Part shown: one piece after another, positions 1 to 64,000 of the stretch
Layout: every line of letters starts with the position of its first letter
Numbering within the stretch: the stretch's first letter is position 1
Assembly: GCA_913056235.1 (NCBI GenBank)
Contig: CAJXMW010000001.1
Location: 62,001-126,000 of the forward strand
DNA from: an uncultured Fodinibius sp.
GTDB taxonomy: Bacteria; Bacteroidota; Rhodothermia; Balneolales; Balneolaceae
DNA: 64,000 nt
Reading direction: 5' to 3'
The notes under the pieces: generated by a model
The model's input: the letters and a program-made list of their open reading frames with translations, nothing else
What the model was told of the DNA's origin: nothing
Databases searched by the model: none
Position numbers and translations under genes: made by a program

Positions 1-344
1 ACTACGCCAATTCGTTTCTCGTCTGTCGACATTTTGAACTCTGTTCTAGCCTGTTAACAATTTATCTAAGCAGATGATCTGTAGGTTCGTGATCATCAGA
101 GTAAAGAAACCAATTCTTTGTGAAGGAAATTTGAAGAAGAAGTGTCAAATTCTATTTAGAACGAGTCTATTATGTCTATAAAGGGCTCACCTGAGTACTG
201 GATTTGAAGTCGGATGAATAAACCACCGACAACATTCATCACCCAACAACCCCAGTCGCCCAATGAGAGATTATTTAAGTCATAATTTGAAATTACTACC
301 TTCATAGTATATACTTTTAATTGAATTTAGACAAGGTCATTGAT
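1..344. other. Intergenic stretch at window start
   Basis: I see no gene, RNA or clear repeat here. A TTTG at 286-289 followed about 20 bp later by TATACTTT (310-317) is a weak match to the Bacteroidota -33/-7 promoter form and could serve the gene starting at 345. Confidence 0.3.
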
Positions 345-1424
345 ATGATGTTAATAAGAGAATTGCTTCTACTTCTGTTAGTATCCCTTTTAGGCGTATT
401 AATTGCTCGAGGCCAACAACCTGAAACTGACTCCAATTCTTTTCCCACCTCTTTTTCTAATTTGAACGAACAATATCAAGATTCCCTCAAAGCCCAGCAT
501 GGGGCTATCACCCCTCAATTCCTGCGCTCTTGGAGCGACCGCTACTGGAAGCTGGTCCAGCGTCATCCCAACCATAAACTGGCCCCCGAAGCTGCCCGCA
601 AGGCCTTGTCCATTTATGCAAAGTTTAACAATCCCAATATATTAGAAGAGAAGCTGAATTCGCTCTCGATGGATGACCGGGCCATGAGCGGGGTCCTTCC
701 CTTTTGGAAGCAGCCGTTAGACGGAAGTCACACATTGGATCATCCCTATGTTAAAAAATTGCAACGCATTGCGGAACACAGCCAATCTGAGGATGTCCAG
801 ATTGCCGCTCATTATTACCTAGCCCGTTGGTTTACCAAGTTTAAATACTATGACCAAGCCTTAAACCAACTGAATACGCTGGAACTCAGCTACCATGTCT
901 ATCCAAGCAATACAAAATATGGTGAAGAAATTGCAAAAATGCGGAACCAGATAGATACATACTCGGCGGGGAAGCCTATGCCTAACTTTACAATCAAAAT
1001 GCTGGATGGAGGTACGTTCACGCAGCAGGCCCTAAAAGACAATGTCACCTTCATCTATTTTTACGGCTCTCACTGTGGCTCATGCACCATCATGTACCCC
1101 AAAATAACCGAACTCTATCGCCAATACAAAGACCAAGGGTTTCAGGTGGTGGGTGTTGGCTACGACTGGAAAGTTCCTTATGGGTTCAACACGCCGGCCG
1201 AGTTTAAGCAATTTGCACAGGAGTATGACATTATGTGGCCACAGACTGTGGATGTATCGTTTTTTACGGATACGTTGAACATGCAAGCCCTTTCCACTGG
1301 CTATCTGATCAATGGCAATAAAAAGATTGTGCGTATCAGCCGCTCGGATGTCGTAACCAATGTCACCGACAATTTCGAGCACACATCCCTGAAGGAAGCG
1401 GTCGGTAAGCTGATTCGAAAATAA
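345..1424 (+). CDS. TlpA-like thioredoxin-fold lipo/periplasmic protein
   Basis: Predicted thiol-disulfide protein of 359 residues. An N-terminal hydrophobic stretch (about residues 3-21) serves as signal peptide; about 200 residues of helical, alpha-rich spacer follow; the C-terminal third is a thioredoxin/AhpC-TSA-type fold with the redox pair Cys244-Gly-Ser-Cys247. Bacteroidota TlpA/ResA-like proteins often have this two-part layout and act outside the cytoplasmic membrane. A longer frame opens with TTG at 321, but I chose ATG 345 because the signal peptide then starts at residue 1 and AAGG lies 8 bases upstream. The gene is convergent with the sensor kinase, separated by a strong hairpin. 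Substrate unknown. Confidence 0.75.
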   Translation: MMLIRELLLLLLVSLLGVLIARGQQPETDSNSFPTSFSNLNEQYQDSLKAQHGAITPQFLRSWSDRYWKLVQRHPNHKLAPEAARKALSIYAKFNNPNILEEKLNSLSMDDRAMSGVLPFWKQPLDGSHTLDHPYVKKLQRIAEHSQSEDVQIAAHYYLARWFTKFKYYDQALNQLNTLELSYHVYPSNTKYGEEIAKMRNQIDTYSAGKPMPNFTIKMLDGGTFTQQALKDNVTFIYFYGSHCGSCTIMYPKITELYRQYKDQGFQVVGVGYDWKVPYGFNTPAEFKQFAQEYDIMWPQTVDVSFFTDTLNMQALSTGYLINGNKKIVRISRSDVVTNVTDNFEHTSLKEAVGKLIRK

Positions 1425-1475
1425 TACATGCCATATTCACCGGTAATACCCCCCCTCGACCGATGAGGCGCTCAA

Positions 1476-1504
1476 GTCCCCGGCACTTTGGAAGTGCCGG
1501 GGAC
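1476..1504. terminator. 13-bp perfect hairpin between convergent genes
   Basis: The arm GTCCCCGGCACTT (1476-1488), a 3-base loop and its exact complement (1492-1504) lie between two convergent stop codons. There is no T-run on either side, so this is not a canonical intrinsic terminator, but its position suggests a bidirectional transcription barrier or 3'-end stabiliser. Confidence 0.5.
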
Positions 1505-1508
1505 ATAG

Positions 1509-2906
1509 TTAGCTCGTAGGCAACGTAAACCAAAAGCGGGTCCCCTCTCCTACTTCGCTTTCAACATTAATGTTGGTACCGTGAGCGTTGAGAATACTTT
1601 TAACCACGGCCAGGCCAAGTCCCGTACCGCCTTTGTCGCGTGATCGCGCTTTGTCAGTGCGATAAAAACGATCAAACAGCCGGCCCAGATGTTCTTGTGA
1701 GATCCCGATGCCACTGTCCTTAACCTCAACTGTAACCTGTTCGTCATTACATGAATAGCAAAGACTGACGATACCTTCATTGGTGTATTTGATGGCATTG
1801 GAGATCAGGTTATCAATCACCTGTTCGATCTTGCCGGGGTCGCCGGTAGCCTTGCAAGCTCCCTGGTCAATATTCAGCGTGATTCCTTTTTCATCGGCCT
1901 GATCACGGTACTGTTCATCCACATGCCGGGCAATGATAGCCAGGTCGAACTCCTGCATCTCTACAAAATACTCGTCGGAGTCATATCGCTGCAGAGTTTT
2001 CAGATCTTTAAACAGCCGCGTGATACGGTCGGTCTGCCGCTCTGCAGATCGAATATATTTCTGTTTTTTCTCCTCATCCAGATTGTCTAACTGCAGCATT
2101 TCCAGTGCGCCGGAAATGGTATGCAGCGGATTACGAATCTCATGGGTAATATCGGCAAAAAATTGGCGCTGCTTTTCAGCAAACTGCTTGATCTGTTCGG
2201 TGTCGGCACGCAGCTTCGAGGCCATCTGATCAAGCGATGTAGCCAGCGTCCCAAACTCATCGCTTCGATTGATATCGATGTCGCGATCCACATCACCATC
2301 GGCAATGTCCTGGGCGGCATTTTTAATCTGTGTGATCGGCTTGGTCAGGTAGCGCGCCATCCAAACGCTGACGATCACGACCAACCCAATGGAAATAAAC
2401 ATCCCGTAGTAGATAATCCAGCGGATGGTTTTGATAGGCGCATAAATTTGATCCTTCAGCTGGCTGGCCTCCAGGTAATGCATTGGGGCCGCCGAATCCG
2501 GGAGCATGATATAGCCGGTCAGCCGTTCGGAATTCTCATTGCGGGGAAGCAAGGGTAAATCTGATCGCGCTTTCAAGCTCTCCATAATTCCAGCGCTCAA
2601 CTGCTGCGAAGGCGTAAAGCTCGTATCATTATTGGTATACGCATTAAGGAGTTGACCGGTAGAATCAAATACCGCCAACTGATAACCGGATGTTCGGGCA
2701 GCTTCTGACAAGTGTTTGTCAAGCTGCTTATTTTGAGCCAAGTTCGCCACCGTCACCGACAACCATCTCGTATCTTGCTGCATCTCGGTGCGTCCCTCCT
2801 CGAGCAGATAATCCCGGATAAATAGAATAGAGTAGCTGCTGATGGAGGTAATCCCAAAAATAAGCAACAGGATGAATGTCCATGCCAGTTTTGACCGTAT
2901 GCTCAT
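1509..2906 (-). CDS. Membrane sensor histidine kinase (HAMP-HisKA-HATPase)
   Basis: Sensor kinase of 465 residues. Transmembrane helix 1 spans about residues 7-30, a periplasmic sensor domain about 31-161, and helix 2 about 162-184. A HAMP linker (about 185-237) precedes the phosphoacceptor His255 in ADITHEIRNP. The ATP-binding domain shows the N-box (EQVIDNLISNAIKY), the G1 box (DSGIGI), the F box (LFDRFYRTD) and the G2 box (GGTGLGLA). It is the PhoR/BaeS type. It lies 75 bases downstream of its likely partner response regulator on the same strand, so the two are probably co-transcribed. The signal is not predictable from sequence. Confidence 0.92.
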   Translation of the reverse strand: MSIRSKLAWTFILLLIFGITSISSYSILFIRDYLLEEGRTEMQQDTRWLSVTVANLAQNKQLDKHLSEAARTSGYQLAVFDSTGQLLNAYTNNDTSFTPSQQLSAGIMESLKARSDLPLLPRNENSERLTGYIMLPDSAAPMHYLEASQLKDQIYAPIKTIRWIIYYGMFISIGLVVIVSVWMARYLTKPITQIKNAAQDIADGDVDRDIDINRSDEFGTLATSLDQMASKLRADTEQIKQFAEKQRQFFADITHEIRNPLHTISGALEMLQLDNLDEEKKQKYIRSAERQTDRITRLFKDLKTLQRYDSDEYFVEMQEFDLAIIARHVDEQYRDQADEKGITLNIDQGACKATGDPGKIEQVIDNLISNAIKYTNEGIVSLCYSCNDEQVTVEVKDSGIGISQEHLGRLFDRFYRTDKARSRDKGGTGLGLAVVKSILNAHGTNINVESEVGEGTRFWFTLPTS

Positions 2907-2981
2907 AGAAGGCAGATGAAGCTAGTTGGGCTGAAAACGACTGTTTGTATGTTAGATAAAATCCGGCACATCCGTATCTAT

Positions 2982-3683
2982 TTACACCTTCACAATTTCA
3001 CGGTTGAGTCCGTAGCCGATACCGCGATAGGTTTTAATCACTTCTCCTGAATCGCCCATCTTGAGCCGCAGGTTTTTCACATGTACATCCACCGTTCGAT
3101 CAAACACAAAACGATCCTCCTCGGTGATATGCTCCAGGATTTCCTGCCGCGTGTACACCCGCTTTGGATTCTTGTAGAACAGCTCAATTAGTGTATATTC
3201 GGTGGAAGTCAGCTCAATTTTTTCATCATCTACATAAAGCTCTTTGGCATCGGTATCGAGATAGGTATCGCCGTACTGCAACCAGTTAGCTTTCTGGGGA
3301 TTCTGCCGCCGCAGCAACGACTCTACGTGGGCTTTTACCAGATTCAGGCTGGCCGGCTTGGGAATATAATCGTCGGCGCCAAGCTCAAGACCCTCGATCT
3401 CATCCTGCTCTTCATCCTTGGCCGTTAGAAAGATGACGGGGATATCATTTAACACCGGATGACTGCGAATCTGCCGGCAAATTTCTTTGCCATCCACATT
3501 TGGAACCATGATATCTAGTATGGCCAGATGAATTTCACCGGCATGATCTTCAATAAGCTCCAGCGCTCGATTCCCCTCGTGAGCAACGAGTACCTCGTAA
3601 TCGTTCATTTCGAGGAAATTCGCCAACATTTCGGCCGACTCTTCTTCGTCTTCAACTAATAATATACTGTGCTTCGGTTTCAC
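2982..3683 (-). CDS. OmpR/PhoB-family response regulator
   Basis: Two-domain regulator of 233 residues. The receiver domain (about 1-125) has the acidic pocket Glu11/Asp12, phosphoacceptor Asp57, Thr87 and Lys109. A winged-helix DNA-binding domain follows (about 135-230; note the TRQEILEHI...VDVHVKNLRLKMG pattern typical of OmpR proteins). It is first in a two-gene operon with the downstream sensor kinase. A 198-base divergent gap separates it from the SDR gene. Targets unknown. Confidence 0.93.
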   Translation of the reverse strand: MKPKHSILLVEDEEESAEMLANFLEMNDYEVLVAHEGNRALELIEDHAGEIHLAILDIMVPNVDGKEICRQIRSHPVLNDIPVIFLTAKDEEQDEIEGLELGADDYIPKPASLNLVKAHVESLLRRQNPQKANWLQYGDTYLDTDAKELYVDDEKIELTSTEYTLIELFYKNPKRVYTRQEILEHITEEDRFVFDRTVDVHVKNLRLKMGDSGEVIKTYRGIGYGLNREIVKV

Positions 3684-3881
3684 GGTAATACTTTTTTCTT
3701 AATAGCAATGCGATCAAAACAGAAATCTATATCAAATCGTTGATCGTAATAAAATAGTAAATGTTGTCCAGTATCTGAACAAAGCTTAAATGGCCCTTGT
3801 CATGCTTGGGATGAATCAGCATTTTAGGAATCATAAAACGTACTACAATTCTTTACCAATCGAATAGCTACATCTACGATA

Positions 3882-4676
3882 ATGTCATTTAATAATAAAG
3901 TCGTTTGGATCACCGGCGCATCCTCGGGCATCGGTGAGGCGCTCACTTACCAACTACACCAACGAGGTGCCAAGCTTATTTTGTCATCGCGCCGAAAAGA
4001 AGTGCTCGAAAAGGTAAAAAGTAACTGCAGCGGCGATACCTCAGACATCCACATTCTGCCACTGGACCTTGCTGAAACGGACGTACTGAATCAAAAAGCA
4101 GAACAGGCACTGGACCTGTATGGCCACATTGACTACCTATTTAATAATGGCGGCATTAGTCAGCGCTCTGAGGTCATCGACACAAATTTGGAGGTCGTCC
4201 GCAAGGTGATGGAGATCAACTTTTTTGGATCGGTAGCCCTGACCAAGGCTGTGCTTCCCTCGATGATTGAGCGGCAAGCGGGACACATCGTGGTAACCAG
4301 CAGCGTGATGGGTAAATTTGGTACGCGGCTCCGTTCAAGCTATGCTGCATCCAAACATGCCCTTCACGGCTATTTCGACTGCCTGCGCCAGGAAGTTTAC
4401 GACGATAATATCCACGTATCGCTGGTGTGCCCGGGTTATATTAAGACCGATGTTACCCAAAATGCCCTGGAAGGCGACGGCAGCAAACACAATAAAATGG
4501 GTAAAGGGCAGCAACAAGGCATGGCACCGTCAAGATTTGCAGAAAAATTACTCCCGAAAATCGCCAACCGAAAAGAAGAAATTTACATTGGGGGAGTTGA
4601 AACCTGGGCTGTTTACCTTAAGCGATTTGTCCCAAAGCTTTTTAATAAAGTTCTACGAAGGTCAGAAGTCACTTAG
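3882..4676 (+). CDS. SDR-family oxidoreductase
   Basis: Classical short-chain dehydrogenase/reductase of 264 residues. It has the NAD(P)-binding TGASSGIG motif (11-18), NNGG (88-91) and the catalytic Ser-Tyr154-x3-Lys158 (YAASK). An Arg at the end of beta-2 (SSRR) favours NADPH. The overall pattern is like the DHRS7/short-chain family acting on lipids or steroids, but the substrate cannot be told. The last bases nearly meet the convergent lipoprotein gene that ends at 4685. Confidence 0.9.
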   Translation: MSFNNKVVWITGASSGIGEALTYQLHQRGAKLILSSRRKEVLEKVKSNCSGDTSDIHILPLDLAETDVLNQKAEQALDLYGHIDYLFNNGGISQRSEVIDTNLEVVRKVMEINFFGSVALTKAVLPSMIERQAGHIVVTSSVMGKFGTRLRSSYAASKHALHGYFDCLRQEVYDDNIHVSLVCPGYIKTDVTQNALEGDGSKHNKMGKGQQQGMAPSRFAEKLLPKIANRKEEIYIGGVETWAVYLKRFVPKLFNKVLRRSEVT

Positions 4677-4684
4677 ATGTTACC

Positions 4685-5182
4685 CTACAATTTCACTTCG
4701 ATACGTAAGTGAACCAACGCCGCCTTGGGTTGACCATTCTTTTTCGCCGGGATGATTACTGATTCCTTAATGGCTCTGGCGACATCCTTGTCGCAGGGAC
4801 CGGCCGATTTGAGCGCATAAAACCGGCTGGCTTCGCCCTTCTTACTTACCAAAAACTCCAGCTTGGCTACCTGACTGCCGTGGTCTTGGATGTACTCTAT
4901 ACAAGGGACAGACATCGTTACCCTTGGAACAATGATGCCATAATCCTCTGACTGGGGCGGCGTATCCAAGCCAATTAAGGTCTGGTCAGCGGGATCATGA
5001 AAGCCTACTTCTCCATTATCAATCTGCACTTTCCAATCGGGGCGGCTGTTCTGCGAAACGAAATCTATGTCATCCGGTGATTGGTATACCTCTGAGGTCG
5101 GTTTCGCGGTTTTACATGCTGATACCCCGATAAGGATACAAACCATCCCAACAATAAATTGCCTTGTGCCTGTCATACCCAA
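4685..5182 (-). CDS. Small lipoprotein with TonB C-terminal-like domain (third of three)
   Basis: 165-residue predicted lipoprotein: hydrophobic signal followed by a lipobox ending VSAC, with Cys about residue 23. The C-terminal 70 residues (KLEFLVSKKGEASRFYALKS ... NGQPKAALVHLRIEV) follow the TonB C-terminal pattern: beta strand, Gly, strand, helix with a conserved paired Cys, then a 'P-A-x-x-x-G-x-P' turn and a final strand. Two conserved cysteines (in SVPCIEY and AGPCDKD) may form a disulfide. It is one of three tandem paralogues behind the DUF58 gene. The function is unknown; a role in TonB-type energy coupling is only a guess because the membrane helix of TonB is missing. Confidence 0.65.
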   Translation of the reverse strand: MGMTGTRQFIVGMVCILIGVSACKTAKPTSEVYQSPDDIDFVSQNSRPDWKVQIDNGEVGFHDPADQTLIGLDTPPQSEDYGIIVPRVTMSVPCIEYIQDHGSQVAKLEFLVSKKGEASRFYALKSAGPCDKDVARAIKESVIIPAKKNGQPKAALVHLRIEVKL

Positions 5183-5240
5183 CGTATTAGCCTATAACAT
5201 TAGAAGATTATATAATATTTAGGATAAAGGATCACAATGA

Positions 5241-5768
5241 CTACCAATTTCTTATGTTTTTCTGTTGATGCTGTAAGCCCACCAAATTGAAGGACATGCT
5301 AAAATGTATTAAGGTTGGCATTGGTTGGCCATCCACCGAGGCCGGGATAAACGTAGCCTGCTCAAAACTTTTGGCCAGCGTTTTATCACATTTTCCCACC
5401 GATTTTAGTAGAAAAAAATTACTGGCTTGCCCTTTGTTATTGACCAGGAATTCAATTTTTCCACGCTCCGAAACTTTCACCTTCTGTTCTGCTGTCTTCT
5501 TAGCATGTTTGGACAAATATTCCAGGCATGGCTGGGTAATTGCAACAACATCCCGCAGCGTTTTCTCTCCTTTTACCTTGGGCGGCTGATCAATATTGGC
5601 CAAAACCCTCTTTTCAGAGTCATAAAATCCAATCTTGCCCTGCTTAATTTTTTGCTGCCATTGTAGGCGTTCGTCAGCTTGAACAAAATCGTATTGCGCA
5701 CTTTTGCATTGGATCCCAACCAACATCAGGAAAATTAGCATTTCGCATTGCCAAGGAAATGAGTTCAT
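5241..5768 (-). CDS. Small lipoprotein with TonB C-terminal-like domain (second of three)
   Basis: 175-residue paralogue of both neighbours. It starts with a short hydrophobic segment and a Cys (MLVGIQC) that would be a poor lipobox because Gln precedes Cys; an internal start at the second Met is possible. It shares with its upstream neighbour the block GFYDSEKRVLANIDQPPKVK and with both neighbours the C-terminal beta-rich domain and the two cysteines (QPCLEY, GKCDKT). The start codon lies 3 bases from the stop of the first paralogue, implying tight co-transcription and an origin by tandem duplication. Confidence 0.6.
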   Translation of the reverse strand: MNSFPWQCEMLIFLMLVGIQCKSAQYDFVQADERLQWQQKIKQGKIGFYDSEKRVLANIDQPPKVKGEKTLRDVVAITQPCLEYLSKHAKKTAEQKVKVSERGKIEFLVNNKGQASNFFLLKSVGKCDKTLAKSFEQATFIPASVDGQPMPTLIHFSMSFNLVGLQHQQKNIRNW

Positions 5769-5771
5769 AAA

Positions 5772-6269
5772 TCAATTTACTTGTTGCTGCAGCCGACCTT
5801 GATCCACAAATCGAAAGATCATCGTAAAGTGCACCAGCGTTGGTATTGGTTTGCCATCTGACATAGCCGGCTCAAACTTCGCCTGCTTAAAACTTTTGGC
5901 CAATACCGCGTTACAATCACCCACATCCCGCAACATATAAAATTGAGTGGCTTTGCCTTTCTTATTGATAAGAAACTCGATTTTACCTACGGTTTTACCC
6001 TTTCCTTTCATAGCCTGTTGCCGACAAGCCGTCGACATATCCACTGCATCATGGAAACTCTCTTTACCCTTCACCTTCGGCGGCGTATCAATGTTGGCAG
6101 TCACCTCTTGGGTAACATCATAAAACCCGATATCTCCACTTTTTATTTTGGGTTGCCAACTCGTCCGTTCTGAGGGCTTAACAAATTTATAGGCCGGGGC
6201 ACTGCTCTTACAACTGATACAAACAAGAATTACAACAATAGCTAAGTGAAAAAACTGCGATCGTTTCAT
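5772..6269 (-). CDS. Small lipoprotein with TonB C-terminal-like domain (first of three)
   Basis: 165-residue predicted lipoprotein with signal MKRSQFFHLAIVVILVCISC and a Cys after the hydrophobic core. The mid-region (GDIGFYDVTQEVTANIDTPP) and the C-terminal TonB-C-like domain with two Cys (STACRQQ, VGDCNAV) match the following two paralogues. It begins 27 bases after the DUF58 stop, so all four genes probably form one operon. Confidence 0.62.
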   Translation of the reverse strand: MKRSQFFHLAIVVILVCISCKSSAPAYKFVKPSERTSWQPKIKSGDIGFYDVTQEVTANIDTPPKVKGKESFHDAVDMSTACRQQAMKGKGKTVGKIEFLINKKGKATQFYMLRDVGDCNAVLAKSFKQAKFEPAMSDGKPIPTLVHFTMIFRFVDQGRLQQQVN

Positions 6270-6296
6270 CTTTAATTTCTTTAGAAAAATTTTAAT

Positions 6297-7217
6297 TCAA
6301 CCGAGGCGCTTGCGCTTGTTTAGATAGGCCAACAATGCAAGATCAAATTCGCTTTGGGTATCAAGTTGCTCAAAATCGATTTGGAATTCGCTGCACGCCA
6401 TCTTGAATCGGTGGGTTAACTCTTCCACTTTTTCCTGGTAGTCCTTGCGGATTTGTGCCGGCATAACTTCCATTTGGGATCCCGTCTCCATATCCTGCAT
6501 CATTAGTCGGCGGTCAGGAAAGTCGAGCTCGCGTTCGCTTTGCTCCTCGAGCACATTAAACAGCAGCACCTCATGCTTGCGATGACGCAGATGTTTGAGG
6601 GCCGAAATTAACTGATCATGCTGATCCACATTTTCAAAAAGGTCCGTGAGTACAACAACCAGGCTGCGGTGCTTAAGGCGCTCGGCTACTTCGTGCATCA
6701 CTTTAGCCGTAGCCGTTTTGCGATGCAATTCTTCCTGGGCGTCTTCCTGCTCGAGCAGTCGTTCAAACTCAGTAAATAGCATCCGCAGGTGAGAGTACGA
6801 TGACTTGGCAGGGATAAACTGATTGACACCTTCACTAAAAGTCACCAGTCCACAGGCATCGCGTTGGCGATGCATCAGGTACATCAATGAAGACCCAAAA
6901 TGGATGGCGTATCGCAGCTTACTCCATGGACTAAAATATTTATAGAACATAGAACTGCTGGTGTCGAGCAGTATGTAGCAACGGAGATTGGTTTCCTCCT
7001 CGTACTTCTTCACAAACAGCCGCTCCGTCTTGGCATATACCTTCCAGTCAATGTGCTTTATTTCATCGCCGGGATTGTAGGGACGATGCTCAGCAAATTC
7101 AACGCTGAAACCGTGATGGGGACTCTTGTGGAGTCCCGAGATAAAGCCCTCAACAATTTTCCGGGCACGGAGCTCCAGTGGTGCTAATTGTGATAGTAAT
7201 TCGTGATCTAGTAGCAT
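6297..7217 (-). CDS. DUF58 protein (von Willebrand A-like)
   Basis: 306 residues from the ATG at 7217. An upstream in-frame start at 7253 adds 12 residues not expected in the family, whose members begin with a LL..L..LEL.ARK(I/V)V(E/D)G pattern as seen here. It shows the DUF58 signature around GFSVEFAEHRPYNPGDEIKHIDWK and a MIDAS-like DTSSSM loop in a vWA-type fold. DUF58 proteins usually work with a MoxR AAA+ ATPase encoded next to them; no MoxR gene is visible in this window. Here it instead leads an operon with three TonB-C-like lipoproteins. Confidence 0.85.
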   Translation of the reverse strand: MLLDHELLSQLAPLELRARKIVEGFISGLHKSPHHGFSVEFAEHRPYNPGDEIKHIDWKVYAKTERLFVKKYEEETNLRCYILLDTSSSMFYKYFSPWSKLRYAIHFGSSLMYLMHRQRDACGLVTFSEGVNQFIPAKSSYSHLRMLFTEFERLLEQEDAQEELHRKTATAKVMHEVAERLKHRSLVVVLTDLFENVDQHDQLISALKHLRHRKHEVLLFNVLEEQSERELDFPDRRLMMQDMETGSQMEVMPAQIRKDYQEKVEELTHRFKMACSEFQIDFEQLDTQSEFDLALLAYLNKRKRLG

Positions 7218-7350
7218 AATTTGAACCTCGTCTCTAAACGTACAAACTAACAAATGTTTTGCCTAATAGTTTATTCTTTCCAACAAATGGTTATTTTAGT
7301 GATCCGATTATATTTAAAACTATCAGAATTGAGAATCAGTCTTACAGACT

Positions 7351-8247
7351 ATGCCGCAAGTAATTACATCTGCTGATCAGCTTGACTTTACTGTTGAGGA
7401 TATACCCTCGATGCCTCTTCCTTCAGAAGTCCTCATGGTTCGACCACTACACTATTCTGTAGAATACGTAATTAATCCACATATGGCCGACCAGGTAGGC
7501 AATGTTAACACCATTGAAGCCCAAAACGAGTGGGACCTTGTCCGCTCTCTGTTTAATCAGGTTGGAATTAAAGTCCACGTTATTGAGGATCAGGAAGGAC
7601 TGCCCGACATGGTGTTCTGTGCCAATCAAAGCCTGCCATATATCGACGAAGATGGCAACCGGCATGTCTTTATGAGCATTATGCATGCTGATCAGCGAAA
7701 AGATGAAGTACCCTATATTGAACAGTGGTACCGCCAACACGGCTATGAGATCCATTACCTCGATGAGGACAAGATCAACGACTTTGAAGGTTGTGGCGAT
7801 GCGATCTGGCATACGGGCAAGCGTTTGCTCTGGGGCGGTTACGGATATCGCTCATCGATGGAGGCTTACGAAACAATTTCTGATACTTACGATGTACCCG
7901 TCATTGCACTGAAACTTGTGAATGAGTCGTTCTACCATCTTGATACTTGCCTGTCCGTGCTTGATGAGCATACGGCCCTCATCTATCCGGAAGCCTTTAC
8001 CGACGAAGGACTTAAGATGATTAATAAGCTATTTAATACGGTCATCCATGCCTCAAAATATGAAGCCGAGGAGCTGTTTGCCTGCAACGCCTCGTGTCCC
8101 GACGGACGAAATGTAATTATCCAGCAGGGCTGCACGGATGTCAATAAGAATCTGCGCGACAATGGATTCTCAGTTCACGAAGTTAGTACCTATGAATATC
8201 TTAAAAGCGGCGGCAGCGTGTTTTGTATGAAGATGCTTCTCTGGTAA
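7351..8247 (+). CDS. Arginine deiminase/DDAH-superfamily hydrolase
   Basis: 298-residue member of the guanidine-group-modifying enzyme superfamily (beta/alpha propeller). The residues seen are the acidic substrate loop DMVFCANQ (86-93), FEGCGD (145-150), catalytic His196 in FYHLDTCLS and the C-terminal nucleophile Cys292 in GGSVFC. These fit a hydrolase of the dimethylargininase/arginine deiminase/CtlX type that cleaves a guanidino or ureido group through a thiouronium intermediate. The exact substrate (arginine, methylarginine or citrulline) cannot be assigned. Single gene; divergent from the DUF58 operon. Confidence 0.82.
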   Translation: MPQVITSADQLDFTVEDIPSMPLPSEVLMVRPLHYSVEYVINPHMADQVGNVNTIEAQNEWDLVRSLFNQVGIKVHVIEDQEGLPDMVFCANQSLPYIDEDGNRHVFMSIMHADQRKDEVPYIEQWYRQHGYEIHYLDEDKINDFEGCGDAIWHTGKRLLWGGYGYRSSMEAYETISDTYDVPVIALKLVNESFYHLDTCLSVLDEHTALIYPEAFTDEGLKMINKLFNTVIHASKYEAEELFACNASCPDGRNVIIQQGCTDVNKNLRDNGFSVHEVSTYEYLKSGGSVFCMKMLLW

Positions 8248-8272
8248 GTGCGTAAGTTCAAAGTGTTAAAGT

Positions 8273-8497
8273 TTAGCAAGCTTTAGTTCGCAAATATTTG
8301 ATCAGGGCTAGTGTTAAATTCTTAACATCACTTGCCCTTCCGTAGGCCTGTTTCAATTCTGACTCATCAATATGATCTAAATCATAAGCTACATACAGCA
8401 AACTTTTTACTTCTTCACAAGAACTTTGAGTAAAATCAAGGAAGCGAATAAATTCTTTTGGAGAATACCGGCCGAAGCCTTCTGCAATATTGGTCAT
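8273..8497 (-). pseudogene. Truncated four-helix-bundle (S23/IVP family) protein
   Basis: The 74 residues match the C-terminal two thirds of the four-helix-bundle family first found in 23S rRNA intervening sequences: NIAEGFGRYSPKEFIRFLDF, then a helix ending in LIKYLRTK. Full proteins of this family are about 115-120 residues and start with a conserved helix ending ..RRA(A/V)S(I)xxNIAEG. The reading frame upstream still encodes LISAM before NIAEGF, but stops soon after in a simple-repeat tract (8515-8551) instead of the first helix. The gene therefore seems to have lost its first 40 or so residues. Confidence 0.6.
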
Positions 8498-8514
8498 CGC
8501 TGAAATAAGGTCAA

Positions 8515-8551
8515 TGCCTCAACACTTCAGTACTCCAACACTTCAACACTT
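8515..8551. repeat. Simple CAACACTT repeat tract
   Basis: Three imperfect copies of (T/C)CAACACTT occur just before the CPXCG gene. Related GTGTTAAAGTT words occur at 8261 and 19239. These are intergenic simple repeats without an evident function; the tract replaces the expected 5' end of the S23-type gene. Confidence 0.55.
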
Positions 8552-8755
8552 ATGAGAAACAAAGCCGAGTCTCAGGGAACAGAATTCCGCTGCGCCTATT
8601 GTGGCGAAACCAATCATACCTTTGTGGATCCCTCACAGGGCAACACCCAGAAATATATCGAAGACTGCCAAGTATGCTGCCGGCCGAACGAACTATCGGT
8701 ATCCTACGATAAGTGGAATGACGAATTTATCATCCAAAGCCGTCAGTCGCAGTAG
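8552..8755 (+). CDS. CPXCG-motif cysteine-rich protein
   Basis: 67-residue predicted zinc-binding protein. Two cysteine pairs, Cys14-x2-Cys17 (FRCAYCGE) and Cys39-x2-Cys42 followed by Cys43 (DCQVCCRPN), match the small CPXCG/Cys_rich_CPXCG family, which is widespread and uncharacterised. The family usually has a Pro inside the first pair (CPxCG); here it reads CAYCG. The reading frame runs directly out of the simple-repeat tract. Confidence 0.82.
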   Translation: MRNKAESQGTEFRCAYCGETNHTFVDPSQGNTQKYIEDCQVCCRPNELSVSYDKWNDEFIIQSRQSQ

Positions 8756-9061
8756 GTTATCGAAACCTTAGAATTCCGTTGAAAATAGAAGCCTGTATTT
8801 GTATTTTATCACAGTTTTGCGTTGGAATTGAGTTAGCGCACACAAATGTCAATCCAGACTTTTAATACCGACACTTGAACTCCAAGGGCACACCCCTTAC
8901 AATTGGCGGCAGACAACACTGCCCGCAAAAAAAGATTCAAACATCCGATCATCATCGGGTGGTCAGCACACCATTCCCTTTTCTGAAATCCGACACATTT
9001 TTTGTGGTCGGATTTTTTTTATACCTAAACTCGAACTTCTCAAAACCATTATCCCCTTCAT
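8756..9061 (+). promoter_or_regulatory. carA leader region with internal terminator
   Basis: This 306-base gap has no gene. Its second half contains short inverted words (for example CCGAT...ATCGG near 8945-8957) and ends in a strong intrinsic terminator 40 bases before the carA start. A terminator so close to the start of a pyrimidine/arginine pathway gene suggests either attenuation of carAB or the end of a short upstream transcript. I do not recognise a known riboswitch class. Confidence 0.4.
8986..9021 (+). terminator. Intrinsic terminator in carA leader
   Basis: AAATCCGAC (8986-8994) pairs with GTCGGATTT (9007-9015), extended by ACA/TGT around a T-rich loop, and is followed by a run of T to 9020. 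It is a canonical rho-independent form on the + strand. Confidence 0.75.
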
Positions 9062-10180
9062 ATGTCACTCTACAATAGAGATAAAGCTATCATTGCCCTA
9101 TCTGACGGCACCGTAGAACACGGTTATGCCATAGGTAAAAAAGGTACCACCGGCGGTGAACTTTGTTTTAACACCAGCATGGTTGGCTACCAGGAAATTT
9201 TTACCGACCCCAGTTATTATGGTCAACTAATGATGATGACTTATCCTCACATTGGAAACTACGGTACCATGAGCCGCGACGACGAGGCTCGTAAAGTAAT
9301 GATTGCCGGACTGATCGTGCGTTCCTTCTCTTGGGAGCACAGCAATCCCCAAGCCGATAGTAACCTGCAACAGTATCTCGAAGACAACGAAATTGTAGGC
9401 ATCAGCGGAATCGATACCCGCAAGCTGGTGCGTCATATACGAACCAAAGGCGTCATGAATGCCGTCATCTCTTCTACCGAACTGGACGAGGACAAGCTTG
9501 TCGAGAAGGCCAAAAACTGGGATGATATGGAAGGGCTCGAACTGGCCACCAAGGTCACCCGCAAAGAAGCACAGACCGTACACAGCGACGGACCATTTAA
9601 AGTAGCGGCCTTCGACTACGGCATTAAAAAAAGCATTATTGACAATCTGGTGGATCGGGGCTGCACACTACGTGTTTTCCCAGCCAAAGGCGATTTTAAA
9701 GAAGAACTCGACAAGTGGAATCCCGACGGTTTCTTCTTCAGCAACGGTCCCGGTGATCCCAAAGCGACCAGCGAATATGCACTGGAGATTGTCAACTATG
9801 CCAAGGAAACCGGCAAACCGATTTTCGGTATCTGCTTGGGACATCAATTAATGGCACTTTCGGAAGGCATCGGTACTAAAAAAATGTTTGTGGGACACCG
9901 CGGCGCTAACCAACCGGTCAAAAATCTTGATACGGGACTTGTCGAAATCACGACACAGAATCACGGTTTTGCCGTCGATGAAGATGATCTCGACGATTCC
10001 AAGGTGGAAGTCACTCATGTCAACTTAAATGATAAGTCCATCGAAGGACTCCGCTTTAAAAACTTTCCCGGGATGTCGGTACAATATCACCCCGAAGCAT
10101 CACCCGGACCGCACGATTCACGCTATCTCTTCGACCAGTTCATAGACATGATCAAAGAAGGCAAAAAAGAACTGGCGTAA
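9062..10180 (+). CDS. carA: Carbamoyl-phosphate synthase small chain
   Basis: Glutaminase subunit, 372 residues. It hydrolyses glutamine and channels ammonia to CarB to make carbamoyl phosphate for arginine and pyrimidine synthesis. The N-terminal CPSase small-chain domain (GELCFNTSMVGYQEIFTDPS) is followed by a class I glutamine amidotransferase domain with nucleophile Cys258 (GICLGHQ) and the His-Glu pair in QYHPEAS. It lies 89 bases upstream of carB in the same orientation, and the two are presumably co-transcribed. Confidence 0.97.
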   Translation: MSLYNRDKAIIALSDGTVEHGYAIGKKGTTGGELCFNTSMVGYQEIFTDPSYYGQLMMMTYPHIGNYGTMSRDDEARKVMIAGLIVRSFSWEHSNPQADSNLQQYLEDNEIVGISGIDTRKLVRHIRTKGVMNAVISSTELDEDKLVEKAKNWDDMEGLELATKVTRKEAQTVHSDGPFKVAAFDYGIKKSIIDNLVDRGCTLRVFPAKGDFKEELDKWNPDGFFFSNGPGDPKATSEYALEIVNYAKETGKPIFGICLGHQLMALSEGIGTKKMFVGHRGANQPVKNLDTGLVEITTQNHGFAVDEDDLDDSKVEVTHVNLNDKSIEGLRFKNFPGMSVQYHPEASPGPHDSRYLFDQFIDMIKEGKKELA

Positions 10181-10269
10181 TAATACGTAAGGGTATATGC
10201 AATACGCCCTAGCAAGAAAGAAGCAGAACGAAATTATAATCTATCAACGAATAGACCACCAACAATAGC

Positions 10270-13107
10270 ATGCCACGACGCGACGACATCGAAACCATTC
10301 TTATCATCGGATCAGGACCCATTGTCATAGGCCAAGCCTGCGAATTTGATTACTCCGGTTCCCAGGCCTGTAAATCACTGATGGACGACGGCTACCGGGT
10401 CGTACTCATCAACTCGAACCCGGCCACCATTATGACCGACCCTATGATGGCCGACGAAGTGTACCTGAAGCCCCTAACCCTTGATTCCATCAAAGAAATT
10501 GTTGAAAAAGAAGAGCCCGATGCCGTACTGCCAACCATGGGGGGCCAAACAGGGCTAAACCTCACACGGGATCTGCAGCACGAAAATTACTGGACCGAGC
10601 GCGATATCCAGATTATCGGTGTGGATATTGATGCCGTAGATATTACCGAAGATCGCCAAGAGTTCCGCGATCTGATGGATGAAATTGATATTCCGCAGTG
10701 CCGAAGCAAGGCTGCGGAATCGGTACTGGAAGCCAAAGAAATTGCCGAAGATCTTGGTGGACTTCCCATCGTCATTCGTCCCTCCTTTACGATGGGCGGT
10801 GCCGGCGGTGGTATCGTCTGGACGGAAGATGAGTTTGAAAAGAAAGTGCTGCGCGGACTGGAAATGAGTCCCGTACACCGTGTGCTCATTGAAGAATCTA
10901 TTTTCGGATGGAAAGAGTACGAGCTCGAGTTGCTGCGCGACCCCAACGACAACGTTGTGATTATTTGCACCGTCGAGAATATTGATCCCATGGGCGTGCA
11001 CACCGGTGACTCGGTTACGGTAGCACCTTCGCAGACCCTCACTGATAAACAGTTCCAGATGCTGCGCGATGCAGCCATAAAGATGATGCGCTCGATTGGT
11101 ACATTTGCCGGTGGATGTAACGTGCAATTTGCCGTAGAGCCGGGAAGCGATCGTTTTGTGGCTATTGAGATTAACCCGCGGGTAAGCCGATCGTCTGCTC
11201 TGGCCTCCAAAGCTACGGGATATCCGATTGCCAAGATTGCAACCAAGCTGGCTGTAGGATACAACCTCGACGAGCTCGACAATCCCATTACGGGCAACAC
11301 CTCGGCCTGTTTTGAGCCTTCCATCGACTACGTAATTGTGAAGGCACCGCGCTTCAACTTTGAGAAATTCCCGAATGTGGATGAAGAACTGACCACCCAG
11401 ATGAAAGCGGTGGGCGAAGTAATGTCAATCGGGCGTAACTTCCCCGAAGCACTGAACAAAGCATATCAGTCACTGGAGATTGGACGATCCGGGCTGGGCG
11501 CTGACGGCTACAATGAACTCGATCGCAAGAAAGTGCGTGAACGCCTCAAAAAACCCTACTGGGATCGCATGTTGAATATCCGAAACGCTTTTAAATTTGG
11601 CGCTTCGGTCGAAGAAATTGCCGACATCACCAAAGTTGATCCCTGGTTCCTGCAGCAGATCCGTTACATGGTATCGCTGGAGAACCGCACCGAGGGGCAG
11701 TCGCTCGACAACATCACCGAAGAGGATCTGTTTGAACTCAAGCAGGCTGGCTTTGGCGATGAACAGATTGCCTGGCTGTTGAGTAAGAGTAATGGCAAAG
11801 TTACTGAAAAAGAAGTACGCAAGAAGCGTCACGAACTTGGACTTAAGCCATCATTCAAAGTGGTGGACACCTGTGCAGCTGAGTTCCCCGCCGAAACGCC
11901 CTACTTCTACTCAGCTTATGACGGTGAAAACGAAAGTGAAGTATCAGACAAGAAGAAAGTGATGATTCTGGGCAGCGGACCCAACCGCATTGGACAGGGT
12001 ATTGAGTTCGATTATTCCTGCGTCCACGCTGTGAAAGCCGCCCAGGAAATGGGCTACGAAGCCATCATGGTGAACTGTAATCCCGAGACCGTTTCAACCG
12101 ATTTCGACACGGCTGACAAGCTCTACTTTGAGCCGGTCTTCTGGGAGCGCGTAATGGATATTTACGAACACGAGCAGCCCGAGGGCGTCATCTTGCAAGT
12201 AGGAGGACAGACAGCCCTGAAGCTCGGCAAGAAATTTGTTGAAGAAGGCATCAAGATTTTCGGTACCGACTTCGAGATGATCAACTTTGCCGAGGATCGC
12301 GGATCGTTCTCCGAATTCCTCAAAAAGCTTGATATCCCGTTTCCCTCGTATGGAACGGCCGAAGATGTGGACGGCGCCATTGAAATCGCCAACCGCATCG
12401 GCTATCCTGTACTGATTCGTCCAAGCTACGTGCTTGGTGGTCAGGGCATGCGGATTGCCGTAAAACAGGATGAGCTAGAATTTTATACCGAGCGGGTACT
12501 GGATACCCATCCCGAAAATGCGTTCCTCATCGACAAATTTCTCGAGGAAGCCGTTGAGGTGGATGTGGATGCCGTTTATGATGGCGATGACATGCATATT
12601 GCGGGAATCATGCAACACATTGAGCCCGCGGGCGTTCACTCGGGTGACTCTACGGCTGTGATACCGACCTACTCGCTCAGCGATGTAGCCATTGAAAAAA
12701 TTAAGGACTACCACGAAAAGATTGCTTCCAACATGAACATCAAAGGCTTCCTGAACGTGCAGTATGCCGTGAAGGGCGACGATGTGTATGTACTGGAAGC
12801 TAATCCCCGCTCAACACGAACGATTCCGTTTCTTGCAAAAGCCACGGGGCGTCCCGAGGCACGGATTGCGGTTAAAGTGATGCTGGGTGCTAAGCTCAAA
12901 GATTTCGACGAGAAGGACCTGACTTCAACCCTCGAAAAATGGGCAATCAAGGAACCGGTCTTTCCGTTCGATAAATTCCCCGAAGTCAAAAAAGAGCTGG
13001 GGCCGGAAATGAAATCAACCGGAGAAACCATTTACTTTATGGAAGACTTCAATGACGAACACTTTAAGAAACCGTTCGAGTTCAAAAACCTTTACCTCAG
13101 CAAGTAA
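10270..13107 (+). CDS. carB: Carbamoyl-phosphate synthase large chain, lacking the C-terminal MGS domain
   Basis: 945 residues. Two homologous ATP-grasp halves are complete: the first begins ILIIGSGPIVIGQACEFDYSG, the second VMILGSGPNRIGQGIEFDYS, each followed by a carboxy-phosphate/carbamate domain with typical NPR(V/S)SRS and NPRSTRT motifs. The protein stops shortly after the LGPEMKSTGE motif that precedes the allosteric MGS-like domain in the 1070-residue enterobacterial enzyme. The downstream 150 bases carry no MGS-like coding sequence in another frame, so this is not a simple frameshift. UMP/ornithine control through that domain should be absent. Confidence 0.95.
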   Translation: MPRRDDIETILIIGSGPIVIGQACEFDYSGSQACKSLMDDGYRVVLINSNPATIMTDPMMADEVYLKPLTLDSIKEIVEKEEPDAVLPTMGGQTGLNLTRDLQHENYWTERDIQIIGVDIDAVDITEDRQEFRDLMDEIDIPQCRSKAAESVLEAKEIAEDLGGLPIVIRPSFTMGGAGGGIVWTEDEFEKKVLRGLEMSPVHRVLIEESIFGWKEYELELLRDPNDNVVIICTVENIDPMGVHTGDSVTVAPSQTLTDKQFQMLRDAAIKMMRSIGTFAGGCNVQFAVEPGSDRFVAIEINPRVSRSSALASKATGYPIAKIATKLAVGYNLDELDNPITGNTSACFEPSIDYVIVKAPRFNFEKFPNVDEELTTQMKAVGEVMSIGRNFPEALNKAYQSLEIGRSGLGADGYNELDRKKVRERLKKPYWDRMLNIRNAFKFGASVEEIADITKVDPWFLQQIRYMVSLENRTEGQSLDNITEEDLFELKQAGFGDEQIAWLLSKSNGKVTEKEVRKKRHELGLKPSFKVVDTCAAEFPAETPYFYSAYDGENESEVSDKKKVMILGSGPNRIGQGIEFDYSCVHAVKAAQEMGYEAIMVNCNPETVSTDFDTADKLYFEPVFWERVMDIYEHEQPEGVILQVGGQTALKLGKKFVEEGIKIFGTDFEMINFAEDRGSFSEFLKKLDIPFPSYGTAEDVDGAIEIANRIGYPVLIRPSYVLGGQGMRIAVKQDELEFYTERVLDTHPENAFLIDKFLEEAVEVDVDAVYDGDDMHIAGIMQHIEPAGVHSGDSTAVIPTYSLSDVAIEKIKDYHEKIASNMNIKGFLNVQYAVKGDDVYVLEANPRSTRTIPFLAKATGRPEARIAVKVMLGAKLKDFDEKDLTSTLEKWAIKEPVFPFDKFPEVKKELGPEMKSTGETIYFMEDFNDEHFKKPFEFKNLYLSK

Positions 13108-13258
13108 TAATATTATATTTATATAGTTTTTAGCGAACGCCATCGCATGAAGCGGTGGCATCGCTATTCTATCTCCACCACACTTCCTTTTACCAAGTAG
13201 CAATTTGTAATTCAATTTTAATCTGAGAAATCAGATTAAGCACACATATCAGCGATAC

Positions 13259-15442
13259 ATGATCAAAGAAGCAAAGAACAAGCTTAATAATGTTTTCGGA
13301 TTTGAAGATTTTCGTCCACTCCAAGAAGACATCATCCAGCAGGTGATGGACAAAAAGGATGCCCTCGTCATTATGCCCACCGGCGGCGGCAAATCACTCT
13401 GCTATCAAATTCCGGCCCTGCTTTTTGACGGGCTTACCATTGTCGTTTCACCACTTATCTCACTGATGAAAGATCAGGTTGAGCAACTACTGCAGTACGA
13501 CATCCCGGCCATTTACCTGAACAGTACTCTTACGCCCAAGGAGTATGAAGAAAACGTTCAGAAGGTAAAAAACGGAGAGGTCAAGCTGTTATATATGGCT
13601 CCGGAAACGCTGATGATGGACAAGACACGAGAGCTGCTTTCCAATCAGCATGTTGACCTATTTACAATTGACGAAGCACACTGTATTTCAGAGTGGGGGC
13701 ACGATTTTCGTCCCGATTACCGCGAGCTGACCAAAGTGCGTAAGGATTTCCCCGAAGCCACTTGCTTAGCCCTCACGGCCACAGCTACACCGCGCGTTCG
13801 CGAAGACATTAAAGACATCCTTAAGTTTGGAGATTCCGATACTTTTCTTGCCAGCTTCGATCGCAAAAACCTGTTCCTGGGCGTAGCAGAAAAGGACGAT
13901 CCCCTCGAGCAAACACTCGACTTCCTGTATACTCGTAAAAAACAGTCGGGCATTATCTACTGTTTCTCCCGCAAGCAGGTTGAGGAACTTTATGTAGAAC
14001 TCAAGAAAGAAGGACACTCGGTGAAGCCCTACCATGCCGGCCTGTCTAAGAACGTACGGAATCGTAACCAAGAGGCCTTCATTCGGGATAACATACAGAT
14101 TATTGTAGCGACGATTGCCTTTGGTATGGGTATTGACAAACCCAACGTGCGTTTTGTGATGCACTACGACCTGCCCAAAAATATTGAATCTTACTACCAA
14201 CAAATCGGCCGTGCTGGCCGCGATGGGCTACGCGCCGACTGTATGGTGCTCTACGACCGCTCCGATAAGCAGAAGATTCAGTATTTCATCAACCAAAAAG
14301 AAGGGCGTGAGAAAGAGGTGGCCGAAAAGCATCTTAAAGAGATGCTGAAGTTTATGGAAACCGATAAATGTCGCCGTAAACCACTGCTGGGATATTTTGG
14401 AGAAACCTACGAAAAGGATGAGTGCAACATGTGTGATAACTGCTTGTCGGTTGATGCCGAGGTCGAAGATCTGACGGTGCAGTCGCAAAAACTACTCTCT
14501 TGCATCGTTCGTACGGACGAAGAATTCGATGCCTACTACATTGCCGACATCCTGCGAGGGTCTACCAAAGAGAAAGTGCTTGAAAATGGGCATGACGAAT
14601 TGCCCACATACAATATCGGCAACGAGTGGGCTAAAGAGCAGTGGATTCTGCTGGCCCGCATGCTGGTTAAACAGGGCTACCTAGAACGTAAAGAACAGCA
14701 TGGCGCCCTCAGTATCACCGATCAGGCCCGGGCTGTGCTCGATGGTAAAGAAAATGTCTTCGGCGTATTGGATCGCAAGGATACTGTTGTCGGCGACAAT
14801 GCCATTGAACGTACGACTTCTGAAGTGGAAAACAACTACGACAAGGACCTGTTCGAACAGCTTCGCAACAAACGAAAAGAGCTGGCCGACCAGCAGTCCG
14901 TGCCGCCCTACGCCATCTTCCCCGATACCACACTCATGGAAATGTCGTACTATTTCCCGCAGTCTAAAGACAACCTGGTCCCCATTTATGGCGTTGGATC
15001 AGTAAAACTGAAAAAGTACGCTACTGATTTCCTGGCTATCATCAACAAGTACTGCCGGGACCATGATATCGAGGAGAAAACAGACCTCATAGAAAAAAAG
15101 AAGGAGAAACTAGAAGAGTCGGGCGAAAAGTTTGAACGCATCGGCCGGGCCTATAACGACGGCAAATCAATTGACCATCTTGCTGAGCAGTACGGCGTCA
15201 AAAACGTAACCATCATCAATCACCTGAAAACATACCTGAAAGAAGGTAACGAACTGCGTCCTGAGGGTATTGTCGAAGCCTCATCGCTCTCCACCCGCAA
15301 GCGCCAAGAGGTGCTGGAAATCATGAACGAAGTACCTACACACATGCTTCGCAAGGTATATACCGAGCTGGATAAGTCCGTGGGGTACAATGAATTACGC
15401 GTGATGCAGCTGTATTATATGGCGCAACAAAACGATTCCTGA
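13259..15442 (+). CDS. recQ: ATP-dependent DNA helicase RecQ
   Basis: 727 residues. SF2 helicase core with Walker A PTGGGKS (40-46), DEAH box (138-141) and motif VI QQIGRAGRDG; a RecQ zinc-binding domain with CRR...DECNMCDNC; a winged-helix region; an HRDC domain (PYAIFPDTTLMEMSYYFPQS); and a C-terminal helix-turn-helix extension (SIDHLAEQYGVKNVTIINHL) as in the RecQ type found in Bacteroidota. It unwinds forks and recombination intermediates 3' to 5'. Single gene; a short AATCTGA/TCAGATT inverted repeat lies at 13220-13237 before the start. Confidence 0.96.
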   Translation: MIKEAKNKLNNVFGFEDFRPLQEDIIQQVMDKKDALVIMPTGGGKSLCYQIPALLFDGLTIVVSPLISLMKDQVEQLLQYDIPAIYLNSTLTPKEYEENVQKVKNGEVKLLYMAPETLMMDKTRELLSNQHVDLFTIDEAHCISEWGHDFRPDYRELTKVRKDFPEATCLALTATATPRVREDIKDILKFGDSDTFLASFDRKNLFLGVAEKDDPLEQTLDFLYTRKKQSGIIYCFSRKQVEELYVELKKEGHSVKPYHAGLSKNVRNRNQEAFIRDNIQIIVATIAFGMGIDKPNVRFVMHYDLPKNIESYYQQIGRAGRDGLRADCMVLYDRSDKQKIQYFINQKEGREKEVAEKHLKEMLKFMETDKCRRKPLLGYFGETYEKDECNMCDNCLSVDAEVEDLTVQSQKLLSCIVRTDEEFDAYYIADILRGSTKEKVLENGHDELPTYNIGNEWAKEQWILLARMLVKQGYLERKEQHGALSITDQARAVLDGKENVFGVLDRKDTVVGDNAIERTTSEVENNYDKDLFEQLRNKRKELADQQSVPPYAIFPDTTLMEMSYYFPQSKDNLVPIYGVGSVKLKKYATDFLAIINKYCRDHDIEEKTDLIEKKKEKLEESGEKFERIGRAYNDGKSIDHLAEQYGVKNVTIINHLKTYLKEGNELRPEGIVEASSLSTRKRQEVLEIMNEVPTHMLRKVYTELDKSVGYNELRVMQLYYMAQQNDS

Positions 15443-15465
15443 TCTTCTTTTATTGATCGCCTCTC

Positions 15466-15504
15466 CCAATCTCGTTACGAAATTGAGCTTCGTAACGAGA
15501 TTGG
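15466..15504. terminator. 16-bp perfect stem-loop after recQ
   Basis: CCAATCTCGTTACGAA (15466-15481), a 7-base loop (ATTGAGC) and its exact complement (15489-15504). No T-run follows, so it is not a textbook terminator; it may protect the recQ transcript end or be an intergenic palindromic repeat. Confidence 0.5.
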
Positions 15505-15621
15505 ATCATCTGACCAGATCTACCCTAATCTATTTCGTTGCCCGCCTATCATTTATGTCACATCTGAGGTGATCTTTTCTTATCATATAGTTTCAAATAG
15601 CATCCAATCAGAAACTATTCT

Positions 15622-16830
15622 ATGAGCTCTAGTAACATTGTTGTGGCATTTGGTGGGACATCTCCTGAACACGAAGTGTCGGTCCTTTCGGCCATGCAGG
15701 TTATCGCCTCGCTGAAAGATTCCAACTATGATCTAGTTCCGTTGTATATCACCAAATCAGGTCGCTGGCTGACTGGCGAACCACTGCAGGATATCGAGAA
15801 CTTTCAAAACCTGGATGTTTTGAAAGAACAGGCAACGCCCTGTACTTTTTCGCATGATGACTTGGGTAAACCCATTCTGCTCGAAACCGAAAAGAAAGGA
15901 TTTTTCAGTTCGCCCGAGAGCTACTCCATCCACGCGGTAATTCCAGCTTTTCATGGCTCAGAAGGCGAAAACGGTGCCTTCCAGGGCACCTGCGAGATGT
16001 ATAACATTCCCTTTGCGGGCAGTGGCGTCTTTGCCTCCAGCCTGGGGATGGACAAAGTGAAAGCCAAGGACATCTGCCGGACACACGATATCCCGGTTGT
16101 TGATGGGTACGACTTTTTTGAGAGTGAGTGGGAACAGGACCAGAAAAGTATATTAACACTGGCTGACCAATTAGGATATCCCGTGGTACTCAAACCAGTA
16201 ACGCTGGGCAGCAGCATTGGGGTAACTAAAGCTACTAACCAAGATGAGTTGATCGAGGCTATTGAAAATGGCTTCCGGTATGATGAAAATCTGATGGTCG
16301 AAAAAGCGGTATCGCCATTAACAGAAATTAACTGCTCGGTGCTGGGCACTGCTGATGATTTACAGACGAGTGTCTGTGAACAGCCGCTCGGACAAGAAGA
16401 GACGCTTTCTTTTGAGGATAAATACCAGTCTGATGGAGACGGGTCAAAAGGCATGGCTTCGGCTGATCGCATTATTCCCGCTGAAATTTCCGATGAGCTG
16501 ACAAAAAAAATCCGGTCATTATCTGCACAAATATTTAAATTATTCCGTGCTAGTGGAGTAGCTCGGCTCGACTTTCTGCTAAACTCCGAAACCAACGAAC
16601 TTTATTTCAATGAAATTAACACCATACCCGGCTCGTTTTCGTTTTACCTATGGGAGGAAAGCGGAATGAATATGCGGGAATTAATGCTCAAACTAATCGA
16701 GATCGCTCTCAAAAAAAATCGCAAAAAAATGGGACGAATTCGATCATATGAGACGAATTTACTTGACGAGAAGGCTGTACAGGGAATCAAAGGATTGAAA
16801 GGAAAAGAGAATCAATCCCAAGACAGCTAA
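15622..16830 (+). CDS. ddl: D-alanine--D-alanine ligase
   Basis: 402 residues. ATP-grasp ligase that makes the D-Ala-D-Ala dipeptide of peptidoglycan. Recognised by the N-terminal GGTSPEHEVSVLSA signature, the VVLKPVTLGSSIGVTKA loop and the C-terminal RLDFLLN...YFNEINTIPGSFSFYLW metal/ATP site. It is longer than the usual 300-360 residues because of a basic C-terminal tail of about 40 residues rich in Lys/Arg after the conserved core; the role of the tail is unknown. The OppA-like gene starts 24 bases downstream. Confidence 0.94.
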   Translation: MSSSNIVVAFGGTSPEHEVSVLSAMQVIASLKDSNYDLVPLYITKSGRWLTGEPLQDIENFQNLDVLKEQATPCTFSHDDLGKPILLETEKKGFFSSPESYSIHAVIPAFHGSEGENGAFQGTCEMYNIPFAGSGVFASSLGMDKVKAKDICRTHDIPVVDGYDFFESEWEQDQKSILTLADQLGYPVVLKPVTLGSSIGVTKATNQDELIEAIENGFRYDENLMVEKAVSPLTEINCSVLGTADDLQTSVCEQPLGQEETLSFEDKYQSDGDGSKGMASADRIIPAEISDELTKKIRSLSAQIFKLFRASGVARLDFLLNSETNELYFNEINTIPGSFSFYLWEESGMNMRELMLKLIEIALKKNRKKMGRIRSYETNLLDEKAVQGIKGLKGKENQSQDS

Positions 16831-16854
16831 TCACTATTAATCAATATTGCACCT

Positions 16855-18342
16855 ATGAAATCATTAGTAGATCAACATAAACTACTGGCGCTGGCAGCAG
16901 TGCTGCTCCTGTTTGCAGGATGCAAACAGCCTGAAACCATCGTTGTGAACCAAAGCCCATCGGTAGCTCCGTCAAACGACACGACCGCAACAGATACTTC
17001 AAAAAATGAGGCTAGTTTTCGGCAGCTCCTTATTGGCGAATATAACTCAATTTCTACGCTGGATCCCCTTTTTGTTGATAACGCATCGGCAATGCGGGCT
17101 GTGCAATTGGTCTATGAAGGCCTTGTACGGCTGGATAGCAATGGTTCGGTTGTGCCGGGCTTAGCCAAGAATTGGGATGTGCGAAACGATTCGCTTGAAT
17201 ACACCTTTCACCTCCGGCCTGATATTTTTTATCACGACAGTGACGTCTTTAGCACCGGTACAGGACGTAAACTGGCTGCCAGTGACGTAAAATATGTATT
17301 CGAACGGATGGCCCATGGCGGGGTTCCACCCAAAGCGGCCCATATGTTTATGGATATCAAAGGATTCAATTCCTATTACCAGGAGCAACGTGAAGTTTAT
17401 AATCCGGCTGACCGTAACCTGAAGGGCATCTCCGGTATCAAAACGCCTAATGACACGACCGTTGTTTTTGAGCTTAACGCTCCCGATGCGCAGTTCCTGA
17501 AAAAGCTTGCCACCCCGCTGGCTGTTATTTATCCACGCGAAGCGGTGGGACAATCCCTCAATTCATTTTCCCCCGTCGGTACCGGACCGTTTAATTTCTC
17601 CTCGCGCTCCGCTGATTCTACCCTCATCTTTTCCAAATTCCAGAATTATTATAACGCTTCCGACATCAACTTAAATCGGGTGGATATCATTACTAACCAC
17701 TCCGAATCTGCACTCTTTCGTGCCATGGGTACCAACGATATTTACCTGTTGCCCCAGCTCGGACCCCAGTTGCTCAAAAACCTCGCTGAACCCAACAGGC
17801 GGCTTAAAGCTTCGTATCAGGATCGCTACAAATTGCAAGTTACCAATGGAGCCACCGAGTTTGTCTTGCGCTTTAATCCGGAGGCAAACTTGTCATCCGC
17901 TACGGCCCAGACTATTTCAACCTTGGCTAGATCAGACTCATCATACGTTAGCGGCTTTCCGGGAAACATTGTTACAGCTGACATTGCTGACACGAGAACC
18001 ATCGACACATCGAACCTAGGTGGACAAATTTACGCTACCTTTTCGCAAAATCCCTTTGTGCGTACCTACCTTGGCCAACTCTCCCAACAATTGAGTAACT
18101 ATAACACAAGTTTGCAGATGATCAAGATACAGGCGCCATCACGTAATACCGGATTGCTATTTACAGCCAACTATCCCCTTATTCCGGATGCCCGGTGGAA
18201 CACTTACAAGGACTTGTTCCGGTTCCACGTCAAACAGGCAGCGCTGTTGCGTTCAGAAATCAGGGGGCTCAACTTTAATCACTATCCGTGGTGGCTCGAC
18301 CTCAGAGGCGTAACACTGCCGGCAGCGGAACGCTTGAATTAG
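16855..18342 (+). CDS. ABC-type peptide-binding lipoprotein (SBP family 5)
   Basis: 495-residue extracytoplasmic solute-binding protein of the OppA/DppA family. The lipobox LFAGC sets Cys about residue 22 as the lipid anchor. The mature part shows the family start (STLDPLFVDNASAMRAVQLV YEGLVRLD) and the PGLAKNWDV...FHLRPDIFYHDSD pattern. No ABC permease or ATPase is encoded nearby, so it either serves a distant transporter or has another binding role. It sits between ddl and nadK with 24- and 11-base gaps, so it may share their transcript. Confidence 0.86.
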   Translation: MKSLVDQHKLLALAAVLLLFAGCKQPETIVVNQSPSVAPSNDTTATDTSKNEASFRQLLIGEYNSISTLDPLFVDNASAMRAVQLVYEGLVRLDSNGSVVPGLAKNWDVRNDSLEYTFHLRPDIFYHDSDVFSTGTGRKLAASDVKYVFERMAHGGVPPKAAHMFMDIKGFNSYYQEQREVYNPADRNLKGISGIKTPNDTTVVFELNAPDAQFLKKLATPLAVIYPREAVGQSLNSFSPVGTGPFNFSSRSADSTLIFSKFQNYYNASDINLNRVDIITNHSESALFRAMGTNDIYLLPQLGPQLLKNLAEPNRRLKASYQDRYKLQVTNGATEFVLRFNPEANLSSATAQTISTLARSDSSYVSGFPGNIVTADIADTRTIDTSNLGGQIYATFSQNPFVRTYLGQLSQQLSNYNTSLQMIKIQAPSRNTGLLFTANYPLIPDARWNTYKDLFRFHVKQAALLRSEIRGLNFNHYPWWLDLRGVTLPAAERLN

Positions 18343-18353
18343 GTTTGGAGACG

Positions 18354-19226
18354 ATGAAGTTTGCTATTATCGCAAATCCGCAAAAGTATTCGGTTCGGGA
18401 TCCCTTTGTGGATCTGCTTACCTGGTCGGACGACCATGAAGTGCAGGTACTGTTCAGCTCTGAACTACAGGAACTGTACCGGGGCGAAGAGCATCCCTCG
18501 GCCAAAGTAGTTGAGCATGAGCACGAAGCCATCGATCAGGCCGATATTATCATTGCCATGGGCGGCGACGGCACTATGCTGTACACCGCTCGGCTGATGA
18601 AAAGCATCCAAAAACCGATTCTGGGCGTCAACACAGGGCGGCTTGGTTTTATGGCTTATACTCAGAAAGAAAACCTGCACCAGGCATTGGAATATCTACT
18701 GGAAGAAAACTACCGGATTGAAAAACGATATCTGCTGGAGGCAGAAGATAACCAGGGAAAGATTTATCACGCGCTCAATGAGTTCCTGTTTTCCAAGCGC
18801 GATTCCACCTCCATGGTGAACGTGAGTGCTGAATACAATGACATGTTCATTAATAACTACTGGGCAGACGGATTGATCGTGGCATCGCCTACAGGCTCTA
18901 CCGCTTATAATCTTTCCTCCGGCGGACCCATTGTGATGCCCAACACCAACGTGATGGTAGTCACTCCGATTAATCCCCATACACTAACAACACGTCCGCT
19001 TGTCTTACCTTCTGATAAAAATTTGCAGGTAACTGTAGAAGAGCAGGACCACGAGGTGCTTTTTTCATACGACGGACAAATCAAAGAGATTGATTCCTAT
19101 CCTTTTGAGGTAACCATCAAGCGCTCGAATTTTACGATTGACCTGATTGAGCTACCCAACCAGAGTTATTTTGACACCTTGCGACAAAAGTTGATGTGGG
19201 GGATGGATTCGCGGCAACGTTCTTAA
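18354..19226 (+). CDS. nadK: NAD kinase
   Basis: 290 residues from ATG 18354, 11 bases after the preceding stop and with GGAG upstream; the longer frame opening at 18288 overlaps the previous gene and adds a non-conserved tail. It phosphorylates NAD to NADP. The GGDGTMLYTAR motif (GGDG at 70-73), NTGRLGFMAY and the SPTGSTAYNLSSGGPI substrate loop are all diagnostic. Confidence 0.95.
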   Translation: MKFAIIANPQKYSVRDPFVDLLTWSDDHEVQVLFSSELQELYRGEEHPSAKVVEHEHEAIDQADIIIAMGGDGTMLYTARLMKSIQKPILGVNTGRLGFMAYTQKENLHQALEYLLEENYRIEKRYLLEAEDNQGKIYHALNEFLFSKRDSTSMVNVSAEYNDMFINNYWADGLIVASPTGSTAYNLSSGGPIVMPNTNVMVVTPINPHTLTTRPLVLPSDKNLQVTVEEQDHEVLFSYDGQIKEIDSYPFEVTIKRSNFTIDLIELPNQSYFDTLRQKLMWGMDSRQRS

Positions 19227-19366
19227 TGTGTTGTAGTGTTAACGTGTTAAAGTTCTAACTTAAAAACTTAAACACGTCGAACACCACCACGGTGAGCCCC
19301 TGATATTCAGCTCATAAAATAGTATCTTTTACTCTTAAATTTTTAACCTCAAAAACTATTAGTCTC

Positions 19367-20332
19367 ATGAAAGTAACAGTAGTCGGTGCCGGCGGGAATG
19401 TCGGTTCAACGGTATCTCTGGCAGTAGCACAGCGCGATTTTGCCAAAGAGGTTGTCATGGTCGATATCGTGCAAGAAAAAAACGGCGATAAAATTTATCC
19501 CTCCAAAGGACGTGCCCTCGACCAATGGGAGTCGTCGCCTATCCATCAATTTGATACCAAACTGACAGGAACCGTCGATTATGAAGATACCGCCGGTTCG
19601 GATGTTTGCGTTATTACGGCAGGTGTGCCACGTAAGCCGGGCATGAGCCGCGACGACCTGCTCGAAACCAATGCCAATATTGTACAGGGTGTTGTTAAAA
19701 AGCTCGTCGAGCATTCTCCCAACACTATTCTGATTATCGTCTCTAATCCGCTGGATGTAATGGCACAAGTTGCCCTCGAAACCAGTGGCTTCGACTCCAG
19801 CCGTGTTATGGGTATGGCCGGTATTCTGGATACGGCTCGCTACCGCTCCTTCCTTGCTGAAGAAATTGGGGTTTCCCCGAAAGATATTCAAGCCCTCTTG
19901 CTTGGCGGACACGGCGATACCATGGTACCACTGCCACGCTTTACCACGGTTTGCGGAATGCCTATCACCCAATTTATTGATGAAGACAAGCTCGAAGAAA
20001 TCGTCGAACGTACGAAAGGCGGCGGCGGTGAACTCGTTAATATGATGGGAACTTCCGGATGGTATGCTCCAGGCGCTGCAGCCGCACAGATGGTGGAAGC
20101 AATCGTACTCGACCAAAACCGTGTCTTCCCATGCGCCGCGCACTTAAACGGCGAATATGGCCAAGAGGACCTGTTTCTCGGCGTTCCCGTTAAGCTAGGC
20201 GAAGGCGGCATCAAAGAAATAATTGAAGTTGACTTAAACGACGAAGAACAACAACTTTTAGATGAGTCAGCCGACCATGTTCACTCTGTTCTAAGTGAGT
20301 TCCGTCAGCTGATGGACAATAAATCGCAATAA
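19367..20332 (+). CDS. mdh: Malate dehydrogenase (LDH-like type)
   Basis: 321 residues. NAD-binding GAGGNVG (7-13), substrate-binding Arg89 and Arg95 in RKPGMSRDDLL, and catalytic His182 in LGGHGDTMVPL. An Arg at position 89 and the PGMSR loop fit malate rather than lactate as substrate. It interconverts malate and oxaloacetate in the TCA cycle. It is followed by a clear terminator. Confidence 0.95.
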   Translation: MKVTVVGAGGNVGSTVSLAVAQRDFAKEVVMVDIVQEKNGDKIYPSKGRALDQWESSPIHQFDTKLTGTVDYEDTAGSDVCVITAGVPRKPGMSRDDLLETNANIVQGVVKKLVEHSPNTILIIVSNPLDVMAQVALETSGFDSSRVMGMAGILDTARYRSFLAEEIGVSPKDIQALLLGGHGDTMVPLPRFTTVCGMPITQFIDEDKLEEIVERTKGGGGELVNMMGTSGWYAPGAAAAQMVEAIVLDQNRVFPCAAHLNGEYGQEDLFLGVPVKLGEGGIKEIIEVDLNDEEQQLLDESADHVHSVLSEFRQLMDNKSQ

Positions 20333-20370
20333 ATTGAAGACGTAAGGCTTCTTCACTACTTGCATTTAAA

Positions 20371-20409
20371 GAAGGGACTTCGCCGACCATAACGAAGTCC
20401 CTTTTTCTT
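20371..20409 (+). terminator. Intrinsic terminator after mdh
   Basis: GGGACTTCG (20374-20382) pairs with CGAAGTCCC (20393-20401) around a 10-base loop and is followed by TTTTTCTT. It is flanked by AA on the 5' side, which lengthens the stem. Confidence 0.9.
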
Positions 20410-20495
20410 ATGAAAGAAATATTATTTACAGATCTTTAACCAAGCCTATCTACGCAGCCATAATTTTACTTCAAATTCAGAACCCGGATGAGATC

Positions 20496-21305
20496 TTAGG
20501 GCGCAGAGACTAGTATAATATCCTCGGCAACCAGCCCTTTTTCATTTTCTACCAGATCAAACTCAAAGATGAGGTCCCGGCTGGGCAGATAGCTAGTATC
20601 AAAGTTGTCTTCGAATTGCGATATATGGGCAAACACTGTGTTGTAGGGCGACTCATCAAAACGAGAATCGGTAATCCAGAGATTCTCATTCATCTGAACG
20701 AGAAATCGCAGGAAGCCATAGCCATCATTGTGAGAGAAATCATAGCACACCCCACGTACACGCGAACCGGTCTTACCCCAGGCGTAGGGAGATTCAATGG
20801 GAAGCAATCCTGGAATCAGATAACCTGAAATATATAGATCCGCCTCTTTTTTAAGCTTGCTCGACATGTTATCAAAGCCGATCAGCTCCACGCGTGTCCC
20901 CTTCTTTTGAATGGCATTGACTACACTCACATAGCTTCCATTGCTAGTAAGCAGTACGATCTTATCCAGATTATCAGCCTGCATAATCATATCCACTGCC
21001 ATATCCATATCAACCGTGGACTTAGTGATCGTCTCATCAGTCTCTTCATCCCTGTAGTACTGCAGAGGCTTTTCAATCACCTTGTACTCAAAGTCGCGGA
21101 GCACTTCGCTAAAACGGGCTGTTTTATTGCGATAGTCCTTGTCCTCCTCGGCACGCCGCTCATCATAAGCCAGATACACATTCATCCGGGAAGGGATGGA
21201 ACCATCGCGGCAGGCAAATTTTCGCAACACATCATATCGAAGTCCAAAGCCGCCATTCATCGTTACATTTACCGCATCTACATAAATACCAACTTTCGCT
21301 TCCAT
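20496..21305 (-). CDS. NYN-domain (LabA/DUF88-type) protein with C-terminal cold-shock-like domain
   Basis: 269 residues from ATG 21305 (an upstream Met at 21320 gives five extra residues). The N-terminal NYN/PIN-like nuclease fold shows Asp10 and Asn13 in YVDAVNV and the second acidic motif KSTVDMDMAVDMI (Asp99, Asp101). The third acidic motif, normally (S)GD(G/S)DF, reads TSNGSY (120-125), with no acidic residue. The C-terminal region (DGYGFLRFL...TVFAHISQFE...LIFEFDLVENEKGLVAEDI) matches the RNP/OB pattern of cold-shock-type RNA-binding domains. An RNA-binding protein with weak or lost nuclease activity is the likely reading. Confidence 0.8.
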   Translation of the reverse strand: MEAKVGIYVDAVNVTMNGGFGLRYDVLRKFACRDGSIPSRMNVYLAYDERRAEEDKDYRNKTARFSEVLRDFEYKVIEKPLQYYRDEETDETITKSTVDMDMAVDMIMQADNLDKIVLLTSNGSYVSVVNAIQKKGTRVELIGFDNMSSKLKKEADLYISGYLIPGLLPIESPYAWGKTGSRVRGVCYDFSHNDGYGFLRFLVQMNENLWITDSRFDESPYNTVFAHISQFEDNFDTSYLPSRDLIFEFDLVENEKGLVAEDIILVSAP

Positions 21306-21404
21306 AATACTGTCTCTCAATAATTTCTAATTATTTTAACAATAGTTTTAAGGTGCAGGAGATTTCTCACTGAAATAATAAAGCGAGATGTGAGAAACCG
21401 TTTA

Positions 21405-22874
21405 TCAATTTCTTAAATAATTAGGAATAACGAGCACTATTATCCCTGCACTCCCTAACGATAACATCAGGAAACGACCCGTCCATTCCGAATCGAGCCA
21501 TTCAGTTGCATAGGGTACGAGATAGAGACAAGCGGCCGCAATTACCATCATCAGAAAGGTACGAAAAAGTTGGTAATCGACGCTATACACCTGCACACTT
21601 TTGTAGTACAAGAGCATAGCCATCAGCCCATAACTAATAAGCGTGGCAGTAGCTGACCCCATCATACCGAAATGTGGAATCAGCAAGAGATTGGCTATCA
21701 CCGTAACGCCCGCGCCAATGAGCGTAATGACAGGCAACACCTTGGTTTCTTCTTCGATAAAAATACCGGCTGAAAAATTCATGTACCACCCGTGGAACCA
21801 GTATGCTCCCAGCAGGATTGGTACTATATTGACCCCCATCCAATACTCCTGTCCCACCAAGTAAGCACCCAATATTGGCACTTTAATCTGGACAATCTGC
21901 TCTGCAAAAAGAGCTACAACCAAAAAACAAAGCCCCGCCACTCCATTGAAGTAGAGAAACACATCGCGGTACAATTTTGGAGCTTCGGAATCATCAGCAT
22001 GACGTAAAAAGAACGGCTGCCATGCCATCCGAAACATCTGAACCAGCAGCAGCATAAACACCGACAGTTTATAACATGCGCTGTAAACTCCCACGGCATC
22101 GTCGGGCGTCATATCGGGACCATAGAGCTGAGCTACTGTGGCTTGCGACATGTAATTACCAAGAAAAAATCGGTCGAGCATTTCGTTGATCACAAACCCC
22201 AGGCCCGCTGGGATAAACGGTATCCCAAAACGAAGTGTCTTGCGAAGCGTGGGCATATCCCAGGATCCGCTAAACATGGGGGCAGTTGCAATCCAGATAA
22301 GCAAAGCAGTAAGCACCGATGCGACCAGGCTTGCAAAAAATACCGACTCGATACCCCAACCGCGCCACAAAATAAGATAAAACTGCAATCCTACATTAAC
22401 CAGGATATTTCCGGTTTTGTAAGCTGCAAACAACCACTGCCTCCGTACCAGCCGCAGCTCGGCAAAGGGCACAATCGCCATCGCATCGAACCAAAGGATG
22501 CCTAACATCATCCAGTACAGGCTTTGGTTACCCGTTGACTCCAGGTTCATGGTGGGCATTAGCACCGGGGCCAGAAAATAGAGTAGAATCACCAGAAAAG
22601 TGGAGAGCCCTCCCAGTCCCAACTGAATAGTTTTGAACACATTGGGAGCTTCCTCGCGGTCTTTGGCATACCGCAGGTAAGCCGACTCCATCCCAAAGGT
22701 GAAAATGACATTAAGGAATGCCAGCCCGGCATATACGAGACTCACTACTCCATACTGCGAAGGCACAAAAGCACCGGTGTGCAGAGGCACCAACAGGTAG
22801 CCGATAAACCGCGCCAGCACATTGCTGATGCCGTAAACAAGGGTATCGGAAAAAAGTTCGCGTAATTTCTTCAA
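21405..22874 (-). CDS. Oligosaccharide/lipopolysaccharide flippase (MOP superfamily)
   Basis: 489 residues with about 12-14 hydrophobic segments throughout, starting with the family-typical LVYGISNVLARFIGYLLVPLHTGAFVPSQYGVVSL. It belongs to the Wzx/polysaccharide-biosynthesis group of the MATE/MOP superfamily, which moves lipid-linked sugars across the inner membrane. No glycosyltransferases are adjacent, so the substrate is open. A 65-base gap separates it from aroQ upstream on the same strand. Confidence 0.88.
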   Translation of the reverse strand: MKKLRELFSDTLVYGISNVLARFIGYLLVPLHTGAFVPSQYGVVSLVYAGLAFLNVIFTFGMESAYLRYAKDREEAPNVFKTIQLGLGGLSTFLVILLYFLAPVLMPTMNLESTGNQSLYWMMLGILWFDAMAIVPFAELRLVRRQWLFAAYKTGNILVNVGLQFYLILWRGWGIESVFFASLVASVLTALLIWIATAPMFSGSWDMPTLRKTLRFGIPFIPAGLGFVINEMLDRFFLGNYMSQATVAQLYGPDMTPDDAVGVYSACYKLSVFMLLLVQMFRMAWQPFFLRHADDSEAPKLYRDVFLYFNGVAGLCFLVVALFAEQIVQIKVPILGAYLVGQEYWMGVNIVPILLGAYWFHGWYMNFSAGIFIEEETKVLPVITLIGAGVTVIANLLLIPHFGMMGSATATLISYGLMAMLLYYKSVQVYSVDYQLFRTFLMMVIAAACLYLVPYATEWLDSEWTGRFLMLSLGSAGIIVLVIPNYLRN

Positions 22875-22947
22875 ATGGAAAAGTTCAATTTACCTTGATG
22901 GGAATTCTACAAACAAAGATTTCTCCCGCTGGTCGAAATGACAAATG

Positions 22948-23382
22948 TTAGTTTTCCTCGACAAGTTTCTCAAGAGCATGTACCCCAAGCACATAACTTT
23001 GTTTCCCAAAACCGGTGATGATACCATCGGCGACGGCCCCGGTAAGCGTACGCTCGCGAAATTCTTCACGGGCATGAATGTTCGAAAGGTGCACCTCCAC
23101 AACCGGCAGCTCGATCAAATCCAGCGCATCGCGGAGAGCTACCGAGCTATGCGAATACCCTCCGAAATTGACGATGACGCCGTCAACATCACTTTCCAGC
23201 AGTGACTGAATGGCTTCGATAAGCTCACCTTCGAGATTGCTTTGAAAAAATACCATCTCGTGATCAGGGAAGGTATCAATAAGCAAATTCTCAATATCTT
23301 CAAGCGTCTCAGTTCCGTACTGCTCCGGATCACGTTTGCCCAACATGTTCAGGTTTGGACCGTTGAGAATTGATAATTTCAT
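22948..23382 (-). CDS. aroQ: 3-dehydroquinate dehydratase, type II
   Basis: 144 residues; third step of the shikimate pathway. Conserved LSILNGPNLNMLGKRDP start, catalytic Tyr in PEQYG (about residue 23), SNLEGELI, the GGYSHSSVALRDAL loop and EVHLSNIHAREEFR. Slight departures from consensus (SNLEG for SNHEG, NFGGYSH for NPGAYTH) do not hit the catalytic Tyr/His. Its ATG overlaps the stop of the HIT gene by 4 bases, implying translational coupling. Confidence 0.93.
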   Translation of the reverse strand: MKLSILNGPNLNMLGKRDPEQYGTETLEDIENLLIDTFPDHEMVFFQSNLEGELIEAIQSLLESDVDGVIVNFGGYSHSSVALRDALDLIELPVVEVHLSNIHAREEFRERTLTGAVADGIITGFGKQSYVLGVHALEKLVEEN

Positions 23383-23777
23383 AGTTCCACCTGTGCACTA
23401 ATTTGCTCTTTCAGCTCTGCCATGCGCTCCTCGCTGACGGATACATTGTGCCCCAATGCCATCACCTGGTTCGTCTTATATAATGGGATCAGATGCACAT
23501 GGGCATGTGGCACTTCCAGTCCCTGAACGATAACCCCGGTCCGGAGCGGATTCAACGCCTCGTCAATGGCATGAGCAATAGTTCGAGATACCTCCATTGT
23601 GCTTTGCATCAGTTCATCCGGCAGGTCAAAAAAGTAGTCGATTTCTTTTTTGGGAACCACGAGCGTATGCCCCTCAGAAATAGGATTGATATCCAAAAAA
23701 GCGATGTGGTCATCGGTCTCCGCTACTTTGTGGCAGGGAATTTCGCCCTCGATAATTTTAGTAAAGATAGTAGCCAT
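23379..23777 (-). CDS. HIT-family nucleotide hydrolase/transferase
   Basis: 132 residues. It has the HIT motif His91-Ala-His93-Val-His95 and the N-terminal ATIFTKIIEGEIPCHKV...FLDINPISEGHTLVVPK pattern of HinT/PKCI-like proteins, which hydrolyse nucleoside phosphoramidates or dinucleoside polyphosphates. It is first in an overlapping pair with aroQ; a heptamer repeat array lies directly before its start. Confidence 0.92.
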   Translation of the reverse strand: MATIFTKIIEGEIPCHKVAETDDHIAFLDINPISEGHTLVVPKKEIDYFFDLPDELMQSTMEVSRTIAHAIDEALNPLRTGVIVQGLEVPHAHVHLIPLYKTNQVMALGHNVSVSEERMAELKEQISAQVEL

Positions 23778-23779
23778 AG

Positions 23780-23847
23780 CAGTTGTCAGTTGTCAGTTGT
23801 CAGTTGTCAGTTGTCAGTTGTCAGTTGTCAGTTGTCAGTTGTCAGTT
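23780..23847. repeat. Tandem heptamer repeat (CAGTTGT)x9
   Basis: Nine exact head-to-tail copies of CAGTTGT (starts at 23780, 23787, 23794 ... 23836) plus a partial tenth (CAGTTA). It starts 3 bases upstream of the HIT start codon, in what should be its 5' leader. Copies are identical, as expected for a slippage-prone array. Confidence 0.95.
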
Positions 23848-23936
23848 ACAAGCTGGAGGTCAAGACTCGCATTGTCAAACCAAGTTTGTAATTTTTTATT
23901 TTTAATTCCTAAATCATAATTAGCCATATTCCAAGA

Positions 23937-24887
23937 TCAAGCCACCCGGTAAATCATTTGTGATTCGTCCAAATGAATTGCGCCCTCTTCAATCCCCCAA
24001 TCCAAGTAGCCCAGCACTTCCGACAGCACCAGAAAGATAGCTCCCTCCTTGATAGCATCGGGGAACATGTTGTAGGATAGCTCCATCAGGCTCATGGGCT
24101 CTTGCAGTAACCGCCGAATCTTTTGATAGCGTTTTTCATGTTCTTCCAGGTGATGGTCGGCCACTTCGGAGGCCTTCTCAATAATTTCGCCGTGTCCCGG
24201 AAGCACGATACCCTGCTGCTTTCGCATCCATTGCAGTGACCGGCGATACTGCAACAAGCTCTTGTTACGGTTGCCCGTATCGGGATCAAAATTGATAAGG
24301 GCATTCGTGCTGATGTGCGCCAGCAGCAGATCGCCGCCAAACATCATATCCCGGTTCGTATTGAACACCACATGGCCCGGAGCGTGCCCCGGCGTATGCT
24401 GAACCATCGCTGTCATTTCACCGCTTGTTAGTTCATCGCCTTCGTTAATCCATTCTGGCTCTATCGGCAGTTGAAACTGCTGCAACCAGTCGAGCTGTTC
24501 AACCATCTTGCTGGTAAACTTTGACGGAATATTATGCTTCTGAAAGAAGTCTTCGAATAGGTCGCCGTCATCATTACCGGCAAAATTTGCGCGTTCTTTG
24601 GGATGGCCAAATACGATTGCATCCGCACGATCTGCCAGCCGAGCAGCCTGTCCAAAATGGTCGGGATGACCATGAGTGAGCCAAATCTCATCCAGATCTT
24701 CCAGGCTCAATCCATGCTCATGAAAACGATCATCAAGTACTTCAAAAGCCTCTTCGGTGTATTGCCCGGCATCCACGAGCACAATTTTATCATCAGTAAT
24801 CAAGTAACTAAATACATCACCCACAGCAAAAGGCGTTGGGATACGAATGGGATGAACAAGCTGGTCTTTCAGGAATTCAGTCTGCAA
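23937..24887 (-). CDS. MBL-fold metallo-hydrolase
   Basis: 316 residues. Metallo-beta-lactamase fold with His72-Gly-His74-Pro-Asp76-His77, a second metal-ligand His in HTPGHAPGH, Asp in GGDLLLA, and LPGHGE near residue 245, followed by a C-terminal winged-helix-like region. It resembles the LACTB2/glyoxalase-II-like hydrolases, some of which act on RNA or thioesters; substrate unknown. The frame has a stop 10 codons upstream and no ATG, so TTG at 24887 is the likely start. Confidence 0.82.
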   Translation of the reverse strand: MQTEFLKDQLVHPIRIPTPFAVGDVFSYLITDDKIVLVDAGQYTEEAFEVLDDRFHEHGLSLEDLDEIWLTHGHPDHFGQAARLADRADAIVFGHPKERANFAGNDDGDLFEDFFQKHNIPSKFTSKMVEQLDWLQQFQLPIEPEWINEGDELTSGEMTAMVQHTPGHAPGHVVFNTNRDMMFGGDLLLAHISTNALINFDPDTGNRNKSLLQYRRSLQWMRKQQGIVLPGHGEIIEKASEVADHHLEEHEKRYQKIRRLLQEPMSLMELSYNMFPDAIKEGAIFLVLSEVLGYLDWGIEEGAIHLDESQMIYRVA

Positions 24888-25009
24888 AAAGTTTATCTTT
24901 TGGGATTAATATTTATTTGAAAATAAGAGTTCTCACCATGGTAAGCATAACTCCTTAAACCGCTTGAATACTAAGAAATTAACGAATTAAAATTTAAGTG
25001 GATTTTTCC

Positions 25010-25041
25010 TTGAAATTAGTCCTGGTAAACCTGTATATTTG
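25010..25041 (+). promoter_or_regulatory. Bacteroidota-type promoter for tRNA-Lys
   Basis: TTG at 25010-25012 and TATATTTG at 25034-25041 (21 bp apart) match the -33 TTTG / -7 TAnnTTTG promoter of Bacteroidota primary sigma factors. Transcription would start near 25048, about 13 bases before the mature tRNA. Confidence 0.7.
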
Positions 25042-25060
25042 GAATCTGTTTTTGACAGGA

Positions 25061-25133
25061 GAGTCGGTAGCTCAGATGGTAGAGCAACGGCCTTTTAAGC
25101 CGTGGGTCGAGGGTTCGATCCCCTCCCGACTCA
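25061..25133 (+). tRNA. tRNA-Lys(TTT)
   Basis: 73 bases folding as a cloverleaf: acceptor stem GAGTCGG/CCGACTC, D arm GCTC...GAGC, anticodon stem ACGGC/GCCGT with anticodon TTT (CTTTTAA loop), T arm GAGGG-TTCGATC-CCCTC, discriminator A. CCA is not encoded. Confidence 0.97.
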
Positions 25134-25158
25134 CAATGAAGCATAGAATCTCTCTCTC

Positions 25159-25194
25159 AAGCCTCTGGCGGTTGATAGCCTCAGAGGCTTTTTT
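25159..25194 (+). terminator. Intrinsic terminator after tRNA-Lys
   Basis: AAGCCTCTG (25159-25167) pairs with CAGAGGCTT (25182-25190), then a T-run to 25194. Confidence 0.88.
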
Positions 25195-25295
25195 CGTATA
25201 ATCGCACAACGAAAAATGGAATTATTCCTTTTAACTTTCGTTGAATGTGATACATATTTATACCAACTTTAGTTGACTTCACCTAATACTATTTT

Positions 25296-27293
25296 ATGCC
25301 CGAGAATAAGAAGCAACAAACCGACAACGATAACTCATCCAAAAAGAAAGGGCTAAAAGGTCCCGGCGGCAAACATCAGTACACCTTTTATTGGATTGTG
25401 ATTGCTGCTCTGCTCGGCTTTTGGCTCTTCAGCTCCCAAGGTGGCGGACTTTTTGGCGGCCCTCCGACGATTGACTACAGCGAATTTCGTCAACAAATCA
25501 AGCAGGGCAATGTTCAAAAAGTGACTATCCGCGGAGAACTGATAAAGGGTCAGCTGAAGCAAAAAACGGCTCTGAAAAGCTCCGGAAACGATACCACCCA
25601 GTATGGGCAATTTAATACGTACCTGCCCTCATTCGGCGACGACAAGCTGATGAGTATGCTCGAAGAACATAACGTGCAGGTACAAACACGACCCAAAAGT
25701 ACTTTTGACTGGTGGACCGTACTGCTCTGGGGACTTCCACTAGCCTTCCTGATTATGATTGGGGTACAGTTTTTCCGGCAGATGCGTATGCAGGGACAGA
25801 ACATGTTCAAGATTGGCGAAAGCAAGGCCAAGCTGCAAGATGCTGAGAAAGTAGATACCACTTTTGACGACGTAGCCGGACTCAAAGGTGCCAAAACTGA
25901 GCTACAAGAAATTATCAGCTTCCTAAAAAATCCCGATAAATTTGATTCGCTGGGTGGAGAAATCCCGAAAGGACTATTGATGGTTGGACCTCCCGGCACA
26001 GGTAAGACATTGCTCGCACGTGCTGTGGCCGGCGAAGCAGGGGTCCCCTATTTCACCATTACCGGTTCCGACTTTATGGAGATGTTTGTGGGGGTAGGAG
26101 CCAAGCGCGTCCGTGATATGTTCGATAAAGCAAAAGAAAAGGCACCTGCCATCATATTTATAGATGAAATTGACTCCATCGGACGCAAGCGTGGTGCCGG
26201 ACTCGGTGGCGGACATGACGAACGTGAACAAACGCTCAATCAGTTACTTTCAGAACTCGACGGTTTTGAACCCAATGAGGGCGTTGTTGTTATGGGCGCG
26301 ACCAACCGTCCCGATATTCTGGACAAGGCGTTGCTGCGTCCCGGTCGTTTTGATCGACAAATTACGGTCCACTTACCTACGCAAGAGCACCGTGAACAGA
26401 TTCTCGAAATCCATGCAAAGAATAAGAAGCTTTCTGATAAAGTAGATCTGGATGAAATTGCACGCTCAACACCCGGTTTCAGCGGCGCAGACCTCCAAAA
26501 TCTGCTAAATGAAGCTGCACTTATTGCGGCTCGTTACGAGCGAAAGGCAATTGAACAGCAAGATATTGATCAGGCCCGCGACAAGGTCATGATGGGGCTT
26601 AAGCGCGAAGGCATGCGTTTGACCGATCGTGAAAGGAAAATGCTGGCTTTCCATGAGGCTGGGCATGCTATCGTAGCTGCTACCCTGCCTAATTCAGATC
26701 CCATCCACAAAGTTACGGTGATACCACGGGGGCAGGCGATGGGCGTTACCATGCAGCTACCCGAAAATGAGAAGTATCTATATGAAAAAAGATACATGCT
26801 CGACCGCATGGCTGTGATGATGGGCGGTCGCGCTGCAGAAAACCTCATTTTTGACACCGCTACCAGCGGCGCTGAAAACGACCTCAAACAGATCACCAAA
26901 CTGGCCCGTAAGATGGTGCTAGACTGGGGCATGAGCGAAAAGTTCAACAATATTGCTTTTGGCGGAGATCGCGAACAGGTATTCCTTGGAGAACAGATGG
27001 GCAACCAGCGCGACTACAGCGACAGCACGGCCCGCGAAATTGACGAGGAAGTACAGCGCATCCTTACAGAAGCATTTGATCGTGCACTCTCAACCATCAA
27101 GGAACACCGCGAAGTGCTCGACAAACTAGCGGAAGAGCTGCTTGAACACGAAGAAGTGTCCGGTAAGAAAGTAATGGAGTGGCTTAACGGCACTGTTGAA
27201 GATCAACAGGATGAAGACCCATCTAGCAACGAAGAACAAGCCGAGGAAAAACCGAAAGATAAAGAGGTAACCGGTAGTTCTGAGGAAGAGTAA
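25296..27293 (+). CDS. ftsH: ATP-dependent zinc metalloprotease FtsH
   Basis: 665 residues. Two membrane helices (about 29-46 and 139-160) flank a periplasmic domain; the AAA+ module has Walker A GPPGTGKT (231-238), Walker [10 protein letters not shown], and the second region of homology ending RPGRFDRQI; the M41 protease domain has zinc-binding HEAGH (453-457) and the third ligand Asp in the following helix region. It degrades membrane and short-lived cytoplasmic proteins as a hexamer. The tail (about 640-665) is rich in Asp, Glu and Lys. Confidence 0.97.
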
Positions 27294-27323
27294 GCATCAC
27301 TATGAACTAGGGATTAGGGTACA

Positions 27324-27497
27324 ATGACAGAATATAAGATCATTTTTGAAAGCGGAGTGACAGCAACTATCGAGGCTGAATCCATCGAACTCAATGATGT
27401 GTTAGACAAAGTTGAGGTCAAGGGAGCCGATGGGCAGGAGATGGAAGAAGTGTATCTTAACTTTGAACATATCTCAGCTATTATCCCGCAAGACTAA
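27324..27497 (+). CDS. Small conserved-looking 57-residue protein
   Basis: ATG at 27324, TAA at 27495-27497: MTEYKIIFESGVTATIEAES followed by IELNDVLDKVEV and a NFEHISAIIPQD end. The predicted fold is beta strands around one helix. It starts 30 bases after ftsH in the same direction and uses normal codons, so it is likely a real gene, possibly co-transcribed with ftsH. The pattern (strand, helix 'LDKV', final 'ISAIIP') resembles small phage/housekeeping beta proteins, but I do not recognise a named family. Confidence 0.55.
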   Translation: MTEYKIIFESGVTATIEAESIELNDVLDKVEVKGADGQEMEEVYLNFEHISAIIPQD

Positions 27498-27643
27498 TTG
27501 ACCTATCCTTTGATTAACATTTCTTCGGTAGTCTATCCCAGGCATTTCGTAAATAGTCATATAGTTTTTTAGTCTGGAGTTTAGTAATCTTCTATATGAC
27601 TGTTTTCATATACTCAGAACAATAACCTTAGAGAGATAGTGAG

Positions 27644-28099
27644 ATGCTGAAAGAATTTAAAGAGTTTGCGGTCAAAGGTAATGTCGTGGATATGGCCGTA
27701 GGTATTATCATTGGAGCAGCATTTACGAGCGTTGTACAATCGCTGGTTAAAGATATATTGATGCCGCCACTGGGCCTCCTGATGGGTGGGGTCGACTTTT
27801 CTGATTTCTTTATTGTACTTAAAGACGGATCCATACCGCCGCCCTATGCAACTATAGCTGCCGCAAAAGAAGCCGGGGCTGTCACTTTGAGTTATGGTGC
27901 TTTTCTGAATACGCTGATCAGCTTTGTAATTGTAGCTTTTGCCGTATTTATCCTGATCCGGTACATCAACAGACTCAAACAACCCGAGGAGAAACCCGAA
28001 CCGGTTACCCCATCAATAAAAAAGTGCGCATACTGTTTTTCGGATATACCCGTAAAAGCTACTCGTTGTCCACATTGCACCTCAGAGCTTAAGGATTAA
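27644..28099 (+). CDS. mscL: Large-conductance mechanosensitive channel with C-terminal zinc ribbon
   Basis: 151 residues. The start [20 protein letters not shown] and the first pore helix, the second helix ([20 protein letters not shown]) and the following RYINRLK are all MscL. It opens under membrane tension to release solutes at osmotic downshock. Instead of the usual short cytoplasmic helix, the C terminus carries two Cys pairs (Cys128-x2-Cys131, Cys142-x2-Cys145; [10 protein letters not shown]...RCPHCTSE), a rubredoxin-like zinc ribbon. Such fusions exist in some bacterial MscL; the role of the ribbon is unknown. Confidence 0.94.
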
Positions 28100-28258
28100 A
28101 AGACCTCATCAATTACTGACACTATGATCTGATGGAATGTAGTACTTTTCACTCATTCGACGACAAATCTAACCATCAAGCCAAAGATAATTAACTTTCA
28201 ATTTGTCAGATGACAAGTCCAGTCATCAGACAAAAAATGCCTTATTACAGTTCAAATA

Positions 28259-28292
28259 AAAACCCTGAAGGTCTTGAAGCCTTCAGGGTTTT
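28259..28292. terminator. Bidirectional terminator between mscL and nhaC
   Basis: AAAACCCTGAAGG (28259-28271), an 8-base loop and CCTTCAGGGTTTT (28280-28292) form a 13-bp stem whose A/T ends provide a T-run on either strand. It suits the convergent mscL and antiporter genes. Confidence 0.88.
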
Positions 28293-28313
28293 ATGCTTCT
28301 ACAAAAAGAATCA

Positions 28314-29873
28314 TCACACAAACAGCGCAACCAGCAAGGTGTACAAGACTGCTCCAAGTCCCGCGGCGGTAAGAGCCAGCGGAATCTGCGTTTTAACATG
28401 ATCCATCAAATCGCAACCGGTAGAAAGCGAAGAAAGAATGGTCGTATCGGAAATGGGCGAACATTGATCCCCAAACACGCTTCCGCCCACCACGGCGCCA
28501 AAGCAGAGCGTGATGAAAAACTCATCCGGTAATACCGCCCATGCAAGCGGCATTGCCACTGGAAATACAACTGCGTAAGTTCCCCATGATGTCCCTGCCG
28601 CAAAAGCGATAATCATACATAATCCCATTAAGATAGCCGGTAAAAAGACCGGGGTAATAGCACCACCTACCAGCTCAACTACAAATTCGGCAGTGCCCAC
28701 TGACTCGGCAACCCCCTTGAGGGTGACGGCCAAAGCCAAAATAATAGCTCCAATAGTTACCCCTTTACAACCATCTACAAAGCCTTCCATCACGGTTTTA
28801 AGCTCCATCCCCTTCGAAAGGGCAATAAAGATGCCTGTGAGTACTGCCAGTACAAAAGCCTCAGCCACAAGCAGCGTGGGATCTTCGGTATTACCCATGA
28901 TGTAAGCGGTGTATCCATAAGGAATAATGGCCACCCCAAGCAGCGTGCCAATAGGTCCAAAGAAATCAACCAGACCTGAACTATAATCATCGGGAATTTT
29001 CATCTCCGTGAGTTCAGAAGATGACATCGGGTCGGCATCATCCCGATCAAGCTTGCCGGTTTCGCGGGCACGGCTAATAGCCTTACGCATCTTTTTTCCT
29101 GGAATCCACGGAAGCAGTTCCCACGCAAAAAGCAGTGTCATCAACAACGCGATAATGCCATAAAAGTTGAAGGGAACCGCCTGGAAGAAAAAGTTCACAG
29201 CCTGTTGACTTGTCTCAAATAGTGGAATGGTGCCCACCACCAATCCGGCAATATAAAAAGGCCACACATTAAAAGGTATTATTGTAGCTGCAGGGGATGC
29301 CGTAGAATCCACCATGTAGGAAAGCTCCTCATGGGAGACGTCATATTCATCAGAAATAGGTCGAACCGTGGCACCGGTCAATACGGTACTGATGGTACCT
29401 CCCTGGTGAAAAACCAATCCCATCATCCAGGTAAAAAACTTGGCGCTTCGTTTGCCTCGAACAATCTTCTCGCTGGCCCAGGCTGCAAATTTTTCTGCAC
29501 CACCGGTGCGCGTCCAAATACCGATAAGTCCGCCCAGTGACCAAAGATAAACCAACAATATCAAGGCAAAATCTTCGGTTCCAATCGAGGGAATCAGGTA
29601 GGCATCCACAATATTGATATTACCTGAAATAAATCCGCCCAAGGTGATACCCACAAATAAGGAACTAATAACTTCTTGGGTCCAAAACGCCAATATAATA
29701 GCTACAAACGGAGGTAACACCGACCAAAATCCATAGTGTTCACCTTGTTTAGGAAGATCCCCGGCAAAAATAAGCCCTAAAACCAACACCACAAGGGTAA
29801 TACCAAGGTTGATCCAGTTACCTTTGGAAATTGAAGATTCCGAGAGAGTATCTGTATTAGTCATACACGGCAT
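28314..29873 (-). CDS. NhaC-family Na+/H+ antiporter
   Basis: 519 residues with 11-12 hydrophobic segments. The block FHQGGTISTVLTGATVRPISDEY...DSTASPAATIIPFNVWP, and a repeat of the same theme later (AAGTSWGTYAVVFPVAMPLA...GSVFGDQCSPISDTTILSSLS), are typical of NhaC-type antiporters in the ion transporter superfamily. It exports Na+ for protons, which fits a marine or halophilic host. The start may be the Met at 29864 instead (three residues shorter). Confidence 0.9.
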   Translation of the reverse strand: MPCMTNTDTLSESSISKGNWINLGITLVVLVLGLIFAGDLPKQGEHYGFWSVLPPFVAIILAFWTQEVISSLFVGITLGGFISGNINIVDAYLIPSIGTEDFALILLVYLWSLGGLIGIWTRTGGAEKFAAWASEKIVRGKRSAKFFTWMMGLVFHQGGTISTVLTGATVRPISDEYDVSHEELSYMVDSTASPAATIIPFNVWPFYIAGLVVGTIPLFETSQQAVNFFFQAVPFNFYGIIALLMTLLFAWELLPWIPGKKMRKAISRARETGKLDRDDADPMSSSELTEMKIPDDYSSGLVDFFGPIGTLLGVAIIPYGYTAYIMGNTEDPTLLVAEAFVLAVLTGIFIALSKGMELKTVMEGFVDGCKGVTIGAIILALAVTLKGVAESVGTAEFVVELVGGAITPVFLPAILMGLCMIIAFAAGTSWGTYAVVFPVAMPLAWAVLPDEFFITLCFGAVVGGSVFGDQCSPISDTTILSSLSTGCDLMDHVKTQIPLALTAAGLGAVLYTLLVALFV

Positions 29874-29997
29874 TTTAAGCGTTCAAAAGGTCACTCCAAT
29901 CTGTCCAAAACAGCGCATCAAATCAAATAACCCCGGTACTATCATTCAGCGAGGATTTTGGTATATTTATGCGGAAATTTGATTTGGATCAGTTTTT

Positions 29998-30765
29998 ATG
30001 GCAACAGCTCAATTCGGCTTCAAGGACTACCTGCGAAGTATTCTTGCAATTACTCTGTTTTTTCTGATTTTCCTGGTGGCAACTCCTGTTATCCTTTTCC
30101 TGCTCCTGGTTTCTTTTGGAAAAGCATCTAACTTCGTTATCGAAAAGATTGCTCCACTGATGGTGCGACCTGTAATGTGGATGAGCGGTATCTCTTTTGA
30201 TATCCAAAAACATGCCGATGAGATTCAGAATCCGGCTGTCTTTATCATTAATCACAGTTCCACGTTGGATGTACTAACGTTGCTTGCTCTTGGGCTGCCA
30301 AAGGTTCGCTTTGTCGCCAAATGGGAATTCCAATACAATCCTATTTTTCTGCTGCTGGGACGACTGACGGGGCAAATTTTCATCAAGCGCGAAAAATCTG
30401 ACGAGGCTATTGAAACGCTCAAAAAAACCTACCGGCGTATCAAAAGAGATGAATTGTCCATCATGATGGCACCCGAAGGATCGCGAAAACATCCCGGCAT
30501 TATTGGTCCATTCAAAAAAGGACCCTTCAGGATGGCCATGGACCTCGGCTACCCTATTGTTCCAATCTATTTCAAGGGTAACCGCAAACTCAGCAAAGGC
30601 GGCACGCTTATCACCAAGTCAGGAGTCCTGACCGCACACATTCACGAGCCCATTGACCTCTCGCATTGGACACTCGAAAATCTCGAGGAACATATCGCTG
30701 AAGTGCGGAAGCAGTATCTGCTTTGGGCAGGCGTAGAAAATGATGATGTCGCTCCTATTGCATAA
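29998..30765 (+). CDS. 1-acyl-sn-glycerol-3-phosphate acyltransferase (PlsC family)
   Basis: 255 residues. N-terminal membrane helix (about 12-38), catalytic NHSSTLD (His86, Asp91), FIKRE, and PEGSR (159-163) followed by KKGPFRMAMDLGYPIVPIYFKG. This is the LPLAT/PlsC fold that transfers an acyl chain to lysophosphatidic acid in phospholipid synthesis. 63 bases upstream of a CYTH gene on the same strand. Confidence 0.92.
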   Translation: MATAQFGFKDYLRSILAITLFFLIFLVATPVILFLLLVSFGKASNFVIEKIAPLMVRPVMWMSGISFDIQKHADEIQNPAVFIINHSSTLDVLTLLALGLPKVRFVAKWEFQYNPIFLLLGRLTGQIFIKREKSDEAIETLKKTYRRIKRDELSIMMAPEGSRKHPGIIGPFKKGPFRMAMDLGYPIVPIYFKGNRKLSKGGTLITKSGVLTAHIHEPIDLSHWTLENLEEHIAEVRKQYLLWAGVENDDVAPIA

Positions 30766-30827
30766 CTACCGCTGATTATTTATTAAACAATCTTTTAACT
30801 TAAAAACCGTCGCTAATTAACCCTCCC

Positions 30828-31334
30828 ATGAGTATTCTCAACATCGAGATCAAAGCAAGATGCGACAATCCCGACCGCATCCGTTCTATTTTGAACAATC
30901 ACGATGCGGATTTCAAAGGCACGGATCACCAAGTTGACACTTACTTCGAGGTACCCAGTGGGCGGCTGAAACTGCGACAGGGTACCATTGAAAACAACCT
31001 CATTTTTTATCAACGCGATAATCAGTCCGGTCCCAAGACCTCATCCATAAATTTGGTCCCGGCGGAGCATCCCGATCAACTGCACGCTCTACTTACCAAT
31101 GCCCTGAAGGTTAAAATTGTGGTTGATAAGGTGCGAGAAATCTATTTTATCGATAACGTAAAATTTCACATAGATGAGGTGGAAGAGCTGGGTAATTTTG
31201 TCGAAATCGAAGCTATCGACGAAGATGGATCTATTGGAGAAAAGACACTGCAGAAACAGTGCCAGTATTATATAGATTTATTCGATATTACAGATGATGA
31301 TCTGGTTCCTAAATCCTACTCAGATATGATCTGA
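30828..31334 (+). CDS. CYTH-domain protein (class IV adenylate cyclase/triphosphatase type)
   Basis: 168 residues. The N-terminal IEIKARC gives the ExExK-like metal/substrate motif and the later RLKLRQGTIENNLIFYQR, KVREIYFIDNVKFHIDEVEELGNFVEIE blocks fit the CYTH (CyaB-thiamine triphosphatase) tunnel fold. Enzymes of this size bind organic triphosphates or polyphosphate; whether it makes cAMP or cleaves triphosphates is not predictable. Confidence 0.85.
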   Translation: MSILNIEIKARCDNPDRIRSILNNHDADFKGTDHQVDTYFEVPSGRLKLRQGTIENNLIFYQRDNQSGPKTSSINLVPAEHPDQLHALLTNALKVKIVVDKVREIYFIDNVKFHIDEVEELGNFVEIEAIDEDGSIGEKTLQKQCQYYIDLFDITDDDLVPKSYSDMI

Positions 31335-31485
31335 CGCCTAATTTATTTGTTCTTTTAAAAATACAATCACGTTATCCTATGATGAGTAAGGAAATAATTT
31401 TATGTTATAGTTACTGATCTTTAGAGAAAGTCAGCCAAGAATTGTCAATTACCAACGAAATAATTGCTAGAAGAGCCACGATTTC

Positions 31486-32280
31486 ATGAGTTCATTTTCT
31501 CCTAATAGTCCCAAATACTACCAGATTTATGAAAGGCTGCTTGATCGCATCCGGTCGGGGGAATATGAGGAGAATGATCGTTTTCCCAGTGACACCGAAC
31601 TTGTTGATCAGTTTGATGTTAGTCGCGGCACCGTCCGAGAAGCAGTAAAAATGCTTATCGATCAGGGATACCTCGTTCGCGAGCAGGGCAAAGGGACCTT
31701 CGTCACTTACAAAAAAATTAAACAAAATTCTGATAAGCTCATTGGCTTTAGCGAGTTGATGAAACGCAACAATATTGAGCCGGATGCCAAAGTTCTTCAC
31801 AAAGAGATCATTACCGCACCGGAAGAGCTCAAAGAAAAGATGAATCTTAGTGACGGCGACAAATTGGTGTTTATCATCCGTGTGCGCTATGGCGATAATT
31901 TGCCGCTGATTATCGAACGTTCGTACTTTAATTTTACTCTTTTTGAACCCATCTATGATAAAGACCTGGAGACCAACTCTATTTATCAACTGCTCTATAA
32001 ACATACTGATACTCAGCTGGGCGAAGCGACCCAAAGCATAGAAGCCATCAATGCCGGAGAAGCTGAACAAGATATGCTTAATATCCCTGTAGGTACACCG
32101 CTTCTGCTGCTCAAACGTCTTATTCAAACCAAAAGCGGTGATTACTTTCAATATTCTGAAGACGTATATCGTAGTGATCGTATCAGCTTTACAACGCGCA
32201 CAATGTCTTACGACAGTACCCACTCCGAAACGGGCCTTCCACTCGATATTACCGACCAACGCTTACAGGGACTGCAGTAG
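31486..32280 (+). CDS. GntR/HutC-family regulator, probably of the glycerol genes
   Basis: 264 residues. N-terminal winged helix (FPSDTELVDQFDVSRGTVREAVKMLIDQGYLVREQGKGTFV has the GntR pattern, about residues 28-70) and a C-terminal UTRA effector domain (about 95-250). It lies 280 bases upstream of glpK in the same direction and the gap contains a GTnTAnAC palindrome of the HutC type, so it likely controls glpK-glpD-glpF, with glycerol 3-phosphate or glycerol as plausible effector (inference). Confidence 0.88.
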   Translation: MSSFSPNSPKYYQIYERLLDRIRSGEYEENDRFPSDTELVDQFDVSRGTVREAVKMLIDQGYLVREQGKGTFVTYKKIKQNSDKLIGFSELMKRNNIEPDAKVLHKEIITAPEELKEKMNLSDGDKLVFIIRVRYGDNLPLIIERSYFNFTLFEPIYDKDLETNSIYQLLYKHTDTQLGEATQSIEAINAGEAEQDMLNIPVGTPLLLLKRLIQTKSGDYFQYSEDVYRSDRISFTTRTMSYDSTHSETGLPLDITDQRLQGLQ

Positions 32281-32463
32281 ATCACGAACAGCTACCGAAC
32301 TTCCTTTTGGATCACTGCTAGAACAATTTTCCTGTTGCAGGCATCTACATTGTCCTAACCGCCTGCAATTGCAAGCATTGCCAATAAGGCTAAATGCTCT
32401 TCTAACAATTTGTTAGCAGGCATTTGGATATGATTCACAATTCTTAAAAAATTTCTTGCTTAA

Positions 32464-32479
32464 TTGTAAGCGTTTACAA
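32464..32479. promoter_or_regulatory. LacI/CcpA-type operator upstream of glpK
   Basis: TTGTAAGCGTTTACAA is a near-perfect palindrome around CG; its core 32465-32478 fits the cre consensus TGWAANCGNTNWCA at every position. LacI-family repressors use this form. It lies 82 bases before the glpK start. No LacI gene is in the window. Confidence 0.55.
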
Positions 32480-32491
32480 AACTTAAATATA

Positions 32492-32507
32492 AGTTGTATA
32501 GACAACT
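32492..32507. promoter_or_regulatory. HutC-type GntR operator upstream of glpK
   Basis: AGTTGTATAGACAACT: arms AGTTGT/ACAACT with centre ATAG, containing GTATAGAC, which fits the HutC-subfamily half-site rule GT-N-TA-N-AC. It lies between the GntR gene and glpK, 53 bases before the glpK start. Confidence 0.65.
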
Positions 32508-32559
32508 AGACATTAAAACATGTTGATGCCATAACAACCGCAAATAACCTCCTTGTCCC

Positions 32560-34068
32560 ATGTACGATCAGTATATCCTCGCTCTTGACCAAGGCACCAC
32601 CAGCTCCCGCGCCATCATTTTTGACCGTAAAGGATCCATCGTGTCCCAAGCCCAGGCTGAATTCCAACAAATTTATCCTAAGGCCGGGTGGGTAGAACAC
32701 GACGGCAATGAAATCTGGTCCACCCAGGCCAGTACCGTAGCCGAAGCCATTGCCAAAGCCGGTCTGAACGGCAACAACCTGGCCGGCATAGGCATCACCA
32801 ATCAGCGCGAGACTACTCTAATCTGGGATCGGGAGACCGGTAAACCAGTATATAATGCTATCGTCTGGCAAGATCGACGCACCTCGGAGTTTTGCGATCA
32901 GCTAAAAGAAGACGGCCACCTAGAGATGATCAAAAATAAAACAGGCCTAATGATCGACTCTTACTTTTCGGCTACAAAAATAAAGTGGATTCTCGACAAC
33001 GTAGAGGGCGTCCGCAAGCGCGCAGAAAACGGGGAGCTCGCATTTGGCACTATGGATACCTGGCTGGTTTGGAAGTTTACACGTGGTGACCTCCACGTTA
33101 CCGATGCCACCAATGCCTCTCGAACCATGCTGTATAATATCAAAGAGGGACAGTGGGATGATGACATTATTGATCTGTTGGATATCCCAAAATCGCTGTT
33201 GCCCGAGGTAAAGCAGTCCAGCGAAGTATATGGACATACGCGCACCACGATTTTCTCGAGCAAAATTCCCATCGGCGGTATTGCCGGCGACCAACAGGCC
33301 GCGCTCTTTGGTCAGCGATGCATCGAATCAGGGATGGTCAAAAACACTTATGGCACCGGCTGTTTCCTGATTATGAATACCGGAGACAAAGCCATAAAAT
33401 CAGAAAATAACCTACTGACCACCATCGCCTGGGAAATTGACGGCAAAGTTCAGTATGCCCTTGAAGGCAGTATTTTTATTGGTGGAGCTATTGTACAGTG
33501 GCTGCGTGATGAGCTGGGACTCATCAAAGAATCGGTCATCGTGGAAGCGCTCGCGAAAACGGTCCCCGACAACGACGGGGTGTACATCGTACCTGCCTTT
33601 GCCGGTCTAGGCGCACCGCACTGGAATCAGCATGCGCGCGGAACCATTGTGGGGATGACCCGTGGAACCAATTCCGGCCACTTTGCGCGCGCCGCTCTGG
33701 AGGCCATTGCTTACCAAACCCGTGACGTGCTCAAAGCGATGGAGGCCGACTCTGGAATCGAGATTCGCGAACTGCGCGTTGACGGCGGTGCCACTGAAAA
33801 TGATCTCCTAATGCAATTTCAGTCCGACATCCTTGATGCCCCTGTTATTCGCCCCCAAATTCTGGAAACAACGGCACTAGGCGCAGCCTACCTGGCCGGC
33901 CTTGCTGTTGGCTATTGGGAAAGCCAGGAAGAGATCAACGAACAATGGCGCGAAGACAATCGCTTTGAGCCCCAAATGGACCCAAAAGAGGTTGACAAGC
34001 TCCTTGGCGGATGGAATCGCGCGCTTAATGCTGTGGGTGCCTGGTCCAAAGACAACAAACCATCCTAA
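32560..34068 (+). CDS. glpK: Glycerol kinase
   Basis: 502 residues. FGGY-family sugar kinase with the GlpK start [32 protein letters not shown], the [12 protein letters not shown] and [14 protein letters not shown] blocks and the C-terminal [18 protein letters not shown]. It phosphorylates glycerol with ATP to glycerol 3-phosphate. First gene of glpK-glpD-glpF-porin; probably under GntR and LacI-type control through the two upstream palindromes. Confidence 0.97.
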
Positions 34069-34105
34069 TTGAATCGAATTTTTCAACAAACCAACTTTTA
34101 CTGCT

Positions 34106-35674
34106 ATGAAACCGAATAGATCTGCTATGCTCGAAGAGGTCAAATCAAACTCTAATTTTTGGGATGTGATCATTATTGGGGGAGGTGCTACCGGTCTCGG
34201 GGCTGCTGTAGATTCCGCATCCCGGGGATATAAAACCCTACTGTTGGAACAGCACGATTTTGCCAAGGGAACCTCGAGCCGATCCACCAAGCTGGTGCAC
34301 GGCGGGGTACGCTACCTGCAACAGGGTAACATATCACTGGTACTTGAGGCACTGCGCGAACGCGGGCTCCTTATGCAGAATGCGCCGCACCTCGTGAAAA
34401 ACCAATCCTTTATCGTACCCAACTACGATTGGTGGGAAGGTCCCTTTTACGGCATCGGGATGAAAGTGTATGATATGCTGGCCGGGAAACTGGGTATTGG
34501 TAAGTCCAAAAATCTATCCCGTGAAGAAACCCTCGAGCAACTGCCTACTATTGAGTCGGAGGGGCTGAAAGGGGGCGTCATATACTACGATGGACAGTTT
34601 GATGATTCCCGACTGGCCATAAATCTAGCTCAAACCGCCATGGACAATGGCGCCTCCACCATCAACTATGCCAAGGTTACCGACCTGCTCAAAACCAACG
34701 AAGCCATCAGCGGCGTTACTGTTAAAGACCAGTTGACCGGTGAAACATTCGATGTGGATGGGCGCGTGGTCATTAACGCCACCGGTGTCTTTACTGACGA
34801 TATTTTGGAGATGGACGATTCTGATGCTCAGGATATTATCGTTCCAAGCCAAGGCGTCCACATTATGCTCGACAAGGACTTTCTACCCGGTGACAGCGCC
34901 ATCATGGTGCCCCATACCGAAGATGGACGCGTACTTTTTGCCGTGCCATGGCACGATAAAATCTTGGTCGGTACCACCGATACGCCCGTCGAGGAACCTT
35001 CGCTGGAGCCGGTAGCTCTGGAGGAAGAAATCGAATTTATCCTCGAGCATGCTACCAAATACCTCACCGGTAATCCCACTCGGGACGACATCAAAAGTGT
35101 ATTTGCTGGACTTCGTCCGCTTGTAAGTACAGGGGAAGGTAAAGATACCGCCTCGATCTCACGTGATCATACCCTGTTGGTATCCCTTTCGGGCTTGGTA
35201 ACTATCGCCGGTGGAAAATGGACAACCTACCGCAAGATGGCCGAAGATACTATTGACAAGGCCGCGGCCGTAGCCGGACTCAAAGAGCAAGATTGTGTAA
35301 CCGAAGACCTGCGCATTCACGGCTGGCTCAAAAATGTGGACCGCGACGACTCTCTGCACTACTACGGCTCCGACAAAGGCGCTATTGAAGAGATCATCGA
35401 AGAAAACCCAGAGCTGGGCGAAAAGCTGCACGAACGGCTACCGTACATCAAAGCCGAAGTTATATGGGCCGTCCGCAATGAAATGGCCATCACGGTTGAG
35501 GATGTGCTTTCTCGGCGCACCCGTTCCCTGCTGCTTGATGCCAAGGCCAGTATCGAAATGGCACCCGAAGTGGCCCGCCTGATGGCCGAAGAAGCCGGAC
35601 ATGACGAGGCTTGGCAGAAAGAGCAGATCAAAGAATACAAGGCCATCGCTGATGAATACATTTTCGAAGCATAA
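34106..35674 (+). CDS. glpD: Glycerol-3-phosphate dehydrogenase (FAD)
   Basis: 522 residues. FAD-binding IIIGGGATGLGAAVDSASRGY with LLLEQHDFAKGTSSRSTKLVHGGVRYL, then the DAO-type core and the C-terminal DAO_C domain (from about residue 395). It oxidises glycerol 3-phosphate to dihydroxyacetone phosphate at the membrane and feeds electrons to quinone. 37 bases after glpK. Confidence 0.96.
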   Translation: MKPNRSAMLEEVKSNSNFWDVIIIGGGATGLGAAVDSASRGYKTLLLEQHDFAKGTSSRSTKLVHGGVRYLQQGNISLVLEALRERGLLMQNAPHLVKNQSFIVPNYDWWEGPFYGIGMKVYDMLAGKLGIGKSKNLSREETLEQLPTIESEGLKGGVIYYDGQFDDSRLAINLAQTAMDNGASTINYAKVTDLLKTNEAISGVTVKDQLTGETFDVDGRVVINATGVFTDDILEMDDSDAQDIIVPSQGVHIMLDKDFLPGDSAIMVPHTEDGRVLFAVPWHDKILVGTTDTPVEEPSLEPVALEEEIEFILEHATKYLTGNPTRDDIKSVFAGLRPLVSTGEGKDTASISRDHTLLVSLSGLVTIAGGKWTTYRKMAEDTIDKAAAVAGLKEQDCVTEDLRIHGWLKNVDRDDSLHYYGSDKGAIEEIIEENPELGEKLHERLPYIKAEVIWAVRNEMAITVEDVLSRRTRSLLLDAKASIEMAPEVARLMAEEAGHDEAWQKEQIKEYKAIADEYIFEA

Positions 35675-35750
35675 CAACCAGCGCCCCATAAGACCATAAC
35701 CCAACAAGCAGCACTTTATACAACAATAATACCCCTAAAGATCTGAAACC

Positions 35751-36518
35751 ATGTCACCATATATCGCAGAAATAATCGGTACTGCAATTCTAATGCTACT
35801 TGGCAATGGTGTTGTAGCAAATGTCTTATTAACCAATAGCAAAGGCAATGACAGCGGCTGGATTGTTATCACCTGGGGATGGGGTATTGCCGTTTTTGTG
35901 GCCGTGTTTGTGGTCGGTCAGTTTAGCGGTGCTCACATCAATCCCGCCGTAACCGTGGGCTTGGCGGGAGCCGGCCTATTCGAGTGGGCCGAGGTCCCCT
36001 TTTATATCATGGCCCAAATGCTTGGCGCCGCAATTGGAGCCCTGCTGGTATGGCTGGCATACAAAGATCATTTTAGCAAAACCGACGACCCGGATATTAA
36101 ACTAGCCGTCCACTGTACCGCACCGGCCATCCGCAACTATCCCAGCAATGTGATGACTGAGGCTATTAGCACCATCGTGCTGGTCTTTGCCGTCTTCTAC
36201 CTAAGCGGTGCCGGTTTCATAAACTCCGACGGCCAAATGCTTGAAACTATCACCATCCAAGGCAAGCAGGTGGGTTTTGGACTCGGTTCGCTCTCGGCCC
36301 TTCCTGTAGGTCTCGTAGTGCTCGGCATAGGTCTCTCGCTGGGTGGACCCACCGGCTATGCTATCAATCCGGCCCGTGATCTGGGTCCACGCATTATGCA
36401 CGCTCTTCTCCCTATTGAAGGAAAACGTGACAGCGACTGGGCCTACTCTTGGGTACCAGTCGTCGGCCCCATCATTGGGGCACTTAGTGCAGCGGGACTC
36501 TACCTGCTCCTCCAGTAA
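35751..36518 (+). CDS. glpF: Glycerol uptake facilitator (aquaglyceroporin)
   Basis: 255-residue MIP-family channel with six membrane helices and two half-helix NPA motifs (AHINPAVTVGL and YAINPARDLGPR). The Asp after the second NPAR is typical of glycerol facilitators rather than water channels. It admits glycerol across the inner membrane for glpK. 76 bases after glpD. Confidence 0.95.
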   Translation: MSPYIAEIIGTAILMLLGNGVVANVLLTNSKGNDSGWIVITWGWGIAVFVAVFVVGQFSGAHINPAVTVGLAGAGLFEWAEVPFYIMAQMLGAAIGALLVWLAYKDHFSKTDDPDIKLAVHCTAPAIRNYPSNVMTEAISTIVLVFAVFYLSGAGFINSDGQMLETITIQGKQVGFGLGSLSALPVGLVVLGIGLSLGGPTGYAINPARDLGPRIMHALLPIEGKRDSDWAYSWVPVVGPIIGALSAAGLYLLLQ

Positions 36519-36584
36519 AAGGTAACCCTTATCAACGTGGATGCCGGTTTGCCCCCCCTACACTCACTTTTATCTCTCTTTGTT

Positions 36585-37751
36585 ATGGACAATTACACCA
36601 CAACAGCCACCACTATAGCTATACTATTTGCTCTATTAATTCCAATTCAAACACAGGCACAGGAAGTTCTTCTGAACACCGATACCGGCTGGAATGTCGA
36701 GGTTAGCGGTGCCTTCCCTGTGTTTCTGGTCACCTCGAACACCAACAACTACAGCTCAAACGACGAAAACCAGGTCGCCACTCGCATCATGTCGGGATTT
36801 AATCCTGCCAACATCACTTTTAGCGTGCACGCTCCCACCCAAAATGGGATCAACGTTTCAGGGGTTTTCCAGATCAATAATCACCTACAGGGATCCAGTA
36901 TCCAAAATGATGGGCTTTTCGAGAGTCGAATTGCCGATATCATTATTGCGGGTGACTTTGGTACTTTTAATGTGGGCAAGGGCTTCGGCATTTTTAACAG
37001 CTCCTCGATAGCCGATGCCGGTAGTGGGTTGGGGGTGGGACGATTTGGCGGCCCCGATGCCGCCAATGCCACGCTGGGACGAATTGGTACCGGTTATACC
37101 TATGCTAATTTTAATCCGCGTATTACCTATACTACTCCAGATATGGGTGATTTTATACTCAAAATAGGCCTCATCAATCCCGAAAAACCCGGAGGCACGG
37201 GCAACCGTTCGGCTACTATCGAAACGGCCACACCCCGCATCGAGGGGCAGGCTAATTACCTCTTCAACTTTTATTCAGGATCGGCCGAGTTCTGGGCCAG
37301 CGGCTTGTATCAACAAGTGAATGTGGTTGTCCAAGATTACAGCTATAACTTCTCGGGATGGGAGCTGGGCTCAAAGCTAAATATCGGTGATTTTGTGCTG
37401 CAGGGCTCCTATTCCCAAACCAAAAGTATTGGCGCCGATGGACTTATTGGGCTGAACATTTCCGGCGGCAGTGGTCTCGACCAGGCCAACATTGACGGCA
37501 CACAATGGTATGGGGAAGCAACGTACGATTTTGGGGATATCATTTTGGGTGCCAGTTACGGCGAAGGGTCGCAGCAGCAAGGGTCTAGCCCCGTCGGGTC
37601 GGCTCCCGATATTACTAATAAGCTAACCATGGCTTTTGCACGATTTACCATGACCGACAATCTGCAACTGATGCTTGAGCTCCAGGATTTCAGATCCGAA
37701 GCACAAGCCAACTACCAAGCCGTTATACTGGGCACGCAGCTCACATTTTAA
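36585..37751 (+). CDS. Outer-membrane porin-like beta-barrel
   Basis: 388 residues from ATG 36585; a longer frame from GTG 36537 adds residues before the signal peptide. Signal peptide (TIAILFALLIPIQTQAQ) then alternating amphipathic strands and Gly/Asn-rich turns, ending in VILGTQLTF with the C-terminal Phe typical of outer-membrane barrels. The pattern resembles Gram-negative 16-strand porins. Placed directly after glpF, it probably lets glycerol or related solutes cross the outer membrane; this function is inferred from context. Confidence 0.75.
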   Translation: MDNYTTTATTIAILFALLIPIQTQAQEVLLNTDTGWNVEVSGAFPVFLVTSNTNNYSSNDENQVATRIMSGFNPANITFSVHAPTQNGINVSGVFQINNHLQGSSIQNDGLFESRIADIIIAGDFGTFNVGKGFGIFNSSSIADAGSGLGVGRFGGPDAANATLGRIGTGYTYANFNPRITYTTPDMGDFILKIGLINPEKPGGTGNRSATIETATPRIEGQANYLFNFYSGSAEFWASGLYQQVNVVVQDYSYNFSGWELGSKLNIGDFVLQGSYSQTKSIGADGLIGLNISGGSGLDQANIDGTQWYGEATYDFGDIILGASYGEGSQQQGSSPVGSAPDITNKLTMAFARFTMTDNLQLMLELQDFRSEAQANYQAVILGTQLTF

Positions 37752-37909
37752 TTTTACATTCATTAATATTACCCAATACAGGTCTTGTCACAGGTTAAAG
37801 CTGTGGTTCCCTTTTGTCATCGAAAAAAACTCAGTCGTTCCACGTTGCAATACGCCACGCTTTTCATATTTTCGGGAGTCGTAAATTTAATATCCAGGCA
37901 CACCCACAA

Positions 37910-40402
37910 ATGGCTGAAACCCAAAAACAGGGTCCTAATACTTCAGTAGAAGAAACTGAACGAAAATCCGATATCACCCACCGGCGACAACCGGATGAGA
38001 TTACTTCTTACCAACGTGAAGACCAACAAGTGGTCTTTCGATCTGAAAATGGGATCGAACTCAGGATCACGATACATACTCCCGAGATCTTTCAGCTTAA
38101 ATATGTGTTCGAAGGCGACCAACCTACTGACTTTTCCTATGCCATTGATCCCAATTTCAACCCCGACCGAGCCGATTATCTATTTAATAAAAGTGAAAAC
38201 TATTTTTACATCACTACGTCTGCCCTGCAGTGTCGCATAAGCAGAGAAAACATGAAGGTTGATTTCCTGGATTCAGAAGGTCAGTTGATCTGCAAAGACA
38301 AGCAGGGCTTTTCGCGCCGCGATACGCTGATGAAAGGAATCACCGAAGTGAAAGTGAGCAAAGAGGCCCCAAAAGATACCACCTATTTTGGTCTGGGCGA
38401 TAAGGTTATCAACGGAAATCTGCGCGGCCACAAATTTGAAAACTGGAACACCGATTCCTATGCCTACGAGCGCGGCGATGATCCTTTGTACCGCAGCATC
38501 CCCTTTTATGCAGCCGTGACCGATGGCAAAGCTTACGGCATTTTTCTGGATAACACCTATCGCTCGTTTTTTGATTTCGATTCCAAAGAGGATAACACCA
38601 CCAGTTTTTCAGCAGCCGGTGGTACTATGAACTATTACTTCATTTATGGACCGGAACTAACGACGGTTACCGAGCGATATACCCAGCTCACCGGCACGCC
38701 CGAGCTGCCCCCCATGTGGGCTTTGGGATATCACCAGTGCCGATGGAGCTACTTCCCCGAATCACGAGTCAAAGAGCTGGCACAGGATTTTCGCAACAAG
38801 CAGATTCCCTGTGATGCTCTCTACCTGGATATCGACTACATGGATGACTACCGGGTCTTCACCTGGAATAATGAGCGTTTCCCCGATCCAAAGAAAATGA
38901 TTGATGATCTCAAAGAACAGGGCTTTGAGACCATCGTCATGATTGATCCCGGTATCAAAGTGGATGATGATTACGAGGTGTACCGGCAGGGACTCGAAAA
39001 TGATTACTTTTGCAAGCGTCCCGATGGCGACTTGATGATTGGTCCTGTGTGGCCGCCGAAAACTGTTTTCCCCGACTATACAAATCCAGAAGTTCGCAAC
39101 TGGTGGGCCGACTTGTATCAGGATCTAATGAACCAAAAAGGTGTCAGCGGTGTCTGGAACGACATGAATGAGCCGGCTGTCTTTGAGGTTGAGAAAAAGA
39201 CCTTTCCCGATGACATTCGGCATCATTTTGACGGGCATCCCGCCAGCCACAAAAAGGCCCACAATATTTATGGGATGCAGATGGCGCGAGCATCCTACCA
39301 AGGAATCAAAAAACATAACAAAGCCAAGCGTCCCTTTCTGCTGACGCGTGCAAACTTTGCCGGCGGCCAGCGGTATGCTGCGCTCTGGACCGGCGACAAC
39401 ATTGCCAACTGGGATCATCTGCGATTAGCCAATGAACAGTGCCAGCGGTTGAGCATCTCCGGATTTTCGTTTGTGGGTACCGATATCGGAGGCTTCGTCA
39501 AAGATCCAAGTCCCGAACTTTTTAGCCGTTGGCTGCAGCTCAGCGTGTTTCATCCGCTATTCCGCAATCACACTATGGGATACAAGATGGAAGGGGCAGC
39601 GGCCGTCAAAGAGGATCAGGTTGAGCAAAAAAAGAAGGAGACCAACAGCGACCAAGAGCCATGGACGTTCGGCTCTAGATATACCGATATCAACCGGTCG
39701 GCTATCGAGCTTCGATACCGGCTGCTGCACTATTTATACACTGCTTTCAGAAAGTACGTACAGCACGGCACCCCCATTCTTCGTCCGCTTGCCTACTACG
39801 ATCAGTCCGATCCTGAAAGCTTGTCAAATATCGATGAATTTTTATTCGGAGATCAGATCCTGGTCTCACCGGTACTGCATCACAAAAAACGCACGGTAGA
39901 CACCTATTTTCCTGAGGGCGTATGGTATGACTTTCGTACCAATAAAACGTACGAGGGACCATCGGAGCATAAAATCGATGCCCCACTTGAAGAGATCCCA
40001 TTCTTCGTAAAGGCCGGAACCGTGCTGCCCCTTCGGGAAGTGATGCAATACACCAGAGAACGCGACCAGAAACTGCTCGAACTGAATGTTTATTACAGCA
40101 GTTCAGTAACCGAAAGCAAGCTATATGAGGATGGCGAAGAGGGCTATGACTATACCAACGGCGTATATCGACAGACGAACTTTCGGCTGCAACCCGATCC
40201 CAACAATCAAAGGCTGACGCTGGAAGCCCAGCATACGGGCTCTTATATCCCATCGTACCAAAAGGTGAAACTAAATATCATTGGCTTGCCGTACGAACCG
40301 AATCAGATCAGCGTTGACGGTCAGCAGGTAACGTTTTCTGAATCTGAGGATGCCTACACTATCACCGTACAGGCGGGCTTTGAACAACTGGTGATCCAAT
40401 AA
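37910..40402 (+). CDS. Glycoside hydrolase family 31 alpha-glucosidase
   Basis: 830 residues from ATG 37910 (a longer frame opens at 37814 but lacks family similarity). It has the GH31 N-terminal beta-sandwich, the catalytic barrel with nucleophile Asp418 in VWNDMNEPAVFE and acid/base Asp525 in FVGTDIGGF, the LDIDYMDDYRVFTW block and the C-terminal beta domains. No signal peptide is visible, so it is probably cytoplasmic and cleaves alpha-glucosides such as maltose or isomaltose. It lies 158 bases after the porin; shared control with the glycerol genes is possible but unproven. Confidence 0.93.
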   Translation: MAETQKQGPNTSVEETERKSDITHRRQPDEITSYQREDQQVVFRSENGIELRITIHTPEIFQLKYVFEGDQPTDFSYAIDPNFNPDRADYLFNKSENYFYITTSALQCRISRENMKVDFLDSEGQLICKDKQGFSRRDTLMKGITEVKVSKEAPKDTTYFGLGDKVINGNLRGHKFENWNTDSYAYERGDDPLYRSIPFYAAVTDGKAYGIFLDNTYRSFFDFDSKEDNTTSFSAAGGTMNYYFIYGPELTTVTERYTQLTGTPELPPMWALGYHQCRWSYFPESRVKELAQDFRNKQIPCDALYLDIDYMDDYRVFTWNNERFPDPKKMIDDLKEQGFETIVMIDPGIKVDDDYEVYRQGLENDYFCKRPDGDLMIGPVWPPKTVFPDYTNPEVRNWWADLYQDLMNQKGVSGVWNDMNEPAVFEVEKKTFPDDIRHHFDGHPASHKKAHNIYGMQMARASYQGIKKHNKAKRPFLLTRANFAGGQRYAALWTGDNIANWDHLRLANEQCQRLSISGFSFVGTDIGGFVKDPSPELFSRWLQLSVFHPLFRNHTMGYKMEGAAAVKEDQVEQKKKETNSDQEPWTFGSRYTDINRSAIELRYRLLHYLYTAFRKYVQHGTPILRPLAYYDQSDPESLSNIDEFLFGDQILVSPVLHHKKRTVDTYFPEGVWYDFRTNKTYEGPSEHKIDAPLEEIPFFVKAGTVLPLREVMQYTRERDQKLLELNVYYSSSVTESKLYEDGEEGYDYTNGVYRQTNFRLQPDPNNQRLTLEAQHTGSYIPSYQKVKLNIIGLPYEPNQISVDGQQVTFSESEDAYTITVQAGFEQLVIQ

Positions 40403-40630
40403 ACCTCTACCGTGTCGGGGTAGCGCGATATCCGATAATCGGCTGCAAAAATTTTCTGACGATTTCTACCCGCGGCATCAGGATGTGATCATGCTTGTTA
40501 ATATGCTTAGCCAGCGACGGCTTACGGTTATCATCAAAAAAAGTCAAGAAAAATTAGGCATCCAAGCCCGGCTTTATGAAGCTGTCGATCTTGTCGGAAG
40601 CCCGAAATATATTTTAGTTCGTAATGGTCC

Positions 40631-40657
40631 TCTCTCCAAGCAGTGAGAGACTTTTTT
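40631..40657 (+). terminator. Terminator-like hairpin
   Basis: TCTCTC (40631-40636), an 8-base loop, GAGAGA (40645-40650), then CTTTTTT. Short stem but with a good T-run; it would end transcription of the GH31 gene or of the short remnant overlapping it. Confidence 0.6.
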
Positions 40658-40709
40658 GCAGCAATGAATGTCTCAGCACACATCTCATTTTGGGAAGTCT
40701 CAAATTATA

Positions 40710-40726
40710 TGATATCTATGATATCA
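40710..40726. promoter_or_regulatory. Perfect inverted repeat upstream of the DUF3298 gene
   Basis: TGATATC-TAT-GATATCA, a 7+3+7 perfect palindrome 21 bases before the start codon; a candidate operator. Confidence 0.35.
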
Positions 40727-40747
40727 CCGTAAAAAATACTGTTGATC

Positions 40748-41572
40748 ATGAGGTATGTACTGCTTTTGGGGCTTTGGGGCGCCATCATCTTGGGATGCAC
40801 TGAATTAGATCGTGATCGTTGCCTTGACCGTGGCGGCCAATGGGATGAAGCCAGCCAACAATGCGTTGAACAACACACGGCCGACAGCTCCCTGGTCGAA
40901 AAGGATTCCACCCGCTATTATACCTACCACATCAACTATCCCTCCCTCAATCGGACCGACTCGCTGATCCGTAATAAAACCCGCGCCTTTGCCCGCGAGC
41001 ACAAACAGCAATTTTTGTCGCTTTTCGAGCGCGACAGCATGCCCCGATCGGCCAGCTATCCCTGGGAATTTCGGTTGGACTACTCCATACAAGACTCGGC
41101 AAAGTCATTTGTGAGCATCCTCGCCAACGGCTATGCCTTCAGCGGTGGTGCGCACGGCAACCATTTCTTTACCACCATCAACCTTGATCGGCGCTCAGAC
41201 CGCCTGCTACAGCTCAAAGACTTGCTGGCTGACTCTGCAGCACTAGCTCCAATCAGCCAATTTGTGCAACGGGAACTAACCAAAAAACTGCTTACCCAAT
41301 TTGATACCCAGGATGATAAACAGGCTATTGCCGCTAACAAAGAACGCATCCGGCAGTGGGTGGAGGAAGGCACCGTCCCCAACCCTGAGAATTATCAATA
41401 TTTCTGCCTGGCCGAGCCGGTCAATGGGCATCCGACGGGCATCACCTTTCTGTTTCCGCCTTATCAGGTAGCACCCTATGCGGCTGGTGAACAACGTATA
41501 TTTGTACCAGCATCGGTATTTGCCGACCAGCTCAACATCCGCTATCGAGATTGGTTTGGAGTTCAATACTAA
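40748..41572 (+). CDS. DUF3298-type lipoprotein
   Basis: 274 residues from ATG 40748 (a TTG two codons upstream is also possible). Lipobox AIILGC gives an early lipid-anchored Cys; a Cys-rich patch (RDRCLDRGGQWDEASQQC) follows. The remainder has the DUF4163/DUF3298 arrangement seen in RsiV-like proteins, with GYAFSGGAHGNHFFTTINLD as the signature and a final YQVAPYAAGEQRIFVP strand. The family binds cell-wall-directed ligands such as lysozyme in some species. Role here unknown. Confidence 0.72.
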   Translation: MRYVLLLGLWGAIILGCTELDRDRCLDRGGQWDEASQQCVEQHTADSSLVEKDSTRYYTYHINYPSLNRTDSLIRNKTRAFAREHKQQFLSLFERDSMPRSASYPWEFRLDYSIQDSAKSFVSILANGYAFSGGAHGNHFFTTINLDRRSDRLLQLKDLLADSAALAPISQFVQRELTKKLLTQFDTQDDKQAIAANKERIRQWVEEGTVPNPENYQYFCLAEPVNGHPTGITFLFPPYQVAPYAAGEQRIFVPASVFADQLNIRYRDWFGVQY

Positions 41573-41682
41573 AAAGGATTCCATCTGACCAAGATTAGAA
41601 TACCTTTAACCATGACCAAAATCGTGCTTTATTTGCGGAATTACGCTATTATAGGTTGCATCTACAGACAAACTTTACACAG

Positions 41683-43542
41683 ATGGGCAAAAACGAAATC
41701 AATACTGATACCAACGGGAAGCGGGCGACGGATGACAACCCTATGAATGCTAGCCTCCAAAAGCGCATTAAAGAGCAGTCGTGCCTTTACAGCATAATCA
41801 ACTTAAAACAAGACCTTTCCATAGAAAACCTACTGAGCAAAGCATCCACAATCTTACCCGAAGGCTGGCATACACCCGAAAAAACGGCTGTTTCGCTGGA
41901 GTTTGACGGCAACAAGTATGCGACGCCCAATTTCGAAAAAAAGCCCCATCGCATGTCTGCGGAAAGGGAGATCAGAACAGGACGTCCCCTTACAGCCACA
42001 ATTGTGCATTTGGAGGACAATTCCACGGGGGATGGGAATCAGTTTTTGAAGGAAGAACAGGCCTTGCTTGATGCCGTGCTTAATCACCTGGCCTTGCGCA
42101 TGGACCGGATCCTCGCTAAGCAGGAGATGAAAGAAAAACAACAGCAATTGGACAAGGCCTACCAGTTGGCCCGCATTGGCTCCTGGGAGTTTGACATGCA
42201 TACGCATGAGCTGTCGTGGTCACCAGTTACCAAACAAGTACACGGATTTGGGCCGGAGCATAAGCCAGATGTTGAGCACACCATCAACCTGTTTAAGGAG
42301 GGCAAACACCGTGATACATTTGCCCAAGCAGCCTATGATGCCATTCATCATGAGAAACCGTTTGATGTGGAGCTGAAAATCATCAGCGGGCAGGGTGATG
42401 AGCGCTGGGTACGAGCTACCGGAGAACCTGAGTATAACGATGACGGGAGATGTACTCATTTTTACGGCATCAGCCAGAATGTGACGGACCGGCGGCAGGC
42501 CGAAGAAGAGCTGCAGCTCAGGGAGCGGCGCTTCAAGTCGATGGTGCAGGACGGTTCGGACCTGATCGTGATTCTTGACGCCAATGCCAACTACCAATAT
42601 GTAAGTCCAACTTCAGAGTCGGTCCTGGGAATTCCAGCGGAAGATTTTGTCGGCACCAATGCCTTTGACTACATTCACGAGGATGACCGCGAGAGGATAC
42701 AGAATTTGCTGGAAAACCTAGATGCGAATGAGCGCATCAACATCCCACCCTATCGCTTTCTCGATTCGGAAGACAACTGGCGGTGGATAGAAACCACATT
42801 GACTGACATGACCGAAGATCCGGCCGTGGGTGGACTGGTCGCCAATTCGCGAGATGTTACCAAGCAGATCCGTCAGCAGAAAAAGAACCAAGAAGCATTA
42901 AAAGAAAAAGAAACCCTGCTTGCCGAAATCCATCACCGCGTCAAAAACAACCTTGCAGTGGTCTCCGGCATGATGCAACTACAGGCCTCGGAAGAAGAAA
43001 ATAAGACTATTAAAGATAAGTTGTTTGACGGTATCGTTCGCATTAAAACGATGGCCAACATACACGAGCAGCTATACCAGTCGAACAGTTTTTCGCGGTT
43101 GGAATTTGCTGAAAACATTCGATCCCTGACTACCAACATTCATACGACCTTTCAGTCAAAGACCGATATTACCATCGACTTCGACTGCAAACCGGTAAAG
43201 TTGAATATCAACCAGGCTATTCCCTGCTCGCTTATTGTCAATGAAGTGTTGACCAATGTTTTTAAGCATGCTTTTCCAGATCGGGAAAAGGGGCACCTCA
43301 TGATTCAATTGTCTGAACACACGAATGATAACCATATTCAGCTATCCATAACCGATAATGGGATAGGCCTTCCGCAGGGTGTTGCGAACGGCGCAGGCGG
43401 CTCGCTGGGCCTCAGCCTTATTGATGTGCTCTCCCAACAGTTGGAAGCCAGCTATACCTATGAAGCCACCGACAATGGAACCGTGTTCAGTATTGGTTTT
43501 ACTAAAGACGAGAAGAACGGTATTGGGAATCATTATTTGTAG
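41683..43542 (+). CDS. Orphan PAS-domain histidine kinase (HisKA_2/HWE-like)
   Basis: 619 residues from ATG 41683; a TTG-initiated frame adds nine. A short N-terminal GAF-like region, then two PAS domains with PAC tails (about residues 165-275 and 285-400), a HisKA_2 dimerisation helix with phosphoacceptor His in LLAEIHHRVKNNLAVVSGMMQLQ, and an ATPase domain with N-box NEVLTNVFKHAF, DNGIGLP and SLGLSLIDVLS. It is soluble with no transmembrane helix. No response regulator is adjacent, so it is an orphan sensor. Confidence 0.9.
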   Translation: MGKNEINTDTNGKRATDDNPMNASLQKRIKEQSCLYSIINLKQDLSIENLLSKASTILPEGWHTPEKTAVSLEFDGNKYATPNFEKKPHRMSAEREIRTGRPLTATIVHLEDNSTGDGNQFLKEEQALLDAVLNHLALRMDRILAKQEMKEKQQQLDKAYQLARIGSWEFDMHTHELSWSPVTKQVHGFGPEHKPDVEHTINLFKEGKHRDTFAQAAYDAIHHEKPFDVELKIISGQGDERWVRATGEPEYNDDGRCTHFYGISQNVTDRRQAEEELQLRERRFKSMVQDGSDLIVILDANANYQYVSPTSESVLGIPAEDFVGTNAFDYIHEDDRERIQNLLENLDANERINIPPYRFLDSEDNWRWIETTLTDMTEDPAVGGLVANSRDVTKQIRQQKKNQEALKEKETLLAEIHHRVKNNLAVVSGMMQLQASEEENKTIKDKLFDGIVRIKTMANIHEQLYQSNSFSRLEFAENIRSLTTNIHTTFQSKTDITIDFDCKPVKLNINQAIPCSLIVNEVLTNVFKHAFPDREKGHLMIQLSEHTNDNHIQLSITDNGIGLPQGVANGAGGSLGLSLIDVLSQQLEASYTYEATDNGTVFSIGFTKDEKNGIGNHYL

Positions 43543-43703
43543 TTGCATAAGCTACCAAAAGATGGCCCTATCCGAATAGATGCCGAACAATCCCTATCTG
43601 GAGGGTAGGGAAATCGATCTTGGTTTGGGGATCGGTGGGGGCGGGGCTCCATTCCCTAACTTCTGCCCCACTCCTGTTCTCTCTATTTTCTGACCAACTC
43701 CTG

Positions 43704-43740
43704 TCCTCTCCCTAACATTAAGGAGAGGAGCTCTTTTTTT
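43704..43740 (+). terminator. Intrinsic terminator after the PAS kinase
   Basis: TCCTCTCC (43704-43711) pairs with GGAGAGGA (43722-43729), followed by GCTC and a run of seven T. Confidence 0.75.
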
Positions 43741-43801
43741 GGACTATAATCTTTAATCAACGAGTTTCTTCCCCTGCCTGGAGGGAGAAAACAAAAGAGG
43801 G

Positions 43802-44686
43802 TCACACGCGACCCGGACTTTTAAACACCTGGTCGTGATTCCAGACGATATAATCAACGGAGGGCTCATACACACCGCGAACGGGTGACGAAATTTTATC
43901 TCCGTGGAACCGCCCCAGCCACAAGTCGAACCCATCGGTGCCTACCACTTTTTCGGATACCTTAAACTGACGGTCTTCATCGAGGGTAAAGGCACCCAGA
44001 TCAAATAGCTTATGGTGGAGCGTACAAAGCGCTATTCCATTGGTGATATCATCCGGTCCGCCGGCGCTGTGCCACTTGATATGGGCGGCCTCAATGCAAA
44101 GTGTTTTTGCTCCCATCCGAACATCAAAATCACATACCGCACAACGGTACTGATAGGCCTGCAACACATTGTGCCTAAACTGGGGATCGCGTTTTTTTCG
44201 ACTGACAACCTGTTCCCCGAGCGTGAGGCCGGTTTCGTGGATGATATCTTCGTGAATGGTATCGGGAAAATGAGCATCCAACAGTTGGGAGCAGATCTTA
44301 TTAATGGCCGATGGATGCTCCCTCAAAAAATCGTAAACCTCCGGCTTAAACCCGGCCCGGATGTCTTTCTCCCGAAGATCCGTTTTTCGCACCCCGCCAC
44401 TGCTATTGAGAACCAGCTTATCCCCTCTTTCCACTTCCCACATCCCATCGTTCTGCAACCGCCAAAACGGGTAGTGGGTATTACCGGCATTTCGCGGGGT
44501 CCCAAATTCAGTTAGTAATTCTTCCAGCTTGGGGTCGACCTCTTTATACCGCAACAGACGCTTATCATTATTCTGCAGGTACCCAATCGCCAACAGTACC
44601 AGCAAAGGCTTGTGAGGTGCCCGGCGGTCTCCATTTTTCCAAATCGTCAGCGACTGAAATTTCTTTAGTATTTCTTGCTCGGTCAT
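43802..44686 (-). CDS. SBD-HNH type IV restriction endonuclease (predicted phosphorothioate-dependent)
   Basis: 294 residues. The N-terminal region (IWKNGDRRAPHKPLLVLLAI...FGTPRN...HYPFWRLQNDGMWEV) has the sulfur-binding-domain pattern of ScoMcrA-like enzymes that recognise phosphorothioate-modified DNA. The C-terminal HNH/McrA nuclease has Cys182-x2-Cys185 (RCAVCDFD), His202 in EAAHIKWHSAGG, and CTLHHKLFD (Cys221, His224). Such enzymes cut incoming DNA that carries a foreign backbone modification. No dnd genes are visible here, consistent with a host that does not modify its own DNA this way. Divergent from a second HNH gene. Confidence 0.82.
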   Translation of the reverse strand: MTEQEILKKFQSLTIWKNGDRRAPHKPLLVLLAIGYLQNNDKRLLRYKEVDPKLEELLTEFGTPRNAGNTHYPFWRLQNDGMWEVERGDKLVLNSSGGVRKTDLREKDIRAGFKPEVYDFLREHPSAINKICSQLLDAHFPDTIHEDIIHETGLTLGEQVVSRKKRDPQFRHNVLQAYQYRCAVCDFDVRMGAKTLCIEAAHIKWHSAGGPDDITNGIALCTLHHKLFDLGAFTLDEDRQFKVSEKVVGTDGFDLWLGRFHGDKISSPVRGVYEPSVDYIVWNHDQVFKSPGRV

Positions 44687-44879
44687 TAAAGAACTGTCTC
44701 TTGAACTACATCAAGTGCATATATACAAAGCGGTTAGCAAAGATCAAATAGGTGCTAATATCCATATTCTATTTCAATATTTAATTAATAATTGATTAGA
44801 AAGGATAGTCTGCATTTCTGAAGTAAGAAAAGTATAATGCTAACTGTCGGATTAGAGATTCCCCTAAGTTTTATCTTTT

Positions 44880-45767
44880 ATGGATATTGATAAGCAAGTA
44901 CGTTTGGCCGCTTTTAACTGGCTGACCAATCAAGTAGAGAAACACGGTGATGTGCTCAACCGCGACCTATTGGCACAAGGCTTTACCTTTAAAAATACCC
45001 GAATACCACTTGTTTCACCCCAGGGGATATTCAAACCCAAACAGCTGGATCTTCCTCTGACCATTACCACTTCTCCCAAGGGACCGTACACCGACAGCTT
45101 TGACGAAAATGATTTCCTGCTGTATAAATACCGTGGCACCGACCCTATGCACCGGGACAATGTGGGCCTGCGAAAATGCATGCAGAATGATATCCCACTG
45201 ATCTATTTCCACGGCGTTGTGCCGAGTAAATATTTGGCGGTATGGCCGGTCTATGTGATTGGCGATAATCCCGATGAACTTACGTTCCGTGTTGCTGCAG
45301 ATAATCAGTACGAAATTGACAGCGAAGAAGGTAAAGCGACCGAAAGTAACCAATACCGCAGGGCCTACGTTACCTCCACCGTAAAGCAACGACTGCACCA
45401 GCGGGGATTTCGAGAGCGAGTGATGGCCGCTTACCAATCGCAGTGTGCCTTCTGCCAGCTCAAACATGCCGAACTGCTTGACGCCGCTCATATTATTCCT
45501 GACAACGAGGACGAAGGCGTGCCGTCGGTAAACAATGGACTGGCGTTATGCAAAATTCACCACGCGGCTTTTGACCAGCATATTATCGGTGTTTCCCCGG
45601 AATACCGAATAAAAGTGAAAGAAGATGTGCTGCGAGAAAAAGATGGGCCGATGCTCAAACACGGCATTCAAGAATTGCAGGACCAAAAGTTAATTTTGCC
45701 CAAATCCAAGAACGCTTGGCCAGATCAACAGTTTTTGGATGTTCGGTATCAGAAATTTAAAGCTTGA
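44880..45767 (+). CDS. HNH endonuclease with N-terminal putative DNA-recognition domain
   Basis: 295 residues. The N-terminal 150 residues (PKGPYTDSF...LLYKYRGTDP...LRKCMQNDIPLIYFHGVVPSKYLAVWPVYV) have the beta-rich arrangement seen in front of HNH domains in predicted modification-dependent endonucleases. The C-terminal HNH module is complete: Cys189-x2-Cys192 (QCAFCQL), His204 in LDAAHIIPDNEDEG, then NNGLALCKIHHAAFD (Cys224, His227). The base composition is like the rest of the chromosome, unlike the AT-rich operon that starts 85 bases downstream. It may be the nuclease of that operon or an independent type IV enzyme. Confidence 0.75.
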   Translation: MDIDKQVRLAAFNWLTNQVEKHGDVLNRDLLAQGFTFKNTRIPLVSPQGIFKPKQLDLPLTITTSPKGPYTDSFDENDFLLYKYRGTDPMHRDNVGLRKCMQNDIPLIYFHGVVPSKYLAVWPVYVIGDNPDELTFRVAADNQYEIDSEEGKATESNQYRRAYVTSTVKQRLHQRGFRERVMAAYQSQCAFCQLKHAELLDAAHIIPDNEDEGVPSVNNGLALCKIHHAAFDQHIIGVSPEYRIKVKEDVLREKDGPMLKHGIQELQDQKLILPKSKNAWPDQQFLDVRYQKFKA

Positions 45768-45852
45768 TAATTGAATTACTCAATCTGACCCAAATTATTG
45801 ATTATAGATAAGTAAAAGTTATTTTGTGGAAAAAATTATCCTTTTCAAATAG

Positions 45853-47199
45853 ATGGCTAAAGTAAGTTCACAAATACAACAACGGGATCAGGAGCTTTTC
45901 AAAGTTCTAGGTTCTAAAGGTAAAAATGCATGGTCTTCAAAAGGCCGTATTAAAGATATCCACACCCTTTTCAGGTATCCAGCAGTTATGGTACCTGACA
46001 TGCTAGAAGATTTACTTGAGATACTCTTGGATAGCAATCCTGACATTGAACATATTTTTGATCCTTTTATGGGATCTGGAACAAGTCTTGTCAGCTCTAT
46101 GAAATTTGGTAAAAACTGCTATGGACAGGATATAAACCCTTTAGCAGTACTGGTAGCAAAAGTAAAAACTGGTCCCTTCTTTACTAATGCATTGGAAGAT
46201 AAAATTCCACAGTTATATAATAGAATAGAAGGAGATTCTCATAATTCTATAGAAATCGATTACGATAGATATAACTACTGGTTCACAGAAGAAGTAGCAA
46301 AAAACTTGTCGCGCATATCTAGGGCAATCAGAGGTGAAAAGAACAGACACATCAGAAGATTTTTTTGGGTTAGTCTTGCAGAAACGGTAAGGTTAACCAG
46401 CAATGACAGAACCTCTACTTATAAACTACACAGAAGGTCTGAAGAAGAACTAAAGTCTAGAAAAGTTAACTCCATTAAAAAGTTTAAGTCTATAGTTGAT
46501 GACAACGCTACAGACCTAAGAAATTTTAAAAAAGTCCTTGCAGGAAAAAATCTTTTATCACACGCCCATTATTCTAATAGATTAAAAATCTGGCTGGAAG
46601 ACTCTAAAGAAAAAGTTAAAAGCCGAAAGAAGAATGAATATTATGATTTGTTAGTAACTTCCCCTCCCTATGGAGATAATAAAACTACCGTGCCCTATGG
46701 ACAGCATTCTCACTTACCACTGTTATGGATTGATTTAAAAGATATTGATCAAAAAGTTGACGAATCATATTTAAGAACTCAATCTGAAATTGACAAACTG
46801 AGTATCGGCGGCACGAGAAAAGGGAAACTAAATGATCTAAAAATATCCTTGGTTCAAAAGTCTGACACACTTCAAGAAATTTTTTCCAAGCTAGAGCCAA
46901 AGGCTAACGAGCTCACGAAAAAAGTAGCTTATTTTTATAACGATTTATTTAAAAGTATCGAGAATGCTGTTGGTACCCTAAAACCTAACGGCTATATGGT
47001 TTGGGTAGTTGGAAATCGAAGGGTTGGAGATGTAGAAATACATACTGATAAGATATTATCTGAATTCTTGAGAGGTATTGGAGCAAATTCCATCAAAGAC
47101 CTTAACCGTGAGATTAACCACAAAAGAATGCCCTCAAGGAACAACATTTCTGACACAATGAATCAAGAGAAAATTCTAATTTTTCGAAAAACAAGTTAA
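45853..47199 (+). CDS. DNA methyltransferase (predicted N4-cytosine/N6-adenine) of a three-gene system
   Basis: 448 residues. SAM-binding motif I DPFMGSGT (Asp70 onwards) comes before the catalytic motif IV TSPPYG (269-274), separated by about 190 residues that may hold a target-recognition insert. The order I-insert-IV with a beta-class style motif I is unusual. SPPY favours N4-cytosine, though amino-methyltransferases of both kinds use it. Conserved C-terminal block: LKPNGYMVWVVGNRRVG. It is strongly AT-rich, ends 3 bases before the next gene and is clearly co-transcribed with the GHKL and receiver genes. It would modify host DNA to mark it as self. Confidence 0.82.
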   Translation: MAKVSSQIQQRDQELFKVLGSKGKNAWSSKGRIKDIHTLFRYPAVMVPDMLEDLLEILLDSNPDIEHIFDPFMGSGTSLVSSMKFGKNCYGQDINPLAVLVAKVKTGPFFTNALEDKIPQLYNRIEGDSHNSIEIDYDRYNYWFTEEVAKNLSRISRAIRGEKNRHIRRFFWVSLAETVRLTSNDRTSTYKLHRRSEEELKSRKVNSIKKFKSIVDDNATDLRNFKKVLAGKNLLSHAHYSNRLKIWLEDSKEKVKSRKKNEYYDLLVTSPPYGDNKTTVPYGQHSHLPLLWIDLKDIDQKVDESYLRTQSEIDKLSIGGTRKGKLNDLKISLVQKSDTLQEIFSKLEPKANELTKKVAYFYNDLFKSIENAVGTLKPNGYMVWVVGNRRVGDVEIHTDKILSEFLRGIGANSIKDLNREINHKRMPSRNNISDTMNQEKILIFRKTS

Positions 47200-47202
47200 C
47201 AC

Positions 47203-49749
47203 GTGGCTGAGAAACCGCATTTTCAAATAAGCTCCGAAGTAGTAAAACAACTTGGTCAACAACTCATATCGGATGAAGTTACTGCCCTTCTCGAGTTGGT
47301 CAAGAATTCATATGATGCAGATGCCAGCTATGCCAAAGTCATAATCAATACTAAAGAGAAGTTTAAGGTTGACGAACATTTCCCCAACCTTAGCGATGAT
47401 GCAGATATTGAGGACTCAGAAGCCCCTGGCTATATAATTATTGAAGATAATGGCTTTGGCATGGATGAGGATGATATTAGAGATGGTTGGCTTACTATTT
47501 CAGTATCAAAGAAAAGAGGAATGAAAAAATCAGGAGAGGTCACACCTAAAAAAGAAAGAACCCCATTAGGAGATAAAGGTCTAGGTCGACTGAGCACTCA
47601 GAGACTTGGTAATATCCTTACCATGTCATCAGTTAAGGAATATTTTGATGATGATGGAAACACAATAACTATTTCTAATAGTGCAGATTTAGTATCAATT
47701 GATTGGCGTAAATTCAAAGAAGATGTCTTATTAAAAAATGTGCCCGTAGATATTCACTCATTTCCTACACAGAAAAAAAGACAAGGCACAAAATTAGTTA
47801 TTTCAAGTTTACATGATCTATCTTTTTGGGAAGATCAAGATACTCAAAACTCACTGGTTACTAAGTTTAGTCAACTTATATCTCCATTTGAAGAAGTTCG
47901 ACCATTTAAAATTCATTTTGAAATAAATGGATCAAAGATTGAGCTAGAAAGGATCTCTCAAAACATAAGAGATCTTGCCCAATCTACGCACAAATTTACA
48001 TTTGATGGTAAGCAAATTAATATTGAGGGGAAATATAAACTTACTACACTTAGAGGTAATGATGATGTTCAAACATATCGAAAAGCTGTTGGAAATGACC
48101 AAGGGAAAGACTTCTTCGAATTTCTACAAAACTCAAAAAGAGGTAAGTCAATAGAAGGGTTAGAATATAGAAATGAATCTAATTGGTTCATTTCATATAA
48201 AAAGACTGTTGAGATATCTGAACTTGGTGGTATTAACCATACTGAAAATAATCTAGCTAATCCTGGGCCCTTTAATGGAATTATTGAACAATTTTCCTAC
48301 GACAAAGTAATTAAAGGGAGTGTTAAAAATATATTCGACAAAGTCAGCAATTTTCGTAGCTATGTTAAAAGTCAAGCGGGTATCAAATTATATAGAGATG
48401 GATTTGGTGTAAGACCCTACGGATTTGACAATGAGGATTGGCTTGATTTAAGTAAAAGTATGACATCTGGTGGATCTTATTATGAACTACGGCCATCAAA
48501 TGTTGTAGGATATGTTTCAATTTCTGCCAAAGACAACAAGCAGCTTAAAGAAAAAACGGATCGTGAAGGATTTGTTGATAGCTCTTTCAGCAAAAATTTT
48601 ATGCTATTTATGGATCAAGTAATAGAAACTATAAATAGTAACAATGAAAATCTAAGAAGAGCTTACAACAAATATAAAAAGGGGATTGCTGAAGATTTAA
48701 TTGGATTTTCTTCACCTGATAAATTATTTGACTCGATGCGAGGTGTCGCTAAAAGAGTTAAAAAAGGCGATATAAATAATATCACTTCTAAAATCGATAA
48801 ATCTGCAGAATCAATAGATAGTATTCATGAACAAATCGAATCTAATCAAAATCTTAAAAAGAGTAATAAAAACGAATTAAAAAAACTACTTAATGAGTCC
48901 GAGAATGAGTTAAGAAAAGCTTATGACACTTTAAAAGACGCACAAGAGTTTAAAGAAAATATTGCTAAACTAAAGCATTATGCGGATTCCCTCGAAGAAG
49001 AGTTTGCAGTTTTACAAGAACAAAAAGAAGACTTTGCTGAGCTGGCTGGTCTTGGAATAACCGCTGAAGCTCTCAGCCATGAATTAGCAAATATTGCTGA
49101 CTTACTTTCAAGTAAAACTAAAAACTTAATTAATTTTTTAAATAAACAAGATATTCGTGTAAGTGAAATTACTGCTTATACGGAATATGTTAAGAGTTCA
49201 ATTTCCTCTATTCGTAAACAACTTAGCCATCTCTCCCCTTCCTTAAGGTATGTTCGAGAAGAAAAAAATGAGCTAAGTTCACTTTCGCTATTAAATGAGT
49301 TGCAAAAGTACTATAACAATCTTAATAGATTCAAAGAAGCCAATATTGAGGTTGTTATAACTGATAAATCTGAAGATTTCGATTTTTATATCAATAAAGG
49401 AAAAATTACTCAGGTAATCGATAATCTAGTTATTAATTCAGAATACTGGCTTAAAGAGTATTCAAAGTCAGCTGGTAATATTGATCCCAAGATATTTTTT
49501 GAGGCAGAATCTCCCTTTCTAAGAGTTTATGACAATGGACCAGGCATTGGTTCAAATGTAGCAAGTAATTTATTTGAACCATTTGTAACAAATAAACCAA
49601 GAGGAAAAGGTAGAGGTCTGGGATTATACATCACACAACAACTGTTAGATTCTAACAACTGTGAAATCTACTTACTCCCTGAGAAAAACAATCATGATAA
49701 ACCTTTTAAATTTGAAATAGACTTAACGGGTACACTACATAATGACTAA
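47203..49749 (+). CDS. Dual-GHKL protein: Hsp90/MORC-like ATPase fused to a C-terminal histidine kinase
   Basis: 848 residues from GTG 47203. N-terminal GHKL ATPase: ELVKNSYDADA (31-41, Glu31 and Asn35), DNGFGM (82-87), GDKGLGR (123-129), followed by a probable S5-like and helical middle region to about residue 470. A coiled coil spans about 540-615. The C-terminal kinase has His626 in ALSHELANI, N745 in QVIDNLVINSEYW, DNGPGI (777-782), LFEPFVTNK and GKGRGLGLYI (from 801). Both ATPase sites look intact. The first half resembles MORC/paraMORC and Hsp90-like proteins found with restriction systems; the second is a normal transmitter module. The stop overlaps the next gene by 8 bases, whose receiver-like domain is the natural phosphate acceptor. 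Confidence 0.85.
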   Translation: MAEKPHFQISSEVVKQLGQQLISDEVTALLELVKNSYDADASYAKVIINTKEKFKVDEHFPNLSDDADIEDSEAPGYIIIEDNGFGMDEDDIRDGWLTISVSKKRGMKKSGEVTPKKERTPLGDKGLGRLSTQRLGNILTMSSVKEYFDDDGNTITISNSADLVSIDWRKFKEDVLLKNVPVDIHSFPTQKKRQGTKLVISSLHDLSFWEDQDTQNSLVTKFSQLISPFEEVRPFKIHFEINGSKIELERISQNIRDLAQSTHKFTFDGKQINIEGKYKLTTLRGNDDVQTYRKAVGNDQGKDFFEFLQNSKRGKSIEGLEYRNESNWFISYKKTVEISELGGINHTENNLANPGPFNGIIEQFSYDKVIKGSVKNIFDKVSNFRSYVKSQAGIKLYRDGFGVRPYGFDNEDWLDLSKSMTSGGSYYELRPSNVVGYVSISAKDNKQLKEKTDREGFVDSSFSKNFMLFMDQVIETINSNNENLRRAYNKYKKGIAEDLIGFSSPDKLFDSMRGVAKRVKKGDINNITSKIDKSAESIDSIHEQIESNQNLKKSNKNELKKLLNESENELRKAYDTLKDAQEFKENIAKLKHYADSLEEEFAVLQEQKEDFAELAGLGITAEALSHELANIADLLSSKTKNLINFLNKQDIRVSEITAYTEYVKSSISSIRKQLSHLSPSLRYVREEKNELSSLSLLNELQKYYNNLNRFKEANIEVVITDKSEDFDFYINKGKITQVIDNLVINSEYWLKEYSKSAGNIDPKIFFEAESPFLRVYDNGPGIGSNVASNLFEPFVTNKPRGKGRGLGLYITQQLLDSNNCEIYLLPEKNNHDKPFKFEIDLTGTLHND

Positions 49750-51556
49750 CCAAGAGACCACAGAAACCAATCCAAGAGCAGAAGCAAGAAAAGCAATCAC
49801 ATCAATTTGTGATGAATTGAATATCAAAAATATCATCTACGTCGATGATATTTTTGACTTGAAACATGAAGTAGAACAAGTAATTGGATGGTTTGAGGAA
49901 CTCAGAGCTGATGATCCTGATAAGTGCTCTGAAATACTTGATGGAATTCCTTTTGAAGACGATGATATCTGGAAAAATGAAGTCAGATCTAGGTTTGATA
50001 GTATGGATGAAGATGAGTGTTCTTCATTGGTTCAAGAGTTAAATGCCGAACTTGATGACAATCAAATTCAAAATGATTTTGAATCTTCAAACGTCTTACA
50101 AGACTTATTCCCAGATGATAAGTATATCCAGATTGGTCCTTCAGAGTGGGAATCTCAAAAAACACGTTTAATTTCAGAAGCAGAAGGGAATAATAGTCTA
50201 TCTCTCTGCATGTTCGATAAAGATTTGTATCACGCAAAAAATTTTCGGGAAAGTAGCGGCAATAAAAATGGTCTTGATTTATTAGAAAACTCTATTAGCA
50301 ATATGGATGCTAATAGTTTTTTATTTGGTATTTTTTCTCACCACATAGATCTAAATGAGGAATTAATTAAATGGAGAGAAATTGCGAAAGACAAATCGAT
50401 TAATAAATCCCAATTTTTGCCTCTTTCTAAACAAAGACGTGAAGACCCGTCTGAATTAGCTTTTGGCTTTCAAATGATGGTCTTAAACATTTTTAGCGAA
50501 AAACTTAAAACCATAGCTGAAGAATCCTTTAATAATTCTCACGATAACGCTATTAAAAAAATAAATGAGTTAGAGGTATTCGATTTCCATGAAATGGTTA
50601 TGGAATCTTCCATCAAAGAAGGAGAATGGGAAATAAACACTCTCCTAAGATTATATCAGACTTTCCAAAGAGATGAAATTAGAAGAGAGCTATTACAAAA
50701 TGAAACTATTAAAGATTTTAATAAATATGCTATACAAGCTAGGAACATTAACAAACATGACTTGGATACAGACTTTAATACCCCAAATCAAAAATGGGGT
50801 ATTAGACATCAGGAATTATATCAAGATACAGACACTTTGAACAAGCTTCATCATCCATTGCGGAATGGTGATATATTTAAAATATATGTGAGAGATCAGA
50901 GCAAAAAAAAATACATGCTAATAGCTCAACCATGTGACTTAATGGTGAGAGCAAATGGTAAGAGAGATGGGAATCATGCAACACTTGTTAGACTAAAAAA
51001 AGAAAAAAAGGAAGACTTTCATGATTCTGTCGTTGATGTATTTAAAAAATACAAAGCTAATTTGCTAGAGCTTAAATATCCAATTCCATATATCAATGAT
51101 GACTCTAACAAGATAGGCGTTTTAGATTTTAAGGATATTAGCGTTGTAAATTTAGACGTATTAGACTTAGCTGTACTCAACAATGATGGAAAATGTAAAA
51201 TTACTCTCTCAGATTTAGAAATACCCCACCAACTAAATGACTCATATTCAAAGCGCATAAAAAACTTACATAAAGATTTTAAAGAACTGAGCAATGAAGT
51301 GAAGGATAAAATATCAGTTATCAAAAGTTCTATACCTGAAGAAGAACAAAAAGAAATGATTAAATCAATTATGCCTTCTTTTTCACTAGGTAACATCTCA
51401 TTAAGAGATACTTCATTTTTAGATAATGAAGTTGACTTCGGCATAAAAAGGCTTTTGCATTTTAGAGAACCAAACTCAACACATGTATTAAATGCATACA
51501 CAAACTACATGGCGAGAGACGCGAAAAAACATGACTTTGCGATGGAAATAAATTAA
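49742..51556 (+). CDS. Receiver-like domain protein, likely partner of the dual-GHKL kinase
   Basis: 604 residues. The N-terminal 240 residues fit a receiver fold with a large insertion: acidic pair Asp35-Asp36 in IIYVDDIFD; predicted phosphoacceptor Asp159 in LCMFDKDL; a Ser in FGIFSHH near residue 200; Lys in FLPLSKQR near 230. About 100 residues of Asp/Glu-rich sequence lie between the first two motifs. The middle is helical. The last 250 residues contain LRNGDIFKIYV...KYMLIAQPCDLMVRANGKRDG, a pattern I cannot assign to a named effector domain. It has no helix-turn-helix, so it is not an ordinary transcription regulator. It is last in the operon and AT-rich like its partners. Confidence 0.7.
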   Translation: MTNQETTETNPRAEARKAITSICDELNIKNIIYVDDIFDLKHEVEQVIGWFEELRADDPDKCSEILDGIPFEDDDIWKNEVRSRFDSMDEDECSSLVQELNAELDDNQIQNDFESSNVLQDLFPDDKYIQIGPSEWESQKTRLISEAEGNNSLSLCMFDKDLYHAKNFRESSGNKNGLDLLENSISNMDANSFLFGIFSHHIDLNEELIKWREIAKDKSINKSQFLPLSKQRREDPSELAFGFQMMVLNIFSEKLKTIAEESFNNSHDNAIKKINELEVFDFHEMVMESSIKEGEWEINTLLRLYQTFQRDEIRRELLQNETIKDFNKYAIQARNINKHDLDTDFNTPNQKWGIRHQELYQDTDTLNKLHHPLRNGDIFKIYVRDQSKKKYMLIAQPCDLMVRANGKRDGNHATLVRLKKEKKEDFHDSVVDVFKKYKANLLELKYPIPYINDDSNKIGVLDFKDISVVNLDVLDLAVLNNDGKCKITLSDLEIPHQLNDSYSKRIKNLHKDFKELSNEVKDKISVIKSSIPEEEQKEMIKSIMPSFSLGNISLRDTSFLDNEVDFGIKRLLHFREPNSTHVLNAYTNYMARDAKKHDFAMEIN

Positions 51557-51645
51557 AGATTACATATTCACACCGACTTATTCCTCCACAAATCCACAAT
51601 TCCCCAAGGGTAACCTCAGCAGCACCAACCATCATCAAGACCACT

Positions 51646-51815
51646 AAACCCTCACGCCAAGATATTCTCCTTGCCCGAATCGGCCACAAACACGCAGGCC
51701 GACTGGGTGCGGTCGACGAAAGAGCGCAGGTCGTCCACGTCGGGCTCTTCGGGTAGTCCCAGCAGGTCGAGGTCAGCCTGGGGAGCGTTCCATCCCCTCC
51801 CGGAACTCCCGCCTC
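51646..51815 (-). pseudogene. C-terminal remnant of a second APC-type permease
   Basis: The minus strand encodes NAPQADLDLLGLPEEPDVDD and onward to ...VADSGKENILA-stop, matching the last 45 codons of the intact permease at 52715. The first 69 bases (51646-51714) are identical to 52709-52777; the next 77 are about 79% identical with conservative replacements (Asp to Glu, Leu to Val, Thr to Ser), so it was once a functional paralogue. Further upstream the frame is lost by small deletions and similarity ends near 51815. Confidence 0.8.
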
Positions 51816-51931
51816 AGCACCAAATACAGATGATAAATCTACGCCATCCCAAATGCCGGTTCGAGATCACCGCTCAAAGCCGTATCTTTGAGCTAGATTC
51901 ACCCATCCCAATAGTTTGAAGTACGCCATCC

Positions 51932-52402
51932 ATGAGAAATGACGATGTGATCCAGAGTATCCGCTTTATGCTGGATATCAATGACAGTGAAATTGCGCAT
52001 ATCCTAAAGCTCCGCGGTTATAATCCCGAACGCGGTGAAGTGGCGAACATCTTTAAAGGCCAAGAGCTGCCCGATGGCGAAAAAGGAGAAGATTGCAGCC
52101 ACGTATTGATGGCTCATTTCCTTGACGGGGTGATCTATTACAAGCGCGGGAAGGATAAGAACCACCCTCCGCGCCCGATCAAAACACCGGTAACCAACAA
52201 CATGGTGCTCAAAAAGCTGCGGGTAGCCTTTAAATTGCGTGAAAAAGATATGCATGATACGCTGGAGCAATGCGGCTTTTCGATCTCTAAACCTGAGATG
52301 AGTGCGCTGTTCCGCCGCGAAGGACACAAGAACTACCGCGAATGCGGCGATCAGATTCTGCGCTATTTTCTAAAAGGATTAACCGAACGACTGAGGAATT
52401 GA
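51932..52402 (+). CDS. yehS: YehS-like DUF1456 protein
   Basis: 156 residues. Two tandem helical repeats, each with the motif V(I/L)...(R/K)(F/V)..(L/K)..(D/E)..(I/M)..I(L/T)...G: residues 1-75 (DDVIQSIRFMLDINDSEIAHIL...VANIFKGQE) and 85-150 (NNMVLKKLRVAFKLREKDMHDTL...MSALFRREG). The DUF1456/YehS family is small and uncharacterised. It sits between the decayed and the intact permease copies. Confidence 0.9.
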   Translation: MRNDDVIQSIRFMLDINDSEIAHILKLRGYNPERGEVANIFKGQELPDGEKGEDCSHVLMAHFLDGVIYYKRGKDKNHPPRPIKTPVTNNMVLKKLRVAFKLREKDMHDTLEQCGFSISKPEMSALFRREGHKNYRECGDQILRYFLKGLTERLRN

Positions 52403-52431
52403 TCTACATTCATACCGTTGAATATATTTCT

Positions 52432-52569
52432 CCTTATAAGGCCGGTGACATTCTCATTATAAGGGGAATGATATTATCATAGTAAGGAGAGTAATACTGC
52501 CATACTAAGGAGAGACATATTGTCCTTACTATGAGACTCTGATTCCCATAGTAAGGGGAAGCAAAAAGC
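52432..52569. repeat. 23-bp degenerate tandem repeat, six units
   Basis: Units start at 52432, 52455, 52478, 52501, 52524 and 52547, exactly 23 bp apart. Four units share CATA(G/C)TAAGG(A/G)GA or CATTATAAGGGGA; the first (CCTTATAAGGCCG) and fifth (CCTTACTATGAGA) are more diverged. There is no open reading frame across it. The rest of the 312-base gap (to 52714) shows nothing else. Confidence 0.8.
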
Positions 52570-52714
52570 ACACTACAACTTGTTTTCTATTACCGGAATA
52601 TGGAACTGGAGCAGATTCTGACGTTTTGAGGTCCAACCGGAATGTTAGCACCAAGATTGAGGTCAAATCAGATATGATACCTTAATTTTACTACTTTTTA
52701 AGGTCTAGAAACCC

Positions 52715-54940
52715 TCACGCCAAGATATTCTCCTTGCCCGAATCGGCCACAAACACGCAGGCCGACTGGGTGCGGTCCACGAATGTGCGTAGCTCATCCA
52801 AGTCAGGATCTTCAGGTAAGCCCAGCAGATCGAGGTCGGCCTGGGGCGCATTTTCCATCGCCTCTCGAAACGTCCCGATTTCAACGTGGGCGATGGCATC
52901 CGGCAGGCGGGCCAGGTCCAGTAAATTTTCTAAATAACGGTACGCCTCTTCAACTTGTGATTCTTCCACCACGGTGATAACGCGCATTTGGGCATCCCAG
53001 TTTACCTTTAGCTTGTAGGCCGTCAGCAGCGCCAAATCCATATTGCCGAGCTCCATACTCAAATCCCAGTCGGGACTCTGCTCGTGAATCCACACGTTGA
53101 CTGATGAGCTGCGTCCCAGCTGCGCGACGGCATCCTCTGCATATAGCTGAACACCCATGTCGTGCACCCGAGCCTGCCTGATGATTGATTGTATTTCCTC
53201 GTCATAACTTTTGTGATACGGCAGCCGCAGAAACAAAATATTGGGTCGAAAGAAAGTGCCCTGCAGGGTCTGCAGCGAGTTCACAATCGCCTCCTCAAAA
53301 TTATCAGAATCAATCACGCTCCATCGGGTATAGACGTTCTCGTGTCCAAATGAAAAGGCAAAGTCCATCAGCGAATCATTGAGCTGGCTCTTTCTCTGCT
53401 GGCCGGGTACACCTACAAGCTTCACCGACCCCTTGGGATAGACGAGATTGCGTATCAGGCTGAAACTACCTCGCAGCTCCCGGGCGCTACGGACCGGCAC
53501 CAACAGGTTGGCCTTCCAGGCACGCTCGTTGTGTTCCGGTAGTGAGGAGACCCGCTTGGCTGCCCACTCCGCCAACGATACAAACAGGCCGCTGCGCATA
53601 TCTCCATAGGGAACGTTTAGCTTTCTGTTGGAAAGATACAGGTAAGTGATCACCACAAAACCCAGGGCAATAAGCCCAAAGGTGGAGTTGATAATAAACA
53701 TGGTAAACAGGCAGCCCACCGTACCAAGCAGCGGCACGAATTTGGGAATTCGGAAGGTTGGGCGGAAACTGATCATATCCATCCGCTGCTCGATAAACAC
53801 CACCAGATTGATCATCATGTAGGTGATTAGGAAAAACATGGTGATGAGCGGGGCAATAGTATTAAGATCCCTGACCAACAAGGTCGCCAGTACGAGTCCG
53901 CCGGTGAGCATGATCGCATTGCGCGGTTCCCCATTGTCGGCCAGCTTCGAAAACATATCGCCTCCCGGGAAAATCTTATGTTCGCCCAAAGCCTGCAGGA
54001 TTCGGGGCGCACCTACAATCGAGGCCAGTGCCGATGAAAAAGTCGCCCCCAGCAGGCCGCCCAGCACCGCCGGCGCCCAGAGGGCGTAGTCGATCATCAC
54101 ATTGTAGTTGCTCACCAGCTCGTCCACCGGGGCCACGCGGGCCATCCAGTATCCACTAGCCATGTAAATCACATAGCTGATAGCAATGGCCGATAGCGTG
54201 CCCAACGGGATACTCTTCTTGGGATTTTTAAGCTCTCCAGACATGTTCGCGCCGGCCATAATACCGGTAGCCGCCGGAAAGAGCACGGCGAAGACCACCC
54301 AAAAACTGACGCCCTGGAAATCGTTCTCGGAGGCGCCTGGAAAGGTACCCCACCACTGAATGCTGTGCTCCATCGCTCCAGTGAAGACGGTGGCCCCTAC
54401 TGAAATGAGCGCTCCAATGATCACCGCGAGGATGATATACTGGATGCGGAACGCCAGCTTGGCGCTCATGTAGGCCACAATAAAAAGGACGGCGAAAACT
54501 ACGATATCCACCACAATGGCATAGTGATCGGGAAAGATGTAGAGCCAGCCTTCCCTGAAACCAAAGATATACATGGTAATAGCGAAGGTCTGCGCCAAGT
54601 AGAGCGGTACGCCCACGCTGCCGCCCACTTCGAGCCCCAACGACTGGGAGATAATAGAATAGGCACCCCCGGCCTTGATGCGGATATTGGTGGTAATGCA
54701 CGACATGGAGAGAGCGGTAAAGGTGACAATCACAAAAGCCAGCGTGATGATCATCCACCCACCGAGTAGCCCAGCGTTACCGATCACCCAGCCCTGTCGA
54801 AGAAACAGGATCACGCCCAGAATAGTGAGCAGGGTAGGCACAAAGACACCGCCAAACGTGCCATACTTCTGTTGTACTGTGGATTCGTGCTCCTCGACCT
54901 GTTCTTGCAGTGTCGTTTCTTCTGGTTGTTGATCAGTCAT
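52715..54940 (-). CDS. APC/cation-chloride-cotransporter-like permease
   Basis: 741 residues from ATG 54940 (the preceding in-frame TTG is less likely). Twelve membrane helices span about 30-480: the start GTFGGVFVPTLLTILGVILFLRQGWVIGNAGL is typical of the SLC12-like branch of the APC superfamily, as is GGAYSIISQSLGLEVGGSVG. A soluble C-terminal domain of about 260 residues follows. It likely imports or exports ions with amino acids or chloride. Its last 50 codons recur as a decayed copy 1063 bp away. Confidence 0.85.
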   Translation of the reverse strand: MTDQQPEETTLQEQVEEHESTVQQKYGTFGGVFVPTLLTILGVILFLRQGWVIGNAGLLGGWMIITLAFVIVTFTALSMSCITTNIRIKAGGAYSIISQSLGLEVGGSVGVPLYLAQTFAITMYIFGFREGWLYIFPDHYAIVVDIVVFAVLFIVAYMSAKLAFRIQYIILAVIIGALISVGATVFTGAMEHSIQWWGTFPGASENDFQGVSFWVVFAVLFPAATGIMAGANMSGELKNPKKSIPLGTLSAIAISYVIYMASGYWMARVAPVDELVSNYNVMIDYALWAPAVLGGLLGATFSSALASIVGAPRILQALGEHKIFPGGDMFSKLADNGEPRNAIMLTGGLVLATLLVRDLNTIAPLITMFFLITYMMINLVVFIEQRMDMISFRPTFRIPKFVPLLGTVGCLFTMFIINSTFGLIALGFVVITYLYLSNRKLNVPYGDMRSGLFVSLAEWAAKRVSSLPEHNERAWKANLLVPVRSARELRGSFSLIRNLVYPKGSVKLVGVPGQQRKSQLNDSLMDFAFSFGHENVYTRWSVIDSDNFEEAIVNSLQTLQGTFFRPNILFLRLPYHKSYDEEIQSIIRQARVHDMGVQLYAEDAVAQLGRSSSVNVWIHEQSPDWDLSMELGNMDLALLTAYKLKVNWDAQMRVITVVEESQVEEAYRYLENLLDLARLPDAIAHVEIGTFREAMENAPQADLDLLGLPEDPDLDELRTFVDRTQSACVFVADSGKENILA

Positions 54941-55035
54941 AAGCAAAGGGACTGCTTTTAATAGACAATCACAGTTATCATCTCAATTAGGATAACTGTT
55001 ATTTTAGAATAATATGATGACGTAATGATCGTATT

Positions 55036-55239
55036 CTATACTATTTTCTCCCTTAACAAGCCCATCAATCCACCTACAGATGCCGCGGCGCCAATCACCA
55101 TCATCCAGATGGCCTCCTGTGAGCCCGAGCCGCCGAAAAACTGGTTCACTTCTGACTGCAGGGAGTTGTATTCGTCGTATCCAAAATAGAGTAGCAAGAG
55201 TCCCCCGACCAATAGAATTACTGAGACAATCTTTTTCAT
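55036..55239 (-). CDS. DUF3185-family small membrane protein
   Basis: 67 residues: N-terminal helix (VSVILLVGGLLLLYFGY), a hydrophilic hinge (NQFFGGSGSQEA), and a second helix (IWMMVIGAAASVGGLMGLL), the two-helix layout of DUF3185. Function unknown. Confidence 0.8.
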   Translation of the reverse strand: MKKIVSVILLVGGLLLLYFGYDEYNSLQSEVNQFFGGSGSQEAIWMMVIGAAASVGGLMGLLREKIV

Positions 55240-55378
55240 GACTGTAGCTATTACTGATTAGAAGTTATTGGTAGCTACCAATTTTTGGGACGAACCTCAA
55301 CTTGGGAATTAGGAATTTAGTAAATACAGTTAGATACGTAATTTACCAACTGGCGACAATTCATATCCCTTCCTCTCC

Positions 55379-55841
55379 GCCTTTTGTCTTTATACAAAAG
55401 GCTCATAAAAAATCAAGGCTGAGAATTCAGAATACACTCCGAACATCCGGCTGGAGTATTTCGATGGTCCTTGAACTCTTACAATAATTCCCAAACTCAT
55501 CACCGGTGCGAAATACTCCTTTTCGCCAACCGTTCTCCGTTCAGAATTCTTATGCCCCCACAAAATCCCGTTTGACCAATACTTCTGAACCATTCTTTCT
55601 TTCCATAAAACAGCAAGTAATGCAAATTATGACTTGCCGCTAACTTCACGGTCTTCAAAAGCCTGAGAATTCTGTGGTGGAGGCCTGCAAGATGAGGAAG
55701 AGCATTTCATACCGGTTCAAACCAGAAACATGGCACGACAGCTAAAGGACCATTGAAATGCTCTCATCCAAAGGCCGACACCGTATACAGAATTCTAAGC
55801 GCTTGATCTTTTGGTTCATTTTGGATCAAGCCAAAATGAAC
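55379..55841. repeat. Paired inverted palindromic element, locus 1 (units A and B)
   Basis: Two half-units point away from each other. Each has two GAATTC sites 121-123 bp apart, an inner stem at +30/+86 and an outer 8-11-bp hairpin. Unit A (minus orientation, 55379-55549): hairpin GCCTTTTGT/ACAAAAGGC, GAATTC at 55423 and 55544, inner stem GGAGTATTTCG (55453-55463) with CGAAATACTCC (55509-55519). Unit B (55667-55841): GAATTC at 55667 and 55790, inner stem GAGCATTTCA (55700) with TGAAATGCTC (55754), hairpin GTTCATTTTGG-ATCAAG-CCAAAATGAAC (55814-55841). ACCGGT follows or precedes the inner stem in both. No protein is encoded in the 55240-55891 gap. Confidence 0.82.
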
Positions 55842-55891
55842 ACCAGATCATCGATATTTGATCGGACTTCACCAATCTAGCTATCGAGCAC

Positions 55892-56620
55892 TTAGGTATC
55901 GCGACTAGGAACCATAATTGTTTGCAACTCTTTCCAGCTGAAAGCTAACACTACTACCCAAAGCAAGGTCCACAAATTAACAAACAGCGGCGACCCGATG
56001 ATCCCCTGCTGGTTTAATATACCCAGCTCATACAGCTTGTTTAGCCCGATAATGACGACCAGTATATCAAACACCACGGGGATAAAGAAGAAACCGAGGA
56101 ATCCCCACAGGCGCTGCGACGAATCGATCGTTTTCCAGGCCTTGATCAGCGCCGGCAGAACAATAGCGGTAACCATCACGATGGCTAATCCCCAGAGGAT
56201 ATTATCGCCGAGGTAATCGCCCAGGAAAAATTTGAGTTCGAGTAGCTCATCACCTCCGCCCATCAAAGCGGTTAATATACGGGCAAAGGGCATGTTGGCG
56301 AAGATCAGTGCAAAACCGAACGATTTCTTGCCGGGCAAATTATCATAACGGTTACTCAGAAAGTAGTAGCCGACGTAGATCATGATATACGTAAACAACG
56401 GTCCGGCAATGGAGGCTAAAATGGTCAATGGACCATCACAGCAAAGACCCCAGGTATTGAAATTTCGTTCGCCCCAGCAGCCGCAGATTAAACGGCCGAC
56501 GGCGGTATGTGCAATCTCGTGTAACTCATGCATCACAAAAAGAAGAGCCACGAAAGCGGTGGTATTGCGAAATGTTAAATTTATTTTTGCCCCTAAAGAT
56601 TTCTTCAAATCTGAAACCAT
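55892..56620 (-). CDS. Multi-pass membrane protein with HExxH motif (M50-like)
   Basis: 242 residues with about six hydrophobic segments. The first carries FVMHELHEIAHTAVG, where His34-Glu35-Ile-Ala-His38 matches the HExxH zinc-protease motif, with an additional His31. A possible third ligand (Asp in the GGGDELLELKF or FFIPVVFDILV segment) is uncertain. The arrangement of the motif inside the first membrane helix suggests a site-2-protease-like or DUF-type membrane metalloprotease. No known family name. Divergent from the OYE gene. Confidence 0.6.
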   Translation of the reverse strand: MVSDLKKSLGAKINLTFRNTTAFVALLFVMHELHEIAHTAVGRLICGCWGERNFNTWGLCCDGPLTILASIAGPLFTYIMIYVGYYFLSNRYDNLPGKKSFGFALIFANMPFARILTALMGGGDELLELKFFLGDYLGDNILWGLAIVMVTAIVLPALIKAWKTIDSSQRLWGFLGFFFIPVVFDILVVIIGLNKLYELGILNQQGIIGSPLFVNLWTLLWVVVLAFSWKELQTIMVPSRDT

Positions 56621-56856
56621 CTTCGAAAATTTTATTAGCGTTGCAGCACGGCTCGGCCAAAAAGCCGCCTGCCAATTAACACACCAACTACGACTATCTA
56701 CCTACATTGTTACATTTCGTCCAATCCCTCTCCTGTTCAAAAACATATGTCCTTCCTATCAGTCTAATAGATAAAAACCATTCGTAAAATGGGAACAGTT
56801 GCCTTGTAATTATGGTTAGTACCTCTAATTAGGTTTAACATCAAACTAAATACGCA

Positions 56857-57969
56857 ATGTCTGACAAAAAGATATTTCATCCCATAACCACAGGCGGCGA
56901 TACCAAGCTGAAAAATAGACTGGCTATGGCCCCCATGACACGAAACCGGGCACATAATGAGTCCAACGCCCCAACTGAGCTGCACCAAGAGTATTATAGT
57001 CAACGTGCTTCGGCAGGTCTGATTCTCTCTGAGGGATCACAGATTTCGCAGCAAGGCATGGGCTATATTGATACCGCCGGCATCCACAATGAGGAGCAGA
57101 TCGAGGGCTGGAAAAAGGTGCTCGATAAAGTGCACGACAATGACGGCGTGATGTACTGCCAGCTTTGGCATGTGGGACGCGTGTCGCATGAGTATTTCCA
57201 GGATGGCGAAGCACCTGTTTCATCTTCCGCCAAGAATGCTGGCGGACAAGTTTTTACGCCCAATGGATTCGAACCTACATCTACTCCACGCGCACTTGAG
57301 ACCGAGGAGGTTAGGGAGGTCGTTAATGATTTCCGCCAAGCGGCAGCCAATGCGGTTGAGGCCGGCTTCGACGGCGTGCAGATCCACGGAGCCAACGGCT
57401 ACCTGGTTGAGCAGTTCCTGCATGATTCTATTAATGATCGCACCGATAATTATGGCGGATCTATTATAAACCGGGCACGCTTCTTATTTGAAGTGCTCGA
57501 TGCAGTGATCGAAGAAGTGGGCGCTGAGCGAACATCACTGCGCCTGTCACCCAGCAATCTGATGAATACCGATAACGACTCGGAGTCGAAAAAGCTTTAT
57601 GAATATGTCATCCGCCGACTCGAAGAGCAGTACAATCTGTCCTTCCTGGAGCTGGTGGAGCCGCTGGCCGATCTGAGCGAACACCCGCATCTTGCTGAAA
57701 ACGTAATTGAGTATTACGGACAATTCTACAGCGGTAAGCTGATGACCAACGGCAACTACGATCGAGAATCAGCCATTGATATGGTAGAGAGTGGCAAGGC
57801 GGATATGGTTTCCTTTGCCCGGCTGTTTTTGGCCAACCCGGATCTGCCGCTGCGTTTTAAAAAAGATGCTCCGCTCAACGAACCCAAAACAGATACGTTC
57901 TATGGCGGTGGTGCGGAAGGTTACACGGACTACCCCTTTTGGAAGAAACCAAAGATTAGTGCTGAATAA
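56857..57969 (+). CDS. Old yellow enzyme-type alkene reductase
   Basis: 370 residues. FMN-binding barrel with the OYE pattern: KLKNRLAMAPMTRNRA near the start, WHVGRVSH, HGAN (His177 and Asn180) in VQIHGANGYLVEQFLHDSINDRTDNYGG, and a C-terminal ADMVSFARLFLANPDLP phosphate-binding region. It reduces activated C=C bonds with NAD(P)H, like NemA/XenA-type enzymes. Single gene with its own terminator. Confidence 0.93.
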   Translation: MSDKKIFHPITTGGDTKLKNRLAMAPMTRNRAHNESNAPTELHQEYYSQRASAGLILSEGSQISQQGMGYIDTAGIHNEEQIEGWKKVLDKVHDNDGVMYCQLWHVGRVSHEYFQDGEAPVSSSAKNAGGQVFTPNGFEPTSTPRALETEEVREVVNDFRQAAANAVEAGFDGVQIHGANGYLVEQFLHDSINDRTDNYGGSIINRARFLFEVLDAVIEEVGAERTSLRLSPSNLMNTDNDSESKKLYEYVIRRLEEQYNLSFLELVEPLADLSEHPHLAENVIEYYGQFYSGKLMTNGNYDRESAIDMVESGKADMVSFARLFLANPDLPLRFKKDAPLNEPKTDTFYGGGAEGYTDYPFWKKPKISAE

Positions 57970-58326
57970 ATTTTAAGGAACGGCTCATTACCCTAGGGCG
58001 TCTCTGCCGAATGTTGGCAGGACGCCTTTTTATTTATATCAGACGCCCAACCTGCTCTAGCTACATTCTTGGTGACCTTTCTTTCTCCAAATTTTAAATA
58101 CTTACTGCCTTTCCCAGGTTTTGGCGTTGTTAGCCTAGAAAAACAAGTCCCCCTATAGAAACAGAATGCTTAGCATATATTTCGCTGAAGAGAGGCCATT
58201 TATTTTATTTTTTTCTGTTATCTCCCCCTGCAATCTTCTTATATTAGTGGCTTGCTCTGAGCAGAAGGCAGAGCCATCTCTATACTCATTCCCAATTGAT
58301 AATTCCTAATTCAAAATTCTAGTTAC
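57970..58326 (+). other. Intergenic stretch between the OYE gene and ettA
   Basis: Holds the OYE terminator at 57997-58035 and, near 58290-58316, the word AATTCCTAATTC, which recurs after ettA (60048) and elsewhere as low-complexity intergenic DNA. I see no gene. Confidence 0.5.
57997..58035 (+). terminator. Intrinsic terminator after the OYE gene
   Basis: GGCGTC-T-CTGCC (57997-58008) pairs with GGCAG-GACGCC (58016-58026) with one bulged T, then TTTTTATTT. Confidence 0.88.
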
Positions 58327-59997
58327 GTGAGCGATCAGAAGATTATTTTTTCAATGGAAGGGGTAAGTAAAGTCTATAAGCCCAACAATAAGGTGCTGGA
58401 CGATATCTACCTCTCTTTTTTCTACGGTGCAAAAATCGGCGTGCTCGGCAACAACGGATCCGGCAAAAGTACACTGCTGCGAATCATCGCCGGCGAAGAG
58501 GACGACTACATCGGCAACATCTCCCGGAACAAGGGGATCACTTTTGGGATGCTGCCCCAGGAACCCGAACTCGACACCGATAACACCGTTAAAGAAATTG
58601 TGCAGGAAGGCGTGCAGGAGAAAATTGACCTACTCCAAAAATATGAGGAGATCAACGCTGCTTTTGGAGAGCCCGATGCCGACTTTGAGAAACTAATCGA
58701 GAAGCAAGAGAAACTGCAGGAAAAGATCGAGCAGATGGGCGCCTGGGATCTGGACAGCAAGCTCGAGCAGGCAATGGATGCCTTGCGTACGCCACCGGGT
58801 GATACGCCGGTAGAAGTACTTTCCGGAGGTGAAAAACGCCGCGTGGCGTTGTGCCGACTGCTGCTTCAAAAACCGGATGTTCTGCTGCTCGACGAGCCCA
58901 CTAACCACCTGGATGCCGAATCGGTCGCTTGGCTGGAAGAGCACCTGGATCGCTACGAAGGTACCGTTATCGCCGTAACCCACGACCGCTACTTTTTGGA
59001 TAATGTGGCGGGTTGGATCCTGGAGCTCGACCGCGGCGAAGGCATCCCCTTTGAAGGGAATTACAGCTCGTGGTTGGATCAGAAGAAAAAACGTCTCGAG
59101 CAGGAAGAGAAGGAAGAATCGAAGCGCCAGCGCACGTTACAGAAAGAGCTGGAATGGATCCGCCAAACCCCACAGGGCAAACAAACGAAAAGCAAGGCAC
59201 GAATTAAACGCTATGAAGAGATGCTCTCAGAAGAACGCAGCAAACAGCGCGAGGATATGGAGATTTTCATTCCCGCTGGACCGCGTCTCGGTGACAAGGT
59301 AATTGAGGCCAACGATGTGTCTAAAGGCTACGGCGAACGTCTGCTGATTGAGGACATGAATTTTAGCCTGCCCCCGGGCGGTATCGTGGGGGTAATCGGA
59401 CCTAATGGGGCTGGTAAGTCTACCCTCTTTAAGATGATTACCGGCGAAGAACAGCCCGACAGTGGCAGCATTGAAATAGGCGAAAGCGTAGAGCTTGGCT
59501 ACGTGAATCAAGACCGTCCGCTGGATCCTGAAAAGTCGATCTGGGAGGAAATTTCGGGCGGAAAGGAAGTTGTCAAGCTGGGCAACCGGGAAATGAATTC
59601 ACGGGCCTACACGGCACGGTTTAACTTCAGTGGCAGCGACCAACAAAAACGATGCAGCGAAATTTCAGGTGGGGAACGCAACCGCGTGCACCTGGCCAAG
59701 ATGCTTAAGGAAGAGGCCAACGTGCTGCTGCTCGATGAGCCTACTAACGACTTGGATGTACATACACTGAGGGCGCTGGAAGAAGCACTGCTGGACTTTG
59801 CCGGCTGTGCGGTGGTTATCTCACACGATCGCTGGTTCCTGGATCGTATTGCTACTCACATGCTGGCCTTTGAAGGCAACAGTCAAGTGTACTGGTTTCA
59901 CGGTAATTACTCGGAATACGAGGAAAACCGCGAAGAGCGATTGGGCTCAAAGTATCACCCTGAGCGCGTGCAGTACAAGAAGCTGATGCGAGATTAA
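58327..59997 (+). CDS. ettA: Energy-dependent translational throttle ABC-F protein EttA
   Basis: 556 residues from GTG 58327, which gives the family-typical start (VYKPNNKVLDDIYLSFFYGAKIG). Two ABC cassettes: Walker A GNNGSGKST and GPNGAGKST; signatures LSGGEKRR and ISGGERNR; Walker B LLLLDEPTNHLD and LLLLDEPTNDLD; between them the charged P-site-interaction linker (EQEEKEESKRQRTLQKELEW). ABC-F proteins bind the ribosomal E site; EttA gates the first elongation cycles by energy state. No membrane domain. Confidence 0.95.
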   Translation: MSDQKIIFSMEGVSKVYKPNNKVLDDIYLSFFYGAKIGVLGNNGSGKSTLLRIIAGEEDDYIGNISRNKGITFGMLPQEPELDTDNTVKEIVQEGVQEKIDLLQKYEEINAAFGEPDADFEKLIEKQEKLQEKIEQMGAWDLDSKLEQAMDALRTPPGDTPVEVLSGGEKRRVALCRLLLQKPDVLLLDEPTNHLDAESVAWLEEHLDRYEGTVIAVTHDRYFLDNVAGWILELDRGEGIPFEGNYSSWLDQKKKRLEQEEKEESKRQRTLQKELEWIRQTPQGKQTKSKARIKRYEEMLSEERSKQREDMEIFIPAGPRLGDKVIEANDVSKGYGERLLIEDMNFSLPPGGIVGVIGPNGAGKSTLFKMITGEEQPDSGSIEIGESVELGYVNQDRPLDPEKSIWEEISGGKEVVKLGNREMNSRAYTARFNFSGSDQQKRCSEISGGERNRVHLAKMLKEEANVLLLDEPTNDLDVHTLRALEEALLDFAGCAVVISHDRWFLDRIATHMLAFEGNSQVYWFHGNYSEYEENREERLGSKYHPERVQYKKLMRD

Positions 59998-60124
59998 GGC
60001 AAGGTTGAATTAGGAATAAGGAAGAATATCCCTGCACCCAATTTTTAATTCTGAATTCCTAATTCATTCCTGGCACAGGAGTTAATTCCCAAGTGTTGAT
60101 TGTAGAGAAATTGTGTCCAAGCCA

Positions 60125-60202
60125 TCGACATAAATATAAACCATGTCGATAAATTACTCTTATTTCGACGTATAATTATAGCATGTCGAAGCTGTCGACA
60201 TA
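60125..60202. repeat. ATGTCGA motif array downstream of the Fic gene
   Basis: Five copies of a TATGTCGA-type half-site or its complement: TCGACATA (60125), ATGTCGAT (60143), TTCGACG (60164), ATGTCGAA (60183), TCGACATA (60195). The last four variants occur in the same order as in the array upstream of the gene. Confidence 0.7.
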
Positions 60203-60205
60203 GAA

Positions 60206-61303
60206 TTAGGCTTTGCTTCCACCAGAAAGCAGTCCATACAACTCAGTATTCAAATACAGTTGCTCCCGGCCCACTTTCTTGCTTTTAAGAATTCCTGCTT
60301 TTTCTAATTCGGACAGATAATCGCCGGCAGTTTGTCGCTTGGCGATACCATGCTCAACCAAAAACTTGATCTTGCAATAAGGCTGTTCGAAGAGAAGCTC
60401 GATCAACTCTTTGGAATAGACGCGATTGGGCAACTCCTCCCTTGCCTTCTCAAGAGTCTTATCCATTAGCTCACGAATATCATTAATCCGCTGCATGGCT
60501 TCTCCAGCCGTAACTTGCACTGCATCCAGCATAAACAATAACCAGGGTTCCCAAGCATTTTTTTCGGTTACCTCTCGTAATAAACGATAGTAATCAGATT
60601 TCCTGTGAATGATGTATTCACTCAAATATAAAATCGGGAGATTCAGTAAGCCTTTCATCACCAAAAATAAAATATTCAAAATCCGCCCTGCGCGTCCATT
60701 CCCATCATCAAAAGGATGAATAGCTTCAAATTGATAATGGATGACGCCCATCTTTACTAGTGGATCCAACTCATTGTCCTCATCATGAATATAATTTTCA
60801 AGGTTCGATAGTAATTTTCGAATTCGCTCTTCGCCTTCCGGCGGCCAGTAAATAATATTATTAGTGTTAGGGTTAGCAATGACCGTTCCGGGGGTATTAC
60901 GGATGCCGGCCTCATTCTGCTTAATTGTTTGTACGAGTTTAATAAATAGGTTGGTTGATAGCGGCCGATCATTCAACGCATTAAACCCTTCCCATAACGC
61001 TTCCCGATATCGAAGAACCTCTTTGGTCTGCGGATCATAATTCCGGTCCTCTGCTGCAAAAGCTTCGTAGAGCCGGTCGTTGGTGGTAATGACATTTTCA
61101 ATTTCAGAACTGGCCTTTGCCTCCTGTAGAATAATTGAATTGATTAATATAGACTGGTTCGGAATGGTCTCGGCCTTGCCTTTGAGCTCAGCCAATACTC
61201 GATTAGCAGAAATAGCCGCTTTTAATACCTCAGACGTTTCAATTTTGGCATCAGGAGGCAAATGTGGGAGATCGTTATAAGGCTTATTTGAACTTTGTGC
61301 CAT
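60206..61303 (-). CDS. Fic-family AMP transferase, class II with C-terminal winged helix
   Basis: 365 residues. N-terminal DUF4172-like segment; inhibitory-helix motif SSEIEN (65-70) fits (S/T)xxxE(G/N), which places its Glu against the ATP site; Fic motif HPFDDGNGR (196-204) is complete, so it is competent to transfer AMP to a hydroxyl on a target protein. A C-terminal winged helix (about 300-360) probably binds DNA or a partner. No separate antitoxin gene is present because the inhibitory helix is built in. Both flanks carry arrays of the ATGTCGA motif, suggesting autoregulation. Confidence 0.9.
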   Translation of the reverse strand: MAQSSNKPYNDLPHLPPDAKIETSEVLKAAISANRVLAELKGKAETIPNQSILINSIILQEAKASSEIENVITTNDRLYEAFAAEDRNYDPQTKEVLRYREALWEGFNALNDRPLSTNLFIKLVQTIKQNEAGIRNTPGTVIANPNTNNIIYWPPEGEERIRKLLSNLENYIHDEDNELDPLVKMGVIHYQFEAIHPFDDGNGRAGRILNILFLVMKGLLNLPILYLSEYIIHRKSDYYRLLREVTEKNAWEPWLLFMLDAVQVTAGEAMQRINDIRELMDKTLEKAREELPNRVYSKELIELLFEQPYCKIKFLVEHGIAKRQTAGDYLSELEKAGILKSKKVGREQLYLNTELYGLLSGGSKA

Positions 61304-61314
61304 AAGTATAGATT

Positions 61315-61375
61315 TATGTCGATGATTTCGACGCTTTCCTGATACATGTCGAAATATATTAAATATATCGACATA
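61315..61375. promoter_or_regulatory. ATGTCGA motif array upstream of the Fic gene
   Basis: Four copies in the order ATGTCGAT (61316), TTCGACG (61327), ATGTCGAA (61346), TCGACATA (61368), within 72 bases of the fic start codon (61303 on the minus strand). Candidate operator array; two opposed sites would make a TATGTCGACATA palindrome. Confidence 0.65.
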
Positions 61376-61450
61376 TAGATAATAGTTTTCGTCAGCATCA
61401 TATCAACAGAAACACTTGCCAGTATTTATTGCTGCATTTTGAAGTTCTTG

Positions 61451-61738
61451 TTATCCCTGCCCTCCTGATTTCTCCTCCAACAGCGGAAGCTCGGAGTCGT
61501 CGCTTTCGGTGAGCTCAAAACCCCATTTTTTGAGTAATGGTTCCTCCAGCGACTCATCGCGGTACTCATCGGGAATGAGAATTGGGATGCCGTAGATTAC
61601 CGGGAAGTAGCGCGTACACTCGGGACAGCTAAGCAATCCCTCGAGGATTTCCCCGTCTTCGGCTTCGTTAAAGACATTGACCTCCAGATCGTGTTTATCG
61701 ATCGGGCAGCAGAGTTTTTCAAGTAGTTCTTTCGTCAT
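61451..61738 (-). CDS. Trm112-family zinc protein
   Basis: 95 residues. Start MTKELLEKLCCPIDKHDLEV, then LLSCPECTRYFPVIYGIPILIPDE: Cys residues near 10-11 and 38/41 form the zinc site of the UPF0434/Trm112 family, small partners that activate several methyltransferases in other organisms. The target here is unknown. The acidic C-terminal tail is longer than usual by about 30 residues. Confidence 0.88.
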   Translation of the reverse strand: MTKELLEKLCCPIDKHDLEVNVFNEAEDGEILEGLLSCPECTRYFPVIYGIPILIPDEYRDESLEEPLLKKWGFELTESDDSELPLLEEKSGGQG

Positions 61739-61832
61739 TACTTCTCAATTTAGGGATGCAACGCAGAGCATTGCATCCAGATTAAACTAAAAACTTCTTT
61801 TCCGCCTTTTAGCTTGATACAAACTTCTTCAT

Positions 61833-62207
61833 GTTCATTTTTCAGTGAGGAAAAAATGAACCAAAAAACTCACCACCTGAGAATTCTTCGCCTGAGCGGT
61901 GCTCACCAGAACCTGCAAAAGCGCAAACTCATTCGCTATGCTCATTCAGATCCCGAAGGTTCGGGACCAACGGTTCTGCTTCACTTGTACCGAGACAACT
62001 CACAATTCATATGGTGGTTTTTTAGAGGGCCTAGAATTCTGAGCGGAGAACGGTAGGCGAAACAGCGTATTTCGTACCGGTACATCTCGCAGAAACAACT
62101 ACAAAAGACAAAGGACCATCGAAATACGCTAGCCGGACGATCAGAGTCGCATTCAGAATTCTCAGCCTTGATTTTTTAGTACCTTTTGGATCAAGCCAAA
62201 AGGTGCT
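61833..62207. repeat. Paired inverted palindromic element, locus 2 (units D and C)
   Basis: Same layout as at 55.4-55.8 kb. Unit D (minus orientation): hairpin GTTCATTTTT...AAAAAATGAAC (61833-61861), GAATTC at 61881 and CAATTC at 62004 (123 bp apart), a 7-bp inner stem CAGAACC/GGTTCTG (61907, 61972). Unit C: GAATTC at 62034 and 62156, inner stem AGCGTATTTCG (62064) with CGAAATACGCT (62120), ACCGGT at 62076, hairpin ACCTTTTGG-ATCAAG-CCAAAAGGT. Bases 62156-62177 of C are the exact complement of 55407-55428 in unit A. No protein is encoded between 61739 and 62266. Confidence 0.8.
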
Positions 62208-62266
62208 ACTCATATAGTTTTCTTTCAGATCCTGAAACAAGTTCAGGATGACATGAATATTGCCAA

Positions 62267-62905
62267 TCATGTCTCATTCAGTGCTTCGTTATAATTTAAA
62301 GTCTGCTGCTTCGGTTCATCATCTTGCAGAATCCCTGAAATCACTGCTACGCCGTTGAACTCCAACCCATTGAGTTCGCTGATTTTATCTGGCGTAATGC
62401 CCCCCGAAATAAACAGCGGCATATCGGTAATTTCCCGGGCTTTTTTTACTGTTTCCGGCTTTACAATTTCACAACTTCCAACAGAGGGTGATGGGAACAT
62501 GGCACAAAACGAAACGTAATCAAAGCCGTTCTCCTTCGCCCATTCGATCACTTCCTGATCGTTGCTACAGGTAATACCGGCAATAAAATCACGGCCGATT
62601 TCTTCTTTAATCTTTTCAAAATCTTCCGGTATCTCATCAAAATGCACCCCATCGAGATCCGTTTTTTTCAGCATTTTCCAGTCGTCATTCATCAGTACCG
62701 GCACGTCATACCTGTGTGCCATTTCCCTGATATAGCTAGCCAACTGTTGCTTGTCGCCTAAATGCATCCGGTCTGGCCAGCGATTCCAGATCTGCAGGAT
62801 ATTGACACCGCCCTTCAGGGCCTGCTCTACTTTATCCAACAACACAGACTGATCCATCGCCGGATCAACAACCAGGTAAACACCGTTTAATTTTTGTTTC
62901 GTCAT
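62267..62905 (-). CDS. ThiE-like protein, divergent active site
   Basis: 212 residues with a TIM-barrel pattern of thiamine-phosphate synthase: GVYLVVDPAM..., ALKGGVNILQIW, VPVLMNDDWKMLKKTDLDGVHFDEI, MPLFISGGITPDKISEL and NGVAVISGIL. Several usual ThiE residues differ: the Lys of the LRxK motif is replaced (LQIWNRW), and the TxTK pyrophosphate loop reads PSPSVGSC. It may have another barrel-type function; placement next to an AIR-synthase-related gene (ThiL-like) is the only context in favour of thiamine synthesis. Confidence 0.7.
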   Translation of the reverse strand: MTKQKLNGVYLVVDPAMDQSVLLDKVEQALKGGVNILQIWNRWPDRMHLGDKQQLASYIREMAHRYDVPVLMNDDWKMLKKTDLDGVHFDEIPEDFEKIKEEIGRDFIAGITCSNDQEVIEWAKENGFDYVSFCAMFPSPSVGSCEIVKPETVKKAREITDMPLFISGGITPDKISELNGLEFNGVAVISGILQDDEPKQQTLNYNEALNET

Positions 62906-62983
62906 AATCTTTTTGACCCATCCTTGTTTTTTCCCTAAAATTGAGGGAAAAAGACTTTTTATTTAGTTATCTATCCTACTCAT

Positions 62984-64000
62984 TTATTTCCATCCTTTTT
63001 CCCTTGCTTCAAAAAAGGCATTCCAGTAAGGGTCTTTACCATCAAACTGAAATTCTTTTTTATCGCCATTCTCAATCAACATACATCCATCATCGTGCTT
63101 GGTCAATTCTCCGACGACAGCCGCAGGAATCGATTTATCTTTTAGATGATCAACCAAGGCCCGCTCTTGTCCATCCGATACGGCCATGATCATGGATCCA
63201 GCTCCAACACACAGACGGTGATCAATCTCAAACAGCTCACAAATTTGTTTAGGCGCTTCTCCCACCGGCAGCTTGTCGCTGTCTACCCGAAAACTACAAC
63301 CCGAAGCTTCTGCCAGCTCGGAAATTCCGCCCAACAGGCCGCCTTCGGTAACGTCGTGCATAGCTTTGAGCTCTTTATTGGGTGCCAGCACTTCGGCAGC
63401 GGCCAATGCATCATCCAAAGAGGAAGTTCGAAAGAAATTCTGGCATCCCTGCTCGTAAACCTCCTCACCACATTTTTCTTTGACGGTTTCGGGAAAGCTC
63501 TTTGCGAGAATGGACGAGGCTGCCAATGCACTTTCTTTGGTAACCACAATCTTGTCACCTGGCTCAGCGCCATCGCTTGTAATAATCTCATCTAACGAAA
63601 CCTGCAGAAACATGGTGCCTCCACCCGGTGTGGTGGACTCTTGGCCAGGAATTTGTGCCGTATGTCCACCGGTGATGGCTACACCAATCTCATCACAAAA
63701 GCGATGGATATGTCCCCAGTATCTTTTGAATTTATCCAACCCAAAATCAGTCGGTAGGTTCAACGTAACCTGCGCATACTGAGGGGCAAAGCCCGTGGTA
63801 GCCATGTCGTTAGCCAGCAGATGCACCGACAGCCAAGCCGACTCTTTAAGTCCCAACGAAGGTATCAGCGACAGCGGATCGCTCGAGGTCGCAAGTCCTC
63901 TGCCATTCCCGAGATCAATCACCGCCGTATCCACGCCATAGCTTGGACCTTTAACCACCTCCTCGCGCTGACGACCGCTTTGAGGTTGCAGGACTTCTCG
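62984..64000 (-). CDS. AIR synthase-related protein (PurM/HypE/ThiL fold), 5' end cut by window
   Basis: Reading frame stays open past the window edge: codons upstream of the internal GTG at 63958 encode REVLQPQSGRQREE and link to VVKGPSYGVDTAVIDLG, so the start lies outside. 338 residues are visible. PurM-type ATP-binding fold: DTAVIDLGNGRGLATSSDPLS, the ANDMATTGFAPQYAQVTLNLP block, GGHTAQIPGQES and HDVTEGGLLGGISELAEASG. This is the AIR-synthase-related branch close to HypE; ThiL is another member of the fold. The substrate is uncertain. 79 bases upstream of the ThiE-like gene. Confidence 0.8.
   Translation of the reverse strand, partial: REVLQPQSGRQREEVVKGPSYGVDTAVIDLGNGRGLATSSDPLSLIPSLGLKESAWLSVHLLANDMATTGFAPQYAQVTLNLPTDFGLDKFKRYWGHIHRFCDEIGVAITGGHTAQIPGQESTTPGGGTMFLQVSLDEIITSDGAEPGDKIVVTKESALAASSILAKSFPETVKEKCGEEVYEQGCQNFFRTSSLDDALAAAEVLAPNKELKAMHDVTEGGLLGGISELAEASGCSFRVDSDKLPVGEAPKQICELFEIDHRLCVGAGSMIMAVSDGQERALVDHLKDKSIPAAVVGELTKHDDGCMLIENGDKKEFQFDGKDPYWNAFFEAREKGWK

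What the first reader, a model, noticed from the sequence alone, without database searches (positions are those of the whole stretch)
55379..55841. Paired palindromic element with covarying stems (locus 1)
Two diverging half-units share spacing of GAATTC sites (121 and 123 bp), an inner stem at the same offsets and an outer hairpin with loop ATCAAG/ATAAAG. Stem sequences differ between copies but complementarity is kept (GGAGTATTTCG/CGAAATACTCC versus GAGCATTTCA/TGAAATGCTC). Compensatory change points to selection for structure in RNA or single-stranded DNA, as in REP/MITE-like elements or an unknown structured RNA.
Basis: seen in the sequence. Interest (0 to 1): 0.78.

Follow-up and report, generated by a model that had tools for sequence, protein, structure and literature searches.

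The report
Folding mobile DNA repeat, mover unknown
The marked stretch holds two mirror-image copies of a roughly 190-letter mobile DNA repeat that keeps its fold while its letters change; relatives are scattered through many bacteria and the enzyme that moves it has not been found.

Summary
In detail: GAATTC spacings of 121 and 123 bp and both stems are exact. Each half is one copy of a dispersed unit of about 180-200 bp: a hairpin whose loop is complementary to a tract just downstream (pseudoknot-like), then a long rod with a conserved asymmetric internal loop (ATGGTCC/ACCGGTR). The window genome has 12 copies; 18 of 58 genomes searched, own included, have some. Covariation is strong: 157 double-changed cells against 50 in shuffles, 173 of 180 stem pairs in a structure-blind set; the loop-tract pairing covaries too. 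Hairpin plus tract occur across Bacteroidota and in the fusobacterium Ilyobacter.

Copies are mostly intergenic, without strand preference; about half of the within-genome pairs share the same sharp ends (37 of 78), and one genome shows a lineage-specific insertion. This fits a non-autonomous, structure-recognised mobile repeat, REP/REPIN-like. RNA gains no support: G.U is no commoner than A.C. The suspected Y1 transposase is probably not the partner, though unit numbers and Y1 relatives go together within the genus. The mobiliser is unknown. Rfam and the paper searches made gave no description.

The parts
55379..55402 (+). unit 1, outer hairpin (GCCTTTTGT / loop CTTTAT / ACAAAAGGC)
   Evidence: sequence; family hairpin
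55412..55417 (+). unit 1, tract ATCAAG that pairs with the hairpin loop in most relatives (one mismatch here)
55418..55556 (+). unit 1, rod: GGCTGAGAATTC ... CAGAATTCTTATGCC
   Evidence: alignment A1 and consensus structure
55453..55519 (+). unit 1, inner stem GGAGTATTTCG/CGAAATACTCC with ATGGTCC (55464-55470) and ACCGGTG (55502-55508)
55659..55797 (-). unit 2, rod, opposite orientation
55700..55763 (-). unit 2, inner stem GAGCATTTCA/TGAAATGCTC with ATGGTCC and ACCGGTA on the - strand
55802..55807 (-). unit 2, tract (ATCAAG on -) complementary to the hairpin loop
55814..55841 (-). unit 2, outer hairpin (GTTCATTTTGG / CTTGAT / CCAAAATGAAC on -)
62027..62204 (-). third unit in the window (hairpin, tract, rod)
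61830..61890 (+). remnant of an inverted fourth unit: hairpin with loop GTGAG, tract CTCAC, GAATTC
   Evidence: read from the sequence; not a model hit

Best explanation
A non-autonomous mobile DNA repeat recognised by the shape of its folded single strand. One unit is about 180-200 bp: a hairpin whose loop can pair with a short tract a few bases downstream, then a long imperfect palindrome with a fixed asymmetric internal loop near its tip. Units stand singly or as inverted pairs. Shown: dispersed copies with recurring ends, mostly intergenic sites, no strand preference, compensatory change in the rod and in the loop-tract pairing, one lineage-specific insertion. Inferred: that an enzyme supplied in trans acts on the folded DNA strand (for instance while exposed at the replication fork) and that the loop-tract pairing marks the end to be cut or joined. 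Copies that lose the fold stop spreading, which keeps the pairing while sequences drift into subfamilies. The enzyme was not found.
For: Covariation: 22 of 30 pairs, 157 double-changed cells against a shuffled mean of 49.7, 0 of 500 shuffles, lost when partners are slid; 173 of 180 pairs in 18 units chosen without regard to structure, at most 140 with swapped arms; loop-tract complementarity 5.67 nt in 66 units against at most 4.71 in 1000 shuffles. DNA rather than RNA: 11 G.T and 19 A.C in 990 pairs. No direction relative to genes: 39 with, 35 against (97 units) and 13 with, 17 against (64); convergent gaps preferred over divergent ones, 17 to 6 and 25 to 9. Recurring ends in 37 of 78 in-register within-genome pairs. 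Insertion beside recA in G380, absent in six relatives whose alignments reach the junction. Copies 92-98% identical at scattered places of one Ilyobacter replicon.
Against: No mobilising enzyme, no exact target site and no consistent target duplication. 23 of the 78 within-genome pairs extend past the unit and 16 upstream of it, so ends are not uniform. Half 1 itself folds poorly. Units also persist at orthologous places between species, so some copies are old and could have another role. Single-strandedness is not shown. Mechanical ORFs overlap 8 of 100 and 10 of 86 units.
Confidence: 0.58

Rival explanations
1. A structured RNA (trans-acting or retro-mobilised): the unit is transcribed and selection acts on the folded RNA.
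For: The hairpin, 5-11 nt A-rich spacer and tract look like a compact H-type pseudoknot of RNA (geometry recalled); strong covariation. Reverse transcriptase genes occur in 10 of 14 genomes with units or hairpins.
Against: G.U no commoner than A.C; no direction relative to genes; no Rfam match; 4 of 14 such genomes have no reverse transcriptase match.
Confidence: 0.14
2. A MITE of an ordinary DDE transposon acting on double-stranded terminal inverted repeats; matching arms are kept or regenerated by template switching during replication rather than by selection on a fold.
For: The rod ends are inverted repeats; template switching would give double changes without G.U intermediates (mechanism recalled).
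Against: The non-complementary internal loop persists: ATGGTCC in 71 and ACCGGTA/G in 67 of 96 units, where correction should remove it. Loop-tract pairing crosses the hairpin stem and is no simple palindrome. No consistent target duplication. No transposase among the 25 families shown (of 141 found) for 111 neighbouring ORFs.
Confidence: 0.15
3. A true REP element of a Y1 transposase (RAYT, subclass 2.6 of Bacteroidetes), the unit being its atypical structure.
For: A Y1 gene has a unit close by in G000 and in G003; within the genus, genomes with close Y1 relatives have more units; a paper reports atypical structures beside subclass 2.6 genes in Bacteroidetes (PMC6006769).
Against: 25 of 33 Y1 loci have another, simple hairpin within 500 bp, including the G000 gene with the neighbouring unit; 0 Y1 ORFs in 80 loci around the hairpin; nine of 26 unit- or hairpin-bearing genomes without a Y1 match in the searches made (G005, G007, G009, G011, G092, G424, G429, G433, G434; G092 and the last four were not).
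Confidence: 0.13

Closest known systems
REP / REPIN / BIME elements with RAYT (TnpA-REP)
   Same: dispersed, mostly intergenic palindromic units, singly and as inverted pairs, with conserved fold
   Different: about 190 bp instead of 20-40 bp; loop pairs with a downstream tract; no GT[AG]G foot seen; RAYT partner not found
'Atypical secondary structures' beside TnpA-Y1 subclass 2.6 genes of Bacteroidetes (PMC6006769; abstract, sections 12, 25, part of 15, and passages seen)
   Same: Bacteroidetes, copies elsewhere in the genome, no GT[AG]G foot
   Different: paper ties them to Y1 genes; here the link failed most tests. Its Table S1 could not be read, so identity is not excluded
MITEs of Porphyromonas such as BrickBuilt (PMC4596501, passages seen)
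   Same: small non-coding mobile repeats of Bacteroidetes with inverted ends
   Different: BrickBuilt has 12-bp ends like IS5-family elements and 23-nt tandem repeats; here hairpin, tract and rod
IS200/IS605 ends
   Same: folded single strand recognised by shape (recalled analogy)
   Different: no transposase gene in or beside the unit; guide-like pairing lies between hairpin loop and downstream tract

Membership tests
REP/REPIN (RAYT-associated) | dispersed intergenic palindromes, also in inverted pairs | tested here: met
   among 13 neighbouring unit pairs within 700 bp 7 are +-, 3 -+, 2 --, 1 ++
REP/REPIN (RAYT-associated) | 5' GT[AG]G foot at the hairpin | tested here: not met
   no conserved foot in the flank consensus of 78 units or in the hairpins listed
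REP/REPIN (RAYT-associated) | RAYT gene flanked by the same element | tested here: not met
   two distinct genes in 34 partly overlapping Y1 loci; 25 of 33 loci have other hairpins; 0 in 80 loci
MITE | inverted terminal repeats | tested here: met
   rod ends and inverted hairpins
MITE | target-site duplication | tested here: inconclusive
   five full Ilyobacter elements, no consistent repeat, AT-rich flanks
MITE | autonomous relative with the same ends | tested here: inconclusive
   none seen in the loci fetched; no genome-wide search possible
structured non-coding RNA | member of a known RNA family | tested here: not met
structured non-coding RNA | tolerance of G.U over A.C pairs | tested here: not met
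   11 against 19 of 990
structured non-coding RNA | transcription of the unit | not testable with these tools
   no expression data
integron attC site | integron integrase and gene cassettes | not tested
   considered from anatomy only

The most novel reading that the evidence does not exclude
An undescribed, cross-phylum class of selfish structured DNA that carries its own intramolecular guide (hairpin loop paired with a downstream tract, often different variants at the two ends) and is moved by an enzyme family not yet known to act on such folds.
Probability: 0.35. Interest if true: 0.82.

Novelty: new variant of a known kind. Interest (0 to 1): 0.6.

Why it matters
Repeats of this kind occur from Fodinibius relatives to Parabacteroides, Pedobacter, Mucilaginibacter and the fusobacterium Ilyobacter, yet no Rfam family and none of the papers returned by the searches made was seen to describe them. 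A structure backed by covariation in many subfamilies makes the moving enzyme searchable by binding assays, and makes the role of a guide-like loop in DNA mobility testable.

Tried and rejected
Y1 transposase as partner: adjacency, family searches, flanking hairpins; unlikely as far as tested, with the within-genus correlation against this conclusion. PF01797 scores divergent Y1 proteins weakly (the G000 gene beside a unit only 22 bits), so 'no match' is not proof of absence.

Y2 (IS91) family: no match in 14 genomes, but the control rang nowhere, so uninformative. Reverse transcriptase: no match in 4 of 14 genomes. Enriched neighbour gene: 138 ORFs collected, 114 of at most 520 aa printed, 111 of these given to the scan; 25 of 141 families shown, the commonest in 4 members.

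G.U against A.C on the outer hairpin: raw counts 19 against 54 were largely an artefact of stems extended past the hairpin foot and are not used. A gene framed by inverted units in L266 is not a transposase by its look. Target duplications: none consistent. Phage records: no match. Paper searches by sequence string and by topic: no description seen.

Full report
Observation. The four GAATTC sites, their spacings and both stems are as described. Half 2 is half 1 inverted. A perfect 11-bp long-range stem in each half was not reached in 600 dinucleotide shuffles. As single-stranded DNA half 2 folds with z -6.8, half 1 only with z -1.6.

Family. A search of the window's own genome found further copies, one of them in the window at 62.0-62.2 kb. 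A scan of fetched loci for the core gave 30 distinct units, aligned as A1. They share a hairpin, a rod that usually begins near GGCTKAGAATTC and ends near GAATTCTTAGGCC, a freely varying 10-11 bp stem, the motifs ATGGTCC and ACCGGTR, and an apical loop of 29-32 nt in 89 of 96 units. A covariance model found 12 copies in the window genome and copies in 18 of 58 genomes, the own genome included; a DNA query found matches in 20 of 58. Contigs of genome G004 have the same lengths (59,676 and 72,207 bases) as two Fodinibius halophilus records (contig lengths of C19 and C17), so the window most likely comes from a Fodinibius-like member of Balneolaceae (inference).

Covariation. On A1, 22 of 30 pairs have double changes, with 157 double-changed cells against a shuffled mean of 49.7 (0 of 500 shuffles); sliding the partners destroys it. 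A1 was gathered with a stem requirement, so the test was repeated on units brought in by sequence similarity alone and anchored on the motifs: 18 units, 173 of 180 pairs Watson-Crick, at most 140 with swapped arms in 1000 trials. Inside the conserved motif one pair is G-C in 80, A-T in 6, but A.C in 6, G.T in 3 and C.C in 1 of 96 units, so compensation there is weak. The outer hairpin loop is complementary to a downstream tract: of 100 units 66 could be tested (15 lacked the anchor, 19 a hairpin of 8 net pairs); mean 5.67 nt against at most 4.71 in 1000 shuffles, and for the 31 units without TTGAT in the loop 4.90 against at most 3.97. In Parabacteroides-like genomes the variants CTTGAT/ATCAAG, CTTGAC/GTCAAG and CTTGAA/TTCAAG coexist, and several full elements carry different variants at their two ends.

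DNA or RNA. In the inner stem of 99 units of 100, 990 pairs, G.T number 11, A.C 19, other mismatches 32. Selection on RNA should favour G.U. Relative to neighbouring genes 39 units run with and 35 against in 97 units of Fodinibius relatives, 13 and 17 in 64 pan-phylum units; convergent gaps outnumber divergent ones 17 to 6 and 25 to 9 (ORFs were called mechanically, and 8 of 100 and 10 of 86 units overlap such an ORF). No Rfam family matches.

Mobility. Of 78 in-register within-genome pairs of at least 150 bp, 37 have both ends at the hairpin start and at 180-210 bp, 23 extend past 210 bp and 16 upstream. In G380 an element with inverted hairpins at both ends lies beside a conserved gene that I read as recA; in six relatives whose alignments reach the junction (G423, G424, G426, G429, G433, G434) the gap is 23-267 bp with no such hairpin, 23 bp in G434; in six more relatives the left alignment stops 39-310 bases short. 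Exact ends and target could not be fixed. At two sets of orthologous places the unit lies in opposite orientation relative to its flanks (L142 against L088; L200 against L174 and L091), as expected if different members of an inverted pair survived. In Ilyobacter polytropus several long copies are 92-98% identical, so movement was probably recent.

Distribution. Of 394 genomes of the phylum 12 had this exact variant, the reversed control none. Plasmid records add Parabacteroides distasonis, Aureibacter and the fusobacterium Ilyobacter, the last with 39 matches in one replicon. The three share the apex AACTCGC...CTCARACAG, found in strict form in 18 of 76 pan-phylum rods. In Ilyobacter, Mucilaginibacter and Pedobacter some 25-35 nt outside the hairpin look conserved too, differently in each; in 68 Parabacteroides flanks they do not.

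Who moves it. A Y1 gene lies near a unit in two places. Within the genus the four genomes with close Y1 relatives have 12, 23, 18 and 23 units, the other eight 0, 8, 3, 3, 2, 6, 15 and 0, which speaks for a link. Against it: 25 of 33 Y1 loci carry another simple hairpin within 500 bp, among them the G000 gene with the neighbouring unit; no Y1 ORF occurs in 80 pan-phylum loci; 10 of 26 genomes with units or hairpins have no PF01797 match, of which G002 has a partial match by another search. Of 111 neighbouring ORFs no transposase family is among the 25 shown of 141. Two stretches of the Ilyobacter record show mainly metabolic genes; an IS3 transposase lies in each stretch, about 95 bp from a hairpin remnant at 244,981 in one. 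The mobilising enzyme stays unknown.

What is known. Nearest are RAYT-linked REPs and the 'atypical secondary structures' of subclass 2.6 in Bacteroidetes (PMC6006769: abstract, sections 12 and 25, part 1 of section 15, and passages; its supplementary table was not read). PMC3733652 was seen as the start of its abstract and one passage, PMC4596501 as passages, PMC5771137 in a listing only. Eight paper searches, one by sequence strings, returned nothing that I saw to describe the unit; the library holds openly licensed papers only, and most returned papers were seen only as listings.

Verdict. A real, covariation-supported family of small non-autonomous repeats found in two phyla, working like REP/REPIN elements but failing two of their defining tests (foot, partner gene). 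The single-stranded DNA mechanism and the enzyme acting in trans are inferred.

Noticed in passing
window 51646-51789 and 52709-52852: A 144-nt direct repeat, 89% identical; the second copy lies at the 3' end of the 743-aa transporter-like ORF 52715-54946, so the first looks like a duplicated gene end.
   Followed up: no
L030-L033, L111-L140: 25 of 33 Y1-transposase loci carry a simple hairpin within 500 bp, often with a 3-nt loop, such as AGACCTGACAGGTTT-TCA-AAACCTGTCAGGTCT: probable cognate REPs, distinct from the unit.
   Followed up: partly
L147, L154, L158-L160, L196-L199: Units in Fodinibius relatives often lie in clusters of sugar-nucleotide and polysaccharide genes (ORF clusters, judged by eye, no database).
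   Followed up: no
L266 3164-5369: A single 551-aa ORF framed by two inverted units (241 bp, 90% identical) in a Bacteroidales bin, like a composite element.
   Followed up: partly
L387-L396 and other Ilyobacter loci: Outside the hairpin a box near AAATTAYTGAATTTATC is shared by most of 23 flanks, itself nearly palindromic.
   Followed up: partly
L206 3428-3515: A Flavo-1 RNA match (RF01705) lies about 650 bp from the Pedobacter hairpin at 4166-4200; relation unknown.
   Followed up: no
window 23780-23854: Tandem CAGTTGT repeat.
   Followed up: no
window 52451-52560: Inverted repeat with 43-nt arms, 74% complementary, next to the transporter-like ORF.
   Followed up: no
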